Assembly: GCF_030345715.1 (NCBI RefSeq)
Contig: NZ_JAUASX010000020.1
Coordinates: 1-64,000 of the forward strand
DNA: 64,000 nucleotides
Direction of reading: 5' to 3'
Source of the DNA: Solimonas sp. SE-A11
GTDB lineage: Bacteria; Pseudomonadota; Gammaproteobacteria; Nevskiales; Nevskiaceae
The notes below the pieces were generated by a model, which had not been told where the DNA came from, made no database searches, and saw only the letters and a program-made list of their open reading frames with translations. A program made the position numbers and the translations under genes. Shown here in pieces: positions 1 through 64,000 of the stretch (position 1 is its first letter; every line of letters starts with the position of its first letter).

Positions 1-120
1 GTCGGTAGTGAGAACCGGCGTGCGGCTCCAGGCTCTCCCACGATCGCTCGATCAAGGGTTTATCGGGCGCGCACGCCGGGCTCTCGACACCAGATTACGA
101 AAAGACCAAGAGATAAGGGG

Positions 121-210
121 TTCTGTAAAACTTGCTGGCGTAGACCAGCAGCGTTCTACAGACGCCCTCTCCCGGCCTTCGGCCACCCTCTCCCGCAAGC
201 GGGCGAGGGG
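121..210. repeat. Palindromic intergenic repeat (REP-like)
   Basis: Two inverted modules lie here: a TTCTGTA...TACAGA pair enclosing a GCTGG/CCAGC stem, followed by CCCTCTCCCGC/GCGGGCGAGGG. Both modules recur in related form at 43279-43435, so this is a dispersed repeat rather than a unique terminator. The rest of positions 1-219 holds no gene I can support; the ORF readings across it look like chance translations of repeats. Confidence 0.6.
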
Positions 211-219
211 ACAGCAACG

Positions 220-247
220 AAAAAGCCCGCCGGAAGGCGGGCTTTTT
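220..247 (-). terminator. Rho-independent terminator of the ferredoxin gene
   Basis: A perfect GC-rich stem (AAAAAGCCCGCC, GGAA loop, GGCGGGCTTTTT) lies about 60 bases past the ferredoxin stop codon. It has T-runs on both strands, so it could work in either direction. Confidence 0.8.
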
Positions 248-309
248 CGTGGGCGGCGGGCAACAAAAAACGCGGCGAACCGGGGTTCGCCGCGTCGGGA
301 TGCTGCGGA

Positions 310-633
310 CTAGCGCTCCAGGGCGGCCAGCTTGCCCGGCTTGCCGTCCCATTCCTTGGCGTCCGGCGCCATGTCCTTCTTCTCGGTGATCACCGGCCAG
401 ATCTTGGTCAGCTCGGCATTGAGCTGCTTGAACTGGGCCTGGTCACCCGGCAGGTCGTCCTCGGCGAAGATCGCCTCGGCAGGGCACTCCGGCTCGCACA
501 GGGTGCAGTCGATGCACTCCTCGGGGTCGATCACCAGGAAATTGGGGCCTTCGTGGAAACAATCGACCGGGCAGACTTCCACGCAGTCGGTGTATTTGCA
601 CTTGATGCAGTTTTCGGTAACGACGAAGGTCAT
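310..633 (-). CDS. fdxA: Seven-iron ferredoxin FdxA (3Fe-4S/4Fe-4S)
   Basis: This is a small soluble cytoplasmic electron carrier of 107 residues, the usual length of the Pseudomonas/Azotobacter FdxA family. The N-terminal half holds the clusters: cysteines at about 9, 12, 17, 21 and 25, with the CPVDCF signature, then a second CxxCxxCxxxCP motif at about 40-50. The C-terminal half is the charged, cysteine-free tail typical of this family. The start is unambiguous because the MTFVVTENC beginning is conserved. The gene stands alone on the minus strand between two strong terminators. The redox partner cannot be told from the neighbours. Confidence 0.95.
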
Positions 634-732
634 GGCTTCTACAGGGCGGCTGGGACAATCGGGAGTTGTATTTTAAACGAAACTGCAGCGCTCGCGGGGT
701 CGTCCGTCCGGACTGGTCCCGGACAGCAAAAG

Positions 733-758
733 AAAGGCCCCGCCGGAGCGGGGCCTTT
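733..758 (-). terminator. Rho-independent terminator of the lipoprotein gene
   Basis: An 11-bp perfect stem (AAAGGCCCCGC, CGGA loop, GCGGGGCCTTT) is followed by a T-rich stretch on the minus strand. It lies just after the stop codon of the gene at 779-1897 and ahead of the ferredoxin gene. Confidence 0.8.
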
Positions 759-778
759 CCGGGCCGCCGGCTAGAGGG

Positions 779-1897
779 CTACGGCAGGTACGCCAGAGCT
801 GCGCCCGGGGTCAGCCCCAGAGCGCCGGCGCAGGCATTCTGCGCTGCAGCCTGCGCAGCTTCCTGCTGGGTGAAGACGCGCTCGTCGGCCTCTCCCTTGT
901 TGTAGACCACGCCGCCGTTCTCGTAGCTGACCGTGACGCTCTTCCCGCCCGCAGTCAGCTTGAGCTGGCCAGCGCTCAGGCCGCCGGGGGCGACGGTAAG
1001 TGGCTGCAGGGTCTCCACGGCGACCTCCCCCGAGCAGGTGGTCAGGTCGTAGAAGTAACTGCCATTCATTGAGAAGCCGCTCTCGTCACTGACGAACTTG
1101 AATCGCTCGTTCACGCTCTTGCCGTACCGCACCAGGCCGGTAGCGCTGCCCGAACCGCTTTGGCCGCCCGAGGACCCGGTGGATTCGGCCTTGAACTTGA
1201 AGATGCTGAAAAGCTGCTGCTCGGAGCCGCCGGTGATCGATTTGACATCGAAGCGGTAGAACTGGCTCAGGGTCGCCTTGGAAGTCGCGTTGAACGACTG
1301 CCCGTTGACCGAGCCGCTGGACTTGATGTCGATGACATAGTCCAGGGTCTTGCTGTCGGAGTCGCCGATCGAAACGAAGGCCAGGCCAGGGGCGGAGCCG
1401 GTGGTGATGGGACCGTTGATCGACGTCTTGCTGTCGACGGTGATGCCACCATTGTTCCCAGAACTCGCGGCGATCACGCAGTTAGCGAAATCAGCGCCGC
1501 CCAGTGTGAACGATGTGCTGGAAGCGCCCGCGAACGGCACCCCTGCATTGGTGCCCGTGCTGCTGCTGCGATTGGCCAGGCTGCCGCTCGAGCAGACGCT
1601 CTCGGCCTTGGCGGCCTTGACCATTTCGGGAGCCGGTGCCGGAATGGCATCGGCTACGGCCGCTGCGGCGGCAACGACGGTCGACAGCGATACCGCCTCC
1701 GCGGCAGCACGAGCCGGGCCGCCGGTACCGCCGAAGCCCACTGCGGCTCCGGTGCCGCCGGCGCCACCGCCCCCGCCCCCGGCGCTGCCGCCGGGGCCGC
1801 CGTCGTCATTGTCGCTGCAGCCAGCCGACATTCCGCCCACGGCCAGCATCGCGGCGAGCGCCGTCATGCGCAGCGTGGCCTTTGTGTTTTTCATCAT
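779..1897 (-). CDS. Hypothetical lipoprotein
   Basis: A 372-residue exported protein of unknown function. The start is the first of two adjacent ATG codons, chosen because GGAG lies seven bases upstream. The N-terminus is a basic signal segment ending in a lipobox-like GMSAGC, so the mature protein should be a lipoprotein anchored at the cysteine near residue 26. After it comes a Gly/Ala-rich linker and a Ser/Gly/Thr-rich body with beta-strand character, including many K-x-T/S-x-N stretches. No catalytic motif is recognisable. It lies downstream of an unusual array of three palindromes (1970-2022) that may control it. Confidence 0.6.
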   Translation of the reverse strand: MMKNTKATLRMTALAAMLAVGGMSAGCSDNDDGGPGGSAGGGGGGAGGTGAAVGFGGTGGPARAAAEAVSLSTVVAAAAAVADAIPAPAPEMVKAAKAESVCSSGSLANRSSSTGTNAGVPFAGASSTSFTLGGADFANCVIAASSGNNGGITVDSKTSINGPITTGSAPGLAFVSIGDSDSKTLDYVIDIKSSGSVNGQSFNATSKATLSQFYRFDVKSITGGSEQQLFSIFKFKAESTGSSGGQSGSGSATGLVRYGKSVNERFKFVSDESGFSMNGSYFYDLTTCSGEVAVETLQPLTVAPGGLSAGQLKLTAGGKSVTVSYENGGVVYNKGEADERVFTQQEAAQAAAQNACAGALGLTPGAALAYLP

Positions 1898-1969
1898 TGA
1901 GAGTCTCCGGAAACTGATCACCCGATCCTGGGTGGCTCATAATTTACGGAGACGATCCGACGCGTATTA

Positions 1970-2022
1970 CCCCTACGTGGGGGGGTATCCCCCATATCGG
2001 GGGCAGACCCCCGAAATGGGGG
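1970..2022. promoter_or_regulatory. Array of three C5-N5-G5 palindromes
   Basis: Three consecutive palindromic units of the form CCCC(C)-N5-GGGGG are centred near 1976, 1996 and 2015, that is 19-20 bp apart or about two helical turns. Their spacers are TACGT, ATATC and GAAAT. The array lies between the NUDIX stop codon and the lipoprotein start, about 75-125 bp upstream of the latter. Phasing and symmetry suggest a set of binding sites for a dimeric regulator. Identification of the regulator is not possible here. Confidence 0.5.
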
Positions 2023-2036
2023 ATGACGCCGGCACG

Positions 2037-2627
2037 CTAGATGTTTCCACCGCTGATTTCGTCGCGCTGCGGCGGCCGCGGGCGGAACTTGAGGTCCAGG
2101 CTGTGCGTCTCGTAGCGGCCGCGGCGGCGGTCCTCGAAGAAGAACTTCAGGCTGTGCCAGATCGTCGGGAAGGCGATGTCGTCCCAGGGAATCTCGTCCT
2201 CGCGCATCAGCCGTACCTCGGAGCTCTCCACCGTGGGGCCGAAGTGGCTGCCGACCAGCCGCCCGCGGTGGATCAGGTAGACCTGGCTGACATAGGGCAC
2301 GTTGATGACCGCGATCAGCTCCAGCGGCTCGACCTGGGCCTGGGATTCCTCGAGCGCCTCGCGGGCGGCACCCTGGCCGCTGGTTTCGCCCAGCTCCATG
2401 AAGCCTGCGGGGAAGGTCCAGAGACCCAGGCGCGGCTCGATGTTGCGGCGGCACATCAGGATACGGCCGTCCTCTGCTTCCGGGACGATGCCGACGATCG
2501 CCTTGGGATTGAGGTACTGGATGTTGCCGCAGTGGCCGCAGACGTGGCGTTCGAGGTGGTCGTCCGGCGGAATCCGCAGGTCCACGCCGTGGCCACAGAG
2601 GTTGCAGAACTTGATGATCGGCGGCAT
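2037..2627 (-). CDS. NUDIX hydrolase with N-terminal zinc ribbon
   Basis: A 196-residue pyrophosphohydrolase. The N-terminus carries a zinc ribbon (CNLCG...CGHCG, about residues 8-37), followed by a NUDIX fold with the box GFMELGE-x7-REALEES at about 75-97, which supplies the Mg-binding glutamates. The arrangement resembles NudC-like or ADP-ribose/NADH pyrophosphatases, but the substrate cannot be fixed from sequence. The start ATG overlaps the stop codon of the upstream L,D-transpeptidase gene as TGATG, so the two are translationally coupled. The ORF extends upstream in frame, but that extension only reads through the transpeptidase gene. Confidence 0.85.
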   Translation of the reverse strand: MPPIIKFCNLCGHGVDLRIPPDDHLERHVCGHCGNIQYLNPKAIVGIVPEAEDGRILMCRRNIEPRLGLWTFPAGFMELGETSGQGAAREALEESQAQVEPLELIAVINVPYVSQVYLIHRGRLVGSHFGPTVESSEVRLMREDEIPWDDIAFPTIWHSLKFFFEDRRRGRYETHSLDLKFRPRPPQRDEISGGNI

Positions 2628-3532
2628 CACGGATGTGATCCTCCCGTATCGCGCAGGCTGACCTGCTGGCCCGCCGCCGCTGCCGGTTCGCCGATGACCA
2701 GCACGCGGTCGCCGGGGCGCAGGGTGCGTGCCAGCTCTTCCAGGTCGCGCTCGTGCATGCGGACGCAGCCGTAGCTGCTGGCTTGCCCGATGGAGGCGGG
2801 CTCGTTGGTGCCATGGATGCCGATGGAGTCCTGCAGCCGCACGAACCAGGCGCCCAGCGGGTTGCCCTCGCCCGGGGGCACGACGCTGGGCAGCTTGATG
2901 CCGCGCGCGGCGTGATCGCGGCGGATCGTCGCGGTGGGATACCAGGTGGGGCGGTGGGCGATCTGCTCCACGCGATAGACGCCCGGCGGCGTCGGCGTGT
3001 TCTCGGTACCGACCGCCACCGTGTAGCTGACGATCTGCTGGCCGCGCTTGAGCCAGAGCCGGCGCTGGTCGGCGTCCACCAGCACGCGCGCCGGCGAGCG
3101 CAGCCAGCTGTCGTAGTCGGTGGCCAGGATCGGCGCCTCGCGCTTCCGGGCCCGCTTCTTCGCAGGTTCCGGTTCCGCCAGGGCGACCGGGGGTTCCGGC
3201 GGCGGCAGTGGCGGCTGGGCCTCGACCCGGAACTGCAGGTTGCCGGCGGCCTCCTCGCTGCGCTGTGCCGACACCTGGACGTCGCGCCACTCCAGCCAGT
3301 CGTAGTAGTCCCGCACCAGCGCCTCAGCTTCGGCCAGCAGGGCGTCGTCCATCGGGCGGCCCTGCAGGGCTGCCAGGGCTGCATCGAGATCGGCGCTGAG
3401 GACGGGGCCTTCCACCGTGACCTGGGCCAGCGTCACGGCGGCATCCTGCTGCGCCACGGCGGCGCCGGCCGCAGCGAACAGCAGGGCGGCACCGGCAGAC
3501 CAGCGTGCCAGGATCGATGGAAGCGAGGACAT
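2627..3532 (-). CDS. L,D-transpeptidase (YkuD domain), periplasmic
   Basis: A 301-residue exported cell-wall enzyme that likely makes or remodels 3-3 peptidoglycan crosslinks or attaches proteins to peptidoglycan. The chosen start MSSLPSILARW begins a clear signal peptide ending in AVAQQ near residue 28; the longer ORF start would place it internally. The middle holds a Pro/Glu/Lys-rich linker. The C-terminal YkuD domain (about 135-285) has the HGTN motif and the catalytic SYGCVRM with cysteine at about 256. It is coupled to the NUDIX gene by a one-base overlap. Confidence 0.88.
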   Translation of the reverse strand: MSSLPSILARWSAGAALLFAAAGAAVAQQDAAVTLAQVTVEGPVLSADLDAALAALQGRPMDDALLAEAEALVRDYYDWLEWRDVQVSAQRSEEAAGNLQFRVEAQPPLPPPEPPVALAEPEPAKKRARKREAPILATDYDSWLRSPARVLVDADQRRLWLKRGQQIVSYTVAVGTENTPTPPGVYRVEQIAHRPTWYPTATIRRDHAARGIKLPSVVPPGEGNPLGAWFVRLQDSIGIHGTNEPASIGQASSYGCVRMHERDLEELARTLRPGDRVLVIGEPAAAAGQQVSLRDTGGSHP

Positions 3533-3723
3533 GGCGACAATGCTAGGGCCGCGGCGGCGGAACGTCGAGCCCGGCCCCTTCCGGCCGGGCCGGCACGCGG
3601 GGTTCCGGGACACACCTAGTCCGTCTGCATGAGCCGCATCAATCGCTGGATTTGCAAAGAAAAATGCGGGAACATTCGGCGCACCTGACTAAATAGCGTT
3701 TCAAACATTCCTAAGGGGGAGAT

Positions 3724-4590
3724 ATGAAAAGGTCCGCGAGCGCCGCTGCGGTGTTGATGGGAGTGCTGTTCTCACTGCCGGCCCTGGCGCAGGATCCCGC
3801 CGCCGACGAGGCCGTGGCTCCTGAGTCTGCCGAAGTCGCCCCCGCCGAGGAGATGGCGGCCGAGGCGCCTGCCGATACCGAGGCTGCAGCCGATGCCACC
3901 GCCGCTGATGCCGCCGGCACCGAAGCGGCTCCTGCCGATGCGTCCGCCGAAGCCGCTGATGCCAGCGCCGAGGCCGCCCCGGCCGACGGCGCCGCTGCCG
4001 AGCTGAGCGCGGAGTCTGCGCCGGCCGAGGAAGCTCCGGTTGAAGAAGCTGCCTCCGAGGAAGCTCCGGCCGAGGAGACCGCCAGCGAGGACTCCGGCGA
4101 GCCTTTCCACTTCTACCTGGGCGTGGATAAGGCCGAAATCACCCTGGCACTGTCGGACACGGCCCTGGAAACCGCCTTCGGCGGTGATGAGCTGGAGTCC
4201 AGCATGTACCGCATCCGTGCCGGCATGCGCCTGCTCGATGCCGTGGGCCTGGAGCTGCACTATGGCGTGGCCGACGACAAGGATGACGGCGCCAAGAAGT
4301 TCGAGATCGGCGAGTACTACGGCATCTTCGTTGTGCCCACCGGCTCGCTGTTCGAACTCGTGGAAATCTCAGTGCCCATCGGTTACTCCTCGATGAAGGC
4401 CGAGCGCGGTGCCGCCAGCGAGACCTTCGACGGCGTATCCTACGGCGTCAACCTGGAAGTGCCGATTACACTGAACTCCGAGTGGTTCCCGGACATCCGC
4501 ATCGGTGGCGGTGGCCTGGTGTACCGCGCCGACCGCGACTCGCGCGTGTACGGCTATCACTTCGGCGTGCGTCTGGACTTCAAGATCTGA
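3724..4590 (+). CDS. Outer-membrane barrel protein with long acidic Ala/Glu/Pro linker
   Basis: A 288-residue protein. Residues 1-22 form a signal peptide ending ALAQ. Residues about 23-125 are a low-complexity segment of Ala, Glu, Pro and Asp with imperfect repeats (EEAPVEEAASEEAPAEE-like). The last 165 residues look like a small OmpA-like or porin-like beta-barrel: alternating hydrophobic residues, an RIRAGMRLL strand, and a final strand ending in FGVRLDFKI with the terminal aromatic-x-hydrophobic pattern. A good ribosome-binding site (AAGGGGGAG) precedes the ATG. The function of the acidic spacer is unknown; it may span the periplasm or bind cations. Confidence 0.7.
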   Translation: MKRSASAAAVLMGVLFSLPALAQDPAADEAVAPESAEVAPAEEMAAEAPADTEAAADATAADAAGTEAAPADASAEAADASAEAAPADGAAAELSAESAPAEEAPVEEAASEEAPAEETASEDSGEPFHFYLGVDKAEITLALSDTALETAFGGDELESSMYRIRAGMRLLDAVGLELHYGVADDKDDGAKKFEIGEYYGIFVVPTGSLFELVEISVPIGYSSMKAERGAASETFDGVSYGVNLEVPITLNSEWFPDIRIGGGGLVYRADRDSRVYGYHFGVRLDFKI

Positions 4591-4604
4591 AGTCGACTCG
4601 CGGC

Positions 4605-4640
4605 AATGAAAAGGGCGGCCCTCGGGCCGCCCTTTTCATT
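4605..4640. terminator. Bidirectional rho-independent terminator
   Basis: A near-perfect palindrome (AATGAAAAGGGCGGCC ... GGCCGCCCTTTTCATT) lies between the convergent genes at 3724-4590 (plus) and 4653-5141 (minus). T-runs on both strands suit termination from both sides. Confidence 0.9.
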
Positions 4641-4652
4641 GCGTGACAACGC

Positions 4653-5141
4653 TTACTTGGTGACGGTGATGGTGATCTTGGGCGAGGTCACCGAGGGGTT
4701 GTGCGGCTGGTGTTTCCAGTCGCCCAGCACCAGCTGTAGCGTGTGCTTGCCGGGCTTGAGGTCCAGGGTGGTCTCGGTCTGGCCGCCGCCGAAATGCTTG
4801 ATCTGGTCGGTCATCGGCAGGGGCTTGGTCAGGTCCACCGTGGGATCGTCGATCAGCAGGTGGTGATGGCCAGTGTTGGCCTGGTTGATGCCGGCGGGCG
4901 CGACGCCCATGCCGGCGAGGCCGAAGACGACCTTGACCGGGCCCTTCACGGTGGCGCCGTCCTTGGGCTCGATGAAGTACACCGAGGAGCCGGCCGGGGC
5001 GGCCTGGGGCAGGCCCAACTGTTCTTCGGCCTTCTGGCTGGCCTGCTGCTTGGCGGCGCCCTTGAGGTCCTTCCAGGTATCGGCCTGCGCGGGCAGGACG
5101 ACGGCGGCGGTCAGTACGGCGGCGATACAGGCGAGACGCAT
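4653..5141 (-). CDS. DUF4399-type exported protein
   Basis: A 162-residue periplasmic protein. The start ATG has GGAGAA four bases upstream and opens a signal peptide (MRLACIAAVLTAAVVLPAQA). The mature part begins with a short Lys/Gln/Glu-rich helix, then a domain with VYFIEPKDGATVKGPVKVVFGLAGM, NTGHHHLLID and LQLVLGDWKHQPHNP motifs. These match the DUF4399 family as I know it, an Ig-like fold with clustered histidines that may bind metal. No biochemical role is established. Confidence 0.8.
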   Translation of the reverse strand: MRLACIAAVLTAAVVLPAQADTWKDLKGAAKQQASQKAEEQLGLPQAAPAGSSVYFIEPKDGATVKGPVKVVFGLAGMGVAPAGINQANTGHHHLLIDDPTVDLTKPLPMTDQIKHFGGGQTETTLDLKPGKHTLQLVLGDWKHQPHNPSVTSPKITITVTK

Positions 5142-5200
5142 CGGATTCTCCGTGTAGTGGGGGACGGTGGACTGCCGATCATACGACGGCCGGGGGCGGA

Positions 5201-5258
5201 TTAGGTGATCCGGGGGGCGCCCTTGTATAATGCCGGCCGTTCGTGAGGCGCCCCCCGG
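5201..5258 (+). promoter_or_regulatory. rhlE promoter within a perfect 12-bp inverted repeat
   Basis: A consensus -10 box TATAAT lies at 5226-5231, with a weak TTAGGT -35 candidate at 5201-5206. The -10 box sits between two perfect inverted arms, CCGGGGGGCGCC at 5210-5221 and GGCGCCCCCCGG at 5247-5258. The arms could be an operator, or could form a cruciform or RNA structure. The leader to the rhlE start is about 130 bases long. Confidence 0.5.
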
Positions 5259-5371
5259 TTGGCGCCATGGTCCGGCCACCCTGCCGGTCCCTCTCCGTAC
5301 TCTTCATTTTTCCAGCAGCCTGAACCGGCTCGGATCCGTATCCCGCAGCAGGCGCGTTCAGGAGGTTTTAC

Positions 5372-6709
5372 ATGCCGTTTTCCGATCTGGGCCTTTCCGA
5401 GGCCCTGTTGCAGGCCGTTGCCCAGGAAGGCTACACCGAGCCGACCCCGATCCAGGCCCAGGCGATTCCCGTGGTGCTGTCCGGGCGCGATCTGCTGGCC
5501 GCCGCCCAGACCGGCACCGGCAAGACTGCCGCATTCACCTTGCCGTTGTTGCACAAGCTCGGTCTGACCCCGCCCGACCCCAATGGCACCCATCGTGTCC
5601 GCACCCTGGTGCTGGTGCCGACGCGCGAACTGGCGGCCCAGGTGGCCGAGAGCGTGCGCACCTACGGCAAGCACCTGCGCCACCTGCGCACGGTGATGGT
5701 CGTGGGCGGCGTCAACATCAACCCGCAGATCGACAACCTCAAGCGTGGCTGCGACATCCTGGTTGCCACGCCGGGCCGCCTGCTGGACCTGGCCGGCCAG
5801 CGCGCCGTGCACCTGGGCAAGGTCGAATTCCTGGTGCTGGACGAAGCCGACCGCATGCTCGACATGGGCTTCATCCATGACATCAAGCGCGTGCTGGCGA
5901 TGCTGCCGCAGAACCGCCAGAACCTGATGTTCTCGGCCACCTTCTCCAAGGAGATCCGTAGCCTGGCCGAGGGCCTGCTGAAGAAGCCGCACACCATCGA
6001 CATCGCGCCCCGCAACTCCGCCGCGGAGACCGTGACGCAGCGCGTGGTGCACACCGACAAGGCGCAGAAGGCCGACCTGCTGGCCTACATGATCAGCAGC
6101 GGAAACTGGCGCCAGACCCTGGTGTTCACCCGGACCAAGCATGCCGCCAACCGCCTGGCCGAGAAGCTCGCCAAGTGGGACATCACCACCGCGGCACTGC
6201 ACGGCAACAAGAGCCAGAATGCCCGCACCCGTGCCCTGGCCGACTTCAAGTCCGGCGCCGTGCGCGTTCTGGTGGCTACCGACATCGCTGCCCGTGGCCT
6301 GGATATCGACCAGCTGCCGCACGTGGTGAACTACGAGTTGCCCAACGTCCCCGAGGACTACGTGCATCGCATCGGCCGCACCGGCCGCGCCGGCGCCGAG
6401 GGCGAGGCGGTGTCGCTGGTGTCGCCGGAGGAACGTGGCGAGCTCAAGGACATCGAGCGCCTGCTGAAGAAACCTGTGCCGGTCATGACGGTCGAAGGCT
6501 ATACGCCGCGTCCGCAGGCGCCGGAGCCGCCGCGCCCGCCGCGTCCGCCCCAGGGCCAACGCCGCCAGGCTACCGTGCGGGGCCGCGACCAGGGTTCGGA
6601 GAAGCGTCCGCAGCAGGCGGGGCCGGGCGGCCGCAAGTCCTGGCAGACCACCGGGTCGCCGCACAAGACGGCCGAACACCTGGCGGGCAAGAGCCGCAAG
6701 GTTCACTGA
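5372..6709 (+). CDS. rhlE: DEAD-box ATP-dependent RNA helicase RhlE
   Basis: A 445-residue RNA helicase that unwinds short duplexes in ribosome assembly and RNA turnover. All motifs are visible in order: Q motif (TPIQAQAIP), AQTGTGKT (motif I), PTRELAAQ (Ia), TPGRLLDL (Ib), [13 protein letters not shown] (II, DEAD), SATFS (III), [20 protein letters not shown] (V) and [10 protein letters not shown] (VI). The C-terminal 70 residues are a basic Pro/Arg/Gln-rich tail, typical of RhlE and used for RNA binding. AGGAGG precedes the ATG. It is followed by a small RRM protein gene, a plausible functional partner in RNA handling. Confidence 0.93.
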
Positions 6710-6778
6710 CGTCGGCTCATGGCCGGCGACACCCCACGGGCAGCCGCCCGCGGGTCATGATTGATCAGGAGTATCACT

Positions 6779-7051
6779 ATGAAGCGCATTTTCGCCGGCA
6801 ACCTGCCCAGCGACACCACCGAGGCGGAGCTGTCCGCCCTGTTTGCAGGCTTTGGCCGTGTGCGCTCGATCAAGCTGATGCAGGACGTCTTCAGCGGTCA
6901 GTGCAAGGGCTTCGGCTTCGTCGAGATGGAGGGCCATGAGGCCCGCGCCGCCATCGCCGGCCTCAACGGCAAGGAACTGCGCGGCAAGCCGCTCAAGGTC
7001 AACGAGGAGCAGCCGCGCGACGACAAGCGCGGTGGTTCGCGCCGCCGCTAA
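6779..7051 (+). CDS. Small RRM-domain RNA-binding protein
   Basis: A 90-residue protein that is essentially one RNA recognition motif: RNP2 is IFAGNL near the N-terminus and RNP1 is KGFGFVEM at about 42-49. A short Arg/Lys tail (GGSRRR) follows. The MKRIF start is preferred because AGGAG lies seven bases upstream; the ORF opens six codons earlier without one. Such proteins occur in many proteobacteria and resemble the glycine-rich RNA-binding proteins of cyanobacteria. It probably acts as an RNA chaperone, and its position after rhlE fits that. Confidence 0.85.
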   Translation: MKRIFAGNLPSDTTEAELSALFAGFGRVRSIKLMQDVFSGQCKGFGFVEMEGHEARAAIAGLNGKELRGKPLKVNEEQPRDDKRGGSRRR

Positions 7052-7069
7052 GGCGAAAGAAACAACGCG

Positions 7070-7141
7070 GTCCGCCAATGGACGCGAATGAACGCAGATG
7101 GAATGCCTGTACTAGCGCTCGTTTGCGTTCATTCGCGGACT
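7070..7141. repeat. Inverted repeat between convergent genes
   Basis: Arms CGCGAATGAACGCA (7083-7096) and TGCGTTCATTCGCG (7124-7137) are perfectly complementary, with partial GTCCGC/GCGGAC flanks. The element lies between the RRM gene and rpiA, which converge. It may be a dispersed repeat or serve as a terminator without a T-run. Confidence 0.55.
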
Positions 7142-7157
7142 GAATGCAGTTTGTCGC

Positions 7158-7820
7158 TCAGCCGGCCTTGATTTCCTTCACTCCCGCCGGCGTGCCCAGC
7201 AGCAGCACGTCGGCCGGGCGGTGGGCGAACAGGCCCACGGTGACCACGCCGGCGATCTGGTTGATCTGCGCCTCGAGCTTCACCGGGTCCAGGATCTCCA
7301 GGCCGCGCACGTCGATGATGACGTTGCCGTTGTCGGTGATCACGCCATCACGCAGGTAGGGCTGGCCGCCCAGTTTCACGATCTCGCGGCCGACGTAGCT
7401 CTGCGCCATCGGGATTACCTCGATCGGCAGCGGGAACTTGCCCAGCACGCCCACCAGCTTGGATTCGTCCGCGATGCAGATGAACTTGCGTGAGGCGCCT
7501 GCCACGATCTTCTCGCGTGTCAGCGCCGCGCCGCCGCCCTTGATCAGCTGCAGGTGCCTGTTGGCCTCGTCGGCGCCATCGACATAGATCGACAGGGTGC
7601 CGGTCTTGTTCAGGTCCAGCACCGGGATGCCGAGCTTCTTCAGGCGCTCGGTGGAAGCGTTGGAGGAGGACACCGCACCGGGAATGTCGTCGCGGATCTT
7701 CGCCAGGGCGTCGATGAAGTAGTTGACGGTGGAGCCGGTGCCCACGCCCAGCACTTCGCCGGGGACGACATACTTGAGGGCGGCTTCAGCGGCGGCCTTC
7801 TTGGCCTCGTCCTGGGTCAT
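7158..7820 (-). CDS. rpiA: Ribose-5-phosphate isomerase A
   Basis: A 220-residue cytoplasmic enzyme interconverting ribose 5-phosphate and ribulose 5-phosphate in the pentose phosphate pathway. Length and motifs fit Rpi[14 protein letters not shown] phosphate loop at about 24-36, the YVDGADEAN active-site segment with the catalytic aspartates at about 80-88, [10 protein letters not shown] at about 95-104, and the [14 protein letters not shown] strand. It lies 25 bases after yggS on the same strand, so the two may be cotranscribed. Confidence 0.95.
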
Positions 7821-7845
7821 GATTCAGTGCTCGGTGGGGATGGGT

Positions 7846-8547
7846 TCAGGCCTTGGGCGGTCGCGAGCCGAAGATGGAACTGCCCACGCGGACGAGCGTG
7901 GAGCCCTCCGCGATGGCGTCTTCCAGGTCGTCCGACATGCCCGCCGAAATTGTATCTAGTTCCAGCCCCGCCCGGCGCAGTTCCCCGAACAACTCTCGCA
8001 GCGCCCGGAACGGCGCCTGACGCTCGGCGGCAGTGGCGGAATCGACGGCCGGCGCGGGGATCGCCATCAGGCCACGCAGGCGCAGGCGGGGCAGGGTGGC
8101 CACGGCGCGGCACAGCTCCAGCGCCTCGGCCGGCGTGCAGCCGGCCTTGCTGGCCTCGCCCGAGACGTTGACCTGCACGCATATGTTCAGCGGCGGCAGG
8201 CCGGGCGGGCGCTGGTCCGACAGGCGTTGGGCGATCTTCAGGCGCTCCACGCCATGCACCCAGTCGAAGCGTTCCGCCAGGCTGCGGGTCTTGTTGGACT
8301 GCACCGGCCCGATGAAATGCCACTCCAGTGGCAGATCCGTGAGCTCAGCCTGTTTGTCCAGGGCCTCCTGCAGGTAGTTTTCGCCGAAGGCGCGCTGCCC
8401 GGCGGCCTGCGCCTGGCGCACTTCTGCGGCCCCGAAGGTCTTTGAAACCGCCAACAGTCCGACGGATGACTCGGGCCGCCCGGCGGCCTTGCAGGCGGCG
8501 GCGATCCGGCTCCGGACCGACGCCAGCTTGTAGGGAATGTCCGTCAT
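7846..8547 (-). CDS. yggS: YggS/PipY family PLP-binding homeostasis protein
   Basis: A 233-residue single-domain PLP-binding protein that controls free pyridoxal phosphate levels. The PLP lysine lies in LLAVSKTF at about 36. FGENYLQE, WHFIGPVQSNK, LRGLMAIPAP and the SAGMSDDLEDAIAEGSTLVRVGSSIFG phosphate-binding end segment are all present. It is divergent from pilT with about 70 bp between them, the same layout as in Pseudomonas (yggS next to pilT-pilU). Confidence 0.94.
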   Translation of the reverse strand: MTDIPYKLASVRSRIAAACKAAGRPESSVGLLAVSKTFGAAEVRQAQAAGQRAFGENYLQEALDKQAELTDLPLEWHFIGPVQSNKTRSLAERFDWVHGVERLKIAQRLSDQRPPGLPPLNICVQVNVSGEASKAGCTPAEALELCRAVATLPRLRLRGLMAIPAPAVDSATAAERQAPFRALRELFGELRRAGLELDTISAGMSDDLEDAIAEGSTLVRVGSSIFGSRPPKA

Positions 8548-8618
8548 GTTGCCTGCGCGCGTAAATGCCGATAACGTCTGAGGAATCTAAGCAAAGAGCA
8601 TAGCTGGGGAGCTACCGG

Positions 8619-9662
<1,044 letters not shown>

Positions 9663-9696
9663 ATTCGGGTCGCAAGAACCCAAGGGGAGGCCGGCG

Positions 9697-10860
9697 ATGG
9701 AACGCGACCAGGCAATAAAACTCGTACAGCAGCTGCTCACGCTGATGAAGCAGAAGGGCGCATCGGACCTGTTCATCTCGGCGGGCTTCCCGCCGGCGAT
9801 CAAGCTCGACGGCCAGATGACCCCGGTGATGGACAAGCCGCTGCAGCCCGAGCAGGCCGCCATCATCATGCGTTCGCTGATGAACGATCGCCAGATCAAG
9901 GAATTCGAAGCCACCAACGAGTGCAACTTCGCGATCAGCCCCCCGGGCATCGGGCGTTTCCGCGTCAACTCCTTCGTGCAGCAGGGGCGCGTCGGCGGCG
10001 TGATGCGTACCATCAACACCACGATCCCGACCATGGAGCAGCTGGGCCTGCCGGAACAGCTCAAGAAGGTGGTGATGGAAAAGCGTGGCCTGGTGCTGAT
10101 GGTGGGCGCCACCGGCTCGGGCAAGTCGACCTCGCTGGCGGCGATGGTGGGCTACCGCAACGCCAACTCGCGCGGCCACATCATCACCATCGAGGACCCG
10201 ATCGAGTACGTGCACCCGCACAACGGCTGCATGGTGACGCAGCGCGAAGTCGGCCAGGACACGTTCTCCTGGGACAACGCCCTGAAGAACACCCTGCGCC
10301 AGGCACCGGACGTGATCCAGATCGGTGAAATCCGTACCCGCGAGACCATGGAGTACGCGGTCAACTTCGCCGAAACCGGCCATCTGGTGCTGTCCACGCT
10401 GCATGCCAACAGTGCCAACCAGGCGCTGGACCGCATCATCAACTTCTTCCCCGAGGAGAAGCGCGAGCAGCTGCTGATGGACTTGTCGCTGAACCTCAAG
10501 GCCATCATCTCGCAGCGCCTGGTGCGCAAGGAAGGCGGCGGCCGCGCCGCCGCGATGGAGATCATGATCAATTCCCCGCTGGTCTCGGACATGATCTTCA
10601 AGGGCGAGGTGGTCGGTATCAAGGAGGTCATGGCCCGTTCCAACGAGCAGGGCATGATCACCTTCGACCAGTTCCTGTTCGAGCTGTTCGAAGACGGCGT
10701 CATCAACTTCGAGGAGGCGATCCGCAATGCCGACTCGCAGAACGAACTGCGCCTGCGCGTGAAGCTCGAGTCTCGCCGTGCTCGTCAGAACCTCATGGAC
10801 GACGACATGGTGCGCAAGATGCAGATGAAGGAAGAAGAAAAATCGCAGCTGATGCGCTGA
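9697..10860 (+). CDS. pilU: PilT-dependent retraction ATPase PilU
   Basis: A 387-residue paralogue of PilT that assists retraction against load. It has Walker A GATGSGKSTS at about 136-145, the VTQREVGQDTFSW segment, HLVLSTLHANSANQALDRI, and a C-terminal extension rich in charged residues (KMQMKEEEKSQLMR) characteristic of PilU. The PilT-type AIRNLIRE motif is replaced by SPLVSDMIFKGEVVGIKEVM. It follows pilT by 34 bases with a good GGGGAGG site, so it belongs to the same operon. Confidence 0.93.
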   Translation: MERDQAIKLVQQLLTLMKQKGASDLFISAGFPPAIKLDGQMTPVMDKPLQPEQAAIIMRSLMNDRQIKEFEATNECNFAISPPGIGRFRVNSFVQQGRVGGVMRTINTTIPTMEQLGLPEQLKKVVMEKRGLVLMVGATGSGKSTSLAAMVGYRNANSRGHIITIEDPIEYVHPHNGCMVTQREVGQDTFSWDNALKNTLRQAPDVIQIGEIRTRETMEYAVNFAETGHLVLSTLHANSANQALDRIINFFPEEKREQLLMDLSLNLKAIISQRLVRKEGGGRAAAMEIMINSPLVSDMIFKGEVVGIKEVMARSNEQGMITFDQFLFELFEDGVINFEEAIRNADSQNELRLRVKLESRRARQNLMDDDMVRKMQMKEEEKSQLMR

Positions 10861-10897
10861 GCGTGCATCCGACTCGAACACAGGGAGTGGCACCGAG

Positions 10898-11959
10898 ATG
10901 CTGAAGATCCTGCCGTATCTGAAACTGGCGGTGGAGAAGAACGCCTCCGACATCTTCTTCACGGCCAATGCGCCGGCGATGCTGAAGATCGAAGGCGAGA
11001 TGCACGCCGTCGGCAAGACGCTGATGACCACGGAGTTCATCCGCGAGCTGGCCTACAGCATCCTGACGCCGGAACAGCAGAAGCACCTGGAGGAACACTG
11101 GGAGCTGGATCTGGCGACCCAGGCCGGCGGCCTGGGCCGCTTCCGCGTCAACATCTTCAACCAGCGCGGCACCTTGGCCATGGTGCTGCGTTATGTCCGG
11201 TCACAGGTTCCCACGATCGCCGAGCTGGGCGTGCCCGATGTGCTGGGCGACCTGATCATGCTCAAGCGCGGCATGGTGCTGATGGTGGGCGCCACCGGCT
11301 CGGGCAAGTCGACCACGCTGGCAGCGATGATCAACCATCGCAACGAACTGAGCAGCGGACACATCCTGACGATCGAGGATCCGGTGGAGTTCGTGCACCC
11401 GAACCGCCGCAGTATCGTCAACCAGCGTGAAGTCGGTACCGACACGGTCAGCTACGAGCGCGCGCTGAAGAGTTCGTTGCGCGAGGCGCCGGACATGATC
11501 CTGATCGGCGAGGTGCGCGTGCGCGACACCATGGAGGCCTGTATCCAGCTGGCCAACACCGGCCACCTGGCGGTATCCACGCTGCATGCCAACAACGCCT
11601 ACCAGGCGCTGCAGCGTATCGTGAACCTGTATCCGCCCGACCTGCGCGACCAGCTCTACATGGACCTGGCGCTGACACTGCGAGCGATCATTTCGCAGCG
11701 CCTGGTGCGCCGCAAGGACGGCCGCCGCGTACCGGCTTTCGAGGTCATGATCAACACGCCGTACGTGCAGGAACTGATCCTCCACAAGCGCATCGACGAG
11801 ATCAAGGACGCCATGAACCAGTCCTCGGACAAGGGCATGCTGACCTTCGACGCCTCGCTCTACAGCCTCTACAAGCAGGGCATCATCGAGCTGGACGAAG
11901 CGCTCAACAACGCTGACTCACGCACCAACCTGGAAGCGAAGATCAACTTCGGCGGTTAA
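10898..11959 (+). CDS. Third PilT/PilU-family retraction ATPase paralogue
   Basis: A 353-residue protein with complete motor motifs: Walker A GATGSGKSTT at about 132-141, NQREVGTDTVSYERALKSSLREAPDMILIGEVR, and HLAVSTLHANNAYQALQRI. It is closer to PilU than PilT (MVGATGSGKS, an INTPYVQELILHKRIDEIKDAM region, no AIRNLIRE) but lacks the PilU charged tail. It lies 37 bases after pilU with its own GGGAG site, so all three ATPases should be cotranscribed. The usual gammaproteobacterial locus has two such genes. Its role may be load adaptation or a second pilus machine. Confidence 0.88.
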   Translation: MLKILPYLKLAVEKNASDIFFTANAPAMLKIEGEMHAVGKTLMTTEFIRELAYSILTPEQQKHLEEHWELDLATQAGGLGRFRVNIFNQRGTLAMVLRYVRSQVPTIAELGVPDVLGDLIMLKRGMVLMVGATGSGKSTTLAAMINHRNELSSGHILTIEDPVEFVHPNRRSIVNQREVGTDTVSYERALKSSLREAPDMILIGEVRVRDTMEACIQLANTGHLAVSTLHANNAYQALQRIVNLYPPDLRDQLYMDLALTLRAIISQRLVRRKDGRRVPAFEVMINTPYVQELILHKRIDEIKDAMNQSSDKGMLTFDASLYSLYKQGIIELDEALNNADSRTNLEAKINFGG

Positions 11960-11987
11960 AAAAAGGATGCCCACGGGCATCCTTTTT
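11958..11987 (+). terminator. Terminator of the pilT-pilU operon
   Basis: A perfect stem (AAAGGATGCCC, AC loop, GGGCATCCTTT) with A- and T-runs directly overlaps the end of the third ATPase gene. It lies before the convergent gene at 12046-12570. Confidence 0.9.
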
Positions 11988-12045
11988 CCTGGGGCACCAG
12001 GAGCGCGGGTTCTCCCGGGGCGATGAATCCAGCGCCGGCGCAGCG

Positions 12046-12570
12046 TTAGCCGCGCGCCTTCTTCTGCTTCCTCGGCGTCTTGCCCGTGTGCAGCTGGACA
12101 TAGCTCTCGGCCAGGAACTGCAGGTACTGCTCCATGCTGTCGGCACGGGCGATCTCGGCGTCCTCCAGCTGGCGGCTGCGCAACTGTGCCAGCAGGTCCG
12201 AGGCCACCCCCATGTGCTCCAGCAGCCGGTCCGGGCTCATGGACAGCAGTTCCTGCTCCACCAGCTTGATGCGTAGGTTCATGCGCAGGAACAGCAGCTT
12301 GGTCCCTTCAAGCTTGCGCTCGGGCGCGGCAGCGGTGGATGGCTCTGCAGCGGGGGAGGGGGCGGCTTCCGGAGCAGTCCCGGCCGTAGACGGAGCCTCG
12401 GCGGCCGGGGCTTCGGGGGGCGCAGGCGCTTCTTCCGGGGCGAGGGCCGGCCCGGTGGCAGGTTCTGCGGGGGCGGCGACGGCTGTTTCCGGTGCGTCGG
12501 CGGTCCCGGCGGCCGACAGGGGGGCGCTGGCGGCCAGGGCAATCAGGGCGGCGAATAGGCGCGCGGACAT
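12046..12570 (-). CDS. Hypothetical exported protein with Ala/Pro/Glu-rich linker
   Basis: A 174-residue protein of unknown function. The start MSARLFAALIALAASAPLSAAG gives a clear signal peptide; the longer ORF start upstream runs over the rplM promoter and is rejected. Residues about 22-90 are low complexity (Ala, Pro, Glu). The C-terminal half is a charged helical domain (KLLFLRMNLRIKLVEQELL, then DLLAQLRSRQLEDAEIARADSM) that could form a coiled coil, ending in a very basic RKQKKARG tail. It converges on the pilus operon. Confidence 0.6.
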   Translation of the reverse strand: MSARLFAALIALAASAPLSAAGTADAPETAVAAPAEPATGPALAPEEAPAPPEAPAAEAPSTAGTAPEAAPSPAAEPSTAAAPERKLEGTKLLFLRMNLRIKLVEQELLSMSPDRLLEHMGVASDLLAQLRSRQLEDAEIARADSMEQYLQFLAESYVQLHTGKTPRKQKKARG

Positions 12571-12719
12571 GGGTCGGAAGCGGCAAAAACGGGGTAAGTG
12601 GCCTTCCAGCTTAGCAAAAACCGGCCGGCGGCCGGCCCTGGACTTGCGCGGAGAAGGCTGAATCACTAAACTCCGCGACCTTTCTGGCCTCCTCCAAGGG
12701 TTGCCAGGGCTGTACCGAG

Positions 12720-12735
12720 GTTGCCTTCGGGCAAC
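12720..12735 (+). promoter_or_regulatory. TTCG-capped hairpin in the rplM leader
   Basis: A perfect six-base stem GTTGCC-TTCG-GGCAAC lies 31 bases upstream of the rplM start. Small leader hairpins ahead of ribosomal protein genes can mediate feedback control, but no known leader family is recognisable here. A TATAACT sequence just after it could instead be a -10 box. Confidence 0.35.
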
Positions 12736-12766
12736 TGAACTATAACTACCGATGTGGAATGGAACG

Positions 12767-13195
12767 ATGAAGACCATCTTCGTGAATTCCGAAACCGTCA
12801 AGCGCGACTGGTACGTGATTGACGCAACGGACAAGGTTTTGGGCCGAGTGGCCACCGAGTGCGCTCGTCGCCTGCGCGGCAAGCACAAGCCCGAGTACAC
12901 CCCGAACTGCGACACCGGCGATTACATCGTCGTGATCAATGTCGACAAGATCAAGGCTACGGGCAACAAGCTGCAGGACAAGGTGTACTACCGTCACACC
13001 GGCCACCCGGGCGGCATCAAGTCGACCACCCTGGGCAAGATGCTGCAGGAGCACCCGACCCGCGTCCTTGAGAAGGCGGTCAAGGGCATGCTGCCGACCG
13101 GTCCGCTGGGCTTCGCCCAGTACCGCAAGCTGAAGGTGTACGCCGGTGCCGAGCACCCGCACACCGCGCAGCAGCCGAAGCCGCTCAACTTCTAA
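12767..13195 (+). CDS. rplM: 50S ribosomal protein L13
   Basis: A 142-residue ribosomal protein binding 23S rRNA early in large-subunit assembly. The sequence matches L13 end to end: [84 protein letters not shown]. The ORF opens five codons earlier, but the conserved start is MKT. It forms the standard rplM-rpsI operon with 12 bases between genes. Confidence 0.98.
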
Positions 13196-13207
13196 GGTTC
13201 CGATTCC

Positions 13208-13606
13208 ATGGCCAAGAACATCGAATACAAGTACGGCACGGGCCGTCGCAAGACTGCTTCGGCGCGCGTGTTCCTCAAGCCGGGTTCCGGCGCGATCTCC
13301 ATCAACAGCAAGACCGTCGAAGAGTACTTCGGCCGTGAGACCTCCCGCATGCTGGTTCGCCAGCCGCTGGAACTGGTCGACGCGCTGACCCGCTTCGACA
13401 TCAAGGTCACCGTCGTCGGCGGCGGCCCCTCGGGCCAGGCCGGTGCGGTGCGCCACGGCATCACCCGCGCCCTGATGGAGTATGACGAGAGCTTCCGCCC
13501 GGCCCTGCGCCAGGCTGGCCTCGTCACCCGCGACGCCCGTGAGGTTGAGCGTAAGAAGGTCGGTCTGCACAAGGCCCGCCGCGGTACGCAGTACTCCAAG
13601 CGTTAA
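13208..13606 (+). CDS. rpsI: 30S ribosomal protein S9
   Basis: A 132-residue ribosomal protein whose C-terminal tail reaches the P-site tRNA. The [22 protein letters not shown] start, [19 protein letters not shown] centre and the basic [17 protein letters not shown] tail are all diagnostic. It is cotranscribed with rplM, and a tRNA-Gln gene with its own promoter follows. Confidence 0.98.
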
Positions 13607-13614
13607 GAAAACGC

Positions 13615-13642
13615 TTGGCTTTTGGGGCGGCGGGGTTATACT
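13615..13642 (+). promoter_or_regulatory. Promoter of tRNA-Gln
   Basis: TTGGCT (13615-13620) and TATACT (13637-13642) are separated by 16 bp, close to a sigma-70 promoter. The -10 box ends 27 bases before the tRNA, and the GC-rich start region is typical of stable-RNA genes. Confidence 0.6.
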
Positions 13643-13669
13643 CGCCGCCCTACGATTTCCGGTACCGGA

Positions 13670-13743
13670 TGGGAGATCGTCTAATGGTAGGACAACAGAT
13701 TCTGACTCTGTTTATCTAGGTTCGAGTCCTAGTCTCCCAACCA
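13670..13743 (+). tRNA. tRNA-Gln (anticodon CTG)
   Basis: A complete cloverleaf with encoded CCA can be drawn. The acceptor stem TGGGAGA pairs with TCTCCCA, followed by discriminator A and CCA. The anticodon stem ACAGA/TCTGT encloses the loop TTCTGAC, giving anticodon CTG, and the T arm contains GGTTCGAGTCC. The U1-A72 pair is as in other bacterial tRNA-Gln. A terminator follows 15 bases later. Confidence 0.96.
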
Positions 13744-13757
13744 TCCGATGCAGCAAG

Positions 13758-13783
13758 AGAAAGCCCGCGAAAGCGGGCTTTCT
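13758..13783 (+). terminator. Rho-independent terminator after tRNA-Gln
   Basis: Perfect stem AGAAAGCCCGC / GCGGGCTTTCT with a GAAA tetraloop, ending in a short T-rich stretch. Confidence 0.85.
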
Positions 13784-13807
13784 TGTATCTGGAGCCCAGC
13801 AAGCGCC

Positions 13808-14368
13808 ATGACGAAGATCGCCCTCACCCCCTTCGCCCGTACCCGCCTGTTCCCGTCCTCGGGCCGTCGCAATGCCATCGTCGGCACCACGCCGGCGGAA
13901 TGGGAGCGCCACCTGAACGAAAACCAGCCCCTTAAGGTGCTGGAGGGCTACGCTCCCTTCTGCAAGCTGCACGTGCACGCCAACTGGACGCAGACGCGCT
14001 GCCTGACGGTGCCGATCACGCCGGAGAACCAGCACCTGCTGCGCAGCGGTTACGAGGCGCGCTCGCGAGAGGAACTGCCGGTGCTGGTGCGCTGGTTCGA
14101 GGGCGTGGAGCCGCCGGTGGCGGGCTACCTGGTGGTGATCCTCTACAGCCGCGAGCAGATGGCCAAGGAAGGCACGCCGGTGGACGCTGACTGGGGCGTG
14201 GTCGGCTGCCTGGCCACGGCCGAACCGGAGGAGATCCCAATGGCGCCGATCACGATGATGCGCAATGCCCTGGGCGTGGAGGAAGGTGGTTCCGGCGTGC
14301 CGATGGATCGCGCCGCCTACCGTCGCAGCGTGGCGTTCTGGGAGCGCAACGCCAACTGGCGGGTCTGA
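13808..14368 (+). CDS. DUF3228 family protein
   Basis: A 186-residue cytoplasmic protein of unknown function. The chosen ATG begins MTKIALTPFARTRLFP; the ORF opens 20 codons earlier inside the terminator, which is implausible. The sequence features LYSREQMAKEG, DWGVVGCLATAEPEEIPMAPITMMRNALG and a C-terminal RAAYRRSVAFWERNANW match the DUF3228 family as I recall it. No catalytic residues can be assigned. Confidence 0.75.
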   Translation: MTKIALTPFARTRLFPSSGRRNAIVGTTPAEWERHLNENQPLKVLEGYAPFCKLHVHANWTQTRCLTVPITPENQHLLRSGYEARSREELPVLVRWFEGVEPPVAGYLVVILYSREQMAKEGTPVDADWGVVGCLATAEPEEIPMAPITMMRNALGVEEGGSGVPMDRAAYRRSVAFWERNANWRV

Positions 14369-14388
14369 GGCTTGCGCACCCAAAAGAA

Positions 14389-14407
14389 GGCCCGCCGGAG
14401 GCGGGCC
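14389..14407 (+). terminator. GC-rich hairpin, possible terminator
   Basis: GGCCCGCC-GGA-GGCGGGCC forms a perfect stem just after the DUF3228 stop codon but lacks a T-run, so termination would be weak. Confidence 0.45.
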
Positions 14408-14590
14408 ATGCGTTCCAAGGGAGTCGGCCTTAGCATGCGCCGGAAATCCGGCGCCGGATGTGCCGTTTCGCCGCCGTAAATCCCCCACTTGTCGGCCCCG
14501 GCCCGTCCGCTTCGGCCGGAAGGGCGGGGGCGAACAGGCGGAATTGCCCTAGAATCCGGGCCCTTCTTCCAACCCAGACCGGAGCCCCCC

Positions 14591-15277
14591 TTGGACGACT
14601 TACAGGACCTGCTCGACCGCAACGAACGCTGGGCGGAGCGGGTGGTGGCCGATGACCCCGAGTTCTTCAAGCGCCTGGTAGGCCAGCAGACCCCCAAGTA
14701 CCTCTGGATCGGCTGCTCCGACTCGCGCGTGCCCGCCAACGAGATCGTCGACCTGCAGCCGGGCGAGCTGTTCGTCCACCGCAACATCGCCAACGTGGTG
14801 CCGCTGTCGGACGTCAACGCGCAGTCGGTGATCCAGTTCGCCGTGGAGGTGCTCAAGGTGGAGCACATCATGGTGGTGGGTCACTACCGCTGCTCCGGCG
14901 TTCACGCGGCCCTGCATGCCAAGGAACTGGGCGGCGTCTCCGACTTCTGGCTGAGCCAGGTGCGCTCGGTGGCGGCGCGTCACGCCGGCGTGCTCGGCGA
15001 GCAGGACAACGATCACCAGCGCGAATCCTTCCTCTGCGAGCTGAACGTGCTGGAGCAGTCCTTCAACGTCTGCACCTCCGTGCCGGTACGCAATGCCTGG
15101 GCGCGCGGGCAGAAGCTGGCGGTGCACGGCTGGATTTACCGCTTGGGCGACGGGCGCCTGCGCCACCTGGATTTCAGCGTGGACGGCGAGACCAACCTGG
15201 AAGTGCTGCGCGCCGACGCGGTTGCCAAGATCGGCGCGGCACGGCGCGAGCACTATTCGGGCCGGCGCAACACCTGA
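14591..15277 (+). CDS. can: Beta-class carbonic anhydrase
   Basis: A 228-residue zinc enzyme interconverting CO2 and bicarbonate. With the TTG start chosen here (GGAG seven bases upstream), the zinc ligands fall at C42 (IGCSDSR, with D44) and in the GHYRCSGV motif at about H98 and C101, the same numbering as E. coli Can. No ATG gives a sensible start; the longer ORF reaches into non-coding DNA. Its stop codon overlaps the start of the next gene (TGATG), so it is coupled to a PhaB-like reductase. Confidence 0.9.
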   Translation: MDDLQDLLDRNERWAERVVADDPEFFKRLVGQQTPKYLWIGCSDSRVPANEIVDLQPGELFVHRNIANVVPLSDVNAQSVIQFAVEVLKVEHIMVVGHYRCSGVHAALHAKELGGVSDFWLSQVRSVAARHAGVLGEQDNDHQRESFLCELNVLEQSFNVCTSVPVRNAWARGQKLAVHGWIYRLGDGRLRHLDFSVDGETNLEVLRADAVAKIGAARREHYSGRRNT

Positions 15278-16023
15278 TGCTCATCGACCTCTCCGGGCGG
15301 CGCGCCCTGGTCACCGGTGGCACCGGCGCGATCGGCTCGCGCATCTGCGCGGCCCTGGCCCGCACTGGGGCCCGGGTCATCGCCAACTGCGCGGAGTTCG
15401 ACATGGCGGCGGCGCAGGAGCAGCAGGCACGCTGGCAGGCCGAGGGCCTGGAGATCGCCCTGGAGCCCTTCGACGTGGCCAGCTTCGAGGCCAGCGCCGC
15501 GGCCATCGGCCGCATCGGGCCGCTCGACATCCTGGTCAACTGCGCCGGCATCACGCGTGACGCGCCGCTGCGGCGCATGCAGCCGCAGCAATGGCAGGAC
15601 GTGCTGCGCGTGAACCTGGACAGTGTCTTCAACACCAGCCGCCAGGTGGTCGAAGGCATGTGCGGGCGTGGCTGGGGCCGCATCGTCAACATCTCCTCGG
15701 TCAACGGACAGAAAGGGCAGTTTGGCCAGACCAACTACTCCGCCGCCAAGGCTGGCGTCCATGGCTTCACCATGGCCCTGGCCGCGGAAACCGCGCGCAA
15801 GGGGGTCACGGTCAACACGGTCTCCCCGGGGTACATCGACAGCCCGATGATCCGCGCCGTGCCCGAGGACGTCCGCACCCGCATCCTCGAGGGCATCCCC
15901 GCCGGTCGCTTCGGCCAGCCGCAGGACATCGCCAGCGCGGTGACCTTCCTCTGCGCCGAACAGGCGGCCTTCATCACGGGCGCCAACCTGCCGGTCAACG
16001 GCGGGCAATTCATGTCGGCCTAG
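15277..16023 (+). CDS. Acetoacetyl-CoA reductase-like SDR (PhaB-like)
   Basis: A 248-residue NADPH-dependent short-chain dehydrogenase. The cofactor loop is TGGTGAIGS near residue 14, then NCAGITRD, and the active site NISSVNGQKGQFGQTNYSAAKAG with catalytic Ser, Tyr and Lys. The NGQKGQFGQTNYSAAKAG and VNTVSPGYI stretches are typical of PhaB, which makes 3-hydroxybutyryl-CoA for polyhydroxyalkanoate. A FabG-like role is the alternative. No other PHA gene lies nearby; coupling to carbonic anhydrase is unusual. Confidence 0.8.
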   Translation: MLIDLSGRRALVTGGTGAIGSRICAALARTGARVIANCAEFDMAAAQEQQARWQAEGLEIALEPFDVASFEASAAAIGRIGPLDILVNCAGITRDAPLRRMQPQQWQDVLRVNLDSVFNTSRQVVEGMCGRGWGRIVNISSVNGQKGQFGQTNYSAAKAGVHGFTMALAAETARKGVTVNTVSPGYIDSPMIRAVPEDVRTRILEGIPAGRFGQPQDIASAVTFLCAEQAAFITGANLPVNGGQFMSA

Positions 16024-16150
16024 CCTGGCAGCGCAGCAGTCGTCTCCAGCTGCGCACAGGGTCAGTTCGGCGTCCATGAAAACATGGGTTTGATGGATTT
16101 TTCGCGATCTGACATCTGTAAATAAACCATCACGTCTTGTATTTGAAACA

Positions 16151-16173
16151 ATTCGTGAATAAGATTCACGAAT
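16151..16173. promoter_or_regulatory. Perfect palindromic operator upstream of the TetR/efflux operon
   Basis: Two 10-bp arms, ATTCGTGAAT and ATTCACGAAT, are perfectly inverted around a 3-bp AAG spacer. The site lies 48 bp upstream of the TetR start in an AT-rich stretch (16080-16200) unlike the surrounding GC-rich DNA. Length, symmetry and position fit an autoregulatory TetR-family operator that would control the whole efflux operon. Confidence 0.7.
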
Positions 16174-16220
16174 AAATCGGCATTACATTTTCATTCTCTC
16201 CTCTCCAGTCCTCCCGCCTC

Positions 16221-16946
16221 ATGGGCACCAAGGAACGTCGCCAGCGTGAGTTCGAGGACCGTGAACAGGTCTTCCTGGACTGTGCGCGCGACCTGATCCG
16301 CGACGAAGGGCTGCTGAACCTGCAGATGTCGCGTATCGCCGAGAAGAGCGAGTACGCGGTCGGCACCCTGTACAAGCACTTCGCCTCCAAGGAAGACCTG
16401 CTGCTGGCCCTGGCCGCGGTGGATACCGAGAAGCACGTCGCCATGTTCCAGCGTGCCACGCAGTGGCAGGCCAAGGCGCGCGACCGCATGGTGGCGATCG
16501 CGGTGGCCGACATGATCTTCGTGCGCCGCAACCCGGACTTCTTCCGCCTGGGCCAGTACGTCTTCACCGAGGTGGTCTGGAAGGCCGCCTCCACCGAGCG
16601 CCGCCAGGCGATGCTGGTTGCCAGCGATCCGATAGCCGACATGGTGACGGGTATCGTCAATGACGGGGTCGCGGCCGGCGAGCTGGAGCTGCGCGGCATG
16701 GCGGCCGAGGAAATCTGCACGGGTCTCTGGGCGCTGTCCGCCGGGACGCACAACCTGGTGCACGCCGAGGGCGTGCTGGAAGACTTCAACATACGTGATC
16801 CCTACCGGCTGATGTGTCGCCATACGCAGGTGATGCTCAACGGTTACGGTTGGCGCCCGCTGGTGGATGTCGGCGACGGTGCGGCCCTGGATGCCCTGAT
16901 CAAGAGAATTTGCAACGAGGTGTTCGATGACCTGTGCAGCGAATAA
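16221..16946 (+). CDS. TetR/AcrR family transcriptional regulator
   Basis: A 241-residue regulator. The N-terminal HTH covers about residues 15-60 (FLDCARDLIRDEGLLNLQMSRIAEKS, then VGTLYKHFASKEDLLL, the classic TetR recognition helix end). The ligand domain includes IRDPYRLMCRHTQVMLNGYGW, a C-terminal pattern of several gammaproteobacterial TetR proteins next to RND pumps. It overlaps the TolC gene by 20 bases and so is the first gene of the efflux operon; repression through the palindrome at 16151-16173 is likely. Confidence 0.9.
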   Translation: MGTKERRQREFEDREQVFLDCARDLIRDEGLLNLQMSRIAEKSEYAVGTLYKHFASKEDLLLALAAVDTEKHVAMFQRATQWQAKARDRMVAIAVADMIFVRRNPDFFRLGQYVFTEVVWKAASTERRQAMLVASDPIADMVTGIVNDGVAAGELELRGMAAEEICTGLWALSAGTHNLVHAEGVLEDFNIRDPYRLMCRHTQVMLNGYGWRPLVDVGDGAALDALIKRICNEVFDDLCSE

Positions 16947-18270
16947 GAGCCGGCGAGTGGCCGTGCTGCTGGTTGGTGTGCTTGGCGGCGTTTCCGCGCC
17001 GGCTTCCGCAATGACGCTCGGCGATGCCTACCAGCGCGCTCTGCAGCACGATCCGGCGATCGCGAGCTCGATCGCCCAGTACGAGGCCGATCGCGAGGCC
17101 AGCGAGCTGGAGCGCGCCGAGCTGCGGCCGTTGATCTCGGCCGACGGCAAGTACGAGTTCGCGCATACCGACTCCGACGGCGTGTTCGGCAACACCAAGG
17201 ACGACTACTGGGCCTGGTCCGCCGGCGTGAGCCTGCGTCAGGCATTGTTCCGCCTGGACTGGTCCGCCCGCGGCCAGCGCGCCGATGCGCTGGATGCCCT
17301 GAGCGACATCTCCATCACCGACCGCCGCCAGAAGCTGCTGCTGCGTACGGCGGAGCGTTACTTCGGCGTGCTCAACGCGCAGGACTCGGTGGAGCAGGCC
17401 GGCGCCGAGGCCAAGGCCATCCGCGAGTCGCTGGAAGACACGCGCAAGCGCTATGAAGTGGAGCTGGTGCCGGGCACCGACCTGAAGGAAGCCCAGGCCC
17501 GCGACGACCTCGCCCAGGCGCGCCTGCTGTCAGCACGCCGGGCGCTGGACAATGCCCGCGATGCGCTCGACGAGGTCACCGGCAACGGCCGCGTGGCCCT
17601 GCCGCAGATCCGCGAGGATGCCGAGTTCCCGCCGCTGGAGCCGGCGCAGGTGGAGGACTGGGTCAAGGCCGCCCGCGAGCACAACCCGACGATCCTGCAG
17701 GCCCAGCAGAATGCCGTTATCGCCGGTGCCGACCGCCGCAGCCGCGTCGCCGAGGCCGCGCCCTCGCTGGACCTGGTGGGGCGTGCCGGCCGCAGCGACG
17801 ACAGCGACTTCGACTTCGGCCAGCGCGCGGACGATGCCCGCATCGGCGTGCAGTTGACGGTGCCGCTCTACGCCGGCGGCGGGGTCAGCGCCGCCAAGCG
17901 CCAGGCCGCAGCCAAGGAGCGCTTCGCCGTCGCCGAGCTCAACCGCACCACGCTGGAGACCGAGCGCCAGACGCGCCAGCTCTTCAACCAGGTGCAGACC
18001 GCGTACTCCGAAACCCAGGCCTACAACCGGGCACTGGTCTCGGCGCGTGCGGCGGAAACCGCGACGCGCGCCGGCTACGAGGCCGGCACCCGCACCATCA
18101 CCGACGTGCTCGACGCGCAGTCGCGCACCGTGCAGGCCCAGCTGAACTACGACTCCACACGTTACTCGCTGCTGCTCAACCTGCTGCAGCTCAAGCAGGC
18201 CGCCGGCAACCTGACGGAGCGCGACTTCGCCGGGATCGACAAGCTGATGCAACCCGTTTCGGCCCAGTAA
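16927..18270 (+). CDS. TolC family outer-membrane efflux channel
   Basis: A 447-residue outer-membrane channel of a tripartite pump. The N-terminal signal peptide ends at APASA near residue 27. The mature protein has the two-fold repeat of TolC: MTLGDAYQRALQHDPAI, coiled helices, a beta-strand pair near YEFAHTDSDGVFGNTKDDYWAWSAG, then RIGVQLTVPLYAGGGVSAA and the second helical repeat ending YEAGTRTITDVLDAQ. The start lies inside the TetR gene, so translation is probably coupled. The MFP gene follows after 28 bases. Confidence 0.92.
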   Translation: MTCAANKSRRVAVLLVGVLGGVSAPASAMTLGDAYQRALQHDPAIASSIAQYEADREASELERAELRPLISADGKYEFAHTDSDGVFGNTKDDYWAWSAGVSLRQALFRLDWSARGQRADALDALSDISITDRRQKLLLRTAERYFGVLNAQDSVEQAGAEAKAIRESLEDTRKRYEVELVPGTDLKEAQARDDLAQARLLSARRALDNARDALDEVTGNGRVALPQIREDAEFPPLEPAQVEDWVKAAREHNPTILQAQQNAVIAGADRRSRVAEAAPSLDLVGRAGRSDDSDFDFGQRADDARIGVQLTVPLYAGGGVSAAKRQAAAKERFAVAELNRTTLETERQTRQLFNQVQTAYSETQAYNRALVSARAAETATRAGYEAGTRTITDVLDAQSRTVQAQLNYDSTRYSLLLNLLQLKQAAGNLTERDFAGIDKLMQPVSAQ

Positions 18271-18298
18271 GACACAGATTGCCTTTGAAGGACGTGTT

Positions 18299-19468
18299 AT
18301 GACCAAGAGAATGATCATCATGCTGGTACTCGTCACCATCGTTTTCGGTGGTGTGTTCGGCATGAAGTACATGGGCAACGTGATGATGAACAAGTACGTC
18401 GACGCCATGCCGATCCCGGCGGCGACGATCACGGCCGGCAAGGTGCAGAAGATGAGCTGGGACAACCGGCTGGAGGCGATCGGCAGCTTCGTGCCGGTCA
18501 ACGGCACCGATGTCACCACCGAATCCGGTGGCATCATCACCGCGATCCACTTCGAGTCGGGCCAGCAGGTGCAGAAGGGCAACCGCCTGGTGACGCTGGA
18601 TGCCGCCAACGAGCGTGGCGACTACAAGCGCCTGCAGGCCCAGGCCGAGCTGGCTGACCTGAACCGCGCGCGCCGCGAGAAGCTCTACAAGCTCGAGGCG
18701 ATCTCCAAGTCCGACTACGACGCCGCGGTCAGCGAGGCCAATGCCGCGCGTGCCGCCGTCGAGGCTCAGGGCGCCAAGCTGGCCCAGAAGGAAATCCGTG
18801 CGCCGTTCGCCGGTGAGCTGGGTATCCGCCGCGTCAATGTCGGCCAGTTCATCAACCCCGGCTCGCCGATCGTCACCCTGCAGTCGCTGGACCCGATCGA
18901 CATCGACCTGACGCTGCCGGAGCAGTACGTCGGCGCCGTGAAGCCCGGCTTCAAGGTGGCGGTGAAGGTCGAGGCCTATCCGGACCTGGAGTTCGGCGGC
19001 CAGATCCTGGCGGTGGAGCCGCGTATCGACGAGGCCACCCGCAACTTCCGCCTGCGCGCGCGCCTGCCGAATCCCGACCACCAGTTGCGCGCCGGCCAGT
19101 TCGGCCGCGTGCGCCTGGAGCTGCCGGGCATGCGCGACATCCTGGCCATCCCGCGCACCGCGATCAACTACGACTCCTACGGCACCTCGGTATTCGTGGT
19201 GCAAAAGAAGAAGGTCGATCCCAACGCCCCCAAGGCGGAGCCGATGCCGGGCATGCCGTCCGGCCCGACCACCGATCTGGAAGTCTCGCAGCGCTTCATC
19301 AAGGTGGGCGAGGCCCGCGGCGACTACGTGATCGTGGTGGACGGCATCAAGGAAGGCGAGCAGGTGGCGACCTCCGGACTGCTGAAGCTGCGCAACCAGC
19401 AGCCGGTGATCATCACGCAGGAAGGCGAGTTGAAGAACACCCTGACCCCGAAGCCGGCGGAAGGCTGA
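18299..19468 (+). CDS. RND efflux periplasmic adaptor (membrane fusion protein)
   Basis: A 389-residue HlyD/AcrA-type adaptor. It begins with a single N-terminal transmembrane anchor (MIIMLVLVTIVFGGVFGMKYM) rather than a cleaved lipobox. The lipoyl halves (TDVTTESGGIITAIHFESGQQVQKG and IRAPFAGELGIRRVNVGQFI) flank a short helical hairpin of about 70 residues. Beta-barrel and membrane-proximal domains follow. It sits between the TolC and RND genes of one operon, but a strong hairpin and 247 bases separate it from the pump gene. Confidence 0.92.
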   Translation: MTKRMIIMLVLVTIVFGGVFGMKYMGNVMMNKYVDAMPIPAATITAGKVQKMSWDNRLEAIGSFVPVNGTDVTTESGGIITAIHFESGQQVQKGNRLVTLDAANERGDYKRLQAQAELADLNRARREKLYKLEAISKSDYDAAVSEANAARAAVEAQGAKLAQKEIRAPFAGELGIRRVNVGQFINPGSPIVTLQSLDPIDIDLTLPEQYVGAVKPGFKVAVKVEAYPDLEFGGQILAVEPRIDEATRNFRLRARLPNPDHQLRAGQFGRVRLELPGMRDILAIPRTAINYDSYGTSVFVVQKKKVDPNAPKAEPMPGMPSGPTTDLEVSQRFIKVGEARGDYVIVVDGIKEGEQVATSGLLKLRNQQPVIITQEGELKNTLTPKPAEG

Positions 19469-19518
19469 AACGTCCCGGGCTAGCGAATGTCCAGTGGACA
19501 TTTGCTGGGACGTTTCAG
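19465..19518 (+). promoter_or_regulatory. Intercistronic hairpin between adaptor and pump genes
   Basis: Outer arms CTGAAACGTCCC (19465-19476) and GGGACGTTTCAG (19507-19518) pair perfectly. Inside them AGCGAATGTCCA and TGGACATTTGCT pair with one wobble around a single G, with a five-base bulge on the left side. The stem begins at the adaptor stop codon. It has no T-run, so partial attenuation or RNA protection is more likely than full termination. The rest of 19519-19715 holds no gene I can support. Confidence 0.65.
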
Positions 19519-19715
19519 GCCCGGCCATGGAGCGTTTGGCCACGGCGAGGAGTGACCCGATGTCACGCCGAGTTAAGCGAAACGCGGGCGGGGAGTGTCT
19601 TTGCCATGAATGGCGACGACCGTAGCAGGCCCAGTCTGTAGAGGCTGCGAAGTGGTAGTACAGGCAGTAGTCGCCGCTCATCGAGCGTAGACAAACCAAG
19701 AAGCAGGTGCGACAC

Positions 19716-22700
19716 ATGAACTTCACCGACATCTTCATCAAGCGACCGGTCCTGGCGACCGTCATCAGCCTGGTCATCCTGCTGCTGGGCGTGCGCGCGT
19801 TCTTCAACCTGACCGTGCGTGAGTATCCCTTCCTGCAGAACGCGCAGCTGCTGGTCACGGTGGCCTATCCGGGTGCCGATCCGGCCCTGGTGGAAGGCTT
19901 CGTCACCACGCCGCTGGAGCGCGAGATCGCCACGGCGGACGGTATCGATTTCCTGACTTCCACCAGCGCCGCGGGCCTGAGCACCATCACGGCCAACCTG
20001 CGCATGACCAAGAACCCGGCCGAGGCCATGACTGAGATCTCGGCCAAGGTCGCCAAGCTGCGCAGCCAGATGCCGGAAGGCTCCGAGGACCCGGTGATCC
20101 AGGTCGCCGAGGGCGGCGGCACGGCGGCGATGTACCTGACCTATTCGTCCCTGGTGCTCGACAAGAGCCAGATCACCGACTACCTGAGCCGTATCGTCGA
20201 GCCGCAGCTGGCCGCGATCCCCGGTATCGAGCGTGCCGAACTGCAGGGTGCCCGAACCTACGCCATGCGCATCTGGCTCAAGCCCGATCGCCTGGCCGCC
20301 CACAACCTGACGGCGGGCGAGGTCTATTCGCGCATCCGCCAGCAGAACGTGCTGTCCGCGGTGGGCGAGACCAAGGGCAACTTCGTCAAGATCGGCCTGT
20401 CCGCGCAGACCGACCTGCGCACCACCGAGCAGTTCCGCCAGATGGTCATCAAGGCCGACGGCAATACCGTGGTGCGCCTCGCCGATGTCGCCAACGTCAT
20501 CCTGGGCTCGGAGACCTACGAGGGCGGCGCCGGTTGGGATGGCGACCCGGCCCTGTTCGTGGCCATCAAGATCCGGCCCGACGCCAACGTGCTCGACGTG
20601 ACCAAGGCCATCAACGACATGTGGCCGGCCATGACCAAGGCCCTGCCGGAAGGCCTCAAGGCCGAGATTGGCTATGACTCCACGATCTACATCAAGGAGG
20701 CGATCAGCGAGGTGGTCAAGACGCTGGTCGAGGCCGTGCTGATCGTGATCCTGGTGATCTTCCTGTTCCTGGGCTCGATGCGGAACTCGCTGATCCCGGC
20801 GATCACCGTGCCGCTGTCGCTGATCGGTGGCCTGTTCATCATGATGGTGATGGGTTTCACCATCAACCTGCTGACCCTGCTGGCCATGGTGCTGGCGATC
20901 GGCATGGTGGTGGACGATGCCATCATCGTGATGGAGAACATCCATCGCCATATCGAAGAAGGCATGAAACCCTTCGATGCCTCGATCAAGGGTGCGCGAG
21001 AACTGGTGGGACCGGTCATCTCAATGACCGTCACGCTGCTGGCGGTGTACGCGCCCATCGCTTTCCTGGGCGGCATCACCGGTACCCTGTTCAAGGAATT
21101 CGCCTTCACCCTGGCGGGCAGCGTGCTGATCTCCGGCATCATCGCCCTGACGCTGACGCCGATGATGTGCGCACGCATCCTCAAGCCGACGCACGGCGAG
21201 GGCGCCGAGGAAAACCGCTTGGCCGCCTGGCTCGACGAGAAGTTCGAGCACTGGCGCAACGCCTTCAAGGACCGCCTGCACAGCGCCATGGACACCCGCC
21301 TGGTGATCCTGGTGTTCGGTGCGCTGGTGTTCGTGTTCTCGATCCTGCTGATGATGAACACGCAGGGCGAGCTGGCGCCGGAAGAGGACCTGGGCTTCGC
21401 CTTCTCGATCAGCGAGACCGACGGCTACGCCACGCAGGAGTACATGGACGAGTACTTCGCCGAGATCCAGAAGGTGGCGCTCAAGCACCCGGAGCTGGAC
21501 CACATCTTCACCTTCGTGATCGACACCAGCCAGGCCTTCATGGGCATGGTGATGAAGCCCTGGGCCGATCGCGAGACCGCCACCAAGAACATCCTGGCCG
21601 AGATGCAGCCAGACATGGAAAAGGTCGCCGGCATCCGCTGGGCCGGCCTGCAGCCGCCGCCGCTGCCGACCCCCGGCCAGGGCTACCCGGTCGAGTTCGT
21701 GCTCAAGTCCACCTCCGATCCGGTGACGATGGCTCGCGTCGGCGACGAGATCATCCAGCGCGCCCTGGCGCAGAAGAAGTTCTTCTACGCCGCCCCGCGC
21801 CTGCGCATCGACCGCCCCGAGGCCGTGATCGAGATCGATCGCGACAAGGCAGCCTTGCTGGGCGTGGACATGGCACAGTTGTCCGGCGACCTGTCGGCGT
21901 TGCTGGCGGGCGGCGAGGTCAACCGCTTCTCCTACGAGGATCGCTCCTACAAGGTGATCCAGCAGGTGGAGCGCGGTGATCGCTTGAACCCGGCGCAGCT
22001 GGAGGGCTACTACACCCGTGCCTCCAACGGAGAGCTGATCCCGATCTCGACGCTGGTGACCATCAGCTCGCGCATCGTGCCGCGCTCGATCGAGCACGCG
22101 CAGCAGCTCAACTCCAACACCATCGTGGCGGTGCCGCGTCCGGACGTGACGCAGGGCGAGGCCCTGAAGATCCTGGAGGACATTGCCGCAGAGGTCATGC
22201 CGGCCGGCTTCCAGATCGACTACGCCGGCCCGTCCCGCCAGTTCAAGACGGAAGGGTCGGCGCTGCTGGTGACTTTCGGCTTCGCGCTGGTCATCATCTA
22301 CCTGGTGCTGGCCGCGCAGTTCGAGTCCTTCCGCGATCCGCTGGTGATCCTGGTGACGGTGCCGATGGCGGTCTGCGGTGCGCTGCTGGTGCTGAATATC
22401 TTCGCCCTGACCAATAGCGCGCCTGGCATAGGAACGGGCGCCATATTGCTCTTGCTTGCCGTGGCAGTCCTGCCATTTGTTGCAGCAAGGATCGCTCAAC
22501 CCTTCTGGTTGCGCGCCCTTGCCTGGCTCGTACTCCTCGTGGCTGCTATCGGACTGGTTGTGCTGCTGCATTCCACGGGAATCATCAACGCACTCTGGAC
22601 GACCAAGTTCCCCGGCATGACGCTGAACATCTACACCTGGGTGGGCCTGATCACGCTGATCGGCGTGATCTCCAAGCACGGCATCCTGATCGTGGAGTTC

Positions 22701-23003
22701 GCCAACAAGCTGCAGGAACGCGGCCTGAGCAAGCGCGACGCGATCGAGGAGGCGACCTCGGTGCGTCTGCGCCCGGTGCTGATGACGACCGCGGCGCTGG
22801 TGATCGGCATGGTGCCGCTGCTGCTGTCCTCGGGCCCCGGCACGGCCGCGCGCTTCTCGATGGGCCTGGTGATCGCCTCGGGCATGACCATCGGCACGCT
22901 GTTCACGCTGTACGTGGTGCCGGCCATGTACCTGTACATCGGCCACGACCTGTCCAAGTCACACGCGGCCGGCTCGCCGCCGGTGCCGCAGCTCAACCAC
23001 TGA
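19716..23003 (+). CDS. RND family efflux transporter permease with extra hydrophobic insert
   Basis: A 1095-residue inner-membrane proton-driven drug pump. The start is MNFTDIFIKRPV, a conserved RND beginning. The first half carries the TM4 region LAIGMVVDDAIIVMENI with the proton-relay aspartates; the second carries LVILVTVPMAV and the TM10 segment GVISKHGILIVEFANKL. Between them, about residues 901-966 are an insert absent from ordinary AcrB/MexB-type pumps. It contains two strongly hydrophobic stretches (GAILLLLAVAVLPFVAARI and LRALAWLVLLVAAIGLVVLL). Without it the length would be the usual 1030 or so. Codon choice in the insert (ATA, TTG, AGG, GCA) differs from the flanks. Confidence 0.92.
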   Translation: MNFTDIFIKRPVLATVISLVILLLGVRAFFNLTVREYPFLQNAQLLVTVAYPGADPALVEGFVTTPLEREIATADGIDFLTSTSAAGLSTITANLRMTKNPAEAMTEISAKVAKLRSQMPEGSEDPVIQVAEGGGTAAMYLTYSSLVLDKSQITDYLSRIVEPQLAAIPGIERAELQGARTYAMRIWLKPDRLAAHNLTAGEVYSRIRQQNVLSAVGETKGNFVKIGLSAQTDLRTTEQFRQMVIKADGNTVVRLADVANVILGSETYEGGAGWDGDPALFVAIKIRPDANVLDVTKAINDMWPAMTKALPEGLKAEIGYDSTIYIKEAISEVVKTLVEAVLIVILVIFLFLGSMRNSLIPAITVPLSLIGGLFIMMVMGFTINLLTLLAMVLAIGMVVDDAIIVMENIHRHIEEGMKPFDASIKGARELVGPVISMTVTLLAVYAPIAFLGGITGTLFKEFAFTLAGSVLISGIIALTLTPMMCARILKPTHGEGAEENRLAAWLDEKFEHWRNAFKDRLHSAMDTRLVILVFGALVFVFSILLMMNTQGELAPEEDLGFAFSISETDGYATQEYMDEYFAEIQKVALKHPELDHIFTFVIDTSQAFMGMVMKPWADRETATKNILAEMQPDMEKVAGIRWAGLQPPPLPTPGQGYPVEFVLKSTSDPVTMARVGDEIIQRALAQKKFFYAAPRLRIDRPEAVIEIDRDKAALLGVDMAQLSGDLSALLAGGEVNRFSYEDRSYKVIQQVERGDRLNPAQLEGYYTRASNGELIPISTLVTISSRIVPRSIEHAQQLNSNTIVAVPRPDVTQGEALKILEDIAAEVMPAGFQIDYAGPSRQFKTEGSALLVTFGFALVIIYLVLAAQFESFRDPLVILVTVPMAVCGALLVLNIFALTNSAPGIGTGAILLLLAVAVLPFVAARIAQPFWLRALAWLVLLVAAIGLVVLLHSTGIINALWTTKFPGMTLNIYTWVGLITLIGVISKHGILIVEFANKLQERGLSKRDAIEEATSVRLRPVLMTTAALVIGMVPLLLSSGPGTAARFSMGLVIASGMTIGTLFTLYVVPAMYLYIGHDLSKSHAAGSPPVPQLNH

Positions 23004-23022
23004 CTTTTTTTCTCAGCCCATT

Positions 23023-23045
23023 AGGCCCGCGCTAGCGGGCCTTTT
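23023..23045 (+). terminator. Terminator of the efflux operon
   Basis: AGGCCCGC-GCTA-GCGGGCCT followed by TTTT lies 20 bases after the RND stop codon. Confidence 0.8.
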
Positions 23046-23065
23046 CTTATCCGCGCGCTGCCGGC

Positions 23066-23695
23066 TCAGCCGGCTTTGCGCGCCCGGGCCGCGGGCTTCA
23101 CCGCGGCGTCCATGTAGGGCGCCAGGAAGCCCGCCATCGCCGCCACCGCCGCGTCGCGATAGGCCGGCGTGATCTCGCCGTACTCGAAGAAGGAGCGGCG
23201 GAAGCAGGCGGTGCCGATGTCGGCGGCCAGTGTCGTCAGGTCTGGCGAGCCTCCCGGCAGCAAGCCGCCCTGGTACCAGACCATGCGGCCCAGTTCGCCC
23301 AGGCGCTTGTTGGTGCGCTCCTGTGCGCGATAGCTGTCGTCGGTCACCGCACCGCCCAGGATCAGCGGTCGCGCCGCCGGGTGCGCGTTGTGGAAGGCCA
23401 CCGCATGGTCCACCACCACAGCGGTGCCGTCGCGCCATCCCAGCCGGCGCAATTCCTCGGCGCGAGAGAAGAACACCGCCTCCAGTTCCACCAGGTAGCG
23501 CCCCACCAGCTCGTTGAGGATCGCGTAGGGCGTGGGGAAGTAGGCGTAGACGCTGCCGCGTGTGTAGCCCAGGCGTTCGGCCAAGGCGGGGATCGAGAAG
23601 CCAGAGAGTCCCGCCTCGATCAGCAGCGTTTCGGCGGCCTGCAGGATACGGTCGAAGCGGTCCTTCGCGCGCTGCTGCGTGGGGTGCCGGGCCAC
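23066..23695 (-). CDS. TetR family regulator, 5' end lost at a rearrangement junction
   Basis: About 209 residues remain from a possible GTG at 23695. The HTH is present (FSIPALAERLGYTRGSVYAYFPTPYAILNEL), as is a ligand domain ending in DAAVAAMAGFLAPYMDAAV. The open frame runs upstream to 24073, but that extension is the antisense of an acyl-CoA dehydrogenase fragment and is not a natural N-terminus. The usual start and promoter of this gene are therefore missing. With a GTG start only a few N-terminal residues would be lost, so the protein may still fold if it is transcribed. Confidence 0.7.
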   Translation of the reverse strand: MARHPTQQRAKDRFDRILQAAETLLIEAGLSGFSIPALAERLGYTRGSVYAYFPTPYAILNELVGRYLVELEAVFFSRAEELRRLGWRDGTAVVVDHAVAFHNAHPAARPLILGGAVTDDSYRAQERTNKRLGELGRMVWYQGGLLPGGSPDLTTLAADIGTACFRRSFFEYGEITPAYRDAAVAAMAGFLAPYMDAAVKPAARARKAG

Positions 23696-23697
23696 GG

Positions 23698-24245
23698 CCG
23701 ATATGGTGATCGTCGCCGTGAAGGTGGGCGAGGGCGACGAGGGCGGCAAGAGCGTGAGCCTGGTGATCCTGGAGGCCGACCGTCCCGGGTTCTCCAAGGC
23801 CAAGCCGCTGAAGAAGGTCGGCATGAAGGCGCAGGATACCTGCGAGCTGTTCTTCAACAACGTGCGCGTGCCCAAGTCCAACATCCTGGGCGGCGACATG
23901 GCCATCGGCCAGGGCTTGATCATGCTGATGAAGGAACTGGCCTGGGAACGCATGGTGATCGCCGTGATGTCGGTCGCTGGTGCCCGCGCCGCCTTCGAGG
24001 GCACGGTGGAATACACCAAGGGCCGCAAGGCCTTCGGCAAGCCGGTGGCCAGCTTCCAGAACAGCAAGTTCAAGCTCGCCGAGATGCGCTCCGAGATCGA
24101 GATCGCCCAGGCCTACGTGGACCGCTGCATCAAGCTGGTGCAGCAGCCCAAGCCGAGCCCGGAGGCGGCCGCCGCAGCCAAATACTGGTGCTCCGACATG
24201 ATGAAATAGATCATCGACGAATGCGTGCAACTGCACGGGGGCTAC
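23698..24245 (+). pseudogene. Acyl-CoA dehydrogenase remnant, truncated at both ends
   Basis: The reading frame begins abruptly with ADMVIVAVKVGEGDEGGKS and runs through VGMKAQDTCELFFNNVRVP, LAWERMVIAVMSVAGARAAF and TKGRKAFGKPVASFQNSKF, all hallmarks of the C-terminal half of an acyl-CoA dehydrogenase. A TAG stop at 24207-24209 falls where Lys is expected, and the same frame continues as IIDECVQLHGGY, the conserved FAD-site segment, until homology stops at about 24245. The N-terminal half and the last 30 or so residues are missing. Catalytic function is not possible. Confidence 0.85.
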
Positions 24246-24343
24246 CGTCCGGATTTTTTATTCCCACCCTGCAGGGGATGCCCTGCGGCCGCTCGGACCG
24301 TACCATCCGATCCATCCTTCAGCCATCGATCCGATCACGACCC

Positions 24344-25493
24344 ATGGACTTCTCCCTCAGCCCCGAGCTGCAGACCCTGCAGCAGCGCACCCGCGAGTTC
24401 ATCGCCGGGCATGTGATTCCCTACGAGCGCGATCCGCGCCAGACCCCGCATGGCCCGACCGAGGAACTGCGGCAGGAACTGGTGGCCCTGGCCCGCGACG
24501 CCGGTCTGCTGACGCCACATGCCTCGCCCGAATTCGGTGGCTTGGGCCTGTCGCACATCGCCAAGGCCGTGGTGTTCGAGGAGGCCGGCTATTCGCCGCT
24601 CGGTCCGGTGGCGCTGAACATCCACGCACCGGACGAAGGCAACATCCACCTGATGGAGATCGTGGCTACGCCCGGGCAGAAGGAGCGCGGAGGGGCGCAC
24701 GCGCTCCTGCTTCGCCATGACCGAGCCGTCGCCGGGCGCGGGCTCCGACCCTTCCATGCTGCAGACCACGGCAGTGCGTGACGGCGACCATTACGTCATC
24801 AACGGCACCAAGTGGCTCATCACCGGCGCCGAGGGCGCGAGCTTCGTCATCATCATGGCGATGATGGAGGACGGCTCCGCCACCATGTTCCTGTCGGACA
24901 TGGCCCGGCCCGAGATCCGCCTGGAACGCCTGATGGACTCGCTGGATTCCTGCTTCACCGGCGGCCACGGCGTGCTGCACTTCGAGAACCTGCGCATCCC
25001 GGCGGCCGACGTGCTGGGTGAGATCGGCAAGGGCTTCCGCTATGCCCAGGTGCGCCTGGCGCCGGCGCGGCTGACGCACTGCATGCGCTGGCTGGGCGCC
25101 GCGCGCCGGGCCCACGACACCGCGCTGGCCTACGCCCGGCAGCGCCAGGCCTTCGGCAAGCGCCTGGGCGAGCACGAGGGCGTGGGCTTCATGCTGGCGG
25201 ACAACGCCATGGACCTGCACAACACGCGCCTGGCGATCTGGCACTGCGCCTGGGTGCTGGACCAGGGTCATTCCGGCAACCGCGAGTCGAGCATGACCAA
25301 GGTCACCGCCTCCGAGGCCGCCTGGCGCATCGTCGACCGCTCGGTGCAGATCCTCGGCGGTCGCGGCGTCACCGGCGAGGCCATCGTGGAGCGCATCTTC
25401 CGCGACCTGCGCGCCTTCCGCATCTACGACGGCCCCTCCGAGGTCCACCGCTGGAGCCTGGCCAGCAAGCTGCTGGACGGGAAGATCTCATGA
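24344..25493 (+). pseudogene. Acyl-CoA dehydrogenase disrupted by a small deletion (frameshift)
   Basis: The ATG at 24344 opens an N-terminal acyl-CoA dehydrogenase domain (FSLSPELQTLQQRTREFI, ASPEFGGLGLSHIAKAVVFEE) that runs in one frame to about 24688. From about 24687 the homology continues in another frame as AEGRTRSCFAMTEPSPGAG, then YVINGTKWLITGA, FGKRLGEHEGV, IVDRSVQILGGRGVTGE and FRIYDGPSEVHRWSL. About five residues expected between the two parts (a WLKPL-like stretch) are missing, so a short deletion caused the shift. An ATG at 24717 could express only the C-terminal 258 residues. Family: ACAD10/11-like. The SDR downstream overlaps its stop codon. Confidence 0.85.
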
Positions 25494-26260
25494 GCCCCGA
25501 TCTGTTCTCCCTCAAGGGGCGCCGCGCCCTGGTGACCGGCGCCTCCAGCGGCTTCGGCCAGTACTTCGCCCGTGTGCTGGCGCGTGCGGGCGCCGAGGTC
25601 GCGGTGGCGGCACGCCGGGCCGACCGGCTCTCCGCACTGGTGGAGCAGATCAACGCGGAGGGTGGCAGCGCGCTGGCGCTGTCCATGGACGTGACCGCGC
25701 GCGACAGCGTGCAGGCCGCCTTCGACGAGCTGGCCGCGTGTTGGGGTGCCCCGGACATCGTCGTCAACAATGCCGGCGTCGGCGCCAAGGCCCGCGCCCT
25801 GGACTGCGATGACGCGGAGTGGACGTCCGTGGTGGATACCAACCTCCGCGGCGCCTGGATGGTGGCGCAGGAGGCGGCGCGGCGCATGGTGGCCGCCCAG
25901 CGCGGCGGCAGCATCATCAACATCACCTCGATCCTGGCCAGCCGCGTCGGCGTCGCCCTGGCCCCGTACTGCGCGTCCAAGGCGGCCCTGGCGCACCTGA
26001 CGCGGGCCCTGGCTCTGGAATGGGCCCGGCATGGCATCCGCGTCAACAGCATCGCCCCCGGCTACTTCTCCACCGAGATCAATGCGGACTACCTCGCCAG
26101 CGAGGGCGGCGAGAAGCTGCGGGCGAGGGTGCCCTTCCGCCGCTTCGGCCAGTACCCGGACCTTGACGGCCCCCTGCTGCTGCTGGCCTCGGACGCCGGC
26201 CGCTACATGAGCGGGGCCGAGATCGTGGTGGACGGCGCGCACTCCTGCACCTCGATCTGA
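25490..26260 (+). CDS. Short-chain dehydrogenase/reductase
   Basis: A 256-residue NAD(P)-dependent oxidoreductase with TGASSGFGQ (cofactor loop, about 18-26), NNAGVGAKA, and the active site ITSILASRVGVALAPYCASKAAL. It starts in an ATGA overlap with the damaged acyl-CoA dehydrogenase gene, so the two were an operon. That context suggests oxidation of a 3-hydroxyacyl-CoA or hydroxysteroid-type intermediate. The substrate cannot be assigned. Confidence 0.85.
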   Translation: MSPDLFSLKGRRALVTGASSGFGQYFARVLARAGAEVAVAARRADRLSALVEQINAEGGSALALSMDVTARDSVQAAFDELAACWGAPDIVVNNAGVGAKARALDCDDAEWTSVVDTNLRGAWMVAQEAARRMVAAQRGGSIINITSILASRVGVALAPYCASKAALAHLTRALALEWARHGIRVNSIAPGYFSTEINADYLASEGGEKLRARVPFRRFGQYPDLDGPLLLLASDAGRYMSGAEIVVDGAHSCTSI

Positions 26261-26358
26261 GCGCCTCACCTGGGCCCGGCCGGGTCCGGGCCGGCACAGG
26301 GAACCTGCCGGCCTGCGGCCAGTCCAAGCGGCATGCTCCGACGCCGGAGGGTACGCCC

Positions 26359-26952
26359 TTGAAATCCGCTTCGATCCTGCTGGCCTGCTGCCTGGCGCTG
26401 GCTGCCTGCCAGCGCGGCAGCGGCGAGAATTCCCCGCCGGTTGAACACAAGCCGGAGTCTGCCGAAGCAGCGCCCACGCCCACGACTGCGCCGCCCAAGC
26501 CGGACGACGAGGTGGGCTTCCGTGGCTTCGGCCCCGCGCATTTCGGCGATGGCGAGGCCGCCGTGCGCCTGGCCTGGGGCCGCCCGCTGAAGGCTTCCGG
26601 CAGCGAACCCAGCGCCTGCCTGCAGTTATTCCCCGATCCGCTGCCGCACCAGGGCTTCGGCACTTCGTTCATGCTGGTGGACGGCCGCTTCGCCCGTTTC
26701 GACGTGGACGAGGACCTGTATCCGGCACCGGGTGGCGGGCGGGTCGGCAGCACCGCGCAGGAACTGCTGCAGCGCTATGCCGGCCGCGTCGAGCAGATGC
26801 CGCACAAGTACGTGGAAGGGGCGAAATACCTCATCGTCCGGGCGCCCCAGGGCGACGCCAAGCTGATCTTCGAGGTTTCGCCGCAGGGCAAGGCGCAACG
26901 CTGGCGCGTGGGCCTGCCGCCGGCCGTGGACTACGTCGAGGGCTGTTCTTGA
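26359..26952 (+). CDS. Hypothetical lipoprotein
   Basis: A 197-residue protein with a TTG start supported by a strong GGAGG site eight bases upstream. The signal sequence ends in the lipobox LAAC at about residue 17. A Pro/Glu/Thr-rich linker follows, then a domain with VGFRGFGPAHFGDGEAAVRLAWG and FGTSFMLVDGRFARFDVD, which suggests a small beta-rich fold. I do not recognise a family with certainty. Its 3' end overlaps the convergent SDR gene by 22 bases. Confidence 0.7.
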   Translation: MKSASILLACCLALAACQRGSGENSPPVEHKPESAEAAPTPTTAPPKPDDEVGFRGFGPAHFGDGEAAVRLAWGRPLKASGSEPSACLQLFPDPLPHQGFGTSFMLVDGRFARFDVDEDLYPAPGGGRVGSTAQELLQRYAGRVEQMPHKYVEGAKYLIVRAPQGDAKLIFEVSPQGKAQRWRVGLPPAVDYVEGCS

Positions 26953-27905
26953 GGAACCAGCGGCGCGGCGGTTTCGTCCCATAGCCGCCGCGAGATGGCG
27001 GCATCGCGGCTGTCGGCGCTGGCGGGAGCCACGCGGCAGCTGCGGTAGTAGGCCCCGCCTACGGCCTCCGGCGCGGTGGCGCAAAGCAGCGTGGTCTGCG
27101 CGCCTTCCTGCGGTGTCAGCAGGAAGATCGCCTCCAGCGGCGCGAAGAAGCGCCGTACCGTCTCCAGCAGCGGGTTGCCGCTGAGCCCCTTGTCGGCAAT
27201 GTTGGTGAACACCGCGCCCGGATGCAGGCTGAAGGCCTTGAGGCCCTGCGCGCCATGGCGCCGCTGCAGTTCCTGGGTGGCATGCACCAGGGCCAGCTTG
27301 GAATTGCCGTAGGCCACCCAGGAGTTGTAGGCCGGGCCACCCCCGAACAGGCCGGCATTGCTGCCGCGTGCGTGCAGCATCGACACCACGTTGATTACGC
27401 GCGCCTCGCCTTGCTTGGAGGCCGTCTGCAGCAGCAGCGGCAACAGGCGCAGGGTCAGCTGCATCGTGCCCAGGTAATTCGTGCGCCAGTGAATCTCGTG
27501 GCCGTCGACGAGCTTCGGTTCCTTCCACTGCGACAGCAGGTCCAGGTGGATGCCCGCGTTGTTGATCAGGCCATCCAGGCGGCCATAGGCAATGACGAAG
27601 TCCGCGAGCCGGTCCACCGAGCTGGCGTAGGCCAGGTCCAGGGCCAGGGGCTCCACCCTGCCGCTTCCCGGCGGGAGTGTTGCGCGCAGCGCCTGCGCCG
27701 CGGCATCCGGCTGACTGCGCGTGGTGACGAGCACGGTCGCCCCCCAGGCGGCCAGCGCCCGGGCGGTCTCGAAGCCGATGGAGCCCGGCGCGATGCCGGT
27801 GACCAGGTAGACGCGACCCTTCAGGTCGCGGGGCTGCGCGCTCGCCGCTCCGAACAGGCGGCGGCAGGCGCGGCCCAGCGCCGCCGTGTAGCGGCGCAGG
27901 CCCAT
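26931..27905 (-). CDS. Retinol-dehydrogenase-like SDR
   Basis: A 324-residue short-chain dehydrogenase of the longer, retinol/WW-domain oxidoreductase-like type. The cofactor segment is TGIAPGSIGFETA, a variant of TGxxxGIG with an extra residue. NNAGIH and the active site with YGNSK are present. The C-terminal extension is longer than in classical SDRs. It lies two bases after the aldolase gene, so it is probably the last gene of the meta-cleavage operon and may act on a related intermediate. Confidence 0.8.
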   Translation of the reverse strand: MGLRRYTAALGRACRRLFGAASAQPRDLKGRVYLVTGIAPGSIGFETARALAAWGATVLVTTRSQPDAAAQALRATLPPGSGRVEPLALDLAYASSVDRLADFVIAYGRLDGLINNAGIHLDLLSQWKEPKLVDGHEIHWRTNYLGTMQLTLRLLPLLLQTASKQGEARVINVVSMLHARGSNAGLFGGGPAYNSWVAYGNSKLALVHATQELQRRHGAQGLKAFSLHPGAVFTNIADKGLSGNPLLETVRRFFAPLEAIFLLTPQEGAQTTLLCATAPEAVGGAYYRSCRVAPASADSRDAAISRRLWDETAAPLVPQEQPST

Positions 27906-27907
27906 GC

Positions 27908-28957
27908 TCAGGCGGCGTTGGCCTTCAGAAGCCCACGCTCGCGGGCCAGCGTCAGCGCCAGGTCCTCGATCATGTCTTCCTGGCCGCCGACCATCTTCTG
28001 GCGGCCCAGCTCCAGCAGCAGCTCACGGGCCGGGATGCCGTACTTGGCCTCGGCGCGGCGCGCGAACAGCAGGAAGCTGGAGTACACGCCGGCATAGCCC
28101 AGCGTCAGCGAGTTGCGGTCGATGCGGACGGGGAAGTCCATGATCGGCGTGACCAGGTCCTCGGCCACGTCGGAGATCTTGAACACGTCCACCCCGGTCT
28201 CGATGCCCATGCGGTTGCACACCGCCACGAAGACTTCCATCGGCGTGTTGCCGGCACCGGCGCCCATGCCGCCGCAGGCGCAGTCGATGCGGCGCGCACC
28301 GGCCGCGACCGCCGCGATGGAGTTGGCCACGCCCATCGACAGGTTGTGGTGGCCGTGGAAGCCGATCTCGGTTTCCGGCTTGAGCTTCTGGCGCGCCAGC
28401 GCGATGCGGGCGGTGACGTCGTCCGGCAGCATGTAGCCAGCCGAGTCGGTCAGGTAGATGCAGTTGGCGCCGTAGCTTTCCATCAGCAGCGCCTGCTCGA
28501 TCAGCTGCTCCGGCTCGATCATGTGCGCCATCATCAGGAAGCCCACCGTATCCAGGCCCATCTTGCGGCCCAGCGCGATGTGCTGCTCGGAGACGTCGGC
28601 CTCGGTGCAGTGGGTGGCGACACGGATCGTGGTCACGCCGCAATCGGCGGCCATCTTCAGGTGGTCCACGGTGCCGATGCCCGGCAGCAGCAGGGCCGAG
28701 ACCTTGGCCTGCTTCATCAGCGGGATCACCGCGCGCAGGTATTCCTCGTCGGTGGCGGCGGGGAAGCCGTAGTTCACCGAGGCGCCGCCCAGGCCGTCGC
28801 CGTGGGTGACTTCGATCAGCGGGCAACCCGCCTGGTCCAGGCCCTGGGCGATGGACTTCATCTGGTCGATGGTGATCTGGTGACGCTTGGGGTGCATGCC
28901 GTCGCGCAGCGACATGTCATGGACCTTGATCTTGATGCCCTTGAGGTTGAGGCTCAT
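27908..28957 (-). CDS. dmpG: 4-hydroxy-2-oxovalerate aldolase
   Basis: A 349-residue DRE-TIM metallolyase that splits 4-hydroxy-2-oxoacids into pyruvate and an aldehyde, which is channelled to its partner acetaldehyde dehydrogenase. The conserved metal and substrate residues lie in [16 protein letters not shown] near the N-terminus and [15 protein letters not shown] at about 198-212. The C-terminal domain that docks the dehydrogenase is full length. The gene is in a minus-strand operon with the dehydrogenase, the hydratase and a ring-cleavage product hydrolase. Orthologues include MhpE, BphI and steroid-pathway HsaF/TesG. Confidence 0.95.
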
Positions 28958-28989
28958 TTGAGTGCTCCTTGCCGCTTCATCTTTTTGCT

Positions 28990-29014
28990 CCCCTCTCCCA
29001 CGAGGGGAGAGGGG
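28990..29014. repeat. Intergenic hairpin
   Basis: CCCCTCTCC and GGAGAGGGG arms lie between the dehydrogenase and aldolase genes of one operon. There is no T-run on the minus strand, so it resembles an intercistronic repeat that may affect mRNA stability rather than a terminator. Confidence 0.5.
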
Positions 29015-29023
29015 ACTGTTTGG

Positions 29024-29929
29024 TTACGCCGCTTCCAGCGTCAGCCGGCCCGCCAGGATTTCCTCGGCGAACATCTCGGCGGTGCGCGTGGCCGACGCCG
29101 TCATGATGTCGAGGTTGCCGGCGTACTTCGGCAGGAAGTCGCCCAGGCCCTCCACCTGCATGAAGCTGGTGACGCGGTTGCCGTCGAACACCGGGCCGTT
29201 GACCAGGCGGTAGCCCGGCACGTACTTCTGCACCTCGGCCACCATGTCGCGCACCGACTCCTCGATCTCCTTCTGCCTGGGCGTATCCAGCGTCAGGCAG
29301 TGGATGGTGTCGCGCATGATCATCGGCGGCTCGGCCGGGTTGATCACGATGATCGCCTTGCCCTCGTCGGCGCCGCCGATCTTGGCGACCGCGCCCGAGG
29401 TGGTGCGGGTGAACTCGTCGATGTTCTTGCGCGTGCCCGGGCCCACTGACTTGCTGGCGACCGTGGCGATGATCTCGGCGTACTTCACCTTCTGCACGCG
29501 CGACACGGCATAGACCATCGGGATCGTCGCCTGGCCACCGCAGGTGACCATGTTGACGTTCATCTCGCGCTTGCCGGCGTGTTCCTTGAGGTTGATCGGC
29601 GGCACGCAGTAAGGGCCGATGGCCGCCGGCGTGAGGTCGATCATCATCACGCCGAGCTTGTTCAGCTTGTCGGAGTTTTCCTTATGCACGTAGGCGCTGG
29701 TGGCGTCGAAGGCGATCTGCACGCCGTCGGCCTTCACATGCTCCAGCATGCCGTCCACGCCCTTGTCGGTGGTCTTCAGGCCGTGCTCGCGCGCACGCGC
29801 CAGGCCCTCGGAGGTCGGGTCCACGCCCACCATCCAGACCGGCTCCAGAACCTGAGAACGCTTCAGCTTGTAGAGCAGGTCGGTGCCGATGTTGCCGGGA
29901 CCGATGATGGCGCACTTGATTTTTTTCAT
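29024..29929 (-). CDS. mhpF: Acetaldehyde dehydrogenase (acylating)
   Basis: A 301-residue CoA- and NAD-dependent enzyme converting acetaldehyde (or propanal) from the aldolase into acyl-Co[16 protein letters not shown] is the N-terminal nucleotide-binding motif. The catalytic cysteine is in [14 protein letters not shown] at about residue 130. [19 protein letters not shown] follows. It precedes the aldolase gene in the same operon, as expected for a channelling pair (BphJ-BphI, HsaG-HsaF). Confidence 0.95.
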
Positions 29930-29954
29930 GGAGAAACTCGCTTTACAGAACGGA

Positions 29955-30003
29955 TGTAGGAGCCGGCTTGCCGGCGACTGTCGCCAGCAAGCTGGCTCCT
30001 ACA
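29955..30003. repeat. REP-like repeat, GTAGGAGC family
   Basis: TGTAGGAGCCGGCTTGCCGG and its inverted partner ending GCTGGCTCCTACA flank a GCGACTGTCGC core. Related copies lie at 44305-44363, 48514-48590 and 52205-52262. It is inserted between the hydratase and dehydrogenase genes. Confidence 0.8.
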
Positions 30004-30025
30004 GGTGTTGGAATCCGGCCCGGGC

Positions 30026-30823
30026 TCATGCTTCGAAACCGATCGAGGCGGTACCGATGCCGGCGATGCTCATCTCGAAGCGGTCGCCCGCCACTGCCGG
30101 CAGCAGCGGCGCGAGCGAACCGGAGAGAATGACCTCGCCAGCCAGGAAGGGGATGCCGAAGCGGCCCAGCGTGTTCGCCAGCCAGGCGACCGCGGTGGCC
30201 GGGTGGCCCTGCACGGCCGCGCCGACGCCGGAAGCGACGTGCTGGCCGTTCTGGTGGATCTCCATGGTCGCCGCCGCCAGGTCCAGAGAGCGCGGGTCGA
30301 TGCGGGCATCGCCCACCACGAACACGCCGCAGGAGGCGTTGTCGGCCACGGTGTCCTGGATCTTGATCTTCCAGTCGCGGATACGGGAATCCACGATCTC
30401 GAAGCAGGGCGCCACGTACTCGGTGGCGTCCAGCACCTGCTCCTCGGTGATGCCCGGGCCGCGCAGGTCCTTCTTCAGCACGAAGGCGATCTCGCCCTCG
30501 GCGCGCGGCTGGATCAGGCCGGAGCCGGCGATGCTCACCGTGCTGCCGTTGGCCACGTGCATGCGGTCGGTGAGGAAGCCGAAGTCCGGCTGGTGCACGC
30601 CGAGCATGTCCTGCACCGGCTTGCTGGTGACGCCGATCTTCTTGCCGATGACGCGCTCGCCCTCGGCCTCGCGGCGCGACAGGAAGCGCAGCGAGATACG
30701 GTAGGCATCGTCGATGTCGATGCCGGCCTCGCGGTTGGTCAGCGGCTCCAGCACGGAGCGCGAGCGTAGCGCGGCGAACAGTTCGTCGCCCAGCGCAATG
30801 ATTCGGGATTCCGGGAGCGCCAT
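30026..30823 (-). CDS. 2-hydroxypenta-2,4-dienoate (2-keto-4-pentenoate) hydratase
   Basis: A 265-residue divalent-metal enzyme adding water to 2-hydroxydienoates to give 4-hydroxy-2-oxoacids (MhpD/HsaE/TesE type). GKKIGVTSKPVQDMLGV, PRAEGEIAFVLKKDL (metal-binding glutamates), EYVAPCFEIVDSRI and FLAGEVILSGS are the family's conserved blocks. The ATG overlaps the stop codon of the hydrolase gene as TGATG, so the ORF's longer N-terminus is discarded. It supplies the substrate of the downstream aldolase. Confidence 0.93.
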   Translation of the reverse strand: MALPESRIIALGDELFAALRSRSVLEPLTNREAGIDIDDAYRISLRFLSRREAEGERVIGKKIGVTSKPVQDMLGVHQPDFGFLTDRMHVANGSTVSIAGSGLIQPRAEGEIAFVLKKDLRGPGITEEQVLDATEYVAPCFEIVDSRIRDWKIKIQDTVADNASCGVFVVGDARIDPRSLDLAAATMEIHQNGQHVASGVGAAVQGHPATAVAWLANTLGRFGIPFLAGEVILSGSLAPLLPAVAGDRFEMSIAGIGTASIGFEA

Positions 30824-31653
30824 CAGCCGTTCCTCAGGAAGTCGAGCACCGTCCGGTTGAATAGCCCGCGGTGCTCCATCATCACCCAGTGGCCGCACTG
30901 CGGCACCAGCACCATGCGGCCGTTCTTCAGGCCCTTGGCCAGGCGCATGATGCCGCTGTCCGGCATCATGTTCTCGTTGAGGCCCCACAGCGTCAGCACC
31001 GGGCAGGCGATCTCTCCCAGGCGCCCGGTCATCACCGGCACCTTCAGCGTCTTGATCACCTGCGGGTTCTGCAGCTTGGCCATCTCGGCGCGCTCATGCA
31101 CCAGGTCGTCGGTGACCACGGTCGGGTCCACCACGAAGGCCTTGATGAAGAAGTCCTTCATCGCCGCCTCGGTCACCGGCTGGCCGGAACCGTAGAGCGC
31201 GAACATGGCCTTCATGCCCGGCATTTCCAGGTAGTCCGGCAGCTCGTTGAGGCCGCCGGGGGCCATCAGCACCAGCTTCTCGACGTTGTCCGGATGGGTG
31301 AGGGCAAAGCCCAGCGCCACGGCGCCGCCCAGCGAGTTGCCAACCAAGGTGGCCTTCTGCACGCCCAGGGCGTCCAGGGTCTGCTTGAGGCAGTCCACGA
31401 AGAAGGACAGGGGGTATTCGACGTCATCCGGCTTGTCGGAATAACCGAAGCCGATCAGGTCGGGCACCACGCAGCGGTAGCCGGCCTGGGCCAGCTCCGG
31501 GTAGTTGCCCTTGAAGTTGCTGTAGCCGCTGGCGCCGTTGCCCGAGCCATGCAGGAACACCACGACCGGGCCCTGGCCCTGGTCCTGGTAATGGATGCGG
31601 TAGCCGTTCTTGAGGGTAACGTACTGACCCTCGGGTACGGGTTTGCTGTTCAT
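30823..31653 (-). CDS. Meta-cleavage product C-C hydrolase (alpha/beta hydrolase, HsaD/MhpC-like)
   Basis: A 276-residue hydrolase that probably cuts a ring-fission product into a 2-hydroxydienoate and an acid. The oxyanion segment is VVFLHGSGNGASGYSNFKGN, the nucleophile elbow GNSLGGAVALGFAL, and the histidine is in VPQCGHWVMMEH, a signature of meta-cleavage hydrolases. The expected acid residue falls in WGLNENMMP, where homologues have WGREDRV, so Asp appears replaced by Glu. Starts at 31653 or 31677 are both possible. It heads the operon of hydratase, dehydrogenase and aldolase. Steroid (4,9-DSHA) cleavage is the likeliest role, but no dioxygenase is present here. Confidence 0.85.
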   Translation of the reverse strand: MNSKPVPEGQYVTLKNGYRIHYQDQGQGPVVVFLHGSGNGASGYSNFKGNYPELAQAGYRCVVPDLIGFGYSDKPDDVEYPLSFFVDCLKQTLDALGVQKATLVGNSLGGAVALGFALTHPDNVEKLVLMAPGGLNELPDYLEMPGMKAMFALYGSGQPVTEAAMKDFFIKAFVVDPTVVTDDLVHERAEMAKLQNPQVIKTLKVPVMTGRLGEIACPVLTLWGLNENMMPDSGIMRLAKGLKNGRMVLVPQCGHWVMMEHRGLFNRTVLDFLRNG

Positions 31654-31799
31654 GGGAGCGGGCTTTCCGTCGGGCATGGTTTTCTGCCAGCGAATGGTCC
31701 TCCTCCGGGGCGGCTGCTGCTTCATCCTTTTGGAGTAAAGCTCCACCCCCTGCAATCGCCTAGGATGATGGCCAGAAAGGACTTTTTCGGGAGTTTTAC

Positions 31800-32567
31800 G
31801 TGCAGCAGGGCAGGGTCGTACTGGTTACCGGGGGCGCCAAGGGCGTGGGTCGCGGCATCACCGAGCGCTTCCTGGCCACGGGGGCGCGGGTCGTGATCTG
31901 CGGCCGCGAGGCCCCCGCCGTGCTGCCGGAGGTGAACGGCAACACCGCCGAATTCGTCGCCTGCGACGTCCGCAACCGCGAGGCGGTTGACGCCCTGTTC
32001 GCCGGCATCGCCGAAAAGCATGGCCGGCTCGACGTGCTGGTCAACAATGCCGGCGGTGCGCCCTTCGTGATGGCCGACAAGGCCTCGCCGCGCTTCCACG
32101 AATCCATCATCGCGCTGAACCTGCTGGCGCCGTTCCACTTCGCGCAGAAGGCCAATGCCCTGATGCAGGCCCAGGACGGCGGCGGCGTCATCGTCAACGT
32201 CGCCAGCGTCTCGGCCCTGCGTCCCTCGCCGGGCACCGCGGCCTACGGCGCCGCCAAGGCCGGCCTGCTAAACCTGACCCAGTCCCTGGCCGTGGAATGG
32301 GCGCCCAAGGTGCGCGTGGTCGCGGTCAGCCCCGGCATGGTCCGCACCGAGCAATCCGACCTGCACTATGGCGACGAGGCCGGCATCGCGGCCGTGGCCA
32401 GCACCGTGCCGATGGCCCGCCTGGCCGACCCCGCCGACATCGGCAACGCCTGCGTCTGGCTGTCGTCGCCGGAGGCCTCGTATGCCTCGGGCACCAACCT
32501 CGTGCTGCACGGTGGTGGCGAGCGTCCGGCGTTCCTCGATGCAGCGCAGGTGAATAAGGACCAGTGA
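31800..32567 (+). CDS. Short-chain dehydrogenase/reductase
   Basis: A 255-residue SDR with a GTG start supported by GGGAG six bases upstream. Motifs: TGGAKGVGRG, NNAGGAPFV, and VASVSALRPSPGTAAYGAAKAG for catalysis. It is divergent from the meta-cleavage operon with about 45-145 bp between starts, suggesting shared control. FabG-like or hydroxysteroid-type specificity cannot be separated by sequence alone. Confidence 0.85.
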   Translation: MQQGRVVLVTGGAKGVGRGITERFLATGARVVICGREAPAVLPEVNGNTAEFVACDVRNREAVDALFAGIAEKHGRLDVLVNNAGGAPFVMADKASPRFHESIIALNLLAPFHFAQKANALMQAQDGGGVIVNVASVSALRPSPGTAAYGAAKAGLLNLTQSLAVEWAPKVRVVAVSPGMVRTEQSDLHYGDEAGIAAVASTVPMARLADPADIGNACVWLSSPEASYASGTNLVLHGGGERPAFLDAAQVNKDQ

Positions 32568-32663
32568 ACAAATACTAAGGTCCCTGGCCGGTCGAACCAT
32601 TAAGATTTCCGTTTGCCCTGGGACTGCCGGGGCACAAGGGAAGCGGGACGGGGAGGAGAAGGG

Positions 32664-34613
32664 ATGATGCGTCGCTTGCTATGCCTGGGATTGCTGCTGG
32701 CCTTGACGGCCTGCGGCCGCAGTGACGAGCCCGCCGGCTCCGGCAATCCCCCGCCGGCCAGCGCCAAGTGCCGCCATTACAACGATCAGCGCCAGCCCTT
32801 CTTCGGCGACCTGCACGTCCACACCAAGTACTCGCTGGACGCCAACACCCAGGGCACCGTGATCGGCCCGCACGAGGCCTACCGCTTCGCGCAGGGCGAA
32901 GAGCTGGGCATCCAGCCCTACAACGCCGAGGGCCAGCCGCTGCGCACCACCCGGCTGTCGCGCCCGCTGGACTTCGCCGCCGTCACCGACCACGCCGAGC
33001 TGTTCGGCGAGACCGAGATCTGCACCAACCCTGAGCTGGAGGGCTACAACTCGCTGGAGTGCCGCTTCTACCGCGCCGCGCCGCCGCAGGCCTTCGTCGT
33101 CTTCAACCTTCTGGGCCCCGGTCTGTTCGGCCTGCCCTCGGGTGACGGCGAGAAGATTCCGCGCCTGCCGTTCTGCGGGCTCGGCGGCGAGCGCTGCATC
33201 GAGGCCGCCAAGACCCCCTGGCGCGACATGCAGCTGGCGGCCGAGGCCTACCTCGACCGCAGTGCGGAGTGCCGCTTCACCACGTTCGTCGGCTACGAGT
33301 GGACCGGCGCGCCGCTGTCCAACAACCTGCACCGCAACGTGCTGTTCGAAAGCGAGGTGGTGCCGGAGATTCCGCCCAGCTACCTGGAGACGCCCGAGCC
33401 GGAGCTGCTGTGGGAGGCGCTGGCCGAGCAGTGCCGCAGCGACCAGGGCTGCAACGTGCTGACCATCCCGCACAACTCCAACCTCGCCGGTGGGCTGATG
33501 TTCCGCGGCAAGGACCGCCGCGGCCGCAACTTCACCGAGGAGTACGCGCAGGCGCGCCAGTTCAACGAGCCGCTGGCGGAGATCTACCAGCACAAGGGCC
33601 AGTCCGAGTGCCTGGGCACCACCGGTGCCGGCCTCGCCGACGAGCAGTGCGGCTTCGAGCTGATCCCCTATCGCAACTTCATCGGCAGCCAGATCAGCCC
33701 CGCCGCCAGCGGCGCGCCGCTGGAGCGCGACTACCTGCGCGACGCGCTGAAGGAAGGCCTGCGCTACGAGCAGACCATCGGCGCCAATCCCTTCAAGTAC
33801 GGCTTCGTCGGCAGCTCCGACACGCACCTGGGCACCCCCGGGCGCGTGCAGGAGCAGGACTATCCGGGCCACGGCGGCGCTGGCGCCAGTGCTCGCGACG
33901 ATCTGCCGCCCGGTCTCACCGACCGCATCGAGAACAGCCCCGGCGGCCTGGCCGTGCTCTGGGCCGAGGAGAACACGCGCAGCTCGCTGTTCTCCGCCAT
34001 GCGCCGGCGCGAGGCCTACGCCACCAGCGGCACGCGGCCGGTGGTGCGCTTCTACGGTGGCTGGAACCTGCCGGACGGCCTCTGCGGCAGCCGCAACTTC
34101 GCCGCCGAGGGTTACCGCACGGGCGTGCCGATGGGCGGTGACCTGCCGGCGCTGCCCGCCAGCGGCCTGAAGCCGCGCTTCGCCGTGTCCGCGCTGCGCG
34201 ACCCGGGCGCCAGCGGCGAGAAGGTGGAGCCGCTGCAGCACATCCAGATCGTCAAGGGCTGGATCGCCAACGGCGAGAAGCACGAAGCGGTCTACGAGAT
34301 TGCCGGCAACAAGGACAACGGCGCCTCGGTCAACACCGACACCTGCGAGACCTCAGGCGAAGGTTACGCCAGCCTCTGCAGCGTCTGGGAAGACCCGGAC
34401 TTCGATCCTTCGCAGAACGCCTTCTACTACGCCCGCGTGCTGGAGAACCCCAGCTGCCGCTGGTCCACGCGCCAGTGCGTGGCCGCCGGCATCAGCTGTG
34501 CCGACCCGGATGCCGTGCCCGAGGCCTTCGCCGACTGCTGCAACGCCGACTACCCGAAGACCGTGCAGGAGCGGGCCTGGACGTCGCCGATCTGGTACAA
34601 GCCGGCGCCGTGA
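32664..34613 (+). CDS. DUF3604 family lipoprotein
   Basis: A 649-residue secreted lipoprotein. The start MMRRLLCLGLLLALTACG has GGAG eight bases upstream and a lipobox LTAC at about residue 17. The mature protein opens with FFGDLHVHTKYSLDA, a PHP-like metal-binding motif, then FAAVTDHAELFGE, TIPHNSNLAGG and FGFVGSSDTHLG-type histidine and aspartate clusters spread along the chain. Many cysteines (about 20) imply disulfides. DUF3604 proteins are predicted metallohydrolases without a proven substrate. A PpiC-like, a HupE-like and a cytochrome gene follow on the same strand. Confidence 0.85.
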   Translation: MMRRLLCLGLLLALTACGRSDEPAGSGNPPPASAKCRHYNDQRQPFFGDLHVHTKYSLDANTQGTVIGPHEAYRFAQGEELGIQPYNAEGQPLRTTRLSRPLDFAAVTDHAELFGETEICTNPELEGYNSLECRFYRAAPPQAFVVFNLLGPGLFGLPSGDGEKIPRLPFCGLGGERCIEAAKTPWRDMQLAAEAYLDRSAECRFTTFVGYEWTGAPLSNNLHRNVLFESEVVPEIPPSYLETPEPELLWEALAEQCRSDQGCNVLTIPHNSNLAGGLMFRGKDRRGRNFTEEYAQARQFNEPLAEIYQHKGQSECLGTTGAGLADEQCGFELIPYRNFIGSQISPAASGAPLERDYLRDALKEGLRYEQTIGANPFKYGFVGSSDTHLGTPGRVQEQDYPGHGGAGASARDDLPPGLTDRIENSPGGLAVLWAEENTRSSLFSAMRRREAYATSGTRPVVRFYGGWNLPDGLCGSRNFAAEGYRTGVPMGGDLPALPASGLKPRFAVSALRDPGASGEKVEPLQHIQIVKGWIANGEKHEAVYEIAGNKDNGASVNTDTCETSGEGYASLCSVWEDPDFDPSQNAFYYARVLENPSCRWSTRQCVAAGISCADPDAVPEAFADCCNADYPKTVQERAWTSPIWYKPAP

Positions 34614-34750
34614 GGTCTGGAATGCCTGCTCCGATTCCTCACGAACCGTTCAGCCCGAGTGCCGCGAAGCGGTGTATCGAGGGCCGGCTGCGCACCCCGA
34701 TATGCGCCGCTTCGCGTCGCTGCTCGGTGTGAACGGTTGGTGGAATCGTC

Positions 34751-35674
34751 ATGAGACTCAAGCGCCTCCTCCGCCACCCCCTGCTGCACTTCCTCCTCCT
34801 CGGCGCCCTACTGCACCTCGCCCAGGCCTGGATCCCGCCGCCCACCGAACCGATCCGCGTCAGCGCCGCCGACGTCGAGCGCTTGCGCGAGGACTGGCGC
34901 CGCGACACCGGCCGCACGCCCGACGCGCAGCAGCTGCAGGCCAGCTACCGCCGCTGGCTGGAAGACGAGGCCCTGCTGCGCGAAGCCCTGCGCCTGGGCC
35001 TGGATCAGCGTGACCCGGTGGCGCAGCGGCGCCTGCTGATGAACCTGCGCTTCGCCTACCCGGAGTCGAAGCTGGACGACGCCGAGCTGCTGCGCGAGGC
35101 CGAGGCGCTGGAGATGCGCCAGAGCGACCTGGTGGCGCGGCGCAGGCTGATCCAGGCCATGGAGCAGCGCCTGCTGGCGCAGGCCGAGCCGACCGAGCAG
35201 GAGCTGCGCGACTATGTCGCCGCACACCCGCAACGCTATGCCGCGCCGGTGCGCTACAGCTTCGAGCAGGTCTTCCTGCAGCCCTCGCGCGGTGAGGCCG
35301 AAGCCGGCCGCCAGCTCGCGGCGCTGCGCGCCGGCGCCGAGCCGGCCGGCGATGCCTTCCTGCTGGGCCCGCAGTTCCGCGCGCTGACCCAGGACGAGAT
35401 CGCGCGCCAGCTCGGCCAGCCGCTGGCCGCCGCGGTGGCGCAGGCGGCGCCCGGCGAGTGGACCGGCCCGGTGGCTTCGCCCTACGGCTGGCACCTGCTG
35501 CGCCTGCAGCAGCGCGAGGAGGCCGCGGGGGCGGACTTCGCCGCCGTGCGCCGCCAGGCCGCCTACGCGCTGCAGGCCGAGCGCCAGCAGCGCCAGCTGG
35601 CCGAGGCGCGGGCGCGCCTGCTGCAGCGCTACCGTGTCGACGCGGAGGCCGGCGTCGCGCCGGTGGTGTCATGA
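34751..35674 (+). CDS. PpiC/SurA-type peptidyl-prolyl isomerase-like protein
   Basis: A 307-residue membrane-anchored or exported protein. Residues about 8-26 form a hydrophobic N-terminal helix. The helical chaperone-like part (DVERLREDWRRDTGRTPD, RWLEDEALLREALRLGLDQ) resembles SurA/PpiD N-domains. The parvulin-like domain lies near VRYSFEQVFLQPSRGEAEA and ends with GPVASPYGWHLLRLQQ. Its stop codon overlaps the HupE-like start as ATGA, so it probably helps that membrane protein or the DUF3604 protein mature. Confidence 0.82.
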   Translation: MRLKRLLRHPLLHFLLLGALLHLAQAWIPPPTEPIRVSAADVERLREDWRRDTGRTPDAQQLQASYRRWLEDEALLREALRLGLDQRDPVAQRRLLMNLRFAYPESKLDDAELLREAEALEMRQSDLVARRRLIQAMEQRLLAQAEPTEQELRDYVAAHPQRYAAPVRYSFEQVFLQPSRGEAEAGRQLAALRAGAEPAGDAFLLGPQFRALTQDEIARQLGQPLAAAVAQAAPGEWTGPVASPYGWHLLRLQQREEAAGADFAAVRRQAAYALQAERQQRQLAEARARLLQRYRVDAEAGVAPVVS

Positions 35675-36666
35675 AGCGCTGGCTCGCCCTGCTGGTTTGG
35701 CTGTGCTGCGGCGCCGCCCAGGCTCATCCGCTGGCGCCGGCGCTGCTGCAGCTGCGCGAGGGCGTGGAAGGCCGCGTGGAGCTGCTGTGGCGCGCCTCGA
35801 TCCTGCAGGCGGTGGGCGTGGAGCCGCAGTTGCCGGCCGACTGCGTGCGCGTGGAGGAGCCGCGCATCGACCGTGACGACCGCGGCGCCTATACCGCGCG
35901 CTGGGCGGTGCAATGCCCGGGCGGCCTGACCGGACGCAGCCTGTCGGTGCCGCAGCTCGAACGCGCCGGCATCAACGTGATCCTGCGCGTGGAGCGTGCC
36001 GATGGCTCGGTGGTGAAGACCCTGCTGGATGGCGCGCGCTCCTCCTACACCGTGCCGGCGCCCGAGGCCGCGCCCGCGGCCGCGCCCGCGGTATTCCCGT
36101 CCTACCTGCACCTGGGTGTGGAGCATCTGCTGTTCGGTTTCGACCACGTGCTGTTCGTGGCGGCCCTGGTGCTGCTGGTGCGGCGGCTCAAGCCCCTGCT
36201 GATCACCGTCACCGCCTTCACGCTGGGGCACAGCGTGACGCTGGGCCTGGCGGCGCTGGGCTTCGTCCGGGTCAACCCGGGCCTGACCGAGCTCGGCATC
36301 GCGCTCAGCATCCTGCTGCTGGCCTGTGAACTGGCGCGGCCCTCGGACCGCGCGCCGACCCTGCTGGCGCGCCGCCCGGCCCTGATGGCGGTGAGCTTCG
36401 GCCTGCTGCACGGCCTGGGCTTCGCCGGGGCGCTGTCGGAGGTGGGGCTGCCGGCGCAGGAAATCCCGCTGGCCCTGTTCGCCTTCAACCTCGGCATCGA
36501 GCTCGGGCAGATCCTGCTGGTGGTCGTGCTGCTGGCCCTGGGCCTGGCCTGGCGGCGCCTGCCGGCGGCAGCTCAGGGGCCGCTGCCGCGGCTGGTGCCG
36601 GTCTACCTGATCGGCGCCCTGGCGGCCTACTGGAGCCTCGAGAGGGTTTCGGGACTGGGCTTGTAG
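35671..36666 (+). CDS. HupE/UreJ-type membrane protein
   Basis: A 331-residue protein with a signal peptide ending AQAHP. A periplasmic domain of about 120 residues precedes a six- or seven-helix membrane domain. The first helix carries the family hallmark HLGVEHLLFGFDHVLF, and further helices contain TAFTLGHSVTL and SFGLLHGLGFAGAL. These histidines resemble the metal sites of HupE/UreJ nickel or cobalt permeases. The start ATG overlaps the PpiC-like stop. There is no hydrogenase or urease gene nearby, so the metal and purpose are unknown. Confidence 0.85.
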   Translation: MKRWLALLVWLCCGAAQAHPLAPALLQLREGVEGRVELLWRASILQAVGVEPQLPADCVRVEEPRIDRDDRGAYTARWAVQCPGGLTGRSLSVPQLERAGINVILRVERADGSVVKTLLDGARSSYTVPAPEAAPAAAPAVFPSYLHLGVEHLLFGFDHVLFVAALVLLVRRLKPLLITVTAFTLGHSVTLGLAALGFVRVNPGLTELGIALSILLLACELARPSDRAPTLLARRPALMAVSFGLLHGLGFAGALSEVGLPAQEIPLALFAFNLGIELGQILLVVVLLALGLAWRRLPAAAQGPLPRLVPVYLIGALAAYWSLERVSGLGL

Positions 36667-36755
36667 CGTTTCAGCCCATGGGCCGGCGGCGGCGAGCCCC
36701 CGCCCATGGTGTGATCCTTGCGTATCCCTGGCCTCCCGGGCCTGGATATCTCCCG

Positions 36756-37199
36756 ATGCTTCGCCGCCTGATCGCGCTGCTCCTGGTGTTGCCGTGCTCC
36801 GCGATGGCGGCGGACGGAGCGGCCTTGTATGCGCAGCGCTGCGCGGTCTGCCACATGCCGCAGGGCCAGGGCATTGCCGGCCACGCCCCGCCGCTGACCG
36901 GCATGGAGGCCTGGCTGGCCACGGAACTGGGGCGCAGCTACATCGCGCGCGCCGTTGTTCACGGGCTGGCCGGGGAGATCAAGGTTCACGGGCAAAGCTA
37001 TTCCGCCCTGATGCTGACCTTCCGCTGGCGCCTGGGGGACGAAGACCTGGCCGCGGTGCTGCGCTACGTCGCAGAGACCATCAACCAGCCGGCGGCAGGC
37101 TATGAGCCCATCGGCCTGGAAACGCTGCGCGCCGCGCGAGCGGCATCCGGCCGCGATGTGGATACCCTGGCCCTGCGCGCCCAACTGCCCGAACGCTGA
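36756..37199 (+). CDS. Periplasmic c-type cytochrome
   Basis: A 147-residue monohaem cytochrome. The signal peptide is MLRRLIALLLVLPCSAMAADG. The haem site CAVCH lies at about residues 30-34, followed by MPQGQGIAGHAPPLTGM, and the methionine ligand is probably in the SALMLTF region. The ORF's longer start is rejected because the signal peptide begins at this ATG. It follows the HupE-like gene by 90 bases; whether it belongs to that unit is uncertain. Confidence 0.87.
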   Translation: MLRRLIALLLVLPCSAMAADGAALYAQRCAVCHMPQGQGIAGHAPPLTGMEAWLATELGRSYIARAVVHGLAGEIKVHGQSYSALMLTFRWRLGDEDLAAVLRYVAETINQPAAGYEPIGLETLRAARAASGRDVDTLALRAQLPER

Positions 37200-37222
37200 G
37201 GCCGGCAACGCCTCGGGCCAAT

Positions 37223-37252
37223 AAAAACCCTCCCCCGCTAGGCGAGGGAGGG
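37223..37252 (-). terminator. Terminator of the small membrane protein gene
   Basis: CCCTCCC / GGGAGGG arms around CCGCTAGGCGA are followed on the minus strand by TTTTTATT. It lies 24 bases past the stop codon of the gene at 37276-37485 and may also stop the cytochrome transcript. Confidence 0.7.
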
Positions 37253-37275
37253 CGCGGATGCTGGCCTGCCCGGCC

Positions 37276-37485
37276 CTACGGCAGCCCGATGACGCCCTGC
37301 ACGGCCTGGATGATCAGCGCCCACCAGCCGGTGACGAACAGGCTGGAGAGCAGCAGTTCGCCGCGGCGGCTGCGGGCCTTGAGCTCTCCGGCGGCCAGCG
37401 GTTTGGCGCGGTCCAGCAGGCTCAGGGCGAAGTTGGCCGGCATCAGGATCATGAATTGGGCCAGCGTGGACAGGATCGGGTTCAT
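37276..37485 (-). CDS. Small two-helix membrane protein
   Basis: A 69-residue protein with two hydrophobic segments, MNPILSTLAQFMILMPANFAL and LLLSSLFVTGWWALIIQAV, joined by a basic loop (AKPLAAGELKARSRRGE). An AGGAA site five bases before the ATG and the terminator downstream make it a believable gene. No family is recognised. Confidence 0.6.
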   Translation of the reverse strand: MNPILSTLAQFMILMPANFALSLLDRAKPLAAGELKARSRRGELLLSSLFVTGWWALIIQAVQGVIGLP

Positions 37486-37620
37486 GGCGGTTCCTTTGCC
37501 GGGAGGGGTGGGGTTTGCCTCCCTTGCTGTCTATTCAACGGCAGGAACGCGCCGGAATTCAGTCGGCAAAACCTACTGGTTCATGCCGTCATCGTTCTGG
37601 CGCTACCGCTTGTCCGCATG

Positions 37621-37886
37621 AGGGCCTGTTAACCCTACCGCGACCGCTGCGACGGAGATCGCTTTGGCGCAGGGCTAAGTCCCGTCACGCGCCGTGTATT
37701 CAACGTACATCAGCGGGGCTGGACAACGCCATGCGCCAAAACGATCCTGCCCTCCGGGTGCCCCCGTCTTTGCCACCATGCGGTGTTGGTCGTCGGGCAC
37801 TTGGAACCACCAAGCTCCCTCCTCCCGTCGTGCCCGTTAGCGAATACAGGGGCATCGCAGCGATCGCGGCAGGGTTAACAGGCCCT
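37621..37886. mobile_element. MITE-like non-autonomous element with about 34-bp terminal inverted repeats
   Basis: Left end AGGGCCTGTTAACCCTACCG (continuing CGACCGCTGCGA) is matched by the reverse complement of the right end, AGGGCCTGTTAACCCTGCCG (continuing CGATCGCTGCGA), over about 34 bp with few mismatches. The 266-bp element has no coding capacity. No clear target duplication is seen. Its right end supplies part of the stop codon of the esterase gene at 37885-38811. It fills the gene-free stretch 37486-37884, in which nothing else was found. Confidence 0.8.
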
Positions 37887-38811
37887 AGGCCGAAAACGCC
37901 TTGCGCAGCGCGGCCGCGCTGCGCTCCAGGGCCTCGTCGGCGGCGCCGATGGCCCCCAGCATGTTGATGAAGCCGTGGATCTGCCCGGGGTAATCCAGCA
38001 CCTCCACCGGCACGCCGGCCTCGCGCAGCTTCCCGGCATAGGCCAGGCCCTCGTCGTACAAGGGGTCGTAGCCGGCCACCAGCACCGTGGCCGGCGGCAG
38101 GCCGCGGAAATCGCTGGCGCGCAGCGGCGACACGCGCGGGTCCGCGCGCACGGCCGGGTCGGGGGTGTACTGGTCGCCGAACCAGCGCATCAGCCCGGCG
38201 GTCAGGAAGTAGCCCTCGGCGCGGCTGCGGCGCGATTCCGTCTCGGCTGCGAAGTCGGTGGCTGGGTAGATCAGCAGTTGGTGGCGCAGCGCCGGGCCGC
38301 TGTCGCGGCAGAGCTGCGAGACCACGGCGGAGAGGTTGCCGCCCGCACTGTCGCCGGCCACCGCCAGCCGCGCGGGATCGCCGCCCAGTTCCGCTGCGTG
38401 CGCATGCACCCAGCGCAGGGCGGCCAGGGCGTCGTCCAAGGCGGCGGGGAAGGGCGCTTCCGGCGCGCGGCGATAATCCACCGAGACCACCACGCTGTCC
38501 GCGCGTCGGCACAGACAGCGGCAGACATTGTCGTGCGTATCCAGCGTGCAGCCGACGAAGCCGCCACCGTGGAAGAACACGGTCACGGGATGGCCGCCCA
38601 TCGCACCCGGGCGGTAGATGCGCAGGCGCAGGCCGCCGCCGGGCCCCGCGATCTCGCGCTCCTCCACGGCATGCACCTCGTCCCCGGCGGCGAACAGGCC
38701 GCTGCGGTCCATCACCGCGCGGTAGCCCTCGCCGGTGAGCGTGGCGAAGTCGAAGGGGCGCAGGCGCGACAGCGCCTGCAGCATGGCCTGGGCCTGCGGG
38801 TCGAGGGTCAT
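37885..38811 (-). CDS. HSL-family alpha/beta hydrolase (esterase)
   Basis: A 308-residue carboxylesterase of the hormone-sensitive-lipase family. Key motifs: VTVFFHGGGFVGCTLDTHD (oxyanion HGGG), VAGDSAGGNLSA (catalytic Ser), a DPLYDEG acid segment and GQIHGFINM for the histidine. The TAG stop codon spans the boundary with the MITE-like element, so the native C-terminus may have been trimmed slightly. It is a clear paralogue of the gene at 41016-41954. Confidence 0.92.
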   Translation of the reverse strand: MTLDPQAQAMLQALSRLRPFDFATLTGEGYRAVMDRSGLFAAGDEVHAVEEREIAGPGGGLRLRIYRPGAMGGHPVTVFFHGGGFVGCTLDTHDNVCRCLCRRADSVVVSVDYRRAPEAPFPAALDDALAALRWVHAHAAELGGDPARLAVAGDSAGGNLSAVVSQLCRDSGPALRHQLLIYPATDFAAETESRRSRAEGYFLTAGLMRWFGDQYTPDPAVRADPRVSPLRASDFRGLPPATVLVAGYDPLYDEGLAYAGKLREAGVPVEVLDYPGQIHGFINMLGAIGAADEALERSAAALRKAFSA

Positions 38812-38842
38812 GGATGCTCCGGAAGCGGGAATGTCCCGAATC

Positions 38843-39592
38843 CTAGCGTGCCAGGAAGCCCCCGTCGGCGGCCATCAGGGCACCGTTGACGTAGGACGCG
38901 CGCGGCGAGGCCAGCCACAGCGCCAAGTCGGCGATCTCGCGGGCCTCGCCCGCACGGCCGGCCGGCACCGCCATGGCCATCATCTGCCGTCCCTGCGCGG
39001 CGCCCAGCACGTCCTGGGTCATCGCCGTCTCTATGAAACCGGGGGCGATGGCATTGCAGCGGATGCCCTGGGCCGCGTACTCCACGGCCACGGTCTTGGT
39101 CAGGCCTACCACGCCATGCTTGGCGGCGACATAGCCCGGTACGCCGGCAAAGGCGATCTGCCCGGCGATGGAGGCCGTGTTGACGATGCTGCCGCCGCCG
39201 GTCTTCAGCATGGAGCGCACCTGCGCGCGCAGGCAGTAGAACACGCTGGAGAGATTGATCGAGATGATGCGGTCCCACAGCTCCAGCGGGTAGTCCAGCG
39301 TGCCCGGCGGGATCGGCCCGTCGGAGATGCCGGCGTTGTTGAAGGCGATGTCGAGCCGGCCGTAAGTCTTCTCCGCCAGGTCCACTAGCGCCGTGCACTG
39401 CTCGTGTTTCGAGACATCGCAGCGCTGGAACACCGCAGCGGGCAACTCCGCCGCCAGCGCGGCGCCGGCCTTCTCGTCGATGTCGGCCAGTACCAGCTTG
39501 GCGCCTTCCTCGGCGAAGCGGACGGCGGCGGCGCGGCCGATGCCGCTGGCGGCGCCAGTGATGATGGCGATCTTGTCTTTCAATTCGTTCAT
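38843..39592 (-). CDS. Short-chain dehydrogenase/reductase
   Basis: A 249-residue SDR beginning MNELKDKIAIITGAASGIG. NNAGISDGP, NTASIAGQIAFAGVPGYVAAKHG (catalytic Ser, Tyr, Lys) and NAIAPGFIETAM are intact. The longer ORF start upstream runs through a repeat and is rejected. It is 31 bases upstream of the esterase gene and on the same strand, so the two probably form an operon that oxidises an alcohol and then handles an ester. Confidence 0.88.
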   Translation of the reverse strand: MNELKDKIAIITGAASGIGRAAAVRFAEEGAKLVLADIDEKAGAALAAELPAAVFQRCDVSKHEQCTALVDLAEKTYGRLDIAFNNAGISDGPIPPGTLDYPLELWDRIISINLSSVFYCLRAQVRSMLKTGGGSIVNTASIAGQIAFAGVPGYVAAKHGVVGLTKTVAVEYAAQGIRCNAIAPGFIETAMTQDVLGAAQGRQMMAMAVPAGRAGEAREIADLALWLASPRASYVNGALMAADGGFLAR

Positions 39593-39611
39593 GGATGACT
39601 CACTTCGATAT

Positions 39612-39644
39612 CCGTTCGTGCTGAGCCTGTCGAAGCATGAACGG
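39612..39644. repeat. Dispersed inverted repeat
   Basis: CCGTTCGTGCT and AGCATGAACGG arms enclose GAGCCTGTCGA. The GCTGAGCCTGTCGAAGC-type core is, from general knowledge, a widespread intergenic repeat in proteobacterial genomes. Confidence 0.6.
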
Positions 39645-39711
39645 AGCGCGCAGGGACGGTCCGCCCGTGCCTTGGCAGGCCCGGCACGAGCAGACGGGAA
39701 AATTCGGGAAA

Positions 39712-40908
39712 CTAGCTCAGCGCGACGACGCTGTTCAGCAAGGTGCGCACCAGCTTGGTCTGCCGCGTCACGCCGGTCTTGCAGAAGATGAAGCGCAGGT
39801 AGGTGCGCGCCGTGGTGCGCTTGACGTTGAGCTTCTCGGCGGCCTCTTCCACCGTGAGGCCATCGGCCAGGCACTGGGCCAGCGCCGCTTCCATGCGCGT
39901 CAGCCCGAAGAGGCGGCGGATCGCTTCCTCGGAGGCCTTGCCGCTGCATTCCGGATCGCGCAGGAACATCACCGCCACCGGGCGACGCGAGCTGTCGTGC
40001 GGCCAGTTGCTGACCGGGGCCGGCTTCACCACCACGCCCAGGTTCATGCGGCCGGAAGGGCGCGTTACCGACATCGCCTCGATCAGGCCCGGGTCCACCG
40101 GCGCGCCGGAGCAGACCTTGCGGATGATGCGCTGCAGCTCGCGGCCTTCGTCGTTGCGGTCCAGGCAGATGGTGTCGCCCTGCACGCGCATGCCGTCCTT
40201 CTCGTTGAGTATGCGGCGGGCCTCGGGGTTGATCTCGATCACGTCGCCGTTATGCGCGAAGCTGACCGTGCCCAGCAGCATGCGGTTGACGGTGCCGGCA
40301 TAGAGCTGGCGCTCGCATTCCAGGGTGTCGATCTGCGCATGCAGGCGCACGGCGCGCTTGAGGTGCGGCAGAAGCGCGCGGCACAGCGCCTTGTCGCTGT
40401 CGGAGAAGGGAGGGGCGTCGGCCGAGCGCGACACGCGGAAGCGGCACTCGATGCCTTCCTGCGTGCGCAGGTCGGCGCCCACCAGGTGCTCCACGTTCAT
40501 CGGGCGCAGGTACTCGCGGTACAGCGCACTGCTGTTCCAGCGGTTGGCGCCTACCAGTTCCTCCGGCGTGATCACCTGGTCTTCCGGCAGGCCTACGAAG
40601 GGATCGAGCGCGAAGAAATGGTTCTGGTAGGACTCGGTGGCATCCGCCGCCGCCGAATCGGTGTTGAGCATGAAGCCGGCGGATTGCGAAGACGGCGGAC
40701 GCAGGATCATGGTCACGTGCATCGCGCCGAAGGTCTGCTGCAGCAGGCGCAACGCCGTCTGCCAGGGTGCAGCCTCCATCGGCCCTTCGTAGATCGCGTC
40801 GAACAGCGCGTTGAGACGGTCGAACTCCATCGACACGCCACCGCCGGCGATCAGGCCTTTCGGCATCCGGCTCGGGCGGGATTCGCCCGGAGTGATCAAG
40901 CGCAGCAT
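39712..40908 (-). CDS. LuxR-family HTH transcriptional regulator (TeiR-like)
   Basis: A 398-residue regulator. The start ATG has GGAGG eight bases upstream. The long N-terminal sensor region (about 27-330) has no receiver domain and contains PAS-like stretches (LGTVSFAHNGDVIEINPEARRIL). The C-terminal LuxR HTH is RLFGLTRMEAALAQCLADGLTVEEAAEKLNVKRTTARTYLRFIF. This layout resembles TeiR, the steroid-inducible activator of Comamonas, which fits the neighbouring SDRs and esterases, but identity is unproven. It is flanked by two paralogous esterase genes. Confidence 0.8.
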   Translation of the reverse strand: MLRLITPGESRPSRMPKGLIAGGGVSMEFDRLNALFDAIYEGPMEAAPWQTALRLLQQTFGAMHVTMILRPPSSQSAGFMLNTDSAAADATESYQNHFFALDPFVGLPEDQVITPEELVGANRWNSSALYREYLRPMNVEHLVGADLRTQEGIECRFRVSRSADAPPFSDSDKALCRALLPHLKRAVRLHAQIDTLECERQLYAGTVNRMLLGTVSFAHNGDVIEINPEARRILNEKDGMRVQGDTICLDRNDEGRELQRIIRKVCSGAPVDPGLIEAMSVTRPSGRMNLGVVVKPAPVSNWPHDSSRRPVAVMFLRDPECSGKASEEAIRRLFGLTRMEAALAQCLADGLTVEEAAEKLNVKRTTARTYLRFIFCKTGVTRQTKLVRTLLNSVVALS

Positions 40909-41015
40909 CTTGTTGTCCTCCTCGCGCCGGAGACGGGGGCACCGGCGACTACAGGATTAACCGGGATACCAGACCCCGGATTCGTCTGAATTGATGAAAC
41001 CTTGGTGACCGGGAC

Positions 41016-41954
41016 TCACCTGGCCTGGGAGCCGAAGGCGCGGCGCAGTTCCGCGGCCGCAAAGTCCAGCGCCGCATCGGCCGCCGGGATCGGACCCAAC
41101 ATGCTGATAAAGCCATGGATTTGCCCCGGCCAGCGCTGCAGCACCGCGGGCACCCCGGCCAGCCGCAGCGACAGGGCATAGGCCTCGCCCTCGTCGCGCA
41201 GGGGGTCGTACTCGGCGGTCACGATGGTGGCCGGCGCCAGCCCGCCGAAGTCCTTGGCCCGCAGCGGCGAGGCGCGCGGATCGGTCGCATCGCCGCCGCC
41301 GCTGAGGTACTGCGCGCGGAACCAGCGCAGGCCCTCCGCCGTCAGGAAGTAACCCTGGCCGCAGGCCGCATAAGACGCCGACTCCTCCGCCAGGTCCGTC
41401 ACCGGGTACATCAGCAACTGGTGCTGCAGGCTCCAGCCGCGCGCCCGGGCCTGCTGCGCCAGCACCGCCGCGAGATTGCCGCCGGCACTGTCACCGGCCA
41501 GGGCGATGCGCTGCGCGTCGCCGCCGATCTCGCCGGCATGAGCACGCAGCCACTCCAGCGCCGCCATTGCATCGTGCACGGCGGCAGGGAAGGGGGCCTC
41601 GGGCGCCAGGCGGTAATCCACCGATACCACCAGGGTCTGCGCTCGCACCGCCAGGCAGCGGCAGATGTTGTCGTGCGTATCCAGGCCGCAGGCCACGAAG
41701 CCGCCACCGTGGAAGAACAGCGTCAGCGGCAGCGGCCCGGGCACGTCCGGGTAGTACAGCCGCAGCTTCAGCGGGCCGCCGGGGCCGGCGATCTCGCGGT
41801 CCTCGCTGCGCGCCACGGTATCGCCGGGGCCCAGCAGGCCATCGCGGCCGGCAATGCCGGCACGGTAGCCGGTCGCCGTCATCGTGGAGAAGTCGGGCGC
41901 GGCATAGGCGGCCAGCGCCTTGAGCATGCCCTCAACATGGGGGTCCAGCGTCAT
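41016..41954 (-). CDS. HSL-family alpha/beta hydrolase (esterase), paralogue
   Basis: A 312-residue enzyme with LTLFFHGGGFVACGLDTHD, ALAGDSAGGNLAAV, a DPLRDEG acid segment and GQIHGFISMLGPI. It aligns along its length with the esterase at 37885-38811, starting from the shared MTLDP beginning and THDN(I/V)CRCL. The pair most likely arose by duplication with a regulator and an SDR between. Substrate unknown; steroid esters or lactones are possible from context. Confidence 0.92.
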   Translation of the reverse strand: MTLDPHVEGMLKALAAYAAPDFSTMTATGYRAGIAGRDGLLGPGDTVARSEDREIAGPGGPLKLRLYYPDVPGPLPLTLFFHGGGFVACGLDTHDNICRCLAVRAQTLVVSVDYRLAPEAPFPAAVHDAMAALEWLRAHAGEIGGDAQRIALAGDSAGGNLAAVLAQQARARGWSLQHQLLMYPVTDLAEESASYAACGQGYFLTAEGLRWFRAQYLSGGGDATDPRASPLRAKDFGGLAPATIVTAEYDPLRDEGEAYALSLRLAGVPAVLQRWPGQIHGFISMLGPIPAADAALDFAAAELRRAFGSQAR

Positions 41955-42126
41955 TGTCGATATCTCCTCGTCCGTGTCATGGCCGCACTCTGCGCGCTCG
42001 TTTTGCGGCGCGGTATCTCAAAACGGACGACATAAAAGCGACGAAGCCGGAGCCGGGTGCGCTTCCGATACTGGCTCCAGAACGCCGCCCCTTATGGGCG
42101 CGCGAGTGTCCTTGAGGAGAGCTGCC

Positions 42127-43269
42127 ATGAGATTTTCCCTGATCTACGAAGCCCAGACCACCGATGCCTCGCGCGCGGGCGACCGCCGCGTGTTCGACGA
42201 GATCGTGGAGCAGGCCACGCTGGCCGAGCAGATGGGTTTCGACGTGATCTGGTGCGTGGAACATACCGCCCTGACCCACTACGCCCACATGAGCGCACCG
42301 GAAACCGTGCTGGCCTTCCTGGCCGGCAAGACCAGCCGTATCCACCTGGGCCATGGCGTAGTCTGCTTGCCGCCGGCAATGAACCACCCGGTGAAAGTGG
42401 CCGAGCGCATCGCCACGCTGGATCTGCTGAGCCATGGCCGCGTGCACTTCGGCGTAGGCAAGGGCGGCACGCAGCAGGAAGCGGGCACCTTCGGCTATAA
42501 CCTGGCGACGCTGCACCCGCAGATCGACGAGGCGATGTACCTGATCCCCAAGATCATGGTGCAGGACGAGATCGAGCACGACGGCGAGTTCATCAAGATC
42601 CCGCGTCGCCCGATCCACCCCAAGCCCTACCAGGACCCGCACCCGCCGATGTACATGGCCTGCACCAACACCGACACGCTGACCCGCGCCGGCCAGCGCG
42701 GCATGGGCGCCCTGGTACTGGGCTTCGGCGGCCCCGAGGACGTGGCGAAGAAGAACGAGGTCTACCGCACCGCCTGGGCCTCGCGAAAGGCCGAGGACCA
42801 GGTGGGTTTCCGTCCCAACCAGCATCTCGCCGCCCTGTGCCCGACCATCGTGCTGAAGGACGGCCAGCAGGCCCGCAAGATCGGCATCAAGGGCCAGCGC
42901 TACTTCATGGAGTCCCTGGGCCACTGGTACGGCGCCGGCCCCAAGCCGGACCCCTCGAAGTGGGACGACGACGTCACCACGCACGACGCCGACGGCAAGG
43001 ACGTGATCCGCACGCAGTTCGCCTCCGAGAAGGTCAGCTTCGACTTCAGCGACCCCAGCATGATGCTGATGAACCCCAACCATGCCTACGGCACGGTGGA
43101 GGACTGCATCGGCTACGTCCAGCGCCTGATCGACGCCGGCGCCGACGAGATCCTGTTCATCTGCCAGATGGGCACCATCCCGCAGTGGGCGCAGCTGGAG
43201 ACGCTGCGCAACATCGGCGAGCACGTGATCCCGCATTTCCGCGCGCAGCCGAAGAAGGCAGCCGCCTAG
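42127..43269 (+). CDS. LLM-class flavin-dependent oxidoreductase
   Basis: A 380-residue bacterial-luciferase-like protein using FMNH2 or F420. The TIM-barrel begins MRFSLIYEAQTTDASRA. The WCVEHTALTHYAHMSAPETVLAFLAGKTSRIHLGHGV region and GRVHFGVGKGGTQQEAGTFGY are typical of the family. GAGGAG-type site before the ATG. Divergent from the second esterase. Such monooxygenases are frequent in gene sets for aliphatic and steroid side-chain degradation, but the substrate is not defined. Confidence 0.88.
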   Translation: MRFSLIYEAQTTDASRAGDRRVFDEIVEQATLAEQMGFDVIWCVEHTALTHYAHMSAPETVLAFLAGKTSRIHLGHGVVCLPPAMNHPVKVAERIATLDLLSHGRVHFGVGKGGTQQEAGTFGYNLATLHPQIDEAMYLIPKIMVQDEIEHDGEFIKIPRRPIHPKPYQDPHPPMYMACTNTDTLTRAGQRGMGALVLGFGGPEDVAKKNEVYRTAWASRKAEDQVGFRPNQHLAALCPTIVLKDGQQARKIGIKGQRYFMESLGHWYGAGPKPDPSKWDDDVTTHDADGKDVIRTQFASEKVSFDFSDPSMMLMNPNHAYGTVEDCIGYVQRLIDAGADEILFICQMGTIPQWAQLETLRNIGEHVIPHFRAQPKKAAA

Positions 43270-43278
43270 TGGCCAAAA

Positions 43279-43435
43279 ACCCCTCGCCCGCTTGCGGGAG
43301 AGGGGCCGGGACGAGGGCATGGATGCCCGAGGTAGGGCAACGCAGGAGCAGTTGCCGAGAGGGTTTCTGTAAATCCAGCAAGGGCGGGCCCGGGCCTGCT
43401 CTACAGAAACCCTCTCCCGCACGCGGGCGAGGGAA
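43279..43435. repeat. Nested palindromic element
   Basis: Outer arms of about 24 bp (CCCTCGCCCGCTTGCGGGAG at the left, CTCCCGCACGCGGGCGAGGG at the right) are inverted with few mismatches. Inside, GAGAGGGTTTCTGTA (43358-43372) and TACAGAAACCCTCTC (43403-43417) are a perfect 15-bp inverted pair around a GGGCGGGCCCGGGCC palindrome. It has no coding potential and is related to the repeat at 121-210. A non-autonomous mobile element or compound REP is likely. Confidence 0.7.
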
Positions 43436-43519
43436 TCACCCGCTGCTGCATTCGGATGAGTTCCCCCACCCCGTAAGTCTGAGACAGTCGTCCCACAAGA
43501 CCAGAAGGGGAGAACAGCC

Positions 43520-44278
43520 ATGCGCAGGCTCGAGAACAAGGTCATCGCGGTGGTAGGCGCCGGCTCCGGCATCGGTGCGGTCACCGCGCAGCGGCTGGCG
43601 TCGGAAGGCGCCTCGGTGGTGGTGGCGGACATCAATACCGCCAGCGCGCGCTCGGTGGCGGCGGGCATCGTCGCCGACGGCGGCCAGGCCACCGCAGTCC
43701 ACTGCGATATCGCCGACGAGGCCAGCGTCGCGGCCATGGTGCGTGCGGCCGTGACCGCCTATGGCGGGCTCGACGGCATCCACGTCAACGCCGCCGACAT
43801 GCGCGCGATCCTGTCGGACGGCGACGCGCTGGAGGTCCCCCTGGACATCTTCGACCGCACGCTGTCGGTCAACTTGCGTGGCCACCTTCTGTGCACGCGC
43901 CATGCCCTGCCGGAGCTGCTCAAGCGCGGCGGGTCCATCGTCTACACCAGCTCCGGCGCGGCCGACATGGGCGAGCCCACGCGCGTGTCCTATGCCGTGA
44001 GCAAGGCGGGCCTGCAGGCGCTGATGCGCCACGTCGCCTCGCGCTGGGGCAAGCAGGGCATGCGCGCCAATGCCATCGCCCCGGGCCTGGTGCTGACCGA
44101 GCAGCTGCGCGACCACTTCCCCGAGGACCTGCGCCAGGCCACGCTGGCCATCACGCGCAGCCCGCGCCTGGGCACCAGCGAAGACATCGCCGCGATGGTG
44201 GCCATGCTGATGTCGGACGACGGCGCCTGGATCAACGGCCAGGTGATCGGCGTCGACGGCGGCGCGAAGTTTCGCTGA
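43520..44278 (+). CDS. Short-chain dehydrogenase/reductase
   Basis: A 252-residue SDR: VVGAGSGIG cofactor loop, HVNAADMRA in place of the usual NNAG, and YTSSGAADMGEPTRVSYAVSKAG for catalysis. The replaced NNAG motif is uncommon but does not remove the catalytic triad. It starts after a GGGGAG site and stands alone between two repeat elements. Confidence 0.86.
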   Translation: MRRLENKVIAVVGAGSGIGAVTAQRLASEGASVVVADINTASARSVAAGIVADGGQATAVHCDIADEASVAAMVRAAVTAYGGLDGIHVNAADMRAILSDGDALEVPLDIFDRTLSVNLRGHLLCTRHALPELLKRGGSIVYTSSGAADMGEPTRVSYAVSKAGLQALMRHVASRWGKQGMRANAIAPGLVLTEQLRDHFPEDLRQATLAITRSPRLGTSEDIAAMVAMLMSDDGAWINGQVIGVDGGAKFR

Positions 44279-44304
44279 CGAGGAGCCGACCCGGCGCTGG
44301 ATGG

Positions 44305-44363
44305 TGTAGGAGCCAGCTCGCTGGCGACCTGTTCCCCCGGTCGCCAGCAAGCTGGCTCCTACA
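44305..44363. repeat. REP-like repeat, GTAGGAGC family
   Basis: TGTAGGAGCCAGCTCGCTGG and GCCAGCAAGCTGGCTCCTACA are inverted around a GCGACC...GGTCGC core. It matches the copy at 29955-30003 closely and lies between convergent genes. Confidence 0.8.
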
Positions 44364-44389
44364 GGGCGACCTTTTCACGGGATCGGAAG

Positions 44390-44875
44390 TCAGCGCGCCA
44401 GCGTCAACCGCGCCGGCACCGCGGGCAACGCCGCCTGCGCCGCCACGATGCGTTGCAGGCGTGCCAGCACGTCCTCCGGCAGCGGCGCCGAGCGCCGCGT
44501 CGCCAGGTCCACGTGCACGTCGATCTGCTCGCCCACCGCGGCACGCATGTCGCGGTCCAGGTTCCACAGCTCGTGGAAGAAGTGGATGCGCTTGCGGTCC
44601 ACGCCCAGCAGGCGCGAGCGCACCTCCACCTGCTCGCCCAGGCGCAGTTCGCGCTCGAAGCGGAAGTTGCTCTCCACCACCATCTTGGACAGCCCGCGCG
44701 AGGCCACGTAGTTCCGCCCCAGCTCCAGGTGCTCCGTCACCTCCACCTGTGCCCGGTAGAGCACGTGGTAGTAGCGCTCCACGTTCATGTGGTCGTTGAC
44801 ATCGATCCACTCCGCCGGCACGGTGGCGCGGTGCAGGCGGAAGGGCTGGGCGAGGGCGGGGTCCGGGCTGTTCAT
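44390..44875 (-). CDS. Acyl-CoA thioesterase (hotdog fold, 4HBT type)
   Basis: A 161-residue enzyme. The IDVNDHMNVERYYHVL segment holds the Asp/Asn-His-Met catalytic motif of 4-hydroxybenzoyl-CoA-type thioesterases, followed by VVESNFRFERELRLGEQVEVRSRL strands. The ORF's N-terminal extension over the divergent ABC gene is rejected. It is divergent from the ABC transporter gene with about 76 bp between. Confidence 0.87.
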   Translation of the reverse strand: MNSPDPALAQPFRLHRATVPAEWIDVNDHMNVERYYHVLYRAQVEVTEHLELGRNYVASRGLSKMVVESNFRFERELRLGEQVEVRSRLLGVDRKRIHFFHELWNLDRDMRAAVGEQIDVHVDLATRRSAPLPEDVLARLQRIVAAQAALPAVPARLTLAR

Positions 44876-44951
44876 GGGGCCAGTCTGCCGCCTGCCCGGT
44901 TCCGGCGGCCTCGTCCGAATGCGGGCGCCCGGTGCTATCGTGACGCCCGCC

Positions 44952-46766
44952 ATGAACGAACCTGCCGCCCCCGAACCCACCGGCCCTGCCGAGATGCTGG
45001 AAACCCTCAGCCCCCCGGGGCCGGCCACGCGCCGGCGCCTGGTCGCCCTGAGCGGGCTCTGGCCCTTCCTGCGGCCCTACCGCAAGCAGGTGGCCCTGGC
45101 CTTCCTGCTGCTCTGCGCGGCCTCGGTGGTGATGCTGGCGGTGCCGCTGGCGGTGCGCCAGCTGATCGACCACGGCTTCGTCGCCGGTGCCGCGGTCAAC
45201 CAATACTTCCTGGCGCTGTTCGGCATCGCCCTGGTCTGGGGCGCGACGGTAGCGGCGCGCTTCTACTACGTCAGCTGGATCGGCGAGCGCGTGACCGCCG
45301 ACCTGCGCGATGCGGTCTACCGACGCATGCTCGAGCAGTCGCCGCAGTTCTTCGAGACCACCCGCACCGGCGAGGTACTGTCGCGCCTGACTGCGGACAC
45401 CACCCTGGTGCAGACGGTGGTGGGCTCCTCGGTCTCCATGGGCCTGCGCAGCTTCTTCCAGTTCATCGGTGGCCTGGTGATGCTGGCCGTGACCAGCGCC
45501 AAGCTGTTCGCCGTGACCCTGGTGCTGTTGATACTGGTGGTGTTGCCGCTGATCCTGACGGCACGCGGCGTGCGGCGCCTGTCGCGCGAGTCGCAGGACC
45601 GCATCGCCGACACCTCCGCCGTGGCCGGCGAGATCCTCAACGCCATCTCCACCGTGCAGGCCTTCACCAAGGAAGCCGACGAGGGTCGCCGCTACGGCGC
45701 CGCGGTGGAGGACAGCTTCGTCTCGGCGATCCGCCGCACGCGCCTGCGCGCGGTGATGACCACCATCGCCATCAGCGGCGTCTTCGGCGCCGTGGTCTTC
45801 GTGCTGTGGCTGGGCGCCCAGGCCGTGATCGCCGGCAGCATGAGCGCCGGCCAGCTCGCCTCCTTCATCCTCTACGCCGGCTTCACCGCCGGCGGCATCG
45901 GCGTGATCGCCGAGGTCTGGGGCGACATCATGCGCGCCGCCGGCGCCACCGAACGCCTGATGGAACTGCTGGCCGCCGAGCCGGCGATCCAGGCGCCGGC
46001 CCTGCCGCTGGCCCTGCCGCCGGCCCGACAGGCACGCCTGAGCTTCGAGAAGGTGAGCTTCCACTATCCCTCGCGGCCCAAGTCCGCGGCCCTGGACGAC
46101 ATCAGCCTGGAGGTGCGCGAAGGCGAGACCGTGGCCCTGGTCGGCCCTAGCGGCGCCGGCAAGACCACGCTGTTCCAACTGTTGCTGCGCTTCTACGACG
46201 TGGGCGGCGGCGCCATCCGCTTCAACGGCATCGACCTGCGCCAGCTGGACCCCGCCGTGCTGCGCGCGCAGATCGGCATCGTGCCGCAGGACGCGGTGAT
46301 CTTCTCCGCCGACGCCATGGAGAACATCCGCTACGGCCGTGCCGGCGCCAGCGATGAAGAAGTTATCGCCGCCGCCCGCGCCGCGCTCTGCGACGAGTTC
46401 ATCATGCGCCTGCCGCAGGGCTACCAGACCTTCCTCGGCGAGCGCGGCTTGCGCCTGTCCGGCGGGCAGAAGCAGCGCATCGCCATCGCCCGCGCCATGC
46501 TGCGCAACCCGCCCTTGCTGCTGCTGGACGAGGCCACCAGCGCGCTGGATGCCGAGAGCGAGGCCCTGGTGCAGCAGGGCCTGGAAGCGGCCATGCGTGA
46601 CCGCACCACACTGATCATCGCCCACCGCCTGGCCACCGTGCGCAAGGCCGACCGCATCGTGGTTTTGGAGCACGGCCGCATTGTGGAGACCGGCACGCCG
46701 CAGGAACTGCTGCAGCAGGGTGGGCTGTATGCGCGCCTTGCGAGCCTCCAGGTGGTAGGAGACTGA
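44952..46766 (+). CDS. ABC exporter, fused membrane and ATPase domains
   Basis: A 604-residue half-transporter of the MsbA/LmrA-like exporter group. Six membrane helices span about residues 50-340 (including FETTRTGEVLSRLTADTTLVQ, a coupling-helix signature). The ATPase domain has VGPSGAGKTTLFQLLLR (Walker A), LSGGQKQRIAIARAM (signature), LLLLDEATSALDAESE (Walker B) and IIAHRLATV (H-loop). It is likely to work as a homodimer. No substrate can be inferred; the Sel1-type gene starts two bases later. Confidence 0.9.
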   Translation: MNEPAAPEPTGPAEMLETLSPPGPATRRRLVALSGLWPFLRPYRKQVALAFLLLCAASVVMLAVPLAVRQLIDHGFVAGAAVNQYFLALFGIALVWGATVAARFYYVSWIGERVTADLRDAVYRRMLEQSPQFFETTRTGEVLSRLTADTTLVQTVVGSSVSMGLRSFFQFIGGLVMLAVTSAKLFAVTLVLLILVVLPLILTARGVRRLSRESQDRIADTSAVAGEILNAISTVQAFTKEADEGRRYGAAVEDSFVSAIRRTRLRAVMTTIAISGVFGAVVFVLWLGAQAVIAGSMSAGQLASFILYAGFTAGGIGVIAEVWGDIMRAAGATERLMELLAAEPAIQAPALPLALPPARQARLSFEKVSFHYPSRPKSAALDDISLEVREGETVALVGPSGAGKTTLFQLLLRFYDVGGGAIRFNGIDLRQLDPAVLRAQIGIVPQDAVIFSADAMENIRYGRAGASDEEVIAAARAALCDEFIMRLPQGYQTFLGERGLRLSGGQKQRIAIARAMLRNPPLLLLDEATSALDAESEALVQQGLEAAMRDRTTLIIAHRLATVRKADRIVVLEHGRIVETGTPQELLQQGGLYARLASLQVVGD

Positions 46767-46768
46767 AC

Positions 46769-47677
46769 ATGCGTACTGTGGTGCGAGTGTGGGTGTTGTT
46801 CTTTCTTCTGGCTTCCATTGGGTACGCCCAAGCGGACATGAAATCCCTTGCCAAGAGGGGGCGCGCTATCCAGGACATCGTGTTCTGTGGACATATGGGC
46901 AGGGAGACCGAGGGCGGACCACTGGATCAAGCCGATCTGCAGAAGGTTTTGCATAGGGCAGAGGATGGCGTCGCTGGCTGCCAGATGCTACTGGCACGCT
47001 GGTACGAAATGGGTGAACGTGTTTCGGTTGACCACGAACGGGCTTGGCTTTGGTACTCGGAGGCCGCTGTTGAGGAACCACGAGCACTTGTGGCACTTGG
47101 CAGAATGACGGAGCTGGGCCGTGGTCGACCTGCCTCCAGCGCGGCCGCCCTGCATTACTACCGCCAAGCAGCGGAAGCTGGAGTGCCTATCGGACAAGTC
47201 GCGTTAGGGCGGATGTACGCGAATGGCTCGGGCGTGACCAGGGATCCTAGAACGGCTGCAGAATGGTATCGCAAGGCCGCTGCACGATGGAGTGATGAAG
47301 CCTGGGCGGAACTTGATCTTCTCGAGGACCGTTATGAAATATTCACAGCCGAAGAGAAGCAGTCAGATTGGCGCAGGTGGATCGATCTTTTGTGGGCCCG
47401 TTCGCGCAGTCGCTTTCAAGGGGCGAAGGAGCTCCGCGGTTATTCCCAAAACAGATCCGCGCTGCTCCAGCTCGAGTATAAAAAAGGCGCTAGTCGCCCA
47501 GAAGTCACCACGCTAAATAGCTCAGGGGATGTTGCCTTCGATCAGATTGTGATGGCGATTGCTAGTCGTATCGAAATGCCGGCTCCACCCATTTATGCCG
47601 TAAATCGACCAAGCATGATCGTGCAGCTCCCGGTCACCAGTCAGCCGGAGGTGCCAGCTCCTGTTACATCGGAGTAA
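46769..47677 (+). CDS. Exported Sel1-repeat protein with TonB-C-like tail
   Basis: A 302-residue protein with a signal peptide ending YAQA. Residues about 60-180 hold Sel1-like helical repeats (GCQMLLARWYEMGERV, ALVALGRMTELGRGR, GQVALGRMYANGSGV, AAEWYRKAA). The end (LLQLEYKKGASRPEVTTLNSS, FDQIVMAIASRIEMPAPP) resembles a TonB C-terminal domain. Its base composition is clearly lower in GC and its codon use more mixed than the neighbours, suggesting a different origin. It is joined to the ABC gene by a two-base gap. Confidence 0.75.
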   Translation: MRTVVRVWVLFFLLASIGYAQADMKSLAKRGRAIQDIVFCGHMGRETEGGPLDQADLQKVLHRAEDGVAGCQMLLARWYEMGERVSVDHERAWLWYSEAAVEEPRALVALGRMTELGRGRPASSAAALHYYRQAAEAGVPIGQVALGRMYANGSGVTRDPRTAAEWYRKAAARWSDEAWAELDLLEDRYEIFTAEEKQSDWRRWIDLLWARSRSRFQGAKELRGYSQNRSALLQLEYKKGASRPEVTTLNSSGDVAFDQIVMAIASRIEMPAPPIYAVNRPSMIVQLPVTSQPEVPAPVTSE

Positions 47678-47785
47678 GGTCCCATGCTCACCCATGACCT
47701 GAATGGGATTGCCATGGAGCGCAAGAAACGGAGGGTTCGGGGTCACTGCCTGCGCTAGAGTTTTCGCGTTTGGCACAGGGCACAT

Positions 47786-48502
47786 ATGTTGCAATCGAAG
47801 TTGAGCGAACGTGTGGAAAGTCAGGACTGGCCGAGCATCCTGTCGGAACTGGATGCCCAGGGCTGGTCCTGCCTACCCTCACTGCTGGCGCCGGTGGAAT
47901 GCACGGCTCTGGCGGCCCTGTACGACGAGCCGGCGCGTTTCCGCAGCCGCGTGGCGATGGCGCGCCATGGCTTCGGCCAAGGCGAGTACCAGTACTTCCG
48001 CTACCCGCTGCCGCCGACGGTGGCGGCGTTGCGCGAGTCGCTGTACCCGCGGCTGGCGCCGCTGGCCAATCGCTGGAACGAGACCATGGGGCTGGCGGCG
48101 CGCTACCCGGAAGACCTGCAGGAATTCCTGCAGCGCTGCCACCAGGCGGGCCAGCAGCGGCCGACGCCGCTGCTGCTGCGCTACGGACCGGGCGACTACA
48201 ACTGCCTGCACCAGGACCTCTACGGCGAGCAGGTATTCCCGCTGCAGGCGGCGGTGCTGCTGTCGCAACCGCAGCGGGATTTCCAGGGCGGCGAGTTCGT
48301 ACTGACCGAGCAGCGGCCCCGGCGGCAGTCGCGCGTGGACGTGGTGCCGCTGATGCAGGGCGACGCCGTGATCTTCGCCGTGCATCACCGGCCCGCAGCA
48401 GGTAGCCGGGGCAGCTATCGCGTCAACCTGCGCCATGGCGTCAGCCGCCTGCGTGCAGGGCATCGCCATACCCTCGGCATCATCTTCCATGACGCCAGTT
48501 GA
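47786..48502 (+). CDS. 2-oxoglutarate/Fe(II)-dependent oxygenase
   Basis: A 238-residue protein. The metal motif HQDLYGEQVFPLQAAVLLSQ gives the HxD pair near residue 137, and the second histidine is in VNLRHGVSRLRAGHRHTLG or HHRP just before. GGEFVLTEQRPRRQSR is typical of the prolyl-4-hydroxylase-like fold. The substrate could be a protein, nucleic acid base or small molecule; none can be chosen. Confidence 0.82.
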   Translation: MLQSKLSERVESQDWPSILSELDAQGWSCLPSLLAPVECTALAALYDEPARFRSRVAMARHGFGQGEYQYFRYPLPPTVAALRESLYPRLAPLANRWNETMGLAARYPEDLQEFLQRCHQAGQQRPTPLLLRYGPGDYNCLHQDLYGEQVFPLQAAVLLSQPQRDFQGGEFVLTEQRPRRQSRVDVVPLMQGDAVIFAVHHRPAAGSRGSYRVNLRHGVSRLRAGHRHTLGIIFHDAS

Positions 48503-48513
48503 GCAGCCTCCTG

Positions 48514-48590
48514 TCGTAGGAGCGGCCATTGGCCGCGATGTGTCGGTCGTCATGTCCGCCCTCCCTCGCGGCTGACAGCCGCTCCTACAG
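48514..48590. repeat. REP-like repeat, GTAGGAGCGGC variant
   Basis: GTAGGAGCGGCCATTGGCCG and GCGGCTGACAGCCGCTCCTAC are inverted hairpins separated by about 35 bases. It lies between convergent genes and is related to the copies at 29955 and 44305. Confidence 0.75.
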
Positions 48591-48604
48591 CGAGTCGGTA
48601 GCGA

Positions 48605-50029
48605 TCAATGCCGCAGGCTCACGGTTCGCTGCTTCCAGTCCGCCGACTGCCAGCGATAGAAGCTGCTGAGGTGCGCCGGCTCCGCCGCGCTGCGCTCGGT
48701 TGCCAGCGTCGCCAGCGACACCAGTTCGTAGCTGCGGGTCCAGCGGCCGTCCACGCGCGCCTCGCGCGCCGCCAGCATCTGCTTGCCGCCCGGCACCCAG
48801 CCGGCGAACTCCACGTAGCCGACCCCGGGCTCCGTCGCCGCCGGCGGCAGTACCTGCACGTTCCAGGCGCCGTCCTGCTGCGTGAAGACCCACAGCTCCA
48901 GCCAGGTATCCAGCGGCTGCACCGCCAGGGCCAGGGCCTTGCCGCCCGCGTCGGCACGGGCCGAGGCATTCCAGACGCGGCCATAGGTGCAGCGGCGCAG
49001 CAGCGGGTTCTGCGCGTCGTTCTTCGGCCCCGTCAGCAGCACGCAGGTCTCGCCCGGCTGCCCGGCGACGGTGGTGATCGCCAGCTTGCCGGCAGCAGGC
49101 GGCGAGGCAGGTTCCATGGCCCAGCGCGAAGCGCCGACACGCACGGCCGCCTCGGTGTAGGCGCGCTGGTCCTCCTCCGGCAACTGGGTGCGATCCACGC
49201 CGGCCAGGGCCTCCAGGGCACGCACTTCCGCGGCGGCCGCGGTATTGGCACCGTCGGCCCTACGGGCATGGGCGTAGGCCAGCGCCGACCACACGCCGGC
49301 GCGGCGCAGCCGCACCCGGTTCTTGGTCGGGCCGTCCAGCTCCGCGAGGTCCACGCGGTCCAGCAGATCGGCGCGCCACTGGTCCAGCTGTACCCGCGCC
49401 AGCGGAGCCGTTGCCGGGTCGATGCAGTCGTGGCGGGTCAGCGCCAATACCGCACGCGCCCGTTGCGCGGGCGCGGCGGGCAGGGTCAGTACGCGGCGGA
49501 AGGCGTCGCCGTCGTAGCAGAGCTGGATGCGGCCATCCTCGCGTTCGAACTGCGTCCAGGCCACGCCGTAGCGGCGGGTCACGTCCAGGTGCGCGGCGGT
49601 GCGTGCCTCGTCGGCCTTGAGCTGCTTGCCGGAGGCCCGGCGGGCCAGGCGCTCGGCCATGCTGCCCAGGGCGTCGAAGGGCTCGGCGTCGATATCCGCG
49701 GCCGGCGCGGCGCGCAGGTAAGCAGCGGCATAGGCGATGCCCAGGGCCTCCTGGCCCGGGGCATCGCGCAGGAAGCTCAGCACCGCCAGCAGTTCCGGCG
49801 CCTGGTCCTCGTCGAACTCCAGGCTGCGGACCTGCGGCGCGCGCACCCAGCCGCCGCGCTCGCGCTGGTGGTCCCAGACCTGCAGGAAGCCCAGGCGCTC
49901 GCCGCGCACCTCCAGCGTGTCGCCCTGCCAGAGCTGGGCCTGCTGCTGGGCCGAGTCGCGCGGGGCGGCGCGCAGGGCGGTGTCGTCCTGCGCGACGATG
50001 GCCAGGGCGGTGAGGGCAGCGAGGATCAT
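48605..50029 (-). CDS. Hypothetical exported protein with SH3-like N-terminus
   Basis: A 474-residue protein. The first residues (MILAALTALAIVAQ) look like a short signal peptide. Residues about 18-70 resemble a bacterial SH3 domain (ALRAAPRDSAQQQAQLWQGDTLEVRG, VWDHQRERGGWVRAPQV). The remainder is helical, then beta-rich, with no known motif. Its start overlaps the stop of the SPFH gene by four bases (ATGA), so they are made together and may act in one membrane-linked process. Confidence 0.65.
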   Translation of the reverse strand: MILAALTALAIVAQDDTALRAAPRDSAQQQAQLWQGDTLEVRGERLGFLQVWDHQRERGGWVRAPQVRSLEFDEDQAPELLAVLSFLRDAPGQEALGIAYAAAYLRAAPAADIDAEPFDALGSMAERLARRASGKQLKADEARTAAHLDVTRRYGVAWTQFEREDGRIQLCYDGDAFRRVLTLPAAPAQRARAVLALTRHDCIDPATAPLARVQLDQWRADLLDRVDLAELDGPTKNRVRLRRAGVWSALAYAHARRADGANTAAAAEVRALEALAGVDRTQLPEEDQRAYTEAAVRVGASRWAMEPASPPAAGKLAITTVAGQPGETCVLLTGPKNDAQNPLLRRCTYGRVWNASARADAGGKALALAVQPLDTWLELWVFTQQDGAWNVQVLPPAATEPGVGYVEFAGWVPGGKQMLAAREARVDGRWTRSYELVSLATLATERSAAEPAHLSSFYRWQSADWKQRTVSLRH

Positions 50030-51273
50030 TGCTCCTCCTCGGTCGCGGTGGCCACGGCGCGCGGCTGGTTCTGGCCCAGCAAGGTAGAGCCGATGAAGCC
50101 GCCACCGGCCGGCGGCGAGGCGATGATCACCTGCACCTTGTCGGACAGCTTGTCGGCCATGGTCTTCTGGATCAGCAGGGGGTGCTTGCTCAGCAACTGG
50201 CCGTCGCGCTCCATCTGCGCGCTGGTGACCTTGCCGACCTGTTCCAGGCGATAGGTCTCGGCGTCCGCCAGCTTGCGGCGCGAGTCGGCCTCGCCCGCAG
50301 CCTCCACGCGGCGCGCCTCGGCATTGCCCTCGGCGTAGCGGATGCGCGAGGCCTTTTCCGCCTCAGCCTCCAGCTTGCGCTGCTCGATCTGCTTCTCCTT
50401 GAAGGGCAGCACGTGCTTCATCGCCTCCTGCTGCGCACGGGCGGCGATCACCTGCTCGTTGCCGGCAGCCTCGGCCGCCTTCTCGCGGCGGACCTTGTCG
50501 GCCTCGGCCTCCAGCGCGGTCTCCTTCACCTGCTGGTCCTTCAGGGCTAGGGTGTACTGCATCTTCTCGGTGGCCAGTTCTTCGGCCAGCATCTGGTCCA
50601 TGCCGCTGCGGTATTCGCGCGGCAGGTCCACGTTACCCAGCTGCACGTCGCGCAGCAGGATGCCGTCGGCCGCCAGGCGCGGCTTGAGCTCGGCGACGAT
50701 CTTCTGCTGGATCTCGGCACGCTTGCTGGAGAAGATTTCCTTGACGGTGTAGGCCGTGAAGATGCGGTAGATGACGCCGTGCAGCGCCGGCTCCACCACG
50801 TCGTGGTCGATGTTCTCCGGCAGCTGGCGCGCGATCTCGCTGACGCGCTTCGGGTCCAGGGCGTAGCGCAGGCTCAGGTCCACGCCCAGGGATAGCCCCT
50901 CCTTGGACTGGAACGGCGCGGCGCCGTCGGCGCGGGCGCTCTCGGCCGGGCGCAGCACGCGGTCGCGCAGGGAGTAGCGGTGCAGCTCGTGCAGGCCTGG
51001 CACCACCATCACCGGGCCGGCGGCGTAGGCCGCCTGGCTGCCGGTGACGCGGTTGCTGCGCATGGCGACCTCGCCGGACTCCACCGTCTGCACCGGCGGA
51101 TGGCGGTAGCCGCCATAGACCGCGGCGGCGATCAGCCCCAGCGCGAACAGCCGCCCACGCTGGCGCCAGGCGCCGCTGGCGGTGGTTTCCGCCGCCCCGC
51201 CGAGCTTCTCCCGCCAGTCCGGCTGGTGAGCCGGAGGCTCTGACTGCGCATCTTCCTGAATCGGTTCCTGCAT
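50026..51273 (-). CDS. SPFH/prohibitin-family membrane protein
   Basis: A 415-residue protein with one transmembrane helix at about residues 42-58 (LFALGLIAAAVYGGYRHPP), then an SPFH domain (VESGEVAMRSNRVTG, VDLSLRYALDPKRVSEIARQ, VEPALHGVIYRIFTAYTVKE, LGNVDLPREYRSGMDQML). A long coiled coil rich in Glu, Ala, Lys and Arg follows (about 255-370). This matches prohibitin/HflK-like scaffolds that organise membrane proteases. The SH3-containing gene downstream overlaps by four bases. Confidence 0.87.
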   Translation of the reverse strand: MQEPIQEDAQSEPPAHQPDWREKLGGAAETTASGAWRQRGRLFALGLIAAAVYGGYRHPPVQTVESGEVAMRSNRVTGSQAAYAAGPVMVVPGLHELHRYSLRDRVLRPAESARADGAAPFQSKEGLSLGVDLSLRYALDPKRVSEIARQLPENIDHDVVEPALHGVIYRIFTAYTVKEIFSSKRAEIQQKIVAELKPRLAADGILLRDVQLGNVDLPREYRSGMDQMLAEELATEKMQYTLALKDQQVKETALEAEADKVRREKAAEAAGNEQVIAARAQQEAMKHVLPFKEKQIEQRKLEAEAEKASRIRYAEGNAEARRVEAAGEADSRRKLADAETYRLEQVGKVTSAQMERDGQLLSKHPLLIQKTMADKLSDKVQVIIASPPAGGGFIGSTLLGQNQPRAVATATEEEQ

Positions 51274-51444
51274 GACCCTGCTCCCTGAAAGCCCGGACCG
51301 GAATGCGGCCTTCCCCGGCCGCCGCAGCGGCGGCCCGGTGAGGACCGCTGCTGGGGAGGCAGTCTGGGCCGGTGCTGTGCGCCGGCCGTGGCGGCCTCAT
51401 GCAAGAGCGGCGGAATTTCGTGCAGAACTTGTGCAGGAACTAGA

Positions 51445-51672
51445 ATGACGGCCATGAATACCGTCGATTTCGATCTGGACCGTGAATACGTCGAGCTGAA
51501 CCAGCTGCTCAAGCTGGCGGGCGCCTGCGATTCCGGGGGCGCTGGCAAGCAGCTGGTGGCTGGCGGCCGGGTCACCGTGGATGGCCAGCCCGAGAGCCGC
51601 AAGACCGCCAAGATCAGGGTAGGCCAGGTGGTGGTCTGCGAGGGCCTGCGCATCCGGGTGCGCTCCGCCTGA
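51445..51672 (+). CDS. S4-domain RNA-binding protein (YbcJ-like)
   Basis: A 75-residue protein that is a single S4 fold: YVELNQLLKLAGACDSGG, VAGGRVTVDGQPESRKTAK and IRVGQVVVCEGLRI. It resembles the small YbcJ/YaaA group of RNA-binding proteins. The ATG at 51445 has GGAA five bases upstream; an ATG at 51454 is the alternative. It is followed after five bases by a metallopeptidase-like gene. Confidence 0.82.
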   Translation: MTAMNTVDFDLDREYVELNQLLKLAGACDSGGAGKQLVAGGRVTVDGQPESRKTAKIRVGQVVVCEGLRIRVRSA

Positions 51673-51677
51673 GCGGA

Positions 51678-52199
51678 ATGTCCATGGACGCCGTCCTGCG
51701 CCGCTACCTCGGCGCCTATCCCGACCACCTCCAGGCCCAGGTCCGCGGGCTCGTTGAGCAGGGGCGGCTGGAAGAGCACCTCAAGCGACGCTACCCCGGC
51801 AGCCACCAGGTCCAGAGCGACGGCGCGCTCCACGAATACGTGCAGGAGCTGAAGCAGGCACACATGCGCAGCGCGCCGCCGCTGCACAAGGTCCAGTTCC
51901 AGAACAAGATGGACGTGCTGCAGAACGTGCTGGGTCTGCACACCGCGATCTCTCGCATACAGGGGGCCAAGCTCAAGGCCAAGGCTGAGATCCGCGTCTC
52001 CGGCCTGTTCAAGGAACTGGCGCCGGAATTCCTCGAGATGGTGGTGGTGCACGAGCTGGCGCACCTGCGCGAGCGCGAGCACAACAAGGCCTTCTACCAG
52101 CTCTGCCGGCACATGCTGCCGGACTATCACCAAGTGGAATTCGACCTGCGGCTGGTACTGCTGCAGCGGGCCTTGCCCTCGGCTTCTGCTGAAGCCTGA
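51678..52199 (+). CDS. YgjP-like metallopeptidase domain protein
   Basis: A 173-residue putative zinc peptidase. The HELAHLREREHNKAFYQL segment gives the HExxH motif and the third ligand, as in YgjP and wall-associated metallopeptidases. The preceding VSGLFKELAPEFLEMVVV and the short, acidic N-terminus suggest a cytoplasmic protein. It is probably cotranscribed with the S4-domain gene. Confidence 0.83.
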   Translation: MSMDAVLRRYLGAYPDHLQAQVRGLVEQGRLEEHLKRRYPGSHQVQSDGALHEYVQELKQAHMRSAPPLHKVQFQNKMDVLQNVLGLHTAISRIQGAKLKAKAEIRVSGLFKELAPEFLEMVVVHELAHLREREHNKAFYQLCRHMLPDYHQVEFDLRLVLLQRALPSASAEA

Positions 52200-52204
52200 A
52201 GCAG

Positions 52205-52262
52205 GTCGCCAGCAAGCTGTCTCCTGCACAGGCCACATTGTAGGAGCCGGCTGCTGGCGACC
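52205..52262. repeat. REP-like repeat, GTAGGAGC family (reverse orientation)
   Basis: GTCGCCAGCAAGCTGTCTCC and TGTAGGAGCCGGCTGCTGGCGAC are two partly complementary halves of the family seen at 29955 and 44305, here in the opposite order and slightly degraded. It lies between convergent genes. Confidence 0.7.
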
Positions 52263-52266
52263 GGCC

Positions 52267-53079
52267 TTACCCCTGCAGCCCGAACACCCGCGCCGCGTTC
52301 CCACTCAGGAACAAGCCCTTCGCCTCGTCATCCAGCCCCAGTGCATCCAATCCCTCCAGCGCCTTCGCCGGCAGGATCATCGGGTAATTCGTGCCGAACA
52401 AGACCTTGTGCCGCCCATGGCCGCGCAAATACTCCACCAGCGCCGCCGGATAGCGCTGCATGGTATATGCCGAGGTGTCGATGTAGACGTTCTCATGCTT
52501 GGTTGCCACCGCGATGGCTTCATCGGTCCAGGGGTAGCCGATGTGACCGCCAACGATGACCAGCTCCGGGAAGTCCAGCGCCACCTGGTCCAGGTAGATC
52601 GGGCGGCCGACCTCGGAGGGCATCAGCGGGCCGGTGTGGCCGATCTGCGTGCAGAAGGGCACGCTCAGGTCGCAGCAGGCGGTGTAGACCGGATAGAAGC
52701 GCCGGTCGGTGGGCGGCACTTCGCAAAGCCAGGGCAGCACGCGGATCGCCTTGAAGCCCAGTTCGCGGATGCAGCGTCGTACCTCGCGCACCGCATCCAT
52801 CGGCCGCGAGATGTCCACCGAGCCGACGCCCACCAGCCGGTCCGGCGCCTGCGCCACGAAGCCGGCCACCTCATCGTTGGAGATCAGCACGCGCCGCGGC
52901 GCCAGCCAGGCGCTAATCAGCGCCCTGTCCACGCCGGCCTGGTCCATCGCGGCCACGGTGGCCGACACCGGCAGCTCGCCCGCGGGCAGGCCGCCCTTGG
53001 TCCAGCGCCGCAGCGAGTCGAACATCGGGTCGTTGATGTGGCGCGCGGTTGGGTGCTGCGCCCAGGCGTCGATGATCAT
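52267..53079 (-). CDS. Amidohydrolase family protein (Amidohydro_2)
   Basis: A 270-residue TIM-barrel hydrolase or decarboxylase. The start MIIDAWAQHPT replaces the usual DxHxH with DAWAQH, a pattern found in some family members with altered metal binding. CTQIGHTGPLMPSEVGRP, VIVGGHIGYPWTDEAIA and VLFGTNYPMILPAKAL supply the later histidines and aspartate/asparagine. The ORF's longer start runs into the promoter region. Substrate unknown. Confidence 0.83.
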   Translation of the reverse strand: MIIDAWAQHPTARHINDPMFDSLRRWTKGGLPAGELPVSATVAAMDQAGVDRALISAWLAPRRVLISNDEVAGFVAQAPDRLVGVGSVDISRPMDAVREVRRCIRELGFKAIRVLPWLCEVPPTDRRFYPVYTACCDLSVPFCTQIGHTGPLMPSEVGRPIYLDQVALDFPELVIVGGHIGYPWTDEAIAVATKHENVYIDTSAYTMQRYPAALVEYLRGHGRHKVLFGTNYPMILPAKALEGLDALGLDDEAKGLFLSGNAARVFGLQG

Positions 53080-53237
53080 GAAATCCCTTTGAAAAATGGC
53101 CGAGCGCATCCTGCCGCAGCTTTCCGTCCACAGCCACCATACGCTGGCAATCCGAATTACCTGAGGCACGGCCATTGTCGTCGCCCCCGACCTGTGCCTA
53201 AGGTCGGCCCATCACTTTTTCTTGCTGGAGCTTTCAC

Positions 53238-53939
53238 ATGAACGAACTGGTGGGTTACGAGCTGCAGGACGGCATCGCCACGCTGACGATGAACAACGGC
53301 AAGGGCAATGCGATCTCGCCGGCGATGCTGGTCGCGCTCAATGCCGCGCTGGATCATGCCGACGCCGATCGCGCGGCGGTGTTGCTCACCGGCCGCGAGG
53401 GCATGTTCTCCGGCGGCTTCGACCTGGCCGTGATGGGGGCGGGCGGTCCGCCGGTACGCGAGCTGGTCATCGGCGGCTTCCGGGTGGCCGAGCGCCTGCT
53501 CAAATTCCCGCGCCCCGTGGTGATCGCCGCGGGCGGCCACGCGCTGGCCATGGCGTCCTTCCTGCTGCTCAGCGGTGACCTGCGCCTGGGCGCCGAGGGC
53601 AGCTTCAAGATCGGCGCCAACGAGGTGGCCATCGGTCTGACGATGCCCTACGCCGCCACGGAAATCTGCCGCATGCGCCTGGCCATCACGCATTTCGGCC
53701 GTGCCGTCACCCATGCCGAGATTTTCTCGCCCACAGGCGCAGTGGAAGCCGGCTTCCTCGACCGCGTCGTGCCGCCGGAGCAGCTGCTGGCCGAGGCCAA
53801 GGCCGCCGCGGCCGGCCTGCTCAAGCTCAACCGCCCCGCGTTCGCCGCCACCAAGCTGCGTGCCCGTGCCCCGGGCCTGGCGGCGCTGCGCACGGCGATC
53901 GAGGCCGACGAAACCGAGTTCCGCAAGATGTTCGGCTGA
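53238..53939 (+). CDS. Enoyl-CoA hydratase/isomerase (crotonase) family protein
   Basis: A 233-residue crotonase-fold protein. ATLTMNNGKGNAISPAML, GREGMFSGGFDLAVM (CoA-oxyanion loop) and VVIAAGGHALAMASFLLLSGDLRLGAEG are the conserved blocks. The usual catalytic glutamates of hydratases are not obvious (FKIGANEVAIGLTM), so an isomerase or hydrolase activity is possible. It is the last gene before the lasso-peptide-like locus. Confidence 0.85.
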   Translation: MNELVGYELQDGIATLTMNNGKGNAISPAMLVALNAALDHADADRAAVLLTGREGMFSGGFDLAVMGAGGPPVRELVIGGFRVAERLLKFPRPVVIAAGGHALAMASFLLLSGDLRLGAEGSFKIGANEVAIGLTMPYAATEICRMRLAITHFGRAVTHAEIFSPTGAVEAGFLDRVVPPEQLLAEAKAAAAGLLKLNRPAFAATKLRARAPGLAALRTAIEADETEFRKMFG

Positions 53940-54015
53940 GCGCCAGCGCGATGCCGGGGATTGCCGAAGACGGGCGTGCCGCATGGATTGTGCGGCTCCC
54001 GCCTGAGCATGGTTC

Positions 54016-55293
54016 ATGAGCGGCATCGCCGGCGTCGTCGGTCTGGAGGGTGCGCCACAGTCCCAGGAATTGCTGGAGCGCATGGTCGCCGCCAGGCCTC
54101 CTCGCCCGGCCGACGGGGCCGGGCACTGGCATGCCGGGCCCGCCCTCATGATCCGCTGCCATCGTCCGGTCACGCCGGAATCCCCGGTCGAGCGCCAGTG
54201 CCTGCACCCCGGGCCGTTCGAGGATTTCTCCGGCTTGTCGGACGCCGATCATGTCGACCGTTTCAACGAACTGTTCGACCAGGCCCTGGCATCCAGCCTG
54301 CGCAGCGCGACGCCCGTGGCGGCGCAGCTGTCGGACGGACGGAACTCCTCGGCCATGGTCTACCGGGCGACGGAACTGCATCGCGCAGGCCGGATCGCGC
54401 ACCCGGTCACCGCGATCTCGGCGTGGTTCCCGGACCGGGTCCACGACGAGGCGCAATGGAGCGAATGCGTCGAGTCGCACCTGAGCATCGAGGCCCGGAC
54501 GGTCATGTCGGGACCTGACGACCTCGAACAGGCCGAGGCCTGGACGGCCCGTTTACTGCAGTTGCCGCTGCATCGCAATGCCTCTCACTGGAGCATCACC
54601 TGCGAAGCCCTCTGCCGTCAGGGGACTCGGGTCGTGCTGACGGGCGAAGGCGGCGACGACTAGCCGCGGGGTTCGCGGGCACATTGGCCCGACATGTTCC
54701 TGCGGACAGTGGCCGGCATTGCTGCGCGAGAACTGGGCGGAGAGCGATTACCTGCCGGCCTGTCGGATCGCTGGCGGCAGGATGCACCATCCCTGGCGGG
54801 TTCGAGCCTGTCCCAGCAATGGCGCTATGCGGCCTACGTCGTCCCGACCCGGCACGTCCTGCTCGACAACGTCATCGCCCATGTCGATGCCCAGGGTGTC
54901 GAGGTGCGGCATCCATTTCATGACCTGAGGCTGACGCGCTTCCTGATGGGTGCCGCCGGTGGCATGTTGCGCAGGGGCCAGCAGCCCAAGCACCTGCTGC
55001 GCGAGGCGATGCGCCAGAGGCTGCCAGAGGCCGTGCGGCCGCGGCAGATGAAGACCGACTTCAGCATGCCGATCGTCGAGGCCGTGGTGCGGCGCCTGCA
55101 GGAGCACGGTGTGAACCAGCCCGCGGGGCGGGAGTGCCGGATGGCTGGATGGGCCGCTGCTGGAGGACTGCCACAGGACGCTCCAGTCCTGGCAGGACGG
55201 CACCGCTATCGCGCCGGCGCGAATGGCGGCGCTGCGGGCATGTTGGGGGGCGTGTCCACCGACCTGTGGTTGACGCAGGCTTTCAGGCTGTAA
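54016..55293 (+). pseudogene. Lasso-peptide cyclase (asparagine-synthetase-like, LasC) pseudogene
   Basis: The beginning MSGIAGVVGLEGAPQSQELL up to VERQCL matches the N-terminus of lasso cyclases. Most of the glutaminase-like domain is then missing: homology resumes at HVDRFNELFDQALASSLRSATPVAAQLSDG. The pyrophosphate loop expected as SGGLDSS reads SDGRNSS. GEGGDD is followed directly by TAG (54661-54663) where Trp is usual, yet the same frame continues as GSRAHWPDMFLRTVAGIA and HPFHDLRLTRFLMG. Near the end the homology changes frame at about 55125 and back near 55245 (DGPLLEDCHRTL, then VSTDLWLTQAF). About 425 codons remain against roughly 600 expected. Inactive as it stands. Confidence 0.85.
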
Positions 55294-55330
55294 GCTCCTG
55301 CGGCCTTACGGATATCTTCAGGGAATGCAC

Positions 55331-55609
55331 ATGCAGACAGATCAGATGCGGGTAGCCCGCGCGGCCAAAGCCCTGGGAGCGCGCATCAACGACGAGGTGG
55401 TCATCCTCCAGGTCGATCGGGGCACTTATCTGAAGCTGAATTCACACGCCTCCGCCATCTGGGACCTGCTGGAGGAGCCGACCACCCTGGGTCAACTGTG
55501 CGAGCGCCTGCAGGAGCGGTATGCGGTTGCGCCGGAAACCTGCCGCGCAGACGTGGTGGAGGTGCTGGAGCAGATGCGTCTGGAGTCGGTCGTTGAGACA
55601 GGGACTTGA
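55331..55609 (+). CDS. PqqD-like lasso leader-binding protein (B1/RRE)
   Basis: A 92-residue winged-helix RiPP recognition element that binds the precursor leader and presents it to processing enzymes. GARINDEVVILQVDRGTYLKLN and SHASAIWDLLEEPTTLGQLCERL are the PqqD-fold strands and helices, and CRADVVEVLEQMRLESVV the third helix. The ATG at 55331 has GGGA six bases upstream; one two codons earlier lacks spacing. It lies 108 bases before the precursor gene, the expected neighbour. The associated B2 peptidase is not found. Confidence 0.88.
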   Translation: MQTDQMRVARAAKALGARINDEVVILQVDRGTYLKLNSHASAIWDLLEEPTTLGQLCERLQERYAVAPETCRADVVEVLEQMRLESVVETGT

Positions 55610-55717
55610 GTGGGTCACAGGCGGCACTGCCCAAGGGGTATGCGAGCAGGCATCGCATCTGGTAGCGTAAGCGGGTGAGTCCTTCATAGGCTCTCCAAGC
55701 AGACGACGAGAAAACAC

Positions 55718-55891
55718 ATGTCCCTCCTCAAGAATTCCGAGCGTGCTCCGACTTCCGACCTGCAGGCCCCGATCAGCGCCGACACCCGGCAGCCCTGGGC
55801 CAAGCCGGAGATTGCCGTGGTCATGCCGGTGACCCAGACGCAGGGCAACGGTGGCGCCGGCTTCGATTTCGCCTCTGAATCCTCCGTTTGA
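55718..55891 (+). CDS. Putative lasso peptide precursor (LasA)
   Basis: A 57-residue peptide gene. The leader contains W27-A-K-P30-E-I32, resembling the YxxPxL motif that B1 proteins recognise. T41-Q42 precede G43, fitting the rule of Thr at the penultimate leader position. The predicted core is GNGGAGFDFASESSV (15 residues): Gly1 and Asp8 would close an eight-residue macrolactam ring GNGGAGFD, leaving a Ser-rich FASESSV tail. Serines at core positions 11, 13 and 14 could be targets for the kinase encoded 28 bases downstream. Cleavage site and ring are inferred from rules, not shown. Confidence 0.8.
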   Translation: MSLLKNSERAPTSDLQAPISADTRQPWAKPEIAVVMPVTQTQGNGGAGFDFASESSV

Positions 55892-55919
55892 TGTGATCCC
55901 GCCGGCGATCCGTTAGCCG

Positions 55920-56849
55920 GTGGCATTTGCATACCGTTTCGCCGGTAGGGCGCTGTTTAGCAGCGTCCCCCTGGTCGGCGTGTTGCCGCTCGCTGAGGGC
56001 AACCTTCTGGCTGGCCAGTCCATTCAGGTGTCGATGGACCTGGGTGACTTGAGCGAAGCGGGCCCTGTCCGGTTTCGCTGGCGGGGCGGTTACGACCTGA
56101 CCCTGCGGCTCCTGGGGTCCGACTGGTTGTTTACCTCTGGCGACTGCAACCACTATCTGGTCAGCGCTGCGGGCGACCGTATCCGCTGTGCCGGAAATCC
56201 GGGGAGCTTCGAGTTCTCGGACGTGCTGGTGCGCCGCATCCTGCCCCGCATTCCGCTGCTGGTGGATGCCACGCTGGTGCACGCAGCCGCCATCGGTGAT
56301 GCCACTGGCGGCATCCTGATGGCTGGGGCCTCCGGGGCGGGCAAGTCGACACTGTCCGCCGCCCTCTCCCATCGGGCTGGCTGGACCCTTCTCAGCGACG
56401 ATCTCTCCGTACTGCGCTACGAGGAGGGACCACTCCTCTATCCGGCGGCCAGCGGCGTTTGTGTCTGGGGTGACTCGCAGCAGGCATTGGGATTGCCGGC
56501 GGAACGGTGCCGCTCCATGCCGGGCTATGACGGCAAGGTCTGGTTCGGTGCAGATGTGGGCGGCCGTCCGCCCGTTGTCGTGCCACTGCGGGCCTTCGTA
56601 TCGCTGGCTCGCTCCGATGACTGCCACGCGCCGCGACTGCAGCCGCTTTCCTCCAGCGATGCCTTTATCGATGCAACGCGCCAGTTGATCCTGTTCGATC
56701 CTTCGGACCACGCGGCCAGCCGGTTGCCCGAGCATTTCGCGCGATTGGGCAGGATCATCGAGTCGGTCGCCTGCTATTCCCTGATATACCCCTCCAGTTA
56801 CCGCGCGATCCAGGAGATCGATAGTTTGCTCAGGTCCCTGCTGCGCTAA
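55920..56849 (+). CDS. HPr-kinase-like lasso peptide kinase
   Basis: A 309-residue protein of the HprK-related kinases found in RiPP clusters. The P-loop is GILMAGASGAGKSTLSAAL at about 137-155, followed by LLSDDLSVLRYEEG with the expected aspartates. The N-terminal 120 residues are not the HprK sensor domain of classical enzymes. GTG start. In paeninodin- and pseudomycoidin-type clusters such kinases phosphorylate the C-terminal serine of the precursor; here Val is last and Ser is penultimate. A 18-bp palindrome near 56870-56888 follows and may end the transcript. Confidence 0.83.
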   Translation: MAFAYRFAGRALFSSVPLVGVLPLAEGNLLAGQSIQVSMDLGDLSEAGPVRFRWRGGYDLTLRLLGSDWLFTSGDCNHYLVSAAGDRIRCAGNPGSFEFSDVLVRRILPRIPLLVDATLVHAAAIGDATGGILMAGASGAGKSTLSAALSHRAGWTLLSDDLSVLRYEEGPLLYPAASGVCVWGDSQQALGLPAERCRSMPGYDGKVWFGADVGGRPPVVVPLRAFVSLARSDDCHAPRLQPLSSSDAFIDATRQLILFDPSDHAASRLPEHFARLGRIIESVACYSLIYPSSYRAIQEIDSLLRSLLR

Positions 56850-56868
56850 GCAGGAATCGGGCCGTCCT

Positions 56869-56888
56869 TCTCCTCCGGCCGGAGGAGG
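56869..56888. terminator. GC-rich palindrome after the kinase gene
   Basis: CTCCTCCGGCCGGAGGAG is a perfect palindrome 20 bases after the kinase stop codon, without a T-run. It marks a likely break between the kinase gene and the flavoprotein gene. Confidence 0.45.
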
Positions 56889-56953
56889 GAGGCGGGGCAG
56901 GGAGGGCCTATCGTGCAGTCAGAGCCCATCAGGGCCGAGCCGAGGAGAACCGC

Positions 56954-58432
56954 ATGTCAGACCAGCCCGCCTATTCCCGCAGCCGCCCCTGCCGTTTCAC
57001 CGAGGTGCTGCGCTGGGATATTGAGACCGATGTCGCGGTGGTGGGCTTCGGCGCGGCGGGTGCCTGTGCTGCCCTGGAAGCGGTGCGCGCGGGAGCCAAG
57101 GTCGTGCTGCTGGAAACCACCTCCGGCAGCGGCGGCACCTCGGCGCTGTCCGGGGGCGAGATGTACGTCGGCGGCAGCGGCGGCACGCCGCAGCAGCAGG
57201 CGGCCGGATTCCATGACGACACCGAGGACCTTTATCGCTACCTGCTGATGGCGGGCGGTCCCGATGCGGACGCCGCCAAGGTGCGGCTCTACGCCGACAA
57301 CAGCCTGGCGCACTTCGAGTGGATGCAGGCGCAGGGGCTTGTCTACAAGAACAGTTTCATCCCGCAGCGCATCGTCGAGCCCTTCACCGATGACTGCCTG
57401 ATCTGGAGCGGCAGCGAGGAGGCTTGGCCCTTCGCGGAGAGCGCCAAGCCTTGTCCTCGCGGGCACACCCCGCAATGGATGGGCCTGGGCGGCGGGCGCT
57501 ACCTGATGGACCGGCTGGCGGAGCGCGTCGCCGAGACGGCGGTGGATGTGCGCTACGACACCCGTGCGGTCGCGCTGATCGTCGACGACTCCGGCCGCGT
57601 CCAGGGCCTGGTGCAGCGACGCGACGGGCAGGACTCATTCTTGCGCGCCACGCGCGGCGTGGTGCTCTGCGCGGGCGGCTTCATCATGAACCAGGACCTG
57701 ATGCGCCGGTACGCGCCGCAGTTGATGCGCGCCAACATGCCCATCGGCACGGTGGACGACGGCTCCGGCATCCTGCTCGGCCAGAGCGCGGGCGGCCATG
57801 CCATCCACATGGACCAGGGTTTCGTGACCCTGCCCTGGTATCCGCCTGAGCAGTTGATCAAGGGCATCTTCATCAACGCGCGTGGCCAGCGCTTCATCAA
57901 CGAGGACTGCTACCACGGCCGTGTCGCGCAGCATGCGCTGCAGCAGGCCGGCGACCGCTTCTGGCTGCTTCTGGACCAGGAAATCTTTGCCGAGCCTGAA
58001 TTCGGGCAGTTCGCCAAGATCACGATCGGCGCCACCGGTGACAGCTGGCAGGAAGTGGAACGCGAGCTGGAGTTGCCGGAGGGCGCCCTGGTATCCACCG
58101 TGGACTTGTACAACCGCCACGCCGCGCAGGGACATGACCCACTGTTCCGCAAGGCGGCCCGGTGGCTGCGCCCGCTGACTCAGGGCCCCTTCGTCGCGCT
58201 GGATTGCCGTATCGACCATGCGGCCTACTTCAGTTTCACGCTGGGTGGCCTCGACACACTGCCGACGGGCGAGGTGATGGACGCCACGCGCCGGCCCGTG
58301 GCGGGGCTCTATGCCGCCGGGCGCACGGCCTGCGGCATGCCGCGCTGGGGTGCCGGCTACAGTTCCGGCATGTCGTTGGCCGACGCGACCTTCTTCGGGC
58401 GGCAGGCGGGGCTGACCGCCGCCCGCTGCTGA
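56954..58432 (+). CDS. FAD-dependent 3-ketosteroid dehydrogenase-like oxidoreductase
   Basis: A 492-residue flavoprotein of the fumarate reductase/3-oxosteroid dehydrogenase family. The N-terminal FAD motif is DVAVVGFGAAGACAALEA at about 27-44 with TTSGSGGTSALSGGEMYVGG following; the C-terminal FAD segment is GLYAAGRTACGMPRWGAGYSSGMSLADATFFGR. Loss or gain of a double bond in a steroid ring is the likely activity. It sits between the peptide kinase and the exporter, with about 105-base gaps on both sides, and is not a known lasso tailoring enzyme. It may be an insertion into the locus or an unusual tailoring step. Confidence 0.82.
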   Translation: MSDQPAYSRSRPCRFTEVLRWDIETDVAVVGFGAAGACAALEAVRAGAKVVLLETTSGSGGTSALSGGEMYVGGSGGTPQQQAAGFHDDTEDLYRYLLMAGGPDADAAKVRLYADNSLAHFEWMQAQGLVYKNSFIPQRIVEPFTDDCLIWSGSEEAWPFAESAKPCPRGHTPQWMGLGGGRYLMDRLAERVAETAVDVRYDTRAVALIVDDSGRVQGLVQRRDGQDSFLRATRGVVLCAGGFIMNQDLMRRYAPQLMRANMPIGTVDDGSGILLGQSAGGHAIHMDQGFVTLPWYPPEQLIKGIFINARGQRFINEDCYHGRVAQHALQQAGDRFWLLLDQEIFAEPEFGQFAKITIGATGDSWQEVERELELPEGALVSTVDLYNRHAAQGHDPLFRKAARWLRPLTQGPFVALDCRIDHAAYFSFTLGGLDTLPTGEVMDATRRPVAGLYAAGRTACGMPRWGAGYSSGMSLADATFFGRQAGLTAARC

Positions 58433-58537
58433 CCCCTATGGGCAGACCGGTGGCCAAGCCCTAAACTGCCGGACCCAACAAACTCCCAGACTCCTGGCCG
58501 CAGGAATCCCTGCCCGGCAGGCCCGCCTCAAAGGTTC

Positions 58538-60337
58538 ATGAGCATCCCGACTTCCGCCGAAGAGGCCCAGGAATCGCACCGGCGACCGCTGATCGCGCTG
58601 CTGCGTGAAATCCGGGACTTCGGGCGGCGCAGGGTCATGGTGGTCAGTGTGCTCATGCTGACAGTGGCGATACTGGAGGGCAGTGGCCTGATGCTGCTGG
58701 CGCCGATGCTGAGCCTGGTCGGCGTGGCGCCCGGGCCAGCGGCTACTGCGGGTCCCCTGCAGGCGATGCTCGGTAGCCTGGACCGGTCCCTTGCCTTGAC
58801 CTGCATCCTCCTGGCGTATCTCGCGTTGATCGTGCTGTATTCAGGGCTGTCCTGGTGGCGTGACGTGGCTTCCACAGAGCTTCAGCAGGGTTTTGTCGAT
58901 CACCTGCGCCTGCAGCTGTACCGTGGTATCGGTGAGGCCGAATGGTCCTTCCTGGCACGCACGCACAGCGCCGAACTCAGTCATGCATTGAACGTCGATC
59001 TTGGCCGTATCAGCGTGGGGCTCACCTCCCTCTTGCAATTGCTGACCACGGCCGCGATGGCCGTCGCCTATCTGGTCATCGCCTTCAGCCTGTCTGTGCC
59101 GCTTACAGCCATGACCCTGGGCATCGGTTGCGCGCTGCTGCTGCTCCTGCGGCGGAATCATCGCAATGCCCATGCAGGGGGCTATCGCCTGACCGCCGTC
59201 ATGCAGAGGATGCATGGCGAGGTCAGTGAGTTCCTGGCCGGGCTCAAGTTGGTCAAGAGCAGCAACGTCGAGCGGGAGACCTTGCGGCGCTATGAGGGGC
59301 GTCTGCAAGCGGCGCGACGGGAGGCGGTGGATTTCACCCGCAAGCAGGCCATATCACGCAGCTTGCTGCGCATCGGAGGCGCCATGGCACTGGCGGCGCT
59401 GACCTATGTGGCTCTCGTGGTGATCCTCATCCCACCCGCATCGATGCTGGTGTTGGTGTTCATATTTTCGCGCTTGATCCCCATGTTCTCGGCGATGCAG
59501 CAAACCTATGAGCGGCTGCTCTACAGCCTGCCCGCCTACACGTCCTTTGTTGGGATGCGCCAGGCCTGTGCGGCGGCGGTCGAGCCCTCCGGCATCGATC
59601 CCGCTATGTCCTTCACGTCGGAGCTGCGGCTGGAGAACCTGCACTATCGCGCTGCTTCGGGGGAGGGAGACATTCTCCAGGCGATTACCCTGGTGTTGCC
59701 GTTCCGTCATACCGTGGCGCTGGTTGGACCATCCGGCGCCGGCAAGAGCACTTTGGCGGATATCATTGGCGGTCTTCTGGCTCCAACCTCAGGAAAGGTG
59801 CTGGTCGATGGCCGTGAACTGATCGATCGCAGAGCCTGGCGCAGCCAGGTGGCCTATGTATCCCAGGACAGTTTCCTGCTCAATGCCAGCGTTCGAGAGA
59901 ACCTGCTTTGGACGCATCCTGGAGCAACGGAGCCCCAACTATGGACGGTGCTCGAGCAGGCAGCGGCAGGCTTCGTGCGCGATCTGCCGCAGGGACTTGA
60001 TACGGTACTCGGTGAGAGAGGAGTGCGCCTCTCGGGGGGCGAGCGCCAGCGCCTGGCAATTGCGCGCGCCTTGCTGCGGCAACCCCGTCTGCTGATCCTC
60101 GACGAGGCCACCAGCGCATTGGATCGCGACAATGAACAGCGCATCCAGGATTCCATCGCCCGCCTGCATGGGCAACTGTCGATCCTGGTCATCGCGCATC
60201 GCATCGGCACGGTCAGGGATGCCGACTGCATCCATGTCCTTGAGGGCGGACGCATCCGTGAAAGCGGCAGCTTCGAACAGATGATGGCGAATGGGCCGGG
60301 CTACCTGGCCGGGCTCGCGGGAGCGCTCCATGCGTGA
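58538..60337 (+). CDS. ABC exporter (lasso peptide transporter, LasD)
   Basis: A 599-residue fused permease-ATPase. Membrane helices span about residues 25-320; the ATPase carries LVGPSGAGKSTLADIIGGLL (Walker A), VSQDSFLLNASVRENLLW (Q-loop), RLSGGERQRLAIARALL (signature), LLILDEATSALD (Walker B) and VIAHRIGTV. In lasso clusters the D protein exports the mature peptide and gives self-immunity. It overlaps the glycosyltransferase gene by eight bases, so D, the transferase and the nucleotidyltransferase are one operon. Confidence 0.9.
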   Translation: MSIPTSAEEAQESHRRPLIALLREIRDFGRRRVMVVSVLMLTVAILEGSGLMLLAPMLSLVGVAPGPAATAGPLQAMLGSLDRSLALTCILLAYLALIVLYSGLSWWRDVASTELQQGFVDHLRLQLYRGIGEAEWSFLARTHSAELSHALNVDLGRISVGLTSLLQLLTTAAMAVAYLVIAFSLSVPLTAMTLGIGCALLLLLRRNHRNAHAGGYRLTAVMQRMHGEVSEFLAGLKLVKSSNVERETLRRYEGRLQAARREAVDFTRKQAISRSLLRIGGAMALAALTYVALVVILIPPASMLVLVFIFSRLIPMFSAMQQTYERLLYSLPAYTSFVGMRQACAAAVEPSGIDPAMSFTSELRLENLHYRAASGEGDILQAITLVLPFRHTVALVGPSGAGKSTLADIIGGLLAPTSGKVLVDGRELIDRRAWRSQVAYVSQDSFLLNASVRENLLWTHPGATEPQLWTVLEQAAAGFVRDLPQGLDTVLGERGVRLSGGERQRLAIARALLRQPRLLILDEATSALDRDNEQRIQDSIARLHGQLSILVIAHRIGTVRDADCIHVLEGGRIRESGSFEQMMANGPGYLAGLAGALHA

Positions 60338-61178
60338 AAGGCTGATAAAGCCGCTTGGCCGCTATTTCGCTGCCCACCCGAGGCTCAATCCTTGGGTTGC
60401 TCCATTCTTCAATGGCCTGGTGAAGGCGCAGCTGGGCGTGGTCAGGCTGGCTGACCGCATGCGTGCGGCTCATGGCGGCAATGACGCCTTGCTGGACCAG
60501 TTGACGCTGGTCATCAAGACCTTCGAGCGGCGCCCCTTGCTGCAGCAAATGCTGAGCAGCATCCGGCGCCACTATCCACGCATTCACATTGTCGTGGTCG
60601 ATGACAGCTGTCATCCCGAGCCGATCGACGGTGTCGAATACGTCACGCTGCCGTTTGACAGCGGCGTCTCGGCGGGACGCAATGCCGGGCTCGCCCGGGT
60701 GCGTACGCCCTACACCATGATCCTGGACGACGATTTTGTTTTCTATAGTGGCTCGGACCTGCTGAGATCGCTCAGGCGCATCGCCGCCGAGCCCCGCATC
60801 GACATCCTCGGAGGCATCGTCATCACCCTGCCGATGATGGAGTGGAACGACTCCAGCCGGACTCCGATTTACAAGTCGCAAGCCATTGCGCCCAGCGGTG
60901 AACTTGGCGGACTGCCGCTGCGTGCCAAGGTGCCCAATTTCTTCATCGCCCGTACGGCAAGGCTGGCCCAGGTTGGCTGGGACGACCGCCTCAAGCGTCT
61001 CGACCACCTCGACTTCTTTACCCGCGCGGATGGCGTACTACGTACGGTTCTGGATCCCAGTCTGCGTTGCCTGCACCCCAAGTCCCTGTTCGACCGTCAT
61101 TACCTCAGCTTCCGGCTGGACTATGCGGCGGACAGCGAACTGCTGCGGAAGCGCTACCCGGGCGTGGAGACAGAGTGA
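60330..61178 (+). CDS. GT2-like glycosyltransferase
   Basis: A 282-residue GT-A fold enzyme. LTLVIKTFERRPLLQQML starts the fold, HIVVVDDS and NAGLARVRTPYTMILDDDFVFYSG contain the nucleotide-sugar and metal-binding aspartates (DDD at about 140). The ATG lies inside the exporter gene, and the next gene starts within its stop codon, so coupling is tight. In this locus it may attach sugar to the peptide; a cell-surface role is the alternative. The first 60 residues are a basic amphipathic segment that could touch the membrane. Confidence 0.82.
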   Translation: MRERLIKPLGRYFAAHPRLNPWVAPFFNGLVKAQLGVVRLADRMRAAHGGNDALLDQLTLVIKTFERRPLLQQMLSSIRRHYPRIHIVVVDDSCHPEPIDGVEYVTLPFDSGVSAGRNAGLARVRTPYTMILDDDFVFYSGSDLLRSLRRIAAEPRIDILGGIVITLPMMEWNDSSRTPIYKSQAIAPSGELGGLPLRAKVPNFFIARTARLAQVGWDDRLKRLDHLDFFTRADGVLRTVLDPSLRCLHPKSLFDRHYLSFRLDYAADSELLRKRYPGVETE

Positions 61179-62380
61179 GCCTGGACCACAAGGCAGCCGC
61201 AGAGCCGGCACGTCGGCTGCTGGCGCAACTGGTGCGCAGCCGTTGGACGGCAGAGCGTCTGGACGAGGGTCTGCTGGCCGCCGTCAGGCCCATGGATTTC
61301 TTCCAGGCCCTGCGCCTGCATGGCTTGGCAGGCTTGATGGAGCTGCGGCATCGGCAGCAGATGCTGCAGTTGCCGCAGGATTTGTATGCGCAGGTAGCGG
61401 AGATTCGGCGGCGAGGCACCTTCCAGGCCTTGCAGCAGGCCGGTGCTTGCCTGGAGGTAGCCGGCGCGCTGGAGCAATCAGGCATCCCTGTGCTCCCTCT
61501 CAAGGGGGTGGCGCTCTCCTGGCTGCTGTATCGCGATATCGGCGCACGCCAAAGCGGCGATATCGACATGATGGTCGATACGGATCATGTCCTGCCTGCC
61601 ATCGAGATCATCCTGCGTCTGGGCTATTCGCCTGCCACGTCACTGCCACAGCGCTCGTTGCACTGGCGCGAGTGGATGCGTAGCGTGCATCACATCAACT
61701 TCGTTCATCCGCGTGGGTTATACCTGGAGTTGCACTGGCGCACCGATCCGCTGAAGGGAACGTCCCTGCCGAGGCTGGCCTCCCTGCTGCCGCAGCTAGG
61801 GCGTATCGATGAAGGTCCCTTGCGCGGTCTGCGGCAACTCCCTGCGGTGCTGCAGCAGCGATCCCTCGCCAGCCACGCCTGTCGCTCACGGTGCATGCGC
61901 TGGAAATGGGGCTATGACCTGTTGGAAATCGTGAGTGTCCAGCAAGGCGGCGCCTCGCCCTGGAGATCCGGCCTCGCCCTGGAGCAGGATTCGTACACCC
62001 GGCACACGCTGGCTGTCATGGCGGCGCAGCTGGAAGCGGATTCGGGGCCGAGGCCTCTATCGGTCAGACTGACCAGCCGCGCCGCGACGGTGGAGCAGCG
62101 CGAATGGATGAGCAACAAGCCGGATGGGCGGCAGCGCACTTTCGTTGACGGCCTGCTGCTGCATGCTGGTGCCTGTGCAGCCCTGGCGGGGTGGCCGGAA
62201 CGCTGGGAGTACTTCCGCTGGGTGGTTACGCGCACATCGCCGGAGGTCGGTGAGCACGCATATTCACTGGCCGCGCATGCCCCCTGGCTCGCGCCGTTGC
62301 TGCGCATATTGCCGCCACTGCGACGCGTCGGGCGCAGGCTGGCGAAGCCATGGCGCGGGCGAGGAACTCGTATCCCTTAG
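61175..62380 (+). CDS. NTP_transf_5-type nucleotidyltransferase of RiPP clusters
   Basis: A 401-residue protein with a GTG start overlapping the glycosyltransferase stop (GTGA). The signature is IPVLPLKGVALSWLLYRDIGARQSGDIDMMVDTDHVLP, where the DIDMMVD aspartates form the nucleotidyltransferase metal site at about residues 129-135. YLELHWRTDP is the conserved later block. Members of this family accompany lasso clusters with peptide kinases; in pseudomycoidin biosynthesis one adds hexose to the phosphorylated serine. Here it could extend the phosphate placed by the kinase. Confidence 0.83.
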   Translation: MSLDHKAAAEPARRLLAQLVRSRWTAERLDEGLLAAVRPMDFFQALRLHGLAGLMELRHRQQMLQLPQDLYAQVAEIRRRGTFQALQQAGACLEVAGALEQSGIPVLPLKGVALSWLLYRDIGARQSGDIDMMVDTDHVLPAIEIILRLGYSPATSLPQRSLHWREWMRSVHHINFVHPRGLYLELHWRTDPLKGTSLPRLASLLPQLGRIDEGPLRGLRQLPAVLQQRSLASHACRSRCMRWKWGYDLLEIVSVQQGGASPWRSGLALEQDSYTRHTLAVMAAQLEADSGPRPLSVRLTSRAATVEQREWMSNKPDGRQRTFVDGLLLHAGACAALAGWPERWEYFRWVVTRTSPEVGEHAYSLAAHAPWLAPLLRILPPLRRVGRRLAKPWRGRGTRIP

Positions 62381-62424
62381 CAGGCCCTCCGGGCTTGCAT
62401 GCCATTCAGTACGAAGCGCCGGGA

Positions 62425-63885
62425 TTAGCGCCGCCGCTGCAGCAGCCCAAGCCCCACTAGTGCCGCCAGCAGGAATATTGGCAGCGCTCCACCGCCGCTG
62501 CCTCCACCTGAAGTGTCGGTGAAAGGATCGACGGTCGATGGTGCCGGATTGGTGCCGCCGCGACCGACGAGCGAGATCGTGCCGGTGTTGTCCGGGTCGA
62601 GCGCGCTCTTCAGTGAATTGCCGAGAGCCTTTGCATCGCCGCCGGTCCATGAGAGGTCCAGCCGCCCGAAATAATCGGAACCCGTATTGGGCTTGTCACC
62701 GTCGCATCTGGCCGAGCCGCCGGACAGGGTGCCGACGATCTGTCCATCCTGGTTCCACAGCGCGGCCCCGGACGATCCGGCTTCCGTGGTGCCTTTGTTC
62801 CAGCTCACTTTCCAGGCATCCACCGTGAAGCAGTTTTTGCTGCGGTCGCATATCTCCATGTCAGCCTGCTTCTGTGGGCTGCTCGAATAGATGCTGATCT
62901 TCTTGTCGTCGCCGCTGGGGTGATGGATCGCTGCCCCCGAACTGGGAGCGGTCCCGCTGGCATCCCAGCCCGCGAAATAGGGATTGAAATCGGAGGCCGA
63001 GTTGCCGTTCTCGCTGGAGAGCAGACGCAATAGCGCGAAATCCGAAGTGGTGCTGCGGGAGACCACTTCGGCAACGGCAAGGTTTTGACCGACAGACCCT
63101 TCGGTGCCGCTACCGCAGCCGCTACGATTGACGTTGAAGTAGGCGCGGATGCTGGACGGCGAGGATTGCTGATCGAATCGGCAGTGATTCGCCGTAAGGA
63201 CGTAGGGCGTCCCGTCGCGGCGCACGTTGTCGACCAGCGTACCCGTGCAGACCGCGCTGTTGCCGATGGTCAGCAGCACTACCGAACGCACCTGCGAAAG
63301 CCAGGGATTGGCGGTGGTGCAGGCGACATCGATATTGCAGGCTCCGCTGCCCTGCTTGTTGAAATAACCCTTGGCGGTGCCAGGCATGTTGAAGGCGCGA
63401 TAGCCATGCTGTGCCTCGGCAATGCGCAGCGACGCATGCCCCTTTTCTGCTGCCGGTAGTCGCAGCTCCAGCAATGCATGGCTGCCGCGCACCAGGGGTA
63501 ACCACAGCGTGCCGCTACTGTCGGCGCCAAAAGGACCCTGAATGTCGCCACTGTCCTCGCCGATCCAGCGCAACTCGCTGCCGGCCGGCAGATGCAGGTC
63601 TTCCAGGCGCAGGGACAGCGACTCCGCGCCGTTGGAGTCGATACCCAGGCGCCAGCGCGCTTGGGAAGCGGCCGGTTGGTCCCAGATACCATCGCTCAAG
63701 CGCAGGTCGGTTGCCTGCGGCACGGCGTAGCGCAGGGGGTCTTGCTTGGCATCCTCCGTGGCCTCTTGCACCTGCACAATCGAAAGCACGTGGCGTGGCG
63801 GTGCTTCCGTTGCCAGGGCGGGCAGGGATAGGAGCAGGCCAATCATCAGCATGCCCGGCAGAAGGGCGTGGCGGCGCAGGGTCAT
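62425..63885 (-). CDS. Secreted trypsin-like serine endopeptidase with GlyGly-CTERM tail
   Basis: A 486-residue protease of the lysyl-endopeptidase-like group. The signal peptide is MTLRRHALLPGMLMIGLLLS with cleavage after PALA. A propeptide and beta-rich region occupies about 25-180. The catalytic triad is His in YVLTANHC, Asp in TTSDFALLRL and Ser in AGSSGAAL. The C-terminus DTSGGGSGGGALPIFLLAALVGLGLLQRRR is a GlyGly-CTERM signal processed by rhombosortase and type II secretion. It converges on the lasso locus; no maturation role is indicated. Confidence 0.9.
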   Translation of the reverse strand: MTLRRHALLPGMLMIGLLLSLPALATEAPPRHVLSIVQVQEATEDAKQDPLRYAVPQATDLRLSDGIWDQPAASQARWRLGIDSNGAESLSLRLEDLHLPAGSELRWIGEDSGDIQGPFGADSSGTLWLPLVRGSHALLELRLPAAEKGHASLRIAEAQHGYRAFNMPGTAKGYFNKQGSGACNIDVACTTANPWLSQVRSVVLLTIGNSAVCTGTLVDNVRRDGTPYVLTANHCRFDQQSSPSSIRAYFNVNRSGCGSGTEGSVGQNLAVAEVVSRSTTSDFALLRLLSSENGNSASDFNPYFAGWDASGTAPSSGAAIHHPSGDDKKISIYSSSPQKQADMEICDRSKNCFTVDAWKVSWNKGTTEAGSSGAALWNQDGQIVGTLSGGSARCDGDKPNTGSDYFGRLDLSWTGGDAKALGNSLKSALDPDNTGTISLVGRGGTNPAPSTVDPFTDTSGGGSGGGALPIFLLAALVGLGLLQRRR

Positions 63886-64000
63886 GGTCGGTACAGGGCA
63901 GGGAGGGGCCGAGGCTGCACTATAGCCGCAGCCCACCCCGGTCTGTGAACCCGCTTGTATCAGAGTGTGTGTCGGGGTGTACGCCGGCGCAGCGCCGCCA

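Follow-up and report, generated by a model that had tools for sequence, protein, structure and literature searches.

The window, that is, the whole stretch of DNA analysed here, has 64,000 bases and corresponds to bases 1-64000 of contig C13 in a genome of 4.94 Mb and 41 contigs. Two inserted blocks, with a resident FAD gene between them, hold the following features:

53942-56867 (+), inserted block 1 (2.9 kb, approximate edges) with the cyclase pseudogene, B1, A1 and K
54016-55290 (+), lasso-cyclase pseudogene (C), two open pieces of an asparagine-synthase-like gene upstream of B1
55325-55609 (+), B1, a discrete PqqD-like RRE (PF05402, 73.5 bits, cut-off 23.4)
55718-55891 (+), precursor gene A1, ATG start, 57 aa, a coding-like frame with homologues
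55796-55813 (+), putative RRE-binding motif WAKPEI (WxxPxI) in the A1 leader, with W at -16
55844-55888 (+), predicted A1 core GNGGAGFDFASESSV, with Gly1 at 55844 and Asp8 at 55865
55920-56849 (+), K, an HprK-like kinase with His-Lys-Asp-Asp residues present
58411-62578 (+), inserted block 2 (about 4 kb; right edge uncertain, from the end of N to about 62579) with D, GT and N
58538-60337 (+), D, an MsbA-like ABC exporter
60324-61178 (+), GT, a family 2 glycosyltransferase (putative start; the listed ORF begins at 60291)
61067-62380 (+), N, an NTP_transf_5 protein (true start probably later)

A1 has the PqqD-like B1 (55325-55609) on one side and the HprK-like kinase (55920-56849) on the other, just where the sequence-only reading had placed it. 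Compared with the congeners, the DNA of the window ceases to match at about 53941/56868 and again at 58410/62579 or farther on. In three of three congeners the hydratase, FAD and trypsin-like genes are adjacent, and tblastn shows no intervening lasso gene. The FAD enzyme, encoded downstream of the kinase, has a 3-ketosteroid dehydrogenase (4at0) as its best solved relative. In the genome G003 (L164) the hydratase and FAD genes, between which the window has block 1, are separated by about 0.9 kb of other, additional DNA, hydrolase-like by eye; hence, block 1 is not the only DNA that this gap has received. A promoter scan of 53900-58600 found 0 promoters against 0.4 expected, an uninformative outcome. 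Farther upstream, 47786-48502 encodes an Oxygenase-NA family protein (PF09859, 9.6e-88).

The A1 frame is coding-like in its codon usage, with a score of +16.7 bits or 0.29 per codon (0.24 for the kinase, 0.43 for B1). The remaining five frames over the same stretch score from -43.6 to +4.1, and the overlapping reverse ORF at 55684-55932 scores -9.2. A strict precursor pattern selects one ORF in the window, A1, and none in 60 simulated 64-kb sequences; a looser pattern gives one match in the window and nine in the 60 simulated sequences. The strict pattern was devised after A1 had been seen and cannot serve to detect such precursors in general, since it fails on the related precursor A2. Over 502,322 bases of loci it returns 13 rows, corresponding to four separate genes, namely A1 and three precursors in the lasso region of contig C1.

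The leader motif WAKPEI fits the RRE motif [Y/W]xxPx[L/V/I/A/F/Y] that the available part of PMC13381572 gives for lasso leaders. Position -2 carries Thr, as is usual for lasso precursors (rarely Ile, Val or Ala), and so it does in both direct homologues described below. Gly1 and an acidic residue within positions 7-9, here Asp8, are invariant across the three A1-type cores, and the predicted ring thus comprises eight residues, Gly1-Asp8. All of these features had been located correctly from the sequence (55796-55813; 55844; 55865). The earlier remark that the spacing from the motif to Thr is one residue short also holds against the BsfA family, in which YxxPxL is given at -17 to -12 (PMC10368454, part of the text): the BsfA leader has Y at -17, whereas the A1 leader has W at -16. 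Both direct homologues share this shorter spacing.

The evidence that A1 is a gene of a family comes from two direct homologues, which a tblastn against six fetched loci gave at 2.9e-12 and 4.9e-12 and which both lie in genomes of another class:

L140:8848-9000 (-), direct homologue in G837, core GNGGAGFDFASEASN, 13/15 identical to GNGGAGFDFASESSV
L142:8358-8507 (-), direct homologue in G654, core GNGAAGFDFASEQS, 12/14 identical to GNGGAGFDFASESSV

The three A1-type precursors have Thr(-2), Gly1, Asp8 and W(-16)xxPxI in common. In the core codons A1 differs from the two homologues by 8 and 5 silent changes against 2 and 2 changed residues. Each homologue adjoins an RRE gene (B1), an HprK-like kinase and an intact lasso cyclase, with open cyclase frames of 663 aa (L140) and 647 aa (L142). 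In both cassettes C and B1 lie on one strand, and K and A on the opposite one. B2 directly precedes C in G837. In G654 the A1-type cassette consists of C, B1, K and A, and a B2 search of that genome gave only its contigs C2 and C6, none on the contig of the A1-type cassette; its C6 is the A2-type cluster of that genome. The sequence-only reading had proposed a lasso precursor and a search for its homologues beside B1/kinase genes. Together with the codon score, the near-identical cores bear this proposal out, and three more distant homologues were found in addition; all of them, direct and distant, belong to kinase-containing clusters with intact cyclase frames.

G654 was reached through the RRE family NF033536, present in 32/398 genomes of the phylum. 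Precursor profiles gave five places in 4/397 genomes of the family of G654 (two A1-type, two A2-type, of which one was itself a profile row, and one other core in G1070), and 1/385 genomes of its class, G654 itself. A sequence search with the A1 precursor over 61 genomes, its own included, gave nothing convincing outside its own genome; the best foreign row (0.025, L002) was dismissed as lying inside a longer unrelated ORF, and the other weak rows were taken as chance. A plasmid search matched two distant kinases and gave no match to the G837 precursor. None of the family models in the NCBIfam and Pfam searches matches or names A1, and the core strings do not occur in the full text of the open papers searched.

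It could be argued that A1 is a chance ORF between two genes, since it is short, is unmatched by any family model and has no close match in the 61 genomes, own included. However, a near-identical core in the same gene context of another class, the silent codon changes in the core and the positive codon score are hard to reconcile with this, and the homologues led us to reject the chance reading, to which we give practically no credence. A1 is almost certainly a lasso-type precursor. Judged by its sequence, it probably belongs to a conserved, kinase-associated lasso peptide family.

B1 is the discrete RRE that a complete lasso cluster contains. Its best solved relative is TbiB1 (1.1e-7), and with 58.4 bits it does not reach the 80 bits that NCBIfam sets for lasso_PqqD_Bac. 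The window kinase likewise stays below its curated NCBIfam cut-off (56.1 of 200 bits). The kinases of the three A1-type cassettes are 37-42% identical, and all carry the HKDD columns, as in kinases of the paeninodin type, for which the accessible text of PMC9266682 gives His-Lys-Asp-Asp as the kinase motif. The kinase tree groups the kinases of the two homologous cassettes first (0.94); the G985 kinase branches next to this pair (0.86), and the window kinase after it (0.68). The G985 kinase belongs to an A2-type cluster, and this clade therefore holds both precursor types. Kinase matches occur in 45/369 genomes of the class, the best outside its own genome having 49 bits. A genome-contig search with the window kinase alone gave no relative; with the alignment of the two kinases it gave three loci, and a scan of these showed no A1-like precursor.

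The residue that would be phosphorylated can be narrowed down from the cores. A1 ends in Val, and the homologues end in Asn and Ser, so that A1 has no C-terminal Ser of the paeninodin type. Ser3 of the Bsf type is absent as well: position 3 is Gly in all three A1-type cores. Hence, the kinase either uses another residue or does not act on these cores. The hydroxyl residues conserved among the three cores are Ser11 and Ser14, and we infer that one of these two tail serines would be the likeliest site. The calculated [M+H]+ of the A1 core is 1401.59 in linear form, 1383.58 after the loss of water on ring closure and 1463.55 for the ring with one phosphate.

Several other lasso-like regions were seen beside kinase matches. 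On contig C1 of the same genome, L018 holds three precursors, at 5717-6067(-), 6292-6588(-) and 12589-12765(-), each having T(-2), G1, a Glu at position 8 or 9 and Ser as its last residue (ends ..GKALTQIKEYGSAYAPS, ..GKVFKNSPEGGTIIGPS and ..GKLNSIKEYTDTVTLVPYGAS), together with a cyclase, B1, B2 and a kinase match. G506 has, at L132:10279-10959(-), a tandem array of three precursor-like ORFs next to kinase and cyclase matches; their leaders read WxKPxL, and their basic tails end in GS. A precursor-like ORF with YxxPxL (L069:1751-1918, ..KLTGQVGSGATGAVFFG), on a contig of Candidatus Troglogloeales, lies between a radical-SAM-like ORF, labelled by eye, and a kinase; no cyclase match was found on this contig by tblastn.

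The cyclase gene of the window is damaged. In NCBIfam, the lasso cyclase model comes closest to its first piece (59.4 bits), and its second piece gives 33.9 bits with asparagine synthase and 31.2 bits with lasso cyclase. Both fall short of the curated NCBIfam cut-off of 525 bits; the Pfam cut-offs are reached for PqqD and Asn_synthase. The lesions were read against five intact cyclases. About the first 60 residues are kept, and the N-domain lacks about 146 residues (76-221 in G985 numbering). The ATP-binding loop reads SDGRNS, where all five intact cyclases have SGGLDS. An in-frame TAG stands at 54661-54663, the same place where the whole-genome family search flags 1 TAG. Further on about 53 residues are missing; the match then shifts to a second frame over 55139-55246 and returns to the first one for roughly the last twelve residues.

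A plain frameshift was rejected because the frame is regained after 55246. Sequencing error was rejected as the cause of all the damage, given the two missing stretches, the changed ATP loop, the stop and the shifted stretch. A count of both truncating lesions (0.03), the sole count favouring retained function, was dropped, since the frameshift is compensated and truncates nothing. We note that both missing stretches are in frame, the shifted stretch regains the frame and a single stop is left; for a dead gene, the frame is kept strikingly well. With the ATP-binding loop lost, C is dead as a cyclase even if the stop is read through, and we have hardly any doubt that the local cyclase is dead.

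The window cluster thus has no intact macrolactam cyclase. B2 is absent as well: a PF13471 search of the same genome gave three matches, on C1, C17 and C29, and none on C13. Together, the cyclase pseudogene and the absence of B2 mean that the cassette alone cannot close a macrolactam. The working cluster implied by the sequence-only reading is therefore rejected. The absent B2 was not accepted as proof of death, as the contig with the A1-type cassette of G654 likewise yields no match in the B2 search. Pseudomycoidin synthesis, in work from 2019 ascribed to Zyubko, reportedly proceeds in the absence of both leader and peptidase. A cassette that has lost only B2 is not necessarily dead; one that has lost its cyclase is. 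Other cyclase-like genes of the same genome lie on C17, C1, C29 and C6, the last known from tblastn and the precursor scan only.

Of these, the cluster on C17 contains a precursor of a sister type, which we call A2:

L017:10969-11145, A2 precursor on contig C17 of the same genome
L121:6545-6709, A2-type precursor on contig C6 of G654
L141:8272-8469, A2-type precursor in G985, with one extra residue

A2-type cores follow the pattern G.S....DG.SNLT, with Ser3 and Ala(-2), and their clusters have an intact cyclase and B2 in or adjoining them. A1 and the A2 type have in common a related leader, Gly1, Asp8, Ser11 and a kinase of the same tree region. Unlike A1, the A2 type has Ser3, a tail like DG.SNLT, Ala(-2), an intact cyclase and B2; in A2 itself, the leader W lies at -18 instead of -16. 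Ser3 is the site phosphorylated in BsfA (PMC10368454, in the part available) and likewise in LppA (PMC13381572, also in part). On C17 an intact cyclase frame of 634 aa is accompanied by two PqqD-like genes, a kinase, A2 and a B2 (lasso_biosyn_B2, 86.4 bits, cut-off 33). Its glycosyltransferase is a 43-aa remnant upstream of an NTP_transf_5 gene, and the window exporter D has no tblastn match in the 20 kb of L017 examined.

Some further genes of this region were noted. Transposase-like fragments, ORFs read by eye, lie beside the glycosyltransferase remnant (L017:5326-6528). The cluster also holds an SGNH-domain acyltransferase, a 2OG-Fe(II) oxygenase and a Stf0-type sulfotransferase (L017:7637-13234), and sulfotransferase matches recur in L121 and L141. 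A further precursor-like ORF of the C-terminal-Ser type, YRRPDVRLLSEIGSTSAKFDGASERATEYGSLGPS, lies at L017:4557-4763(-), about 9 kb from the cyclase gene.

We suggest that C13 carries a cyclase-dead cassette with a conserved, kinase-associated lasso precursor of a predicted eight-residue Gly1-Asp8 ring, which would be matured in trans or else be a relic. This overall reading is, in our judgement, about evenly balanced between right and wrong. Its steps would be as follows.

Step 1: B1 would bind the WxxPxI leader and present the A1 precursor to the kinase.

Step 2: The kinase would act on the linear A1 precursor, at tail Ser11 or Ser14, in the way described for PadeK in the accessible part of PMC9266682.

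Step 3: The B2 of C17 would cut after Gln(-1) of A1 in trans, and the C17 cyclase would then close the Gly1-Asp8 ring, also in trans. If this supply fails, the cassette would be a relic with its ring-closing step lost.

Step 4: D may export the product.

That maturation in trans really happens is a plausible suggestion with somewhat less than an even chance. C17 encodes both missing activities, an intact cyclase and B2; it is itself left with a glycosyltransferase remnant and no exporter match in L017; and a similar split is seen in G654, where the A1-type cassette has no B2 and B2 lies on other contigs. However, W is at -16 in A1 and at -18 in A2, and A1 may not be accepted by the enzymes of C17. 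RREs are able to tell leaders apart (PMC13381572), which speaks against free sharing. The G985 kinase of an A2-type cluster stands nearer the two homologues (0.86) than the window kinase does, a mismatch between precursor type and kinase clade that also weighs against our explanation.

A further difficulty concerns block 2. D, GT and N are 64, 74 and 55% identical to their counterparts in a lasso region of G003, in which N is followed by B2; in the window no B2 comes after N. The regions around the two direct homologues gave no match to D, GT or N. Being unmatched there and like another cluster type of the genus, these three genes may not belong with A1. The G003 lasso region (L020:9216-13243) also has sulfotransferase-like and hydroxylase-like ORFs, labelled by eye, and a precursor-like ORF, PWVTPTLRVLAMPQTKGSGKTSTPTPMEGTMYGPS, which lacks Asp/Glu at 7-9 when the Gly that follows QTK is taken as residue 1.

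The same cassette may instead have come by transfer, lost its cyclase and now be decaying, with A1 unmatured and the open genes merely undamaged so far. The cyclase pseudogene, the lack of B2 and the inserted DNA, missing from the site in three of three congeners, all agree with such a relic. Against it stand the open A1, B1 and K, a kinase with its four catalytic residues and a core that keeps 13/15 and 12/14 residues, although a recent loss would still be compatible with these. We consider decay a real possibility, rather below an even chance. Tentatively, and with a similar degree of belief, we also propose that production of a phosphorylated lasso peptide is split over two acquired, reciprocally damaged clusters, C13 giving precursor, RRE, kinase and adjoining exporter and C17 giving cyclase and peptidase; were the cyclase not shared, A1 would be a step towards a linear phosphopeptide.

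The cyclase-less cassette might also make a linear (poly)phosphorylated peptide, like the LPP systems of Bacillota. Its open genes B1, A, K, D and N equal the LPP core set minus its peptidase. However, LPP leaders use Tyr and another motif, with phospho-Ser3 and a SipW-like peptidase, whereas A1 has Trp and Gly3 and keeps Gly1 and Asp8 as for ring closure; we find this reading improbable.

An open precursor, RRE and kinase next to a dead cyclase make the trans action of lasso enzymes between clusters testable, and the same cassette makes testable the turn of kinase-type lasso systems into linear phosphopeptide systems such as LPP. The core is nearly fixed across two bacterial classes and the kinase only about 40% identical, which points to a fixed target or role.

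Compared with known systems, the cassette shares with LPP an RRE, an HprK-like kinase, an NTP transferase, an MsbA-like exporter and the lack of a working cyclase; LPP differ by their SipW-like peptidase, Tyr leader motif, Ser3 and restriction to Bacillota (PMC13381572, in the part accessible). The LPP leader motif YxxPxVLxHQxIxFETxxS is absent from A1. According to the same partial text, paeninodin RREs favour Trp and LPP RREs Tyr, which counts for a lasso and not an LPP leader in A1. With the paeninodin/pseudomycoidin type A1 shares the His-Lys-Asp-Asp kinase, the NTP transferase and the Trp-type leader; precursors of that type end in a phosphorylated Ser, whereas A1 ends in Val (PMC9266682, excerpted text). 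With the Bsf type (BsfA/BsfK) it shares the [Y/W]xxPx[L/I] leader, the Gly1-Asp8 ring predicted for A1, a discrete B1, an HprK-like kinase and an NTP transferase; the two differ at position -2 (Ile in BsfA, Thr in A1), at position 3 (phospho-Ser in BsfA, Gly in A1) and in their enzymes, BsfA having C and B2 genes of its own and A1 a dead cyclase without any B2 (PMC10368454, from the text available). A kinase-associated lasso precursor is a kind already known, and the A1 family and its cyclase-less state here are new to the sources searched. Any phosphorylation site in the A1 family would depart from both published rules seen, the C-terminal Ser and Ser3.
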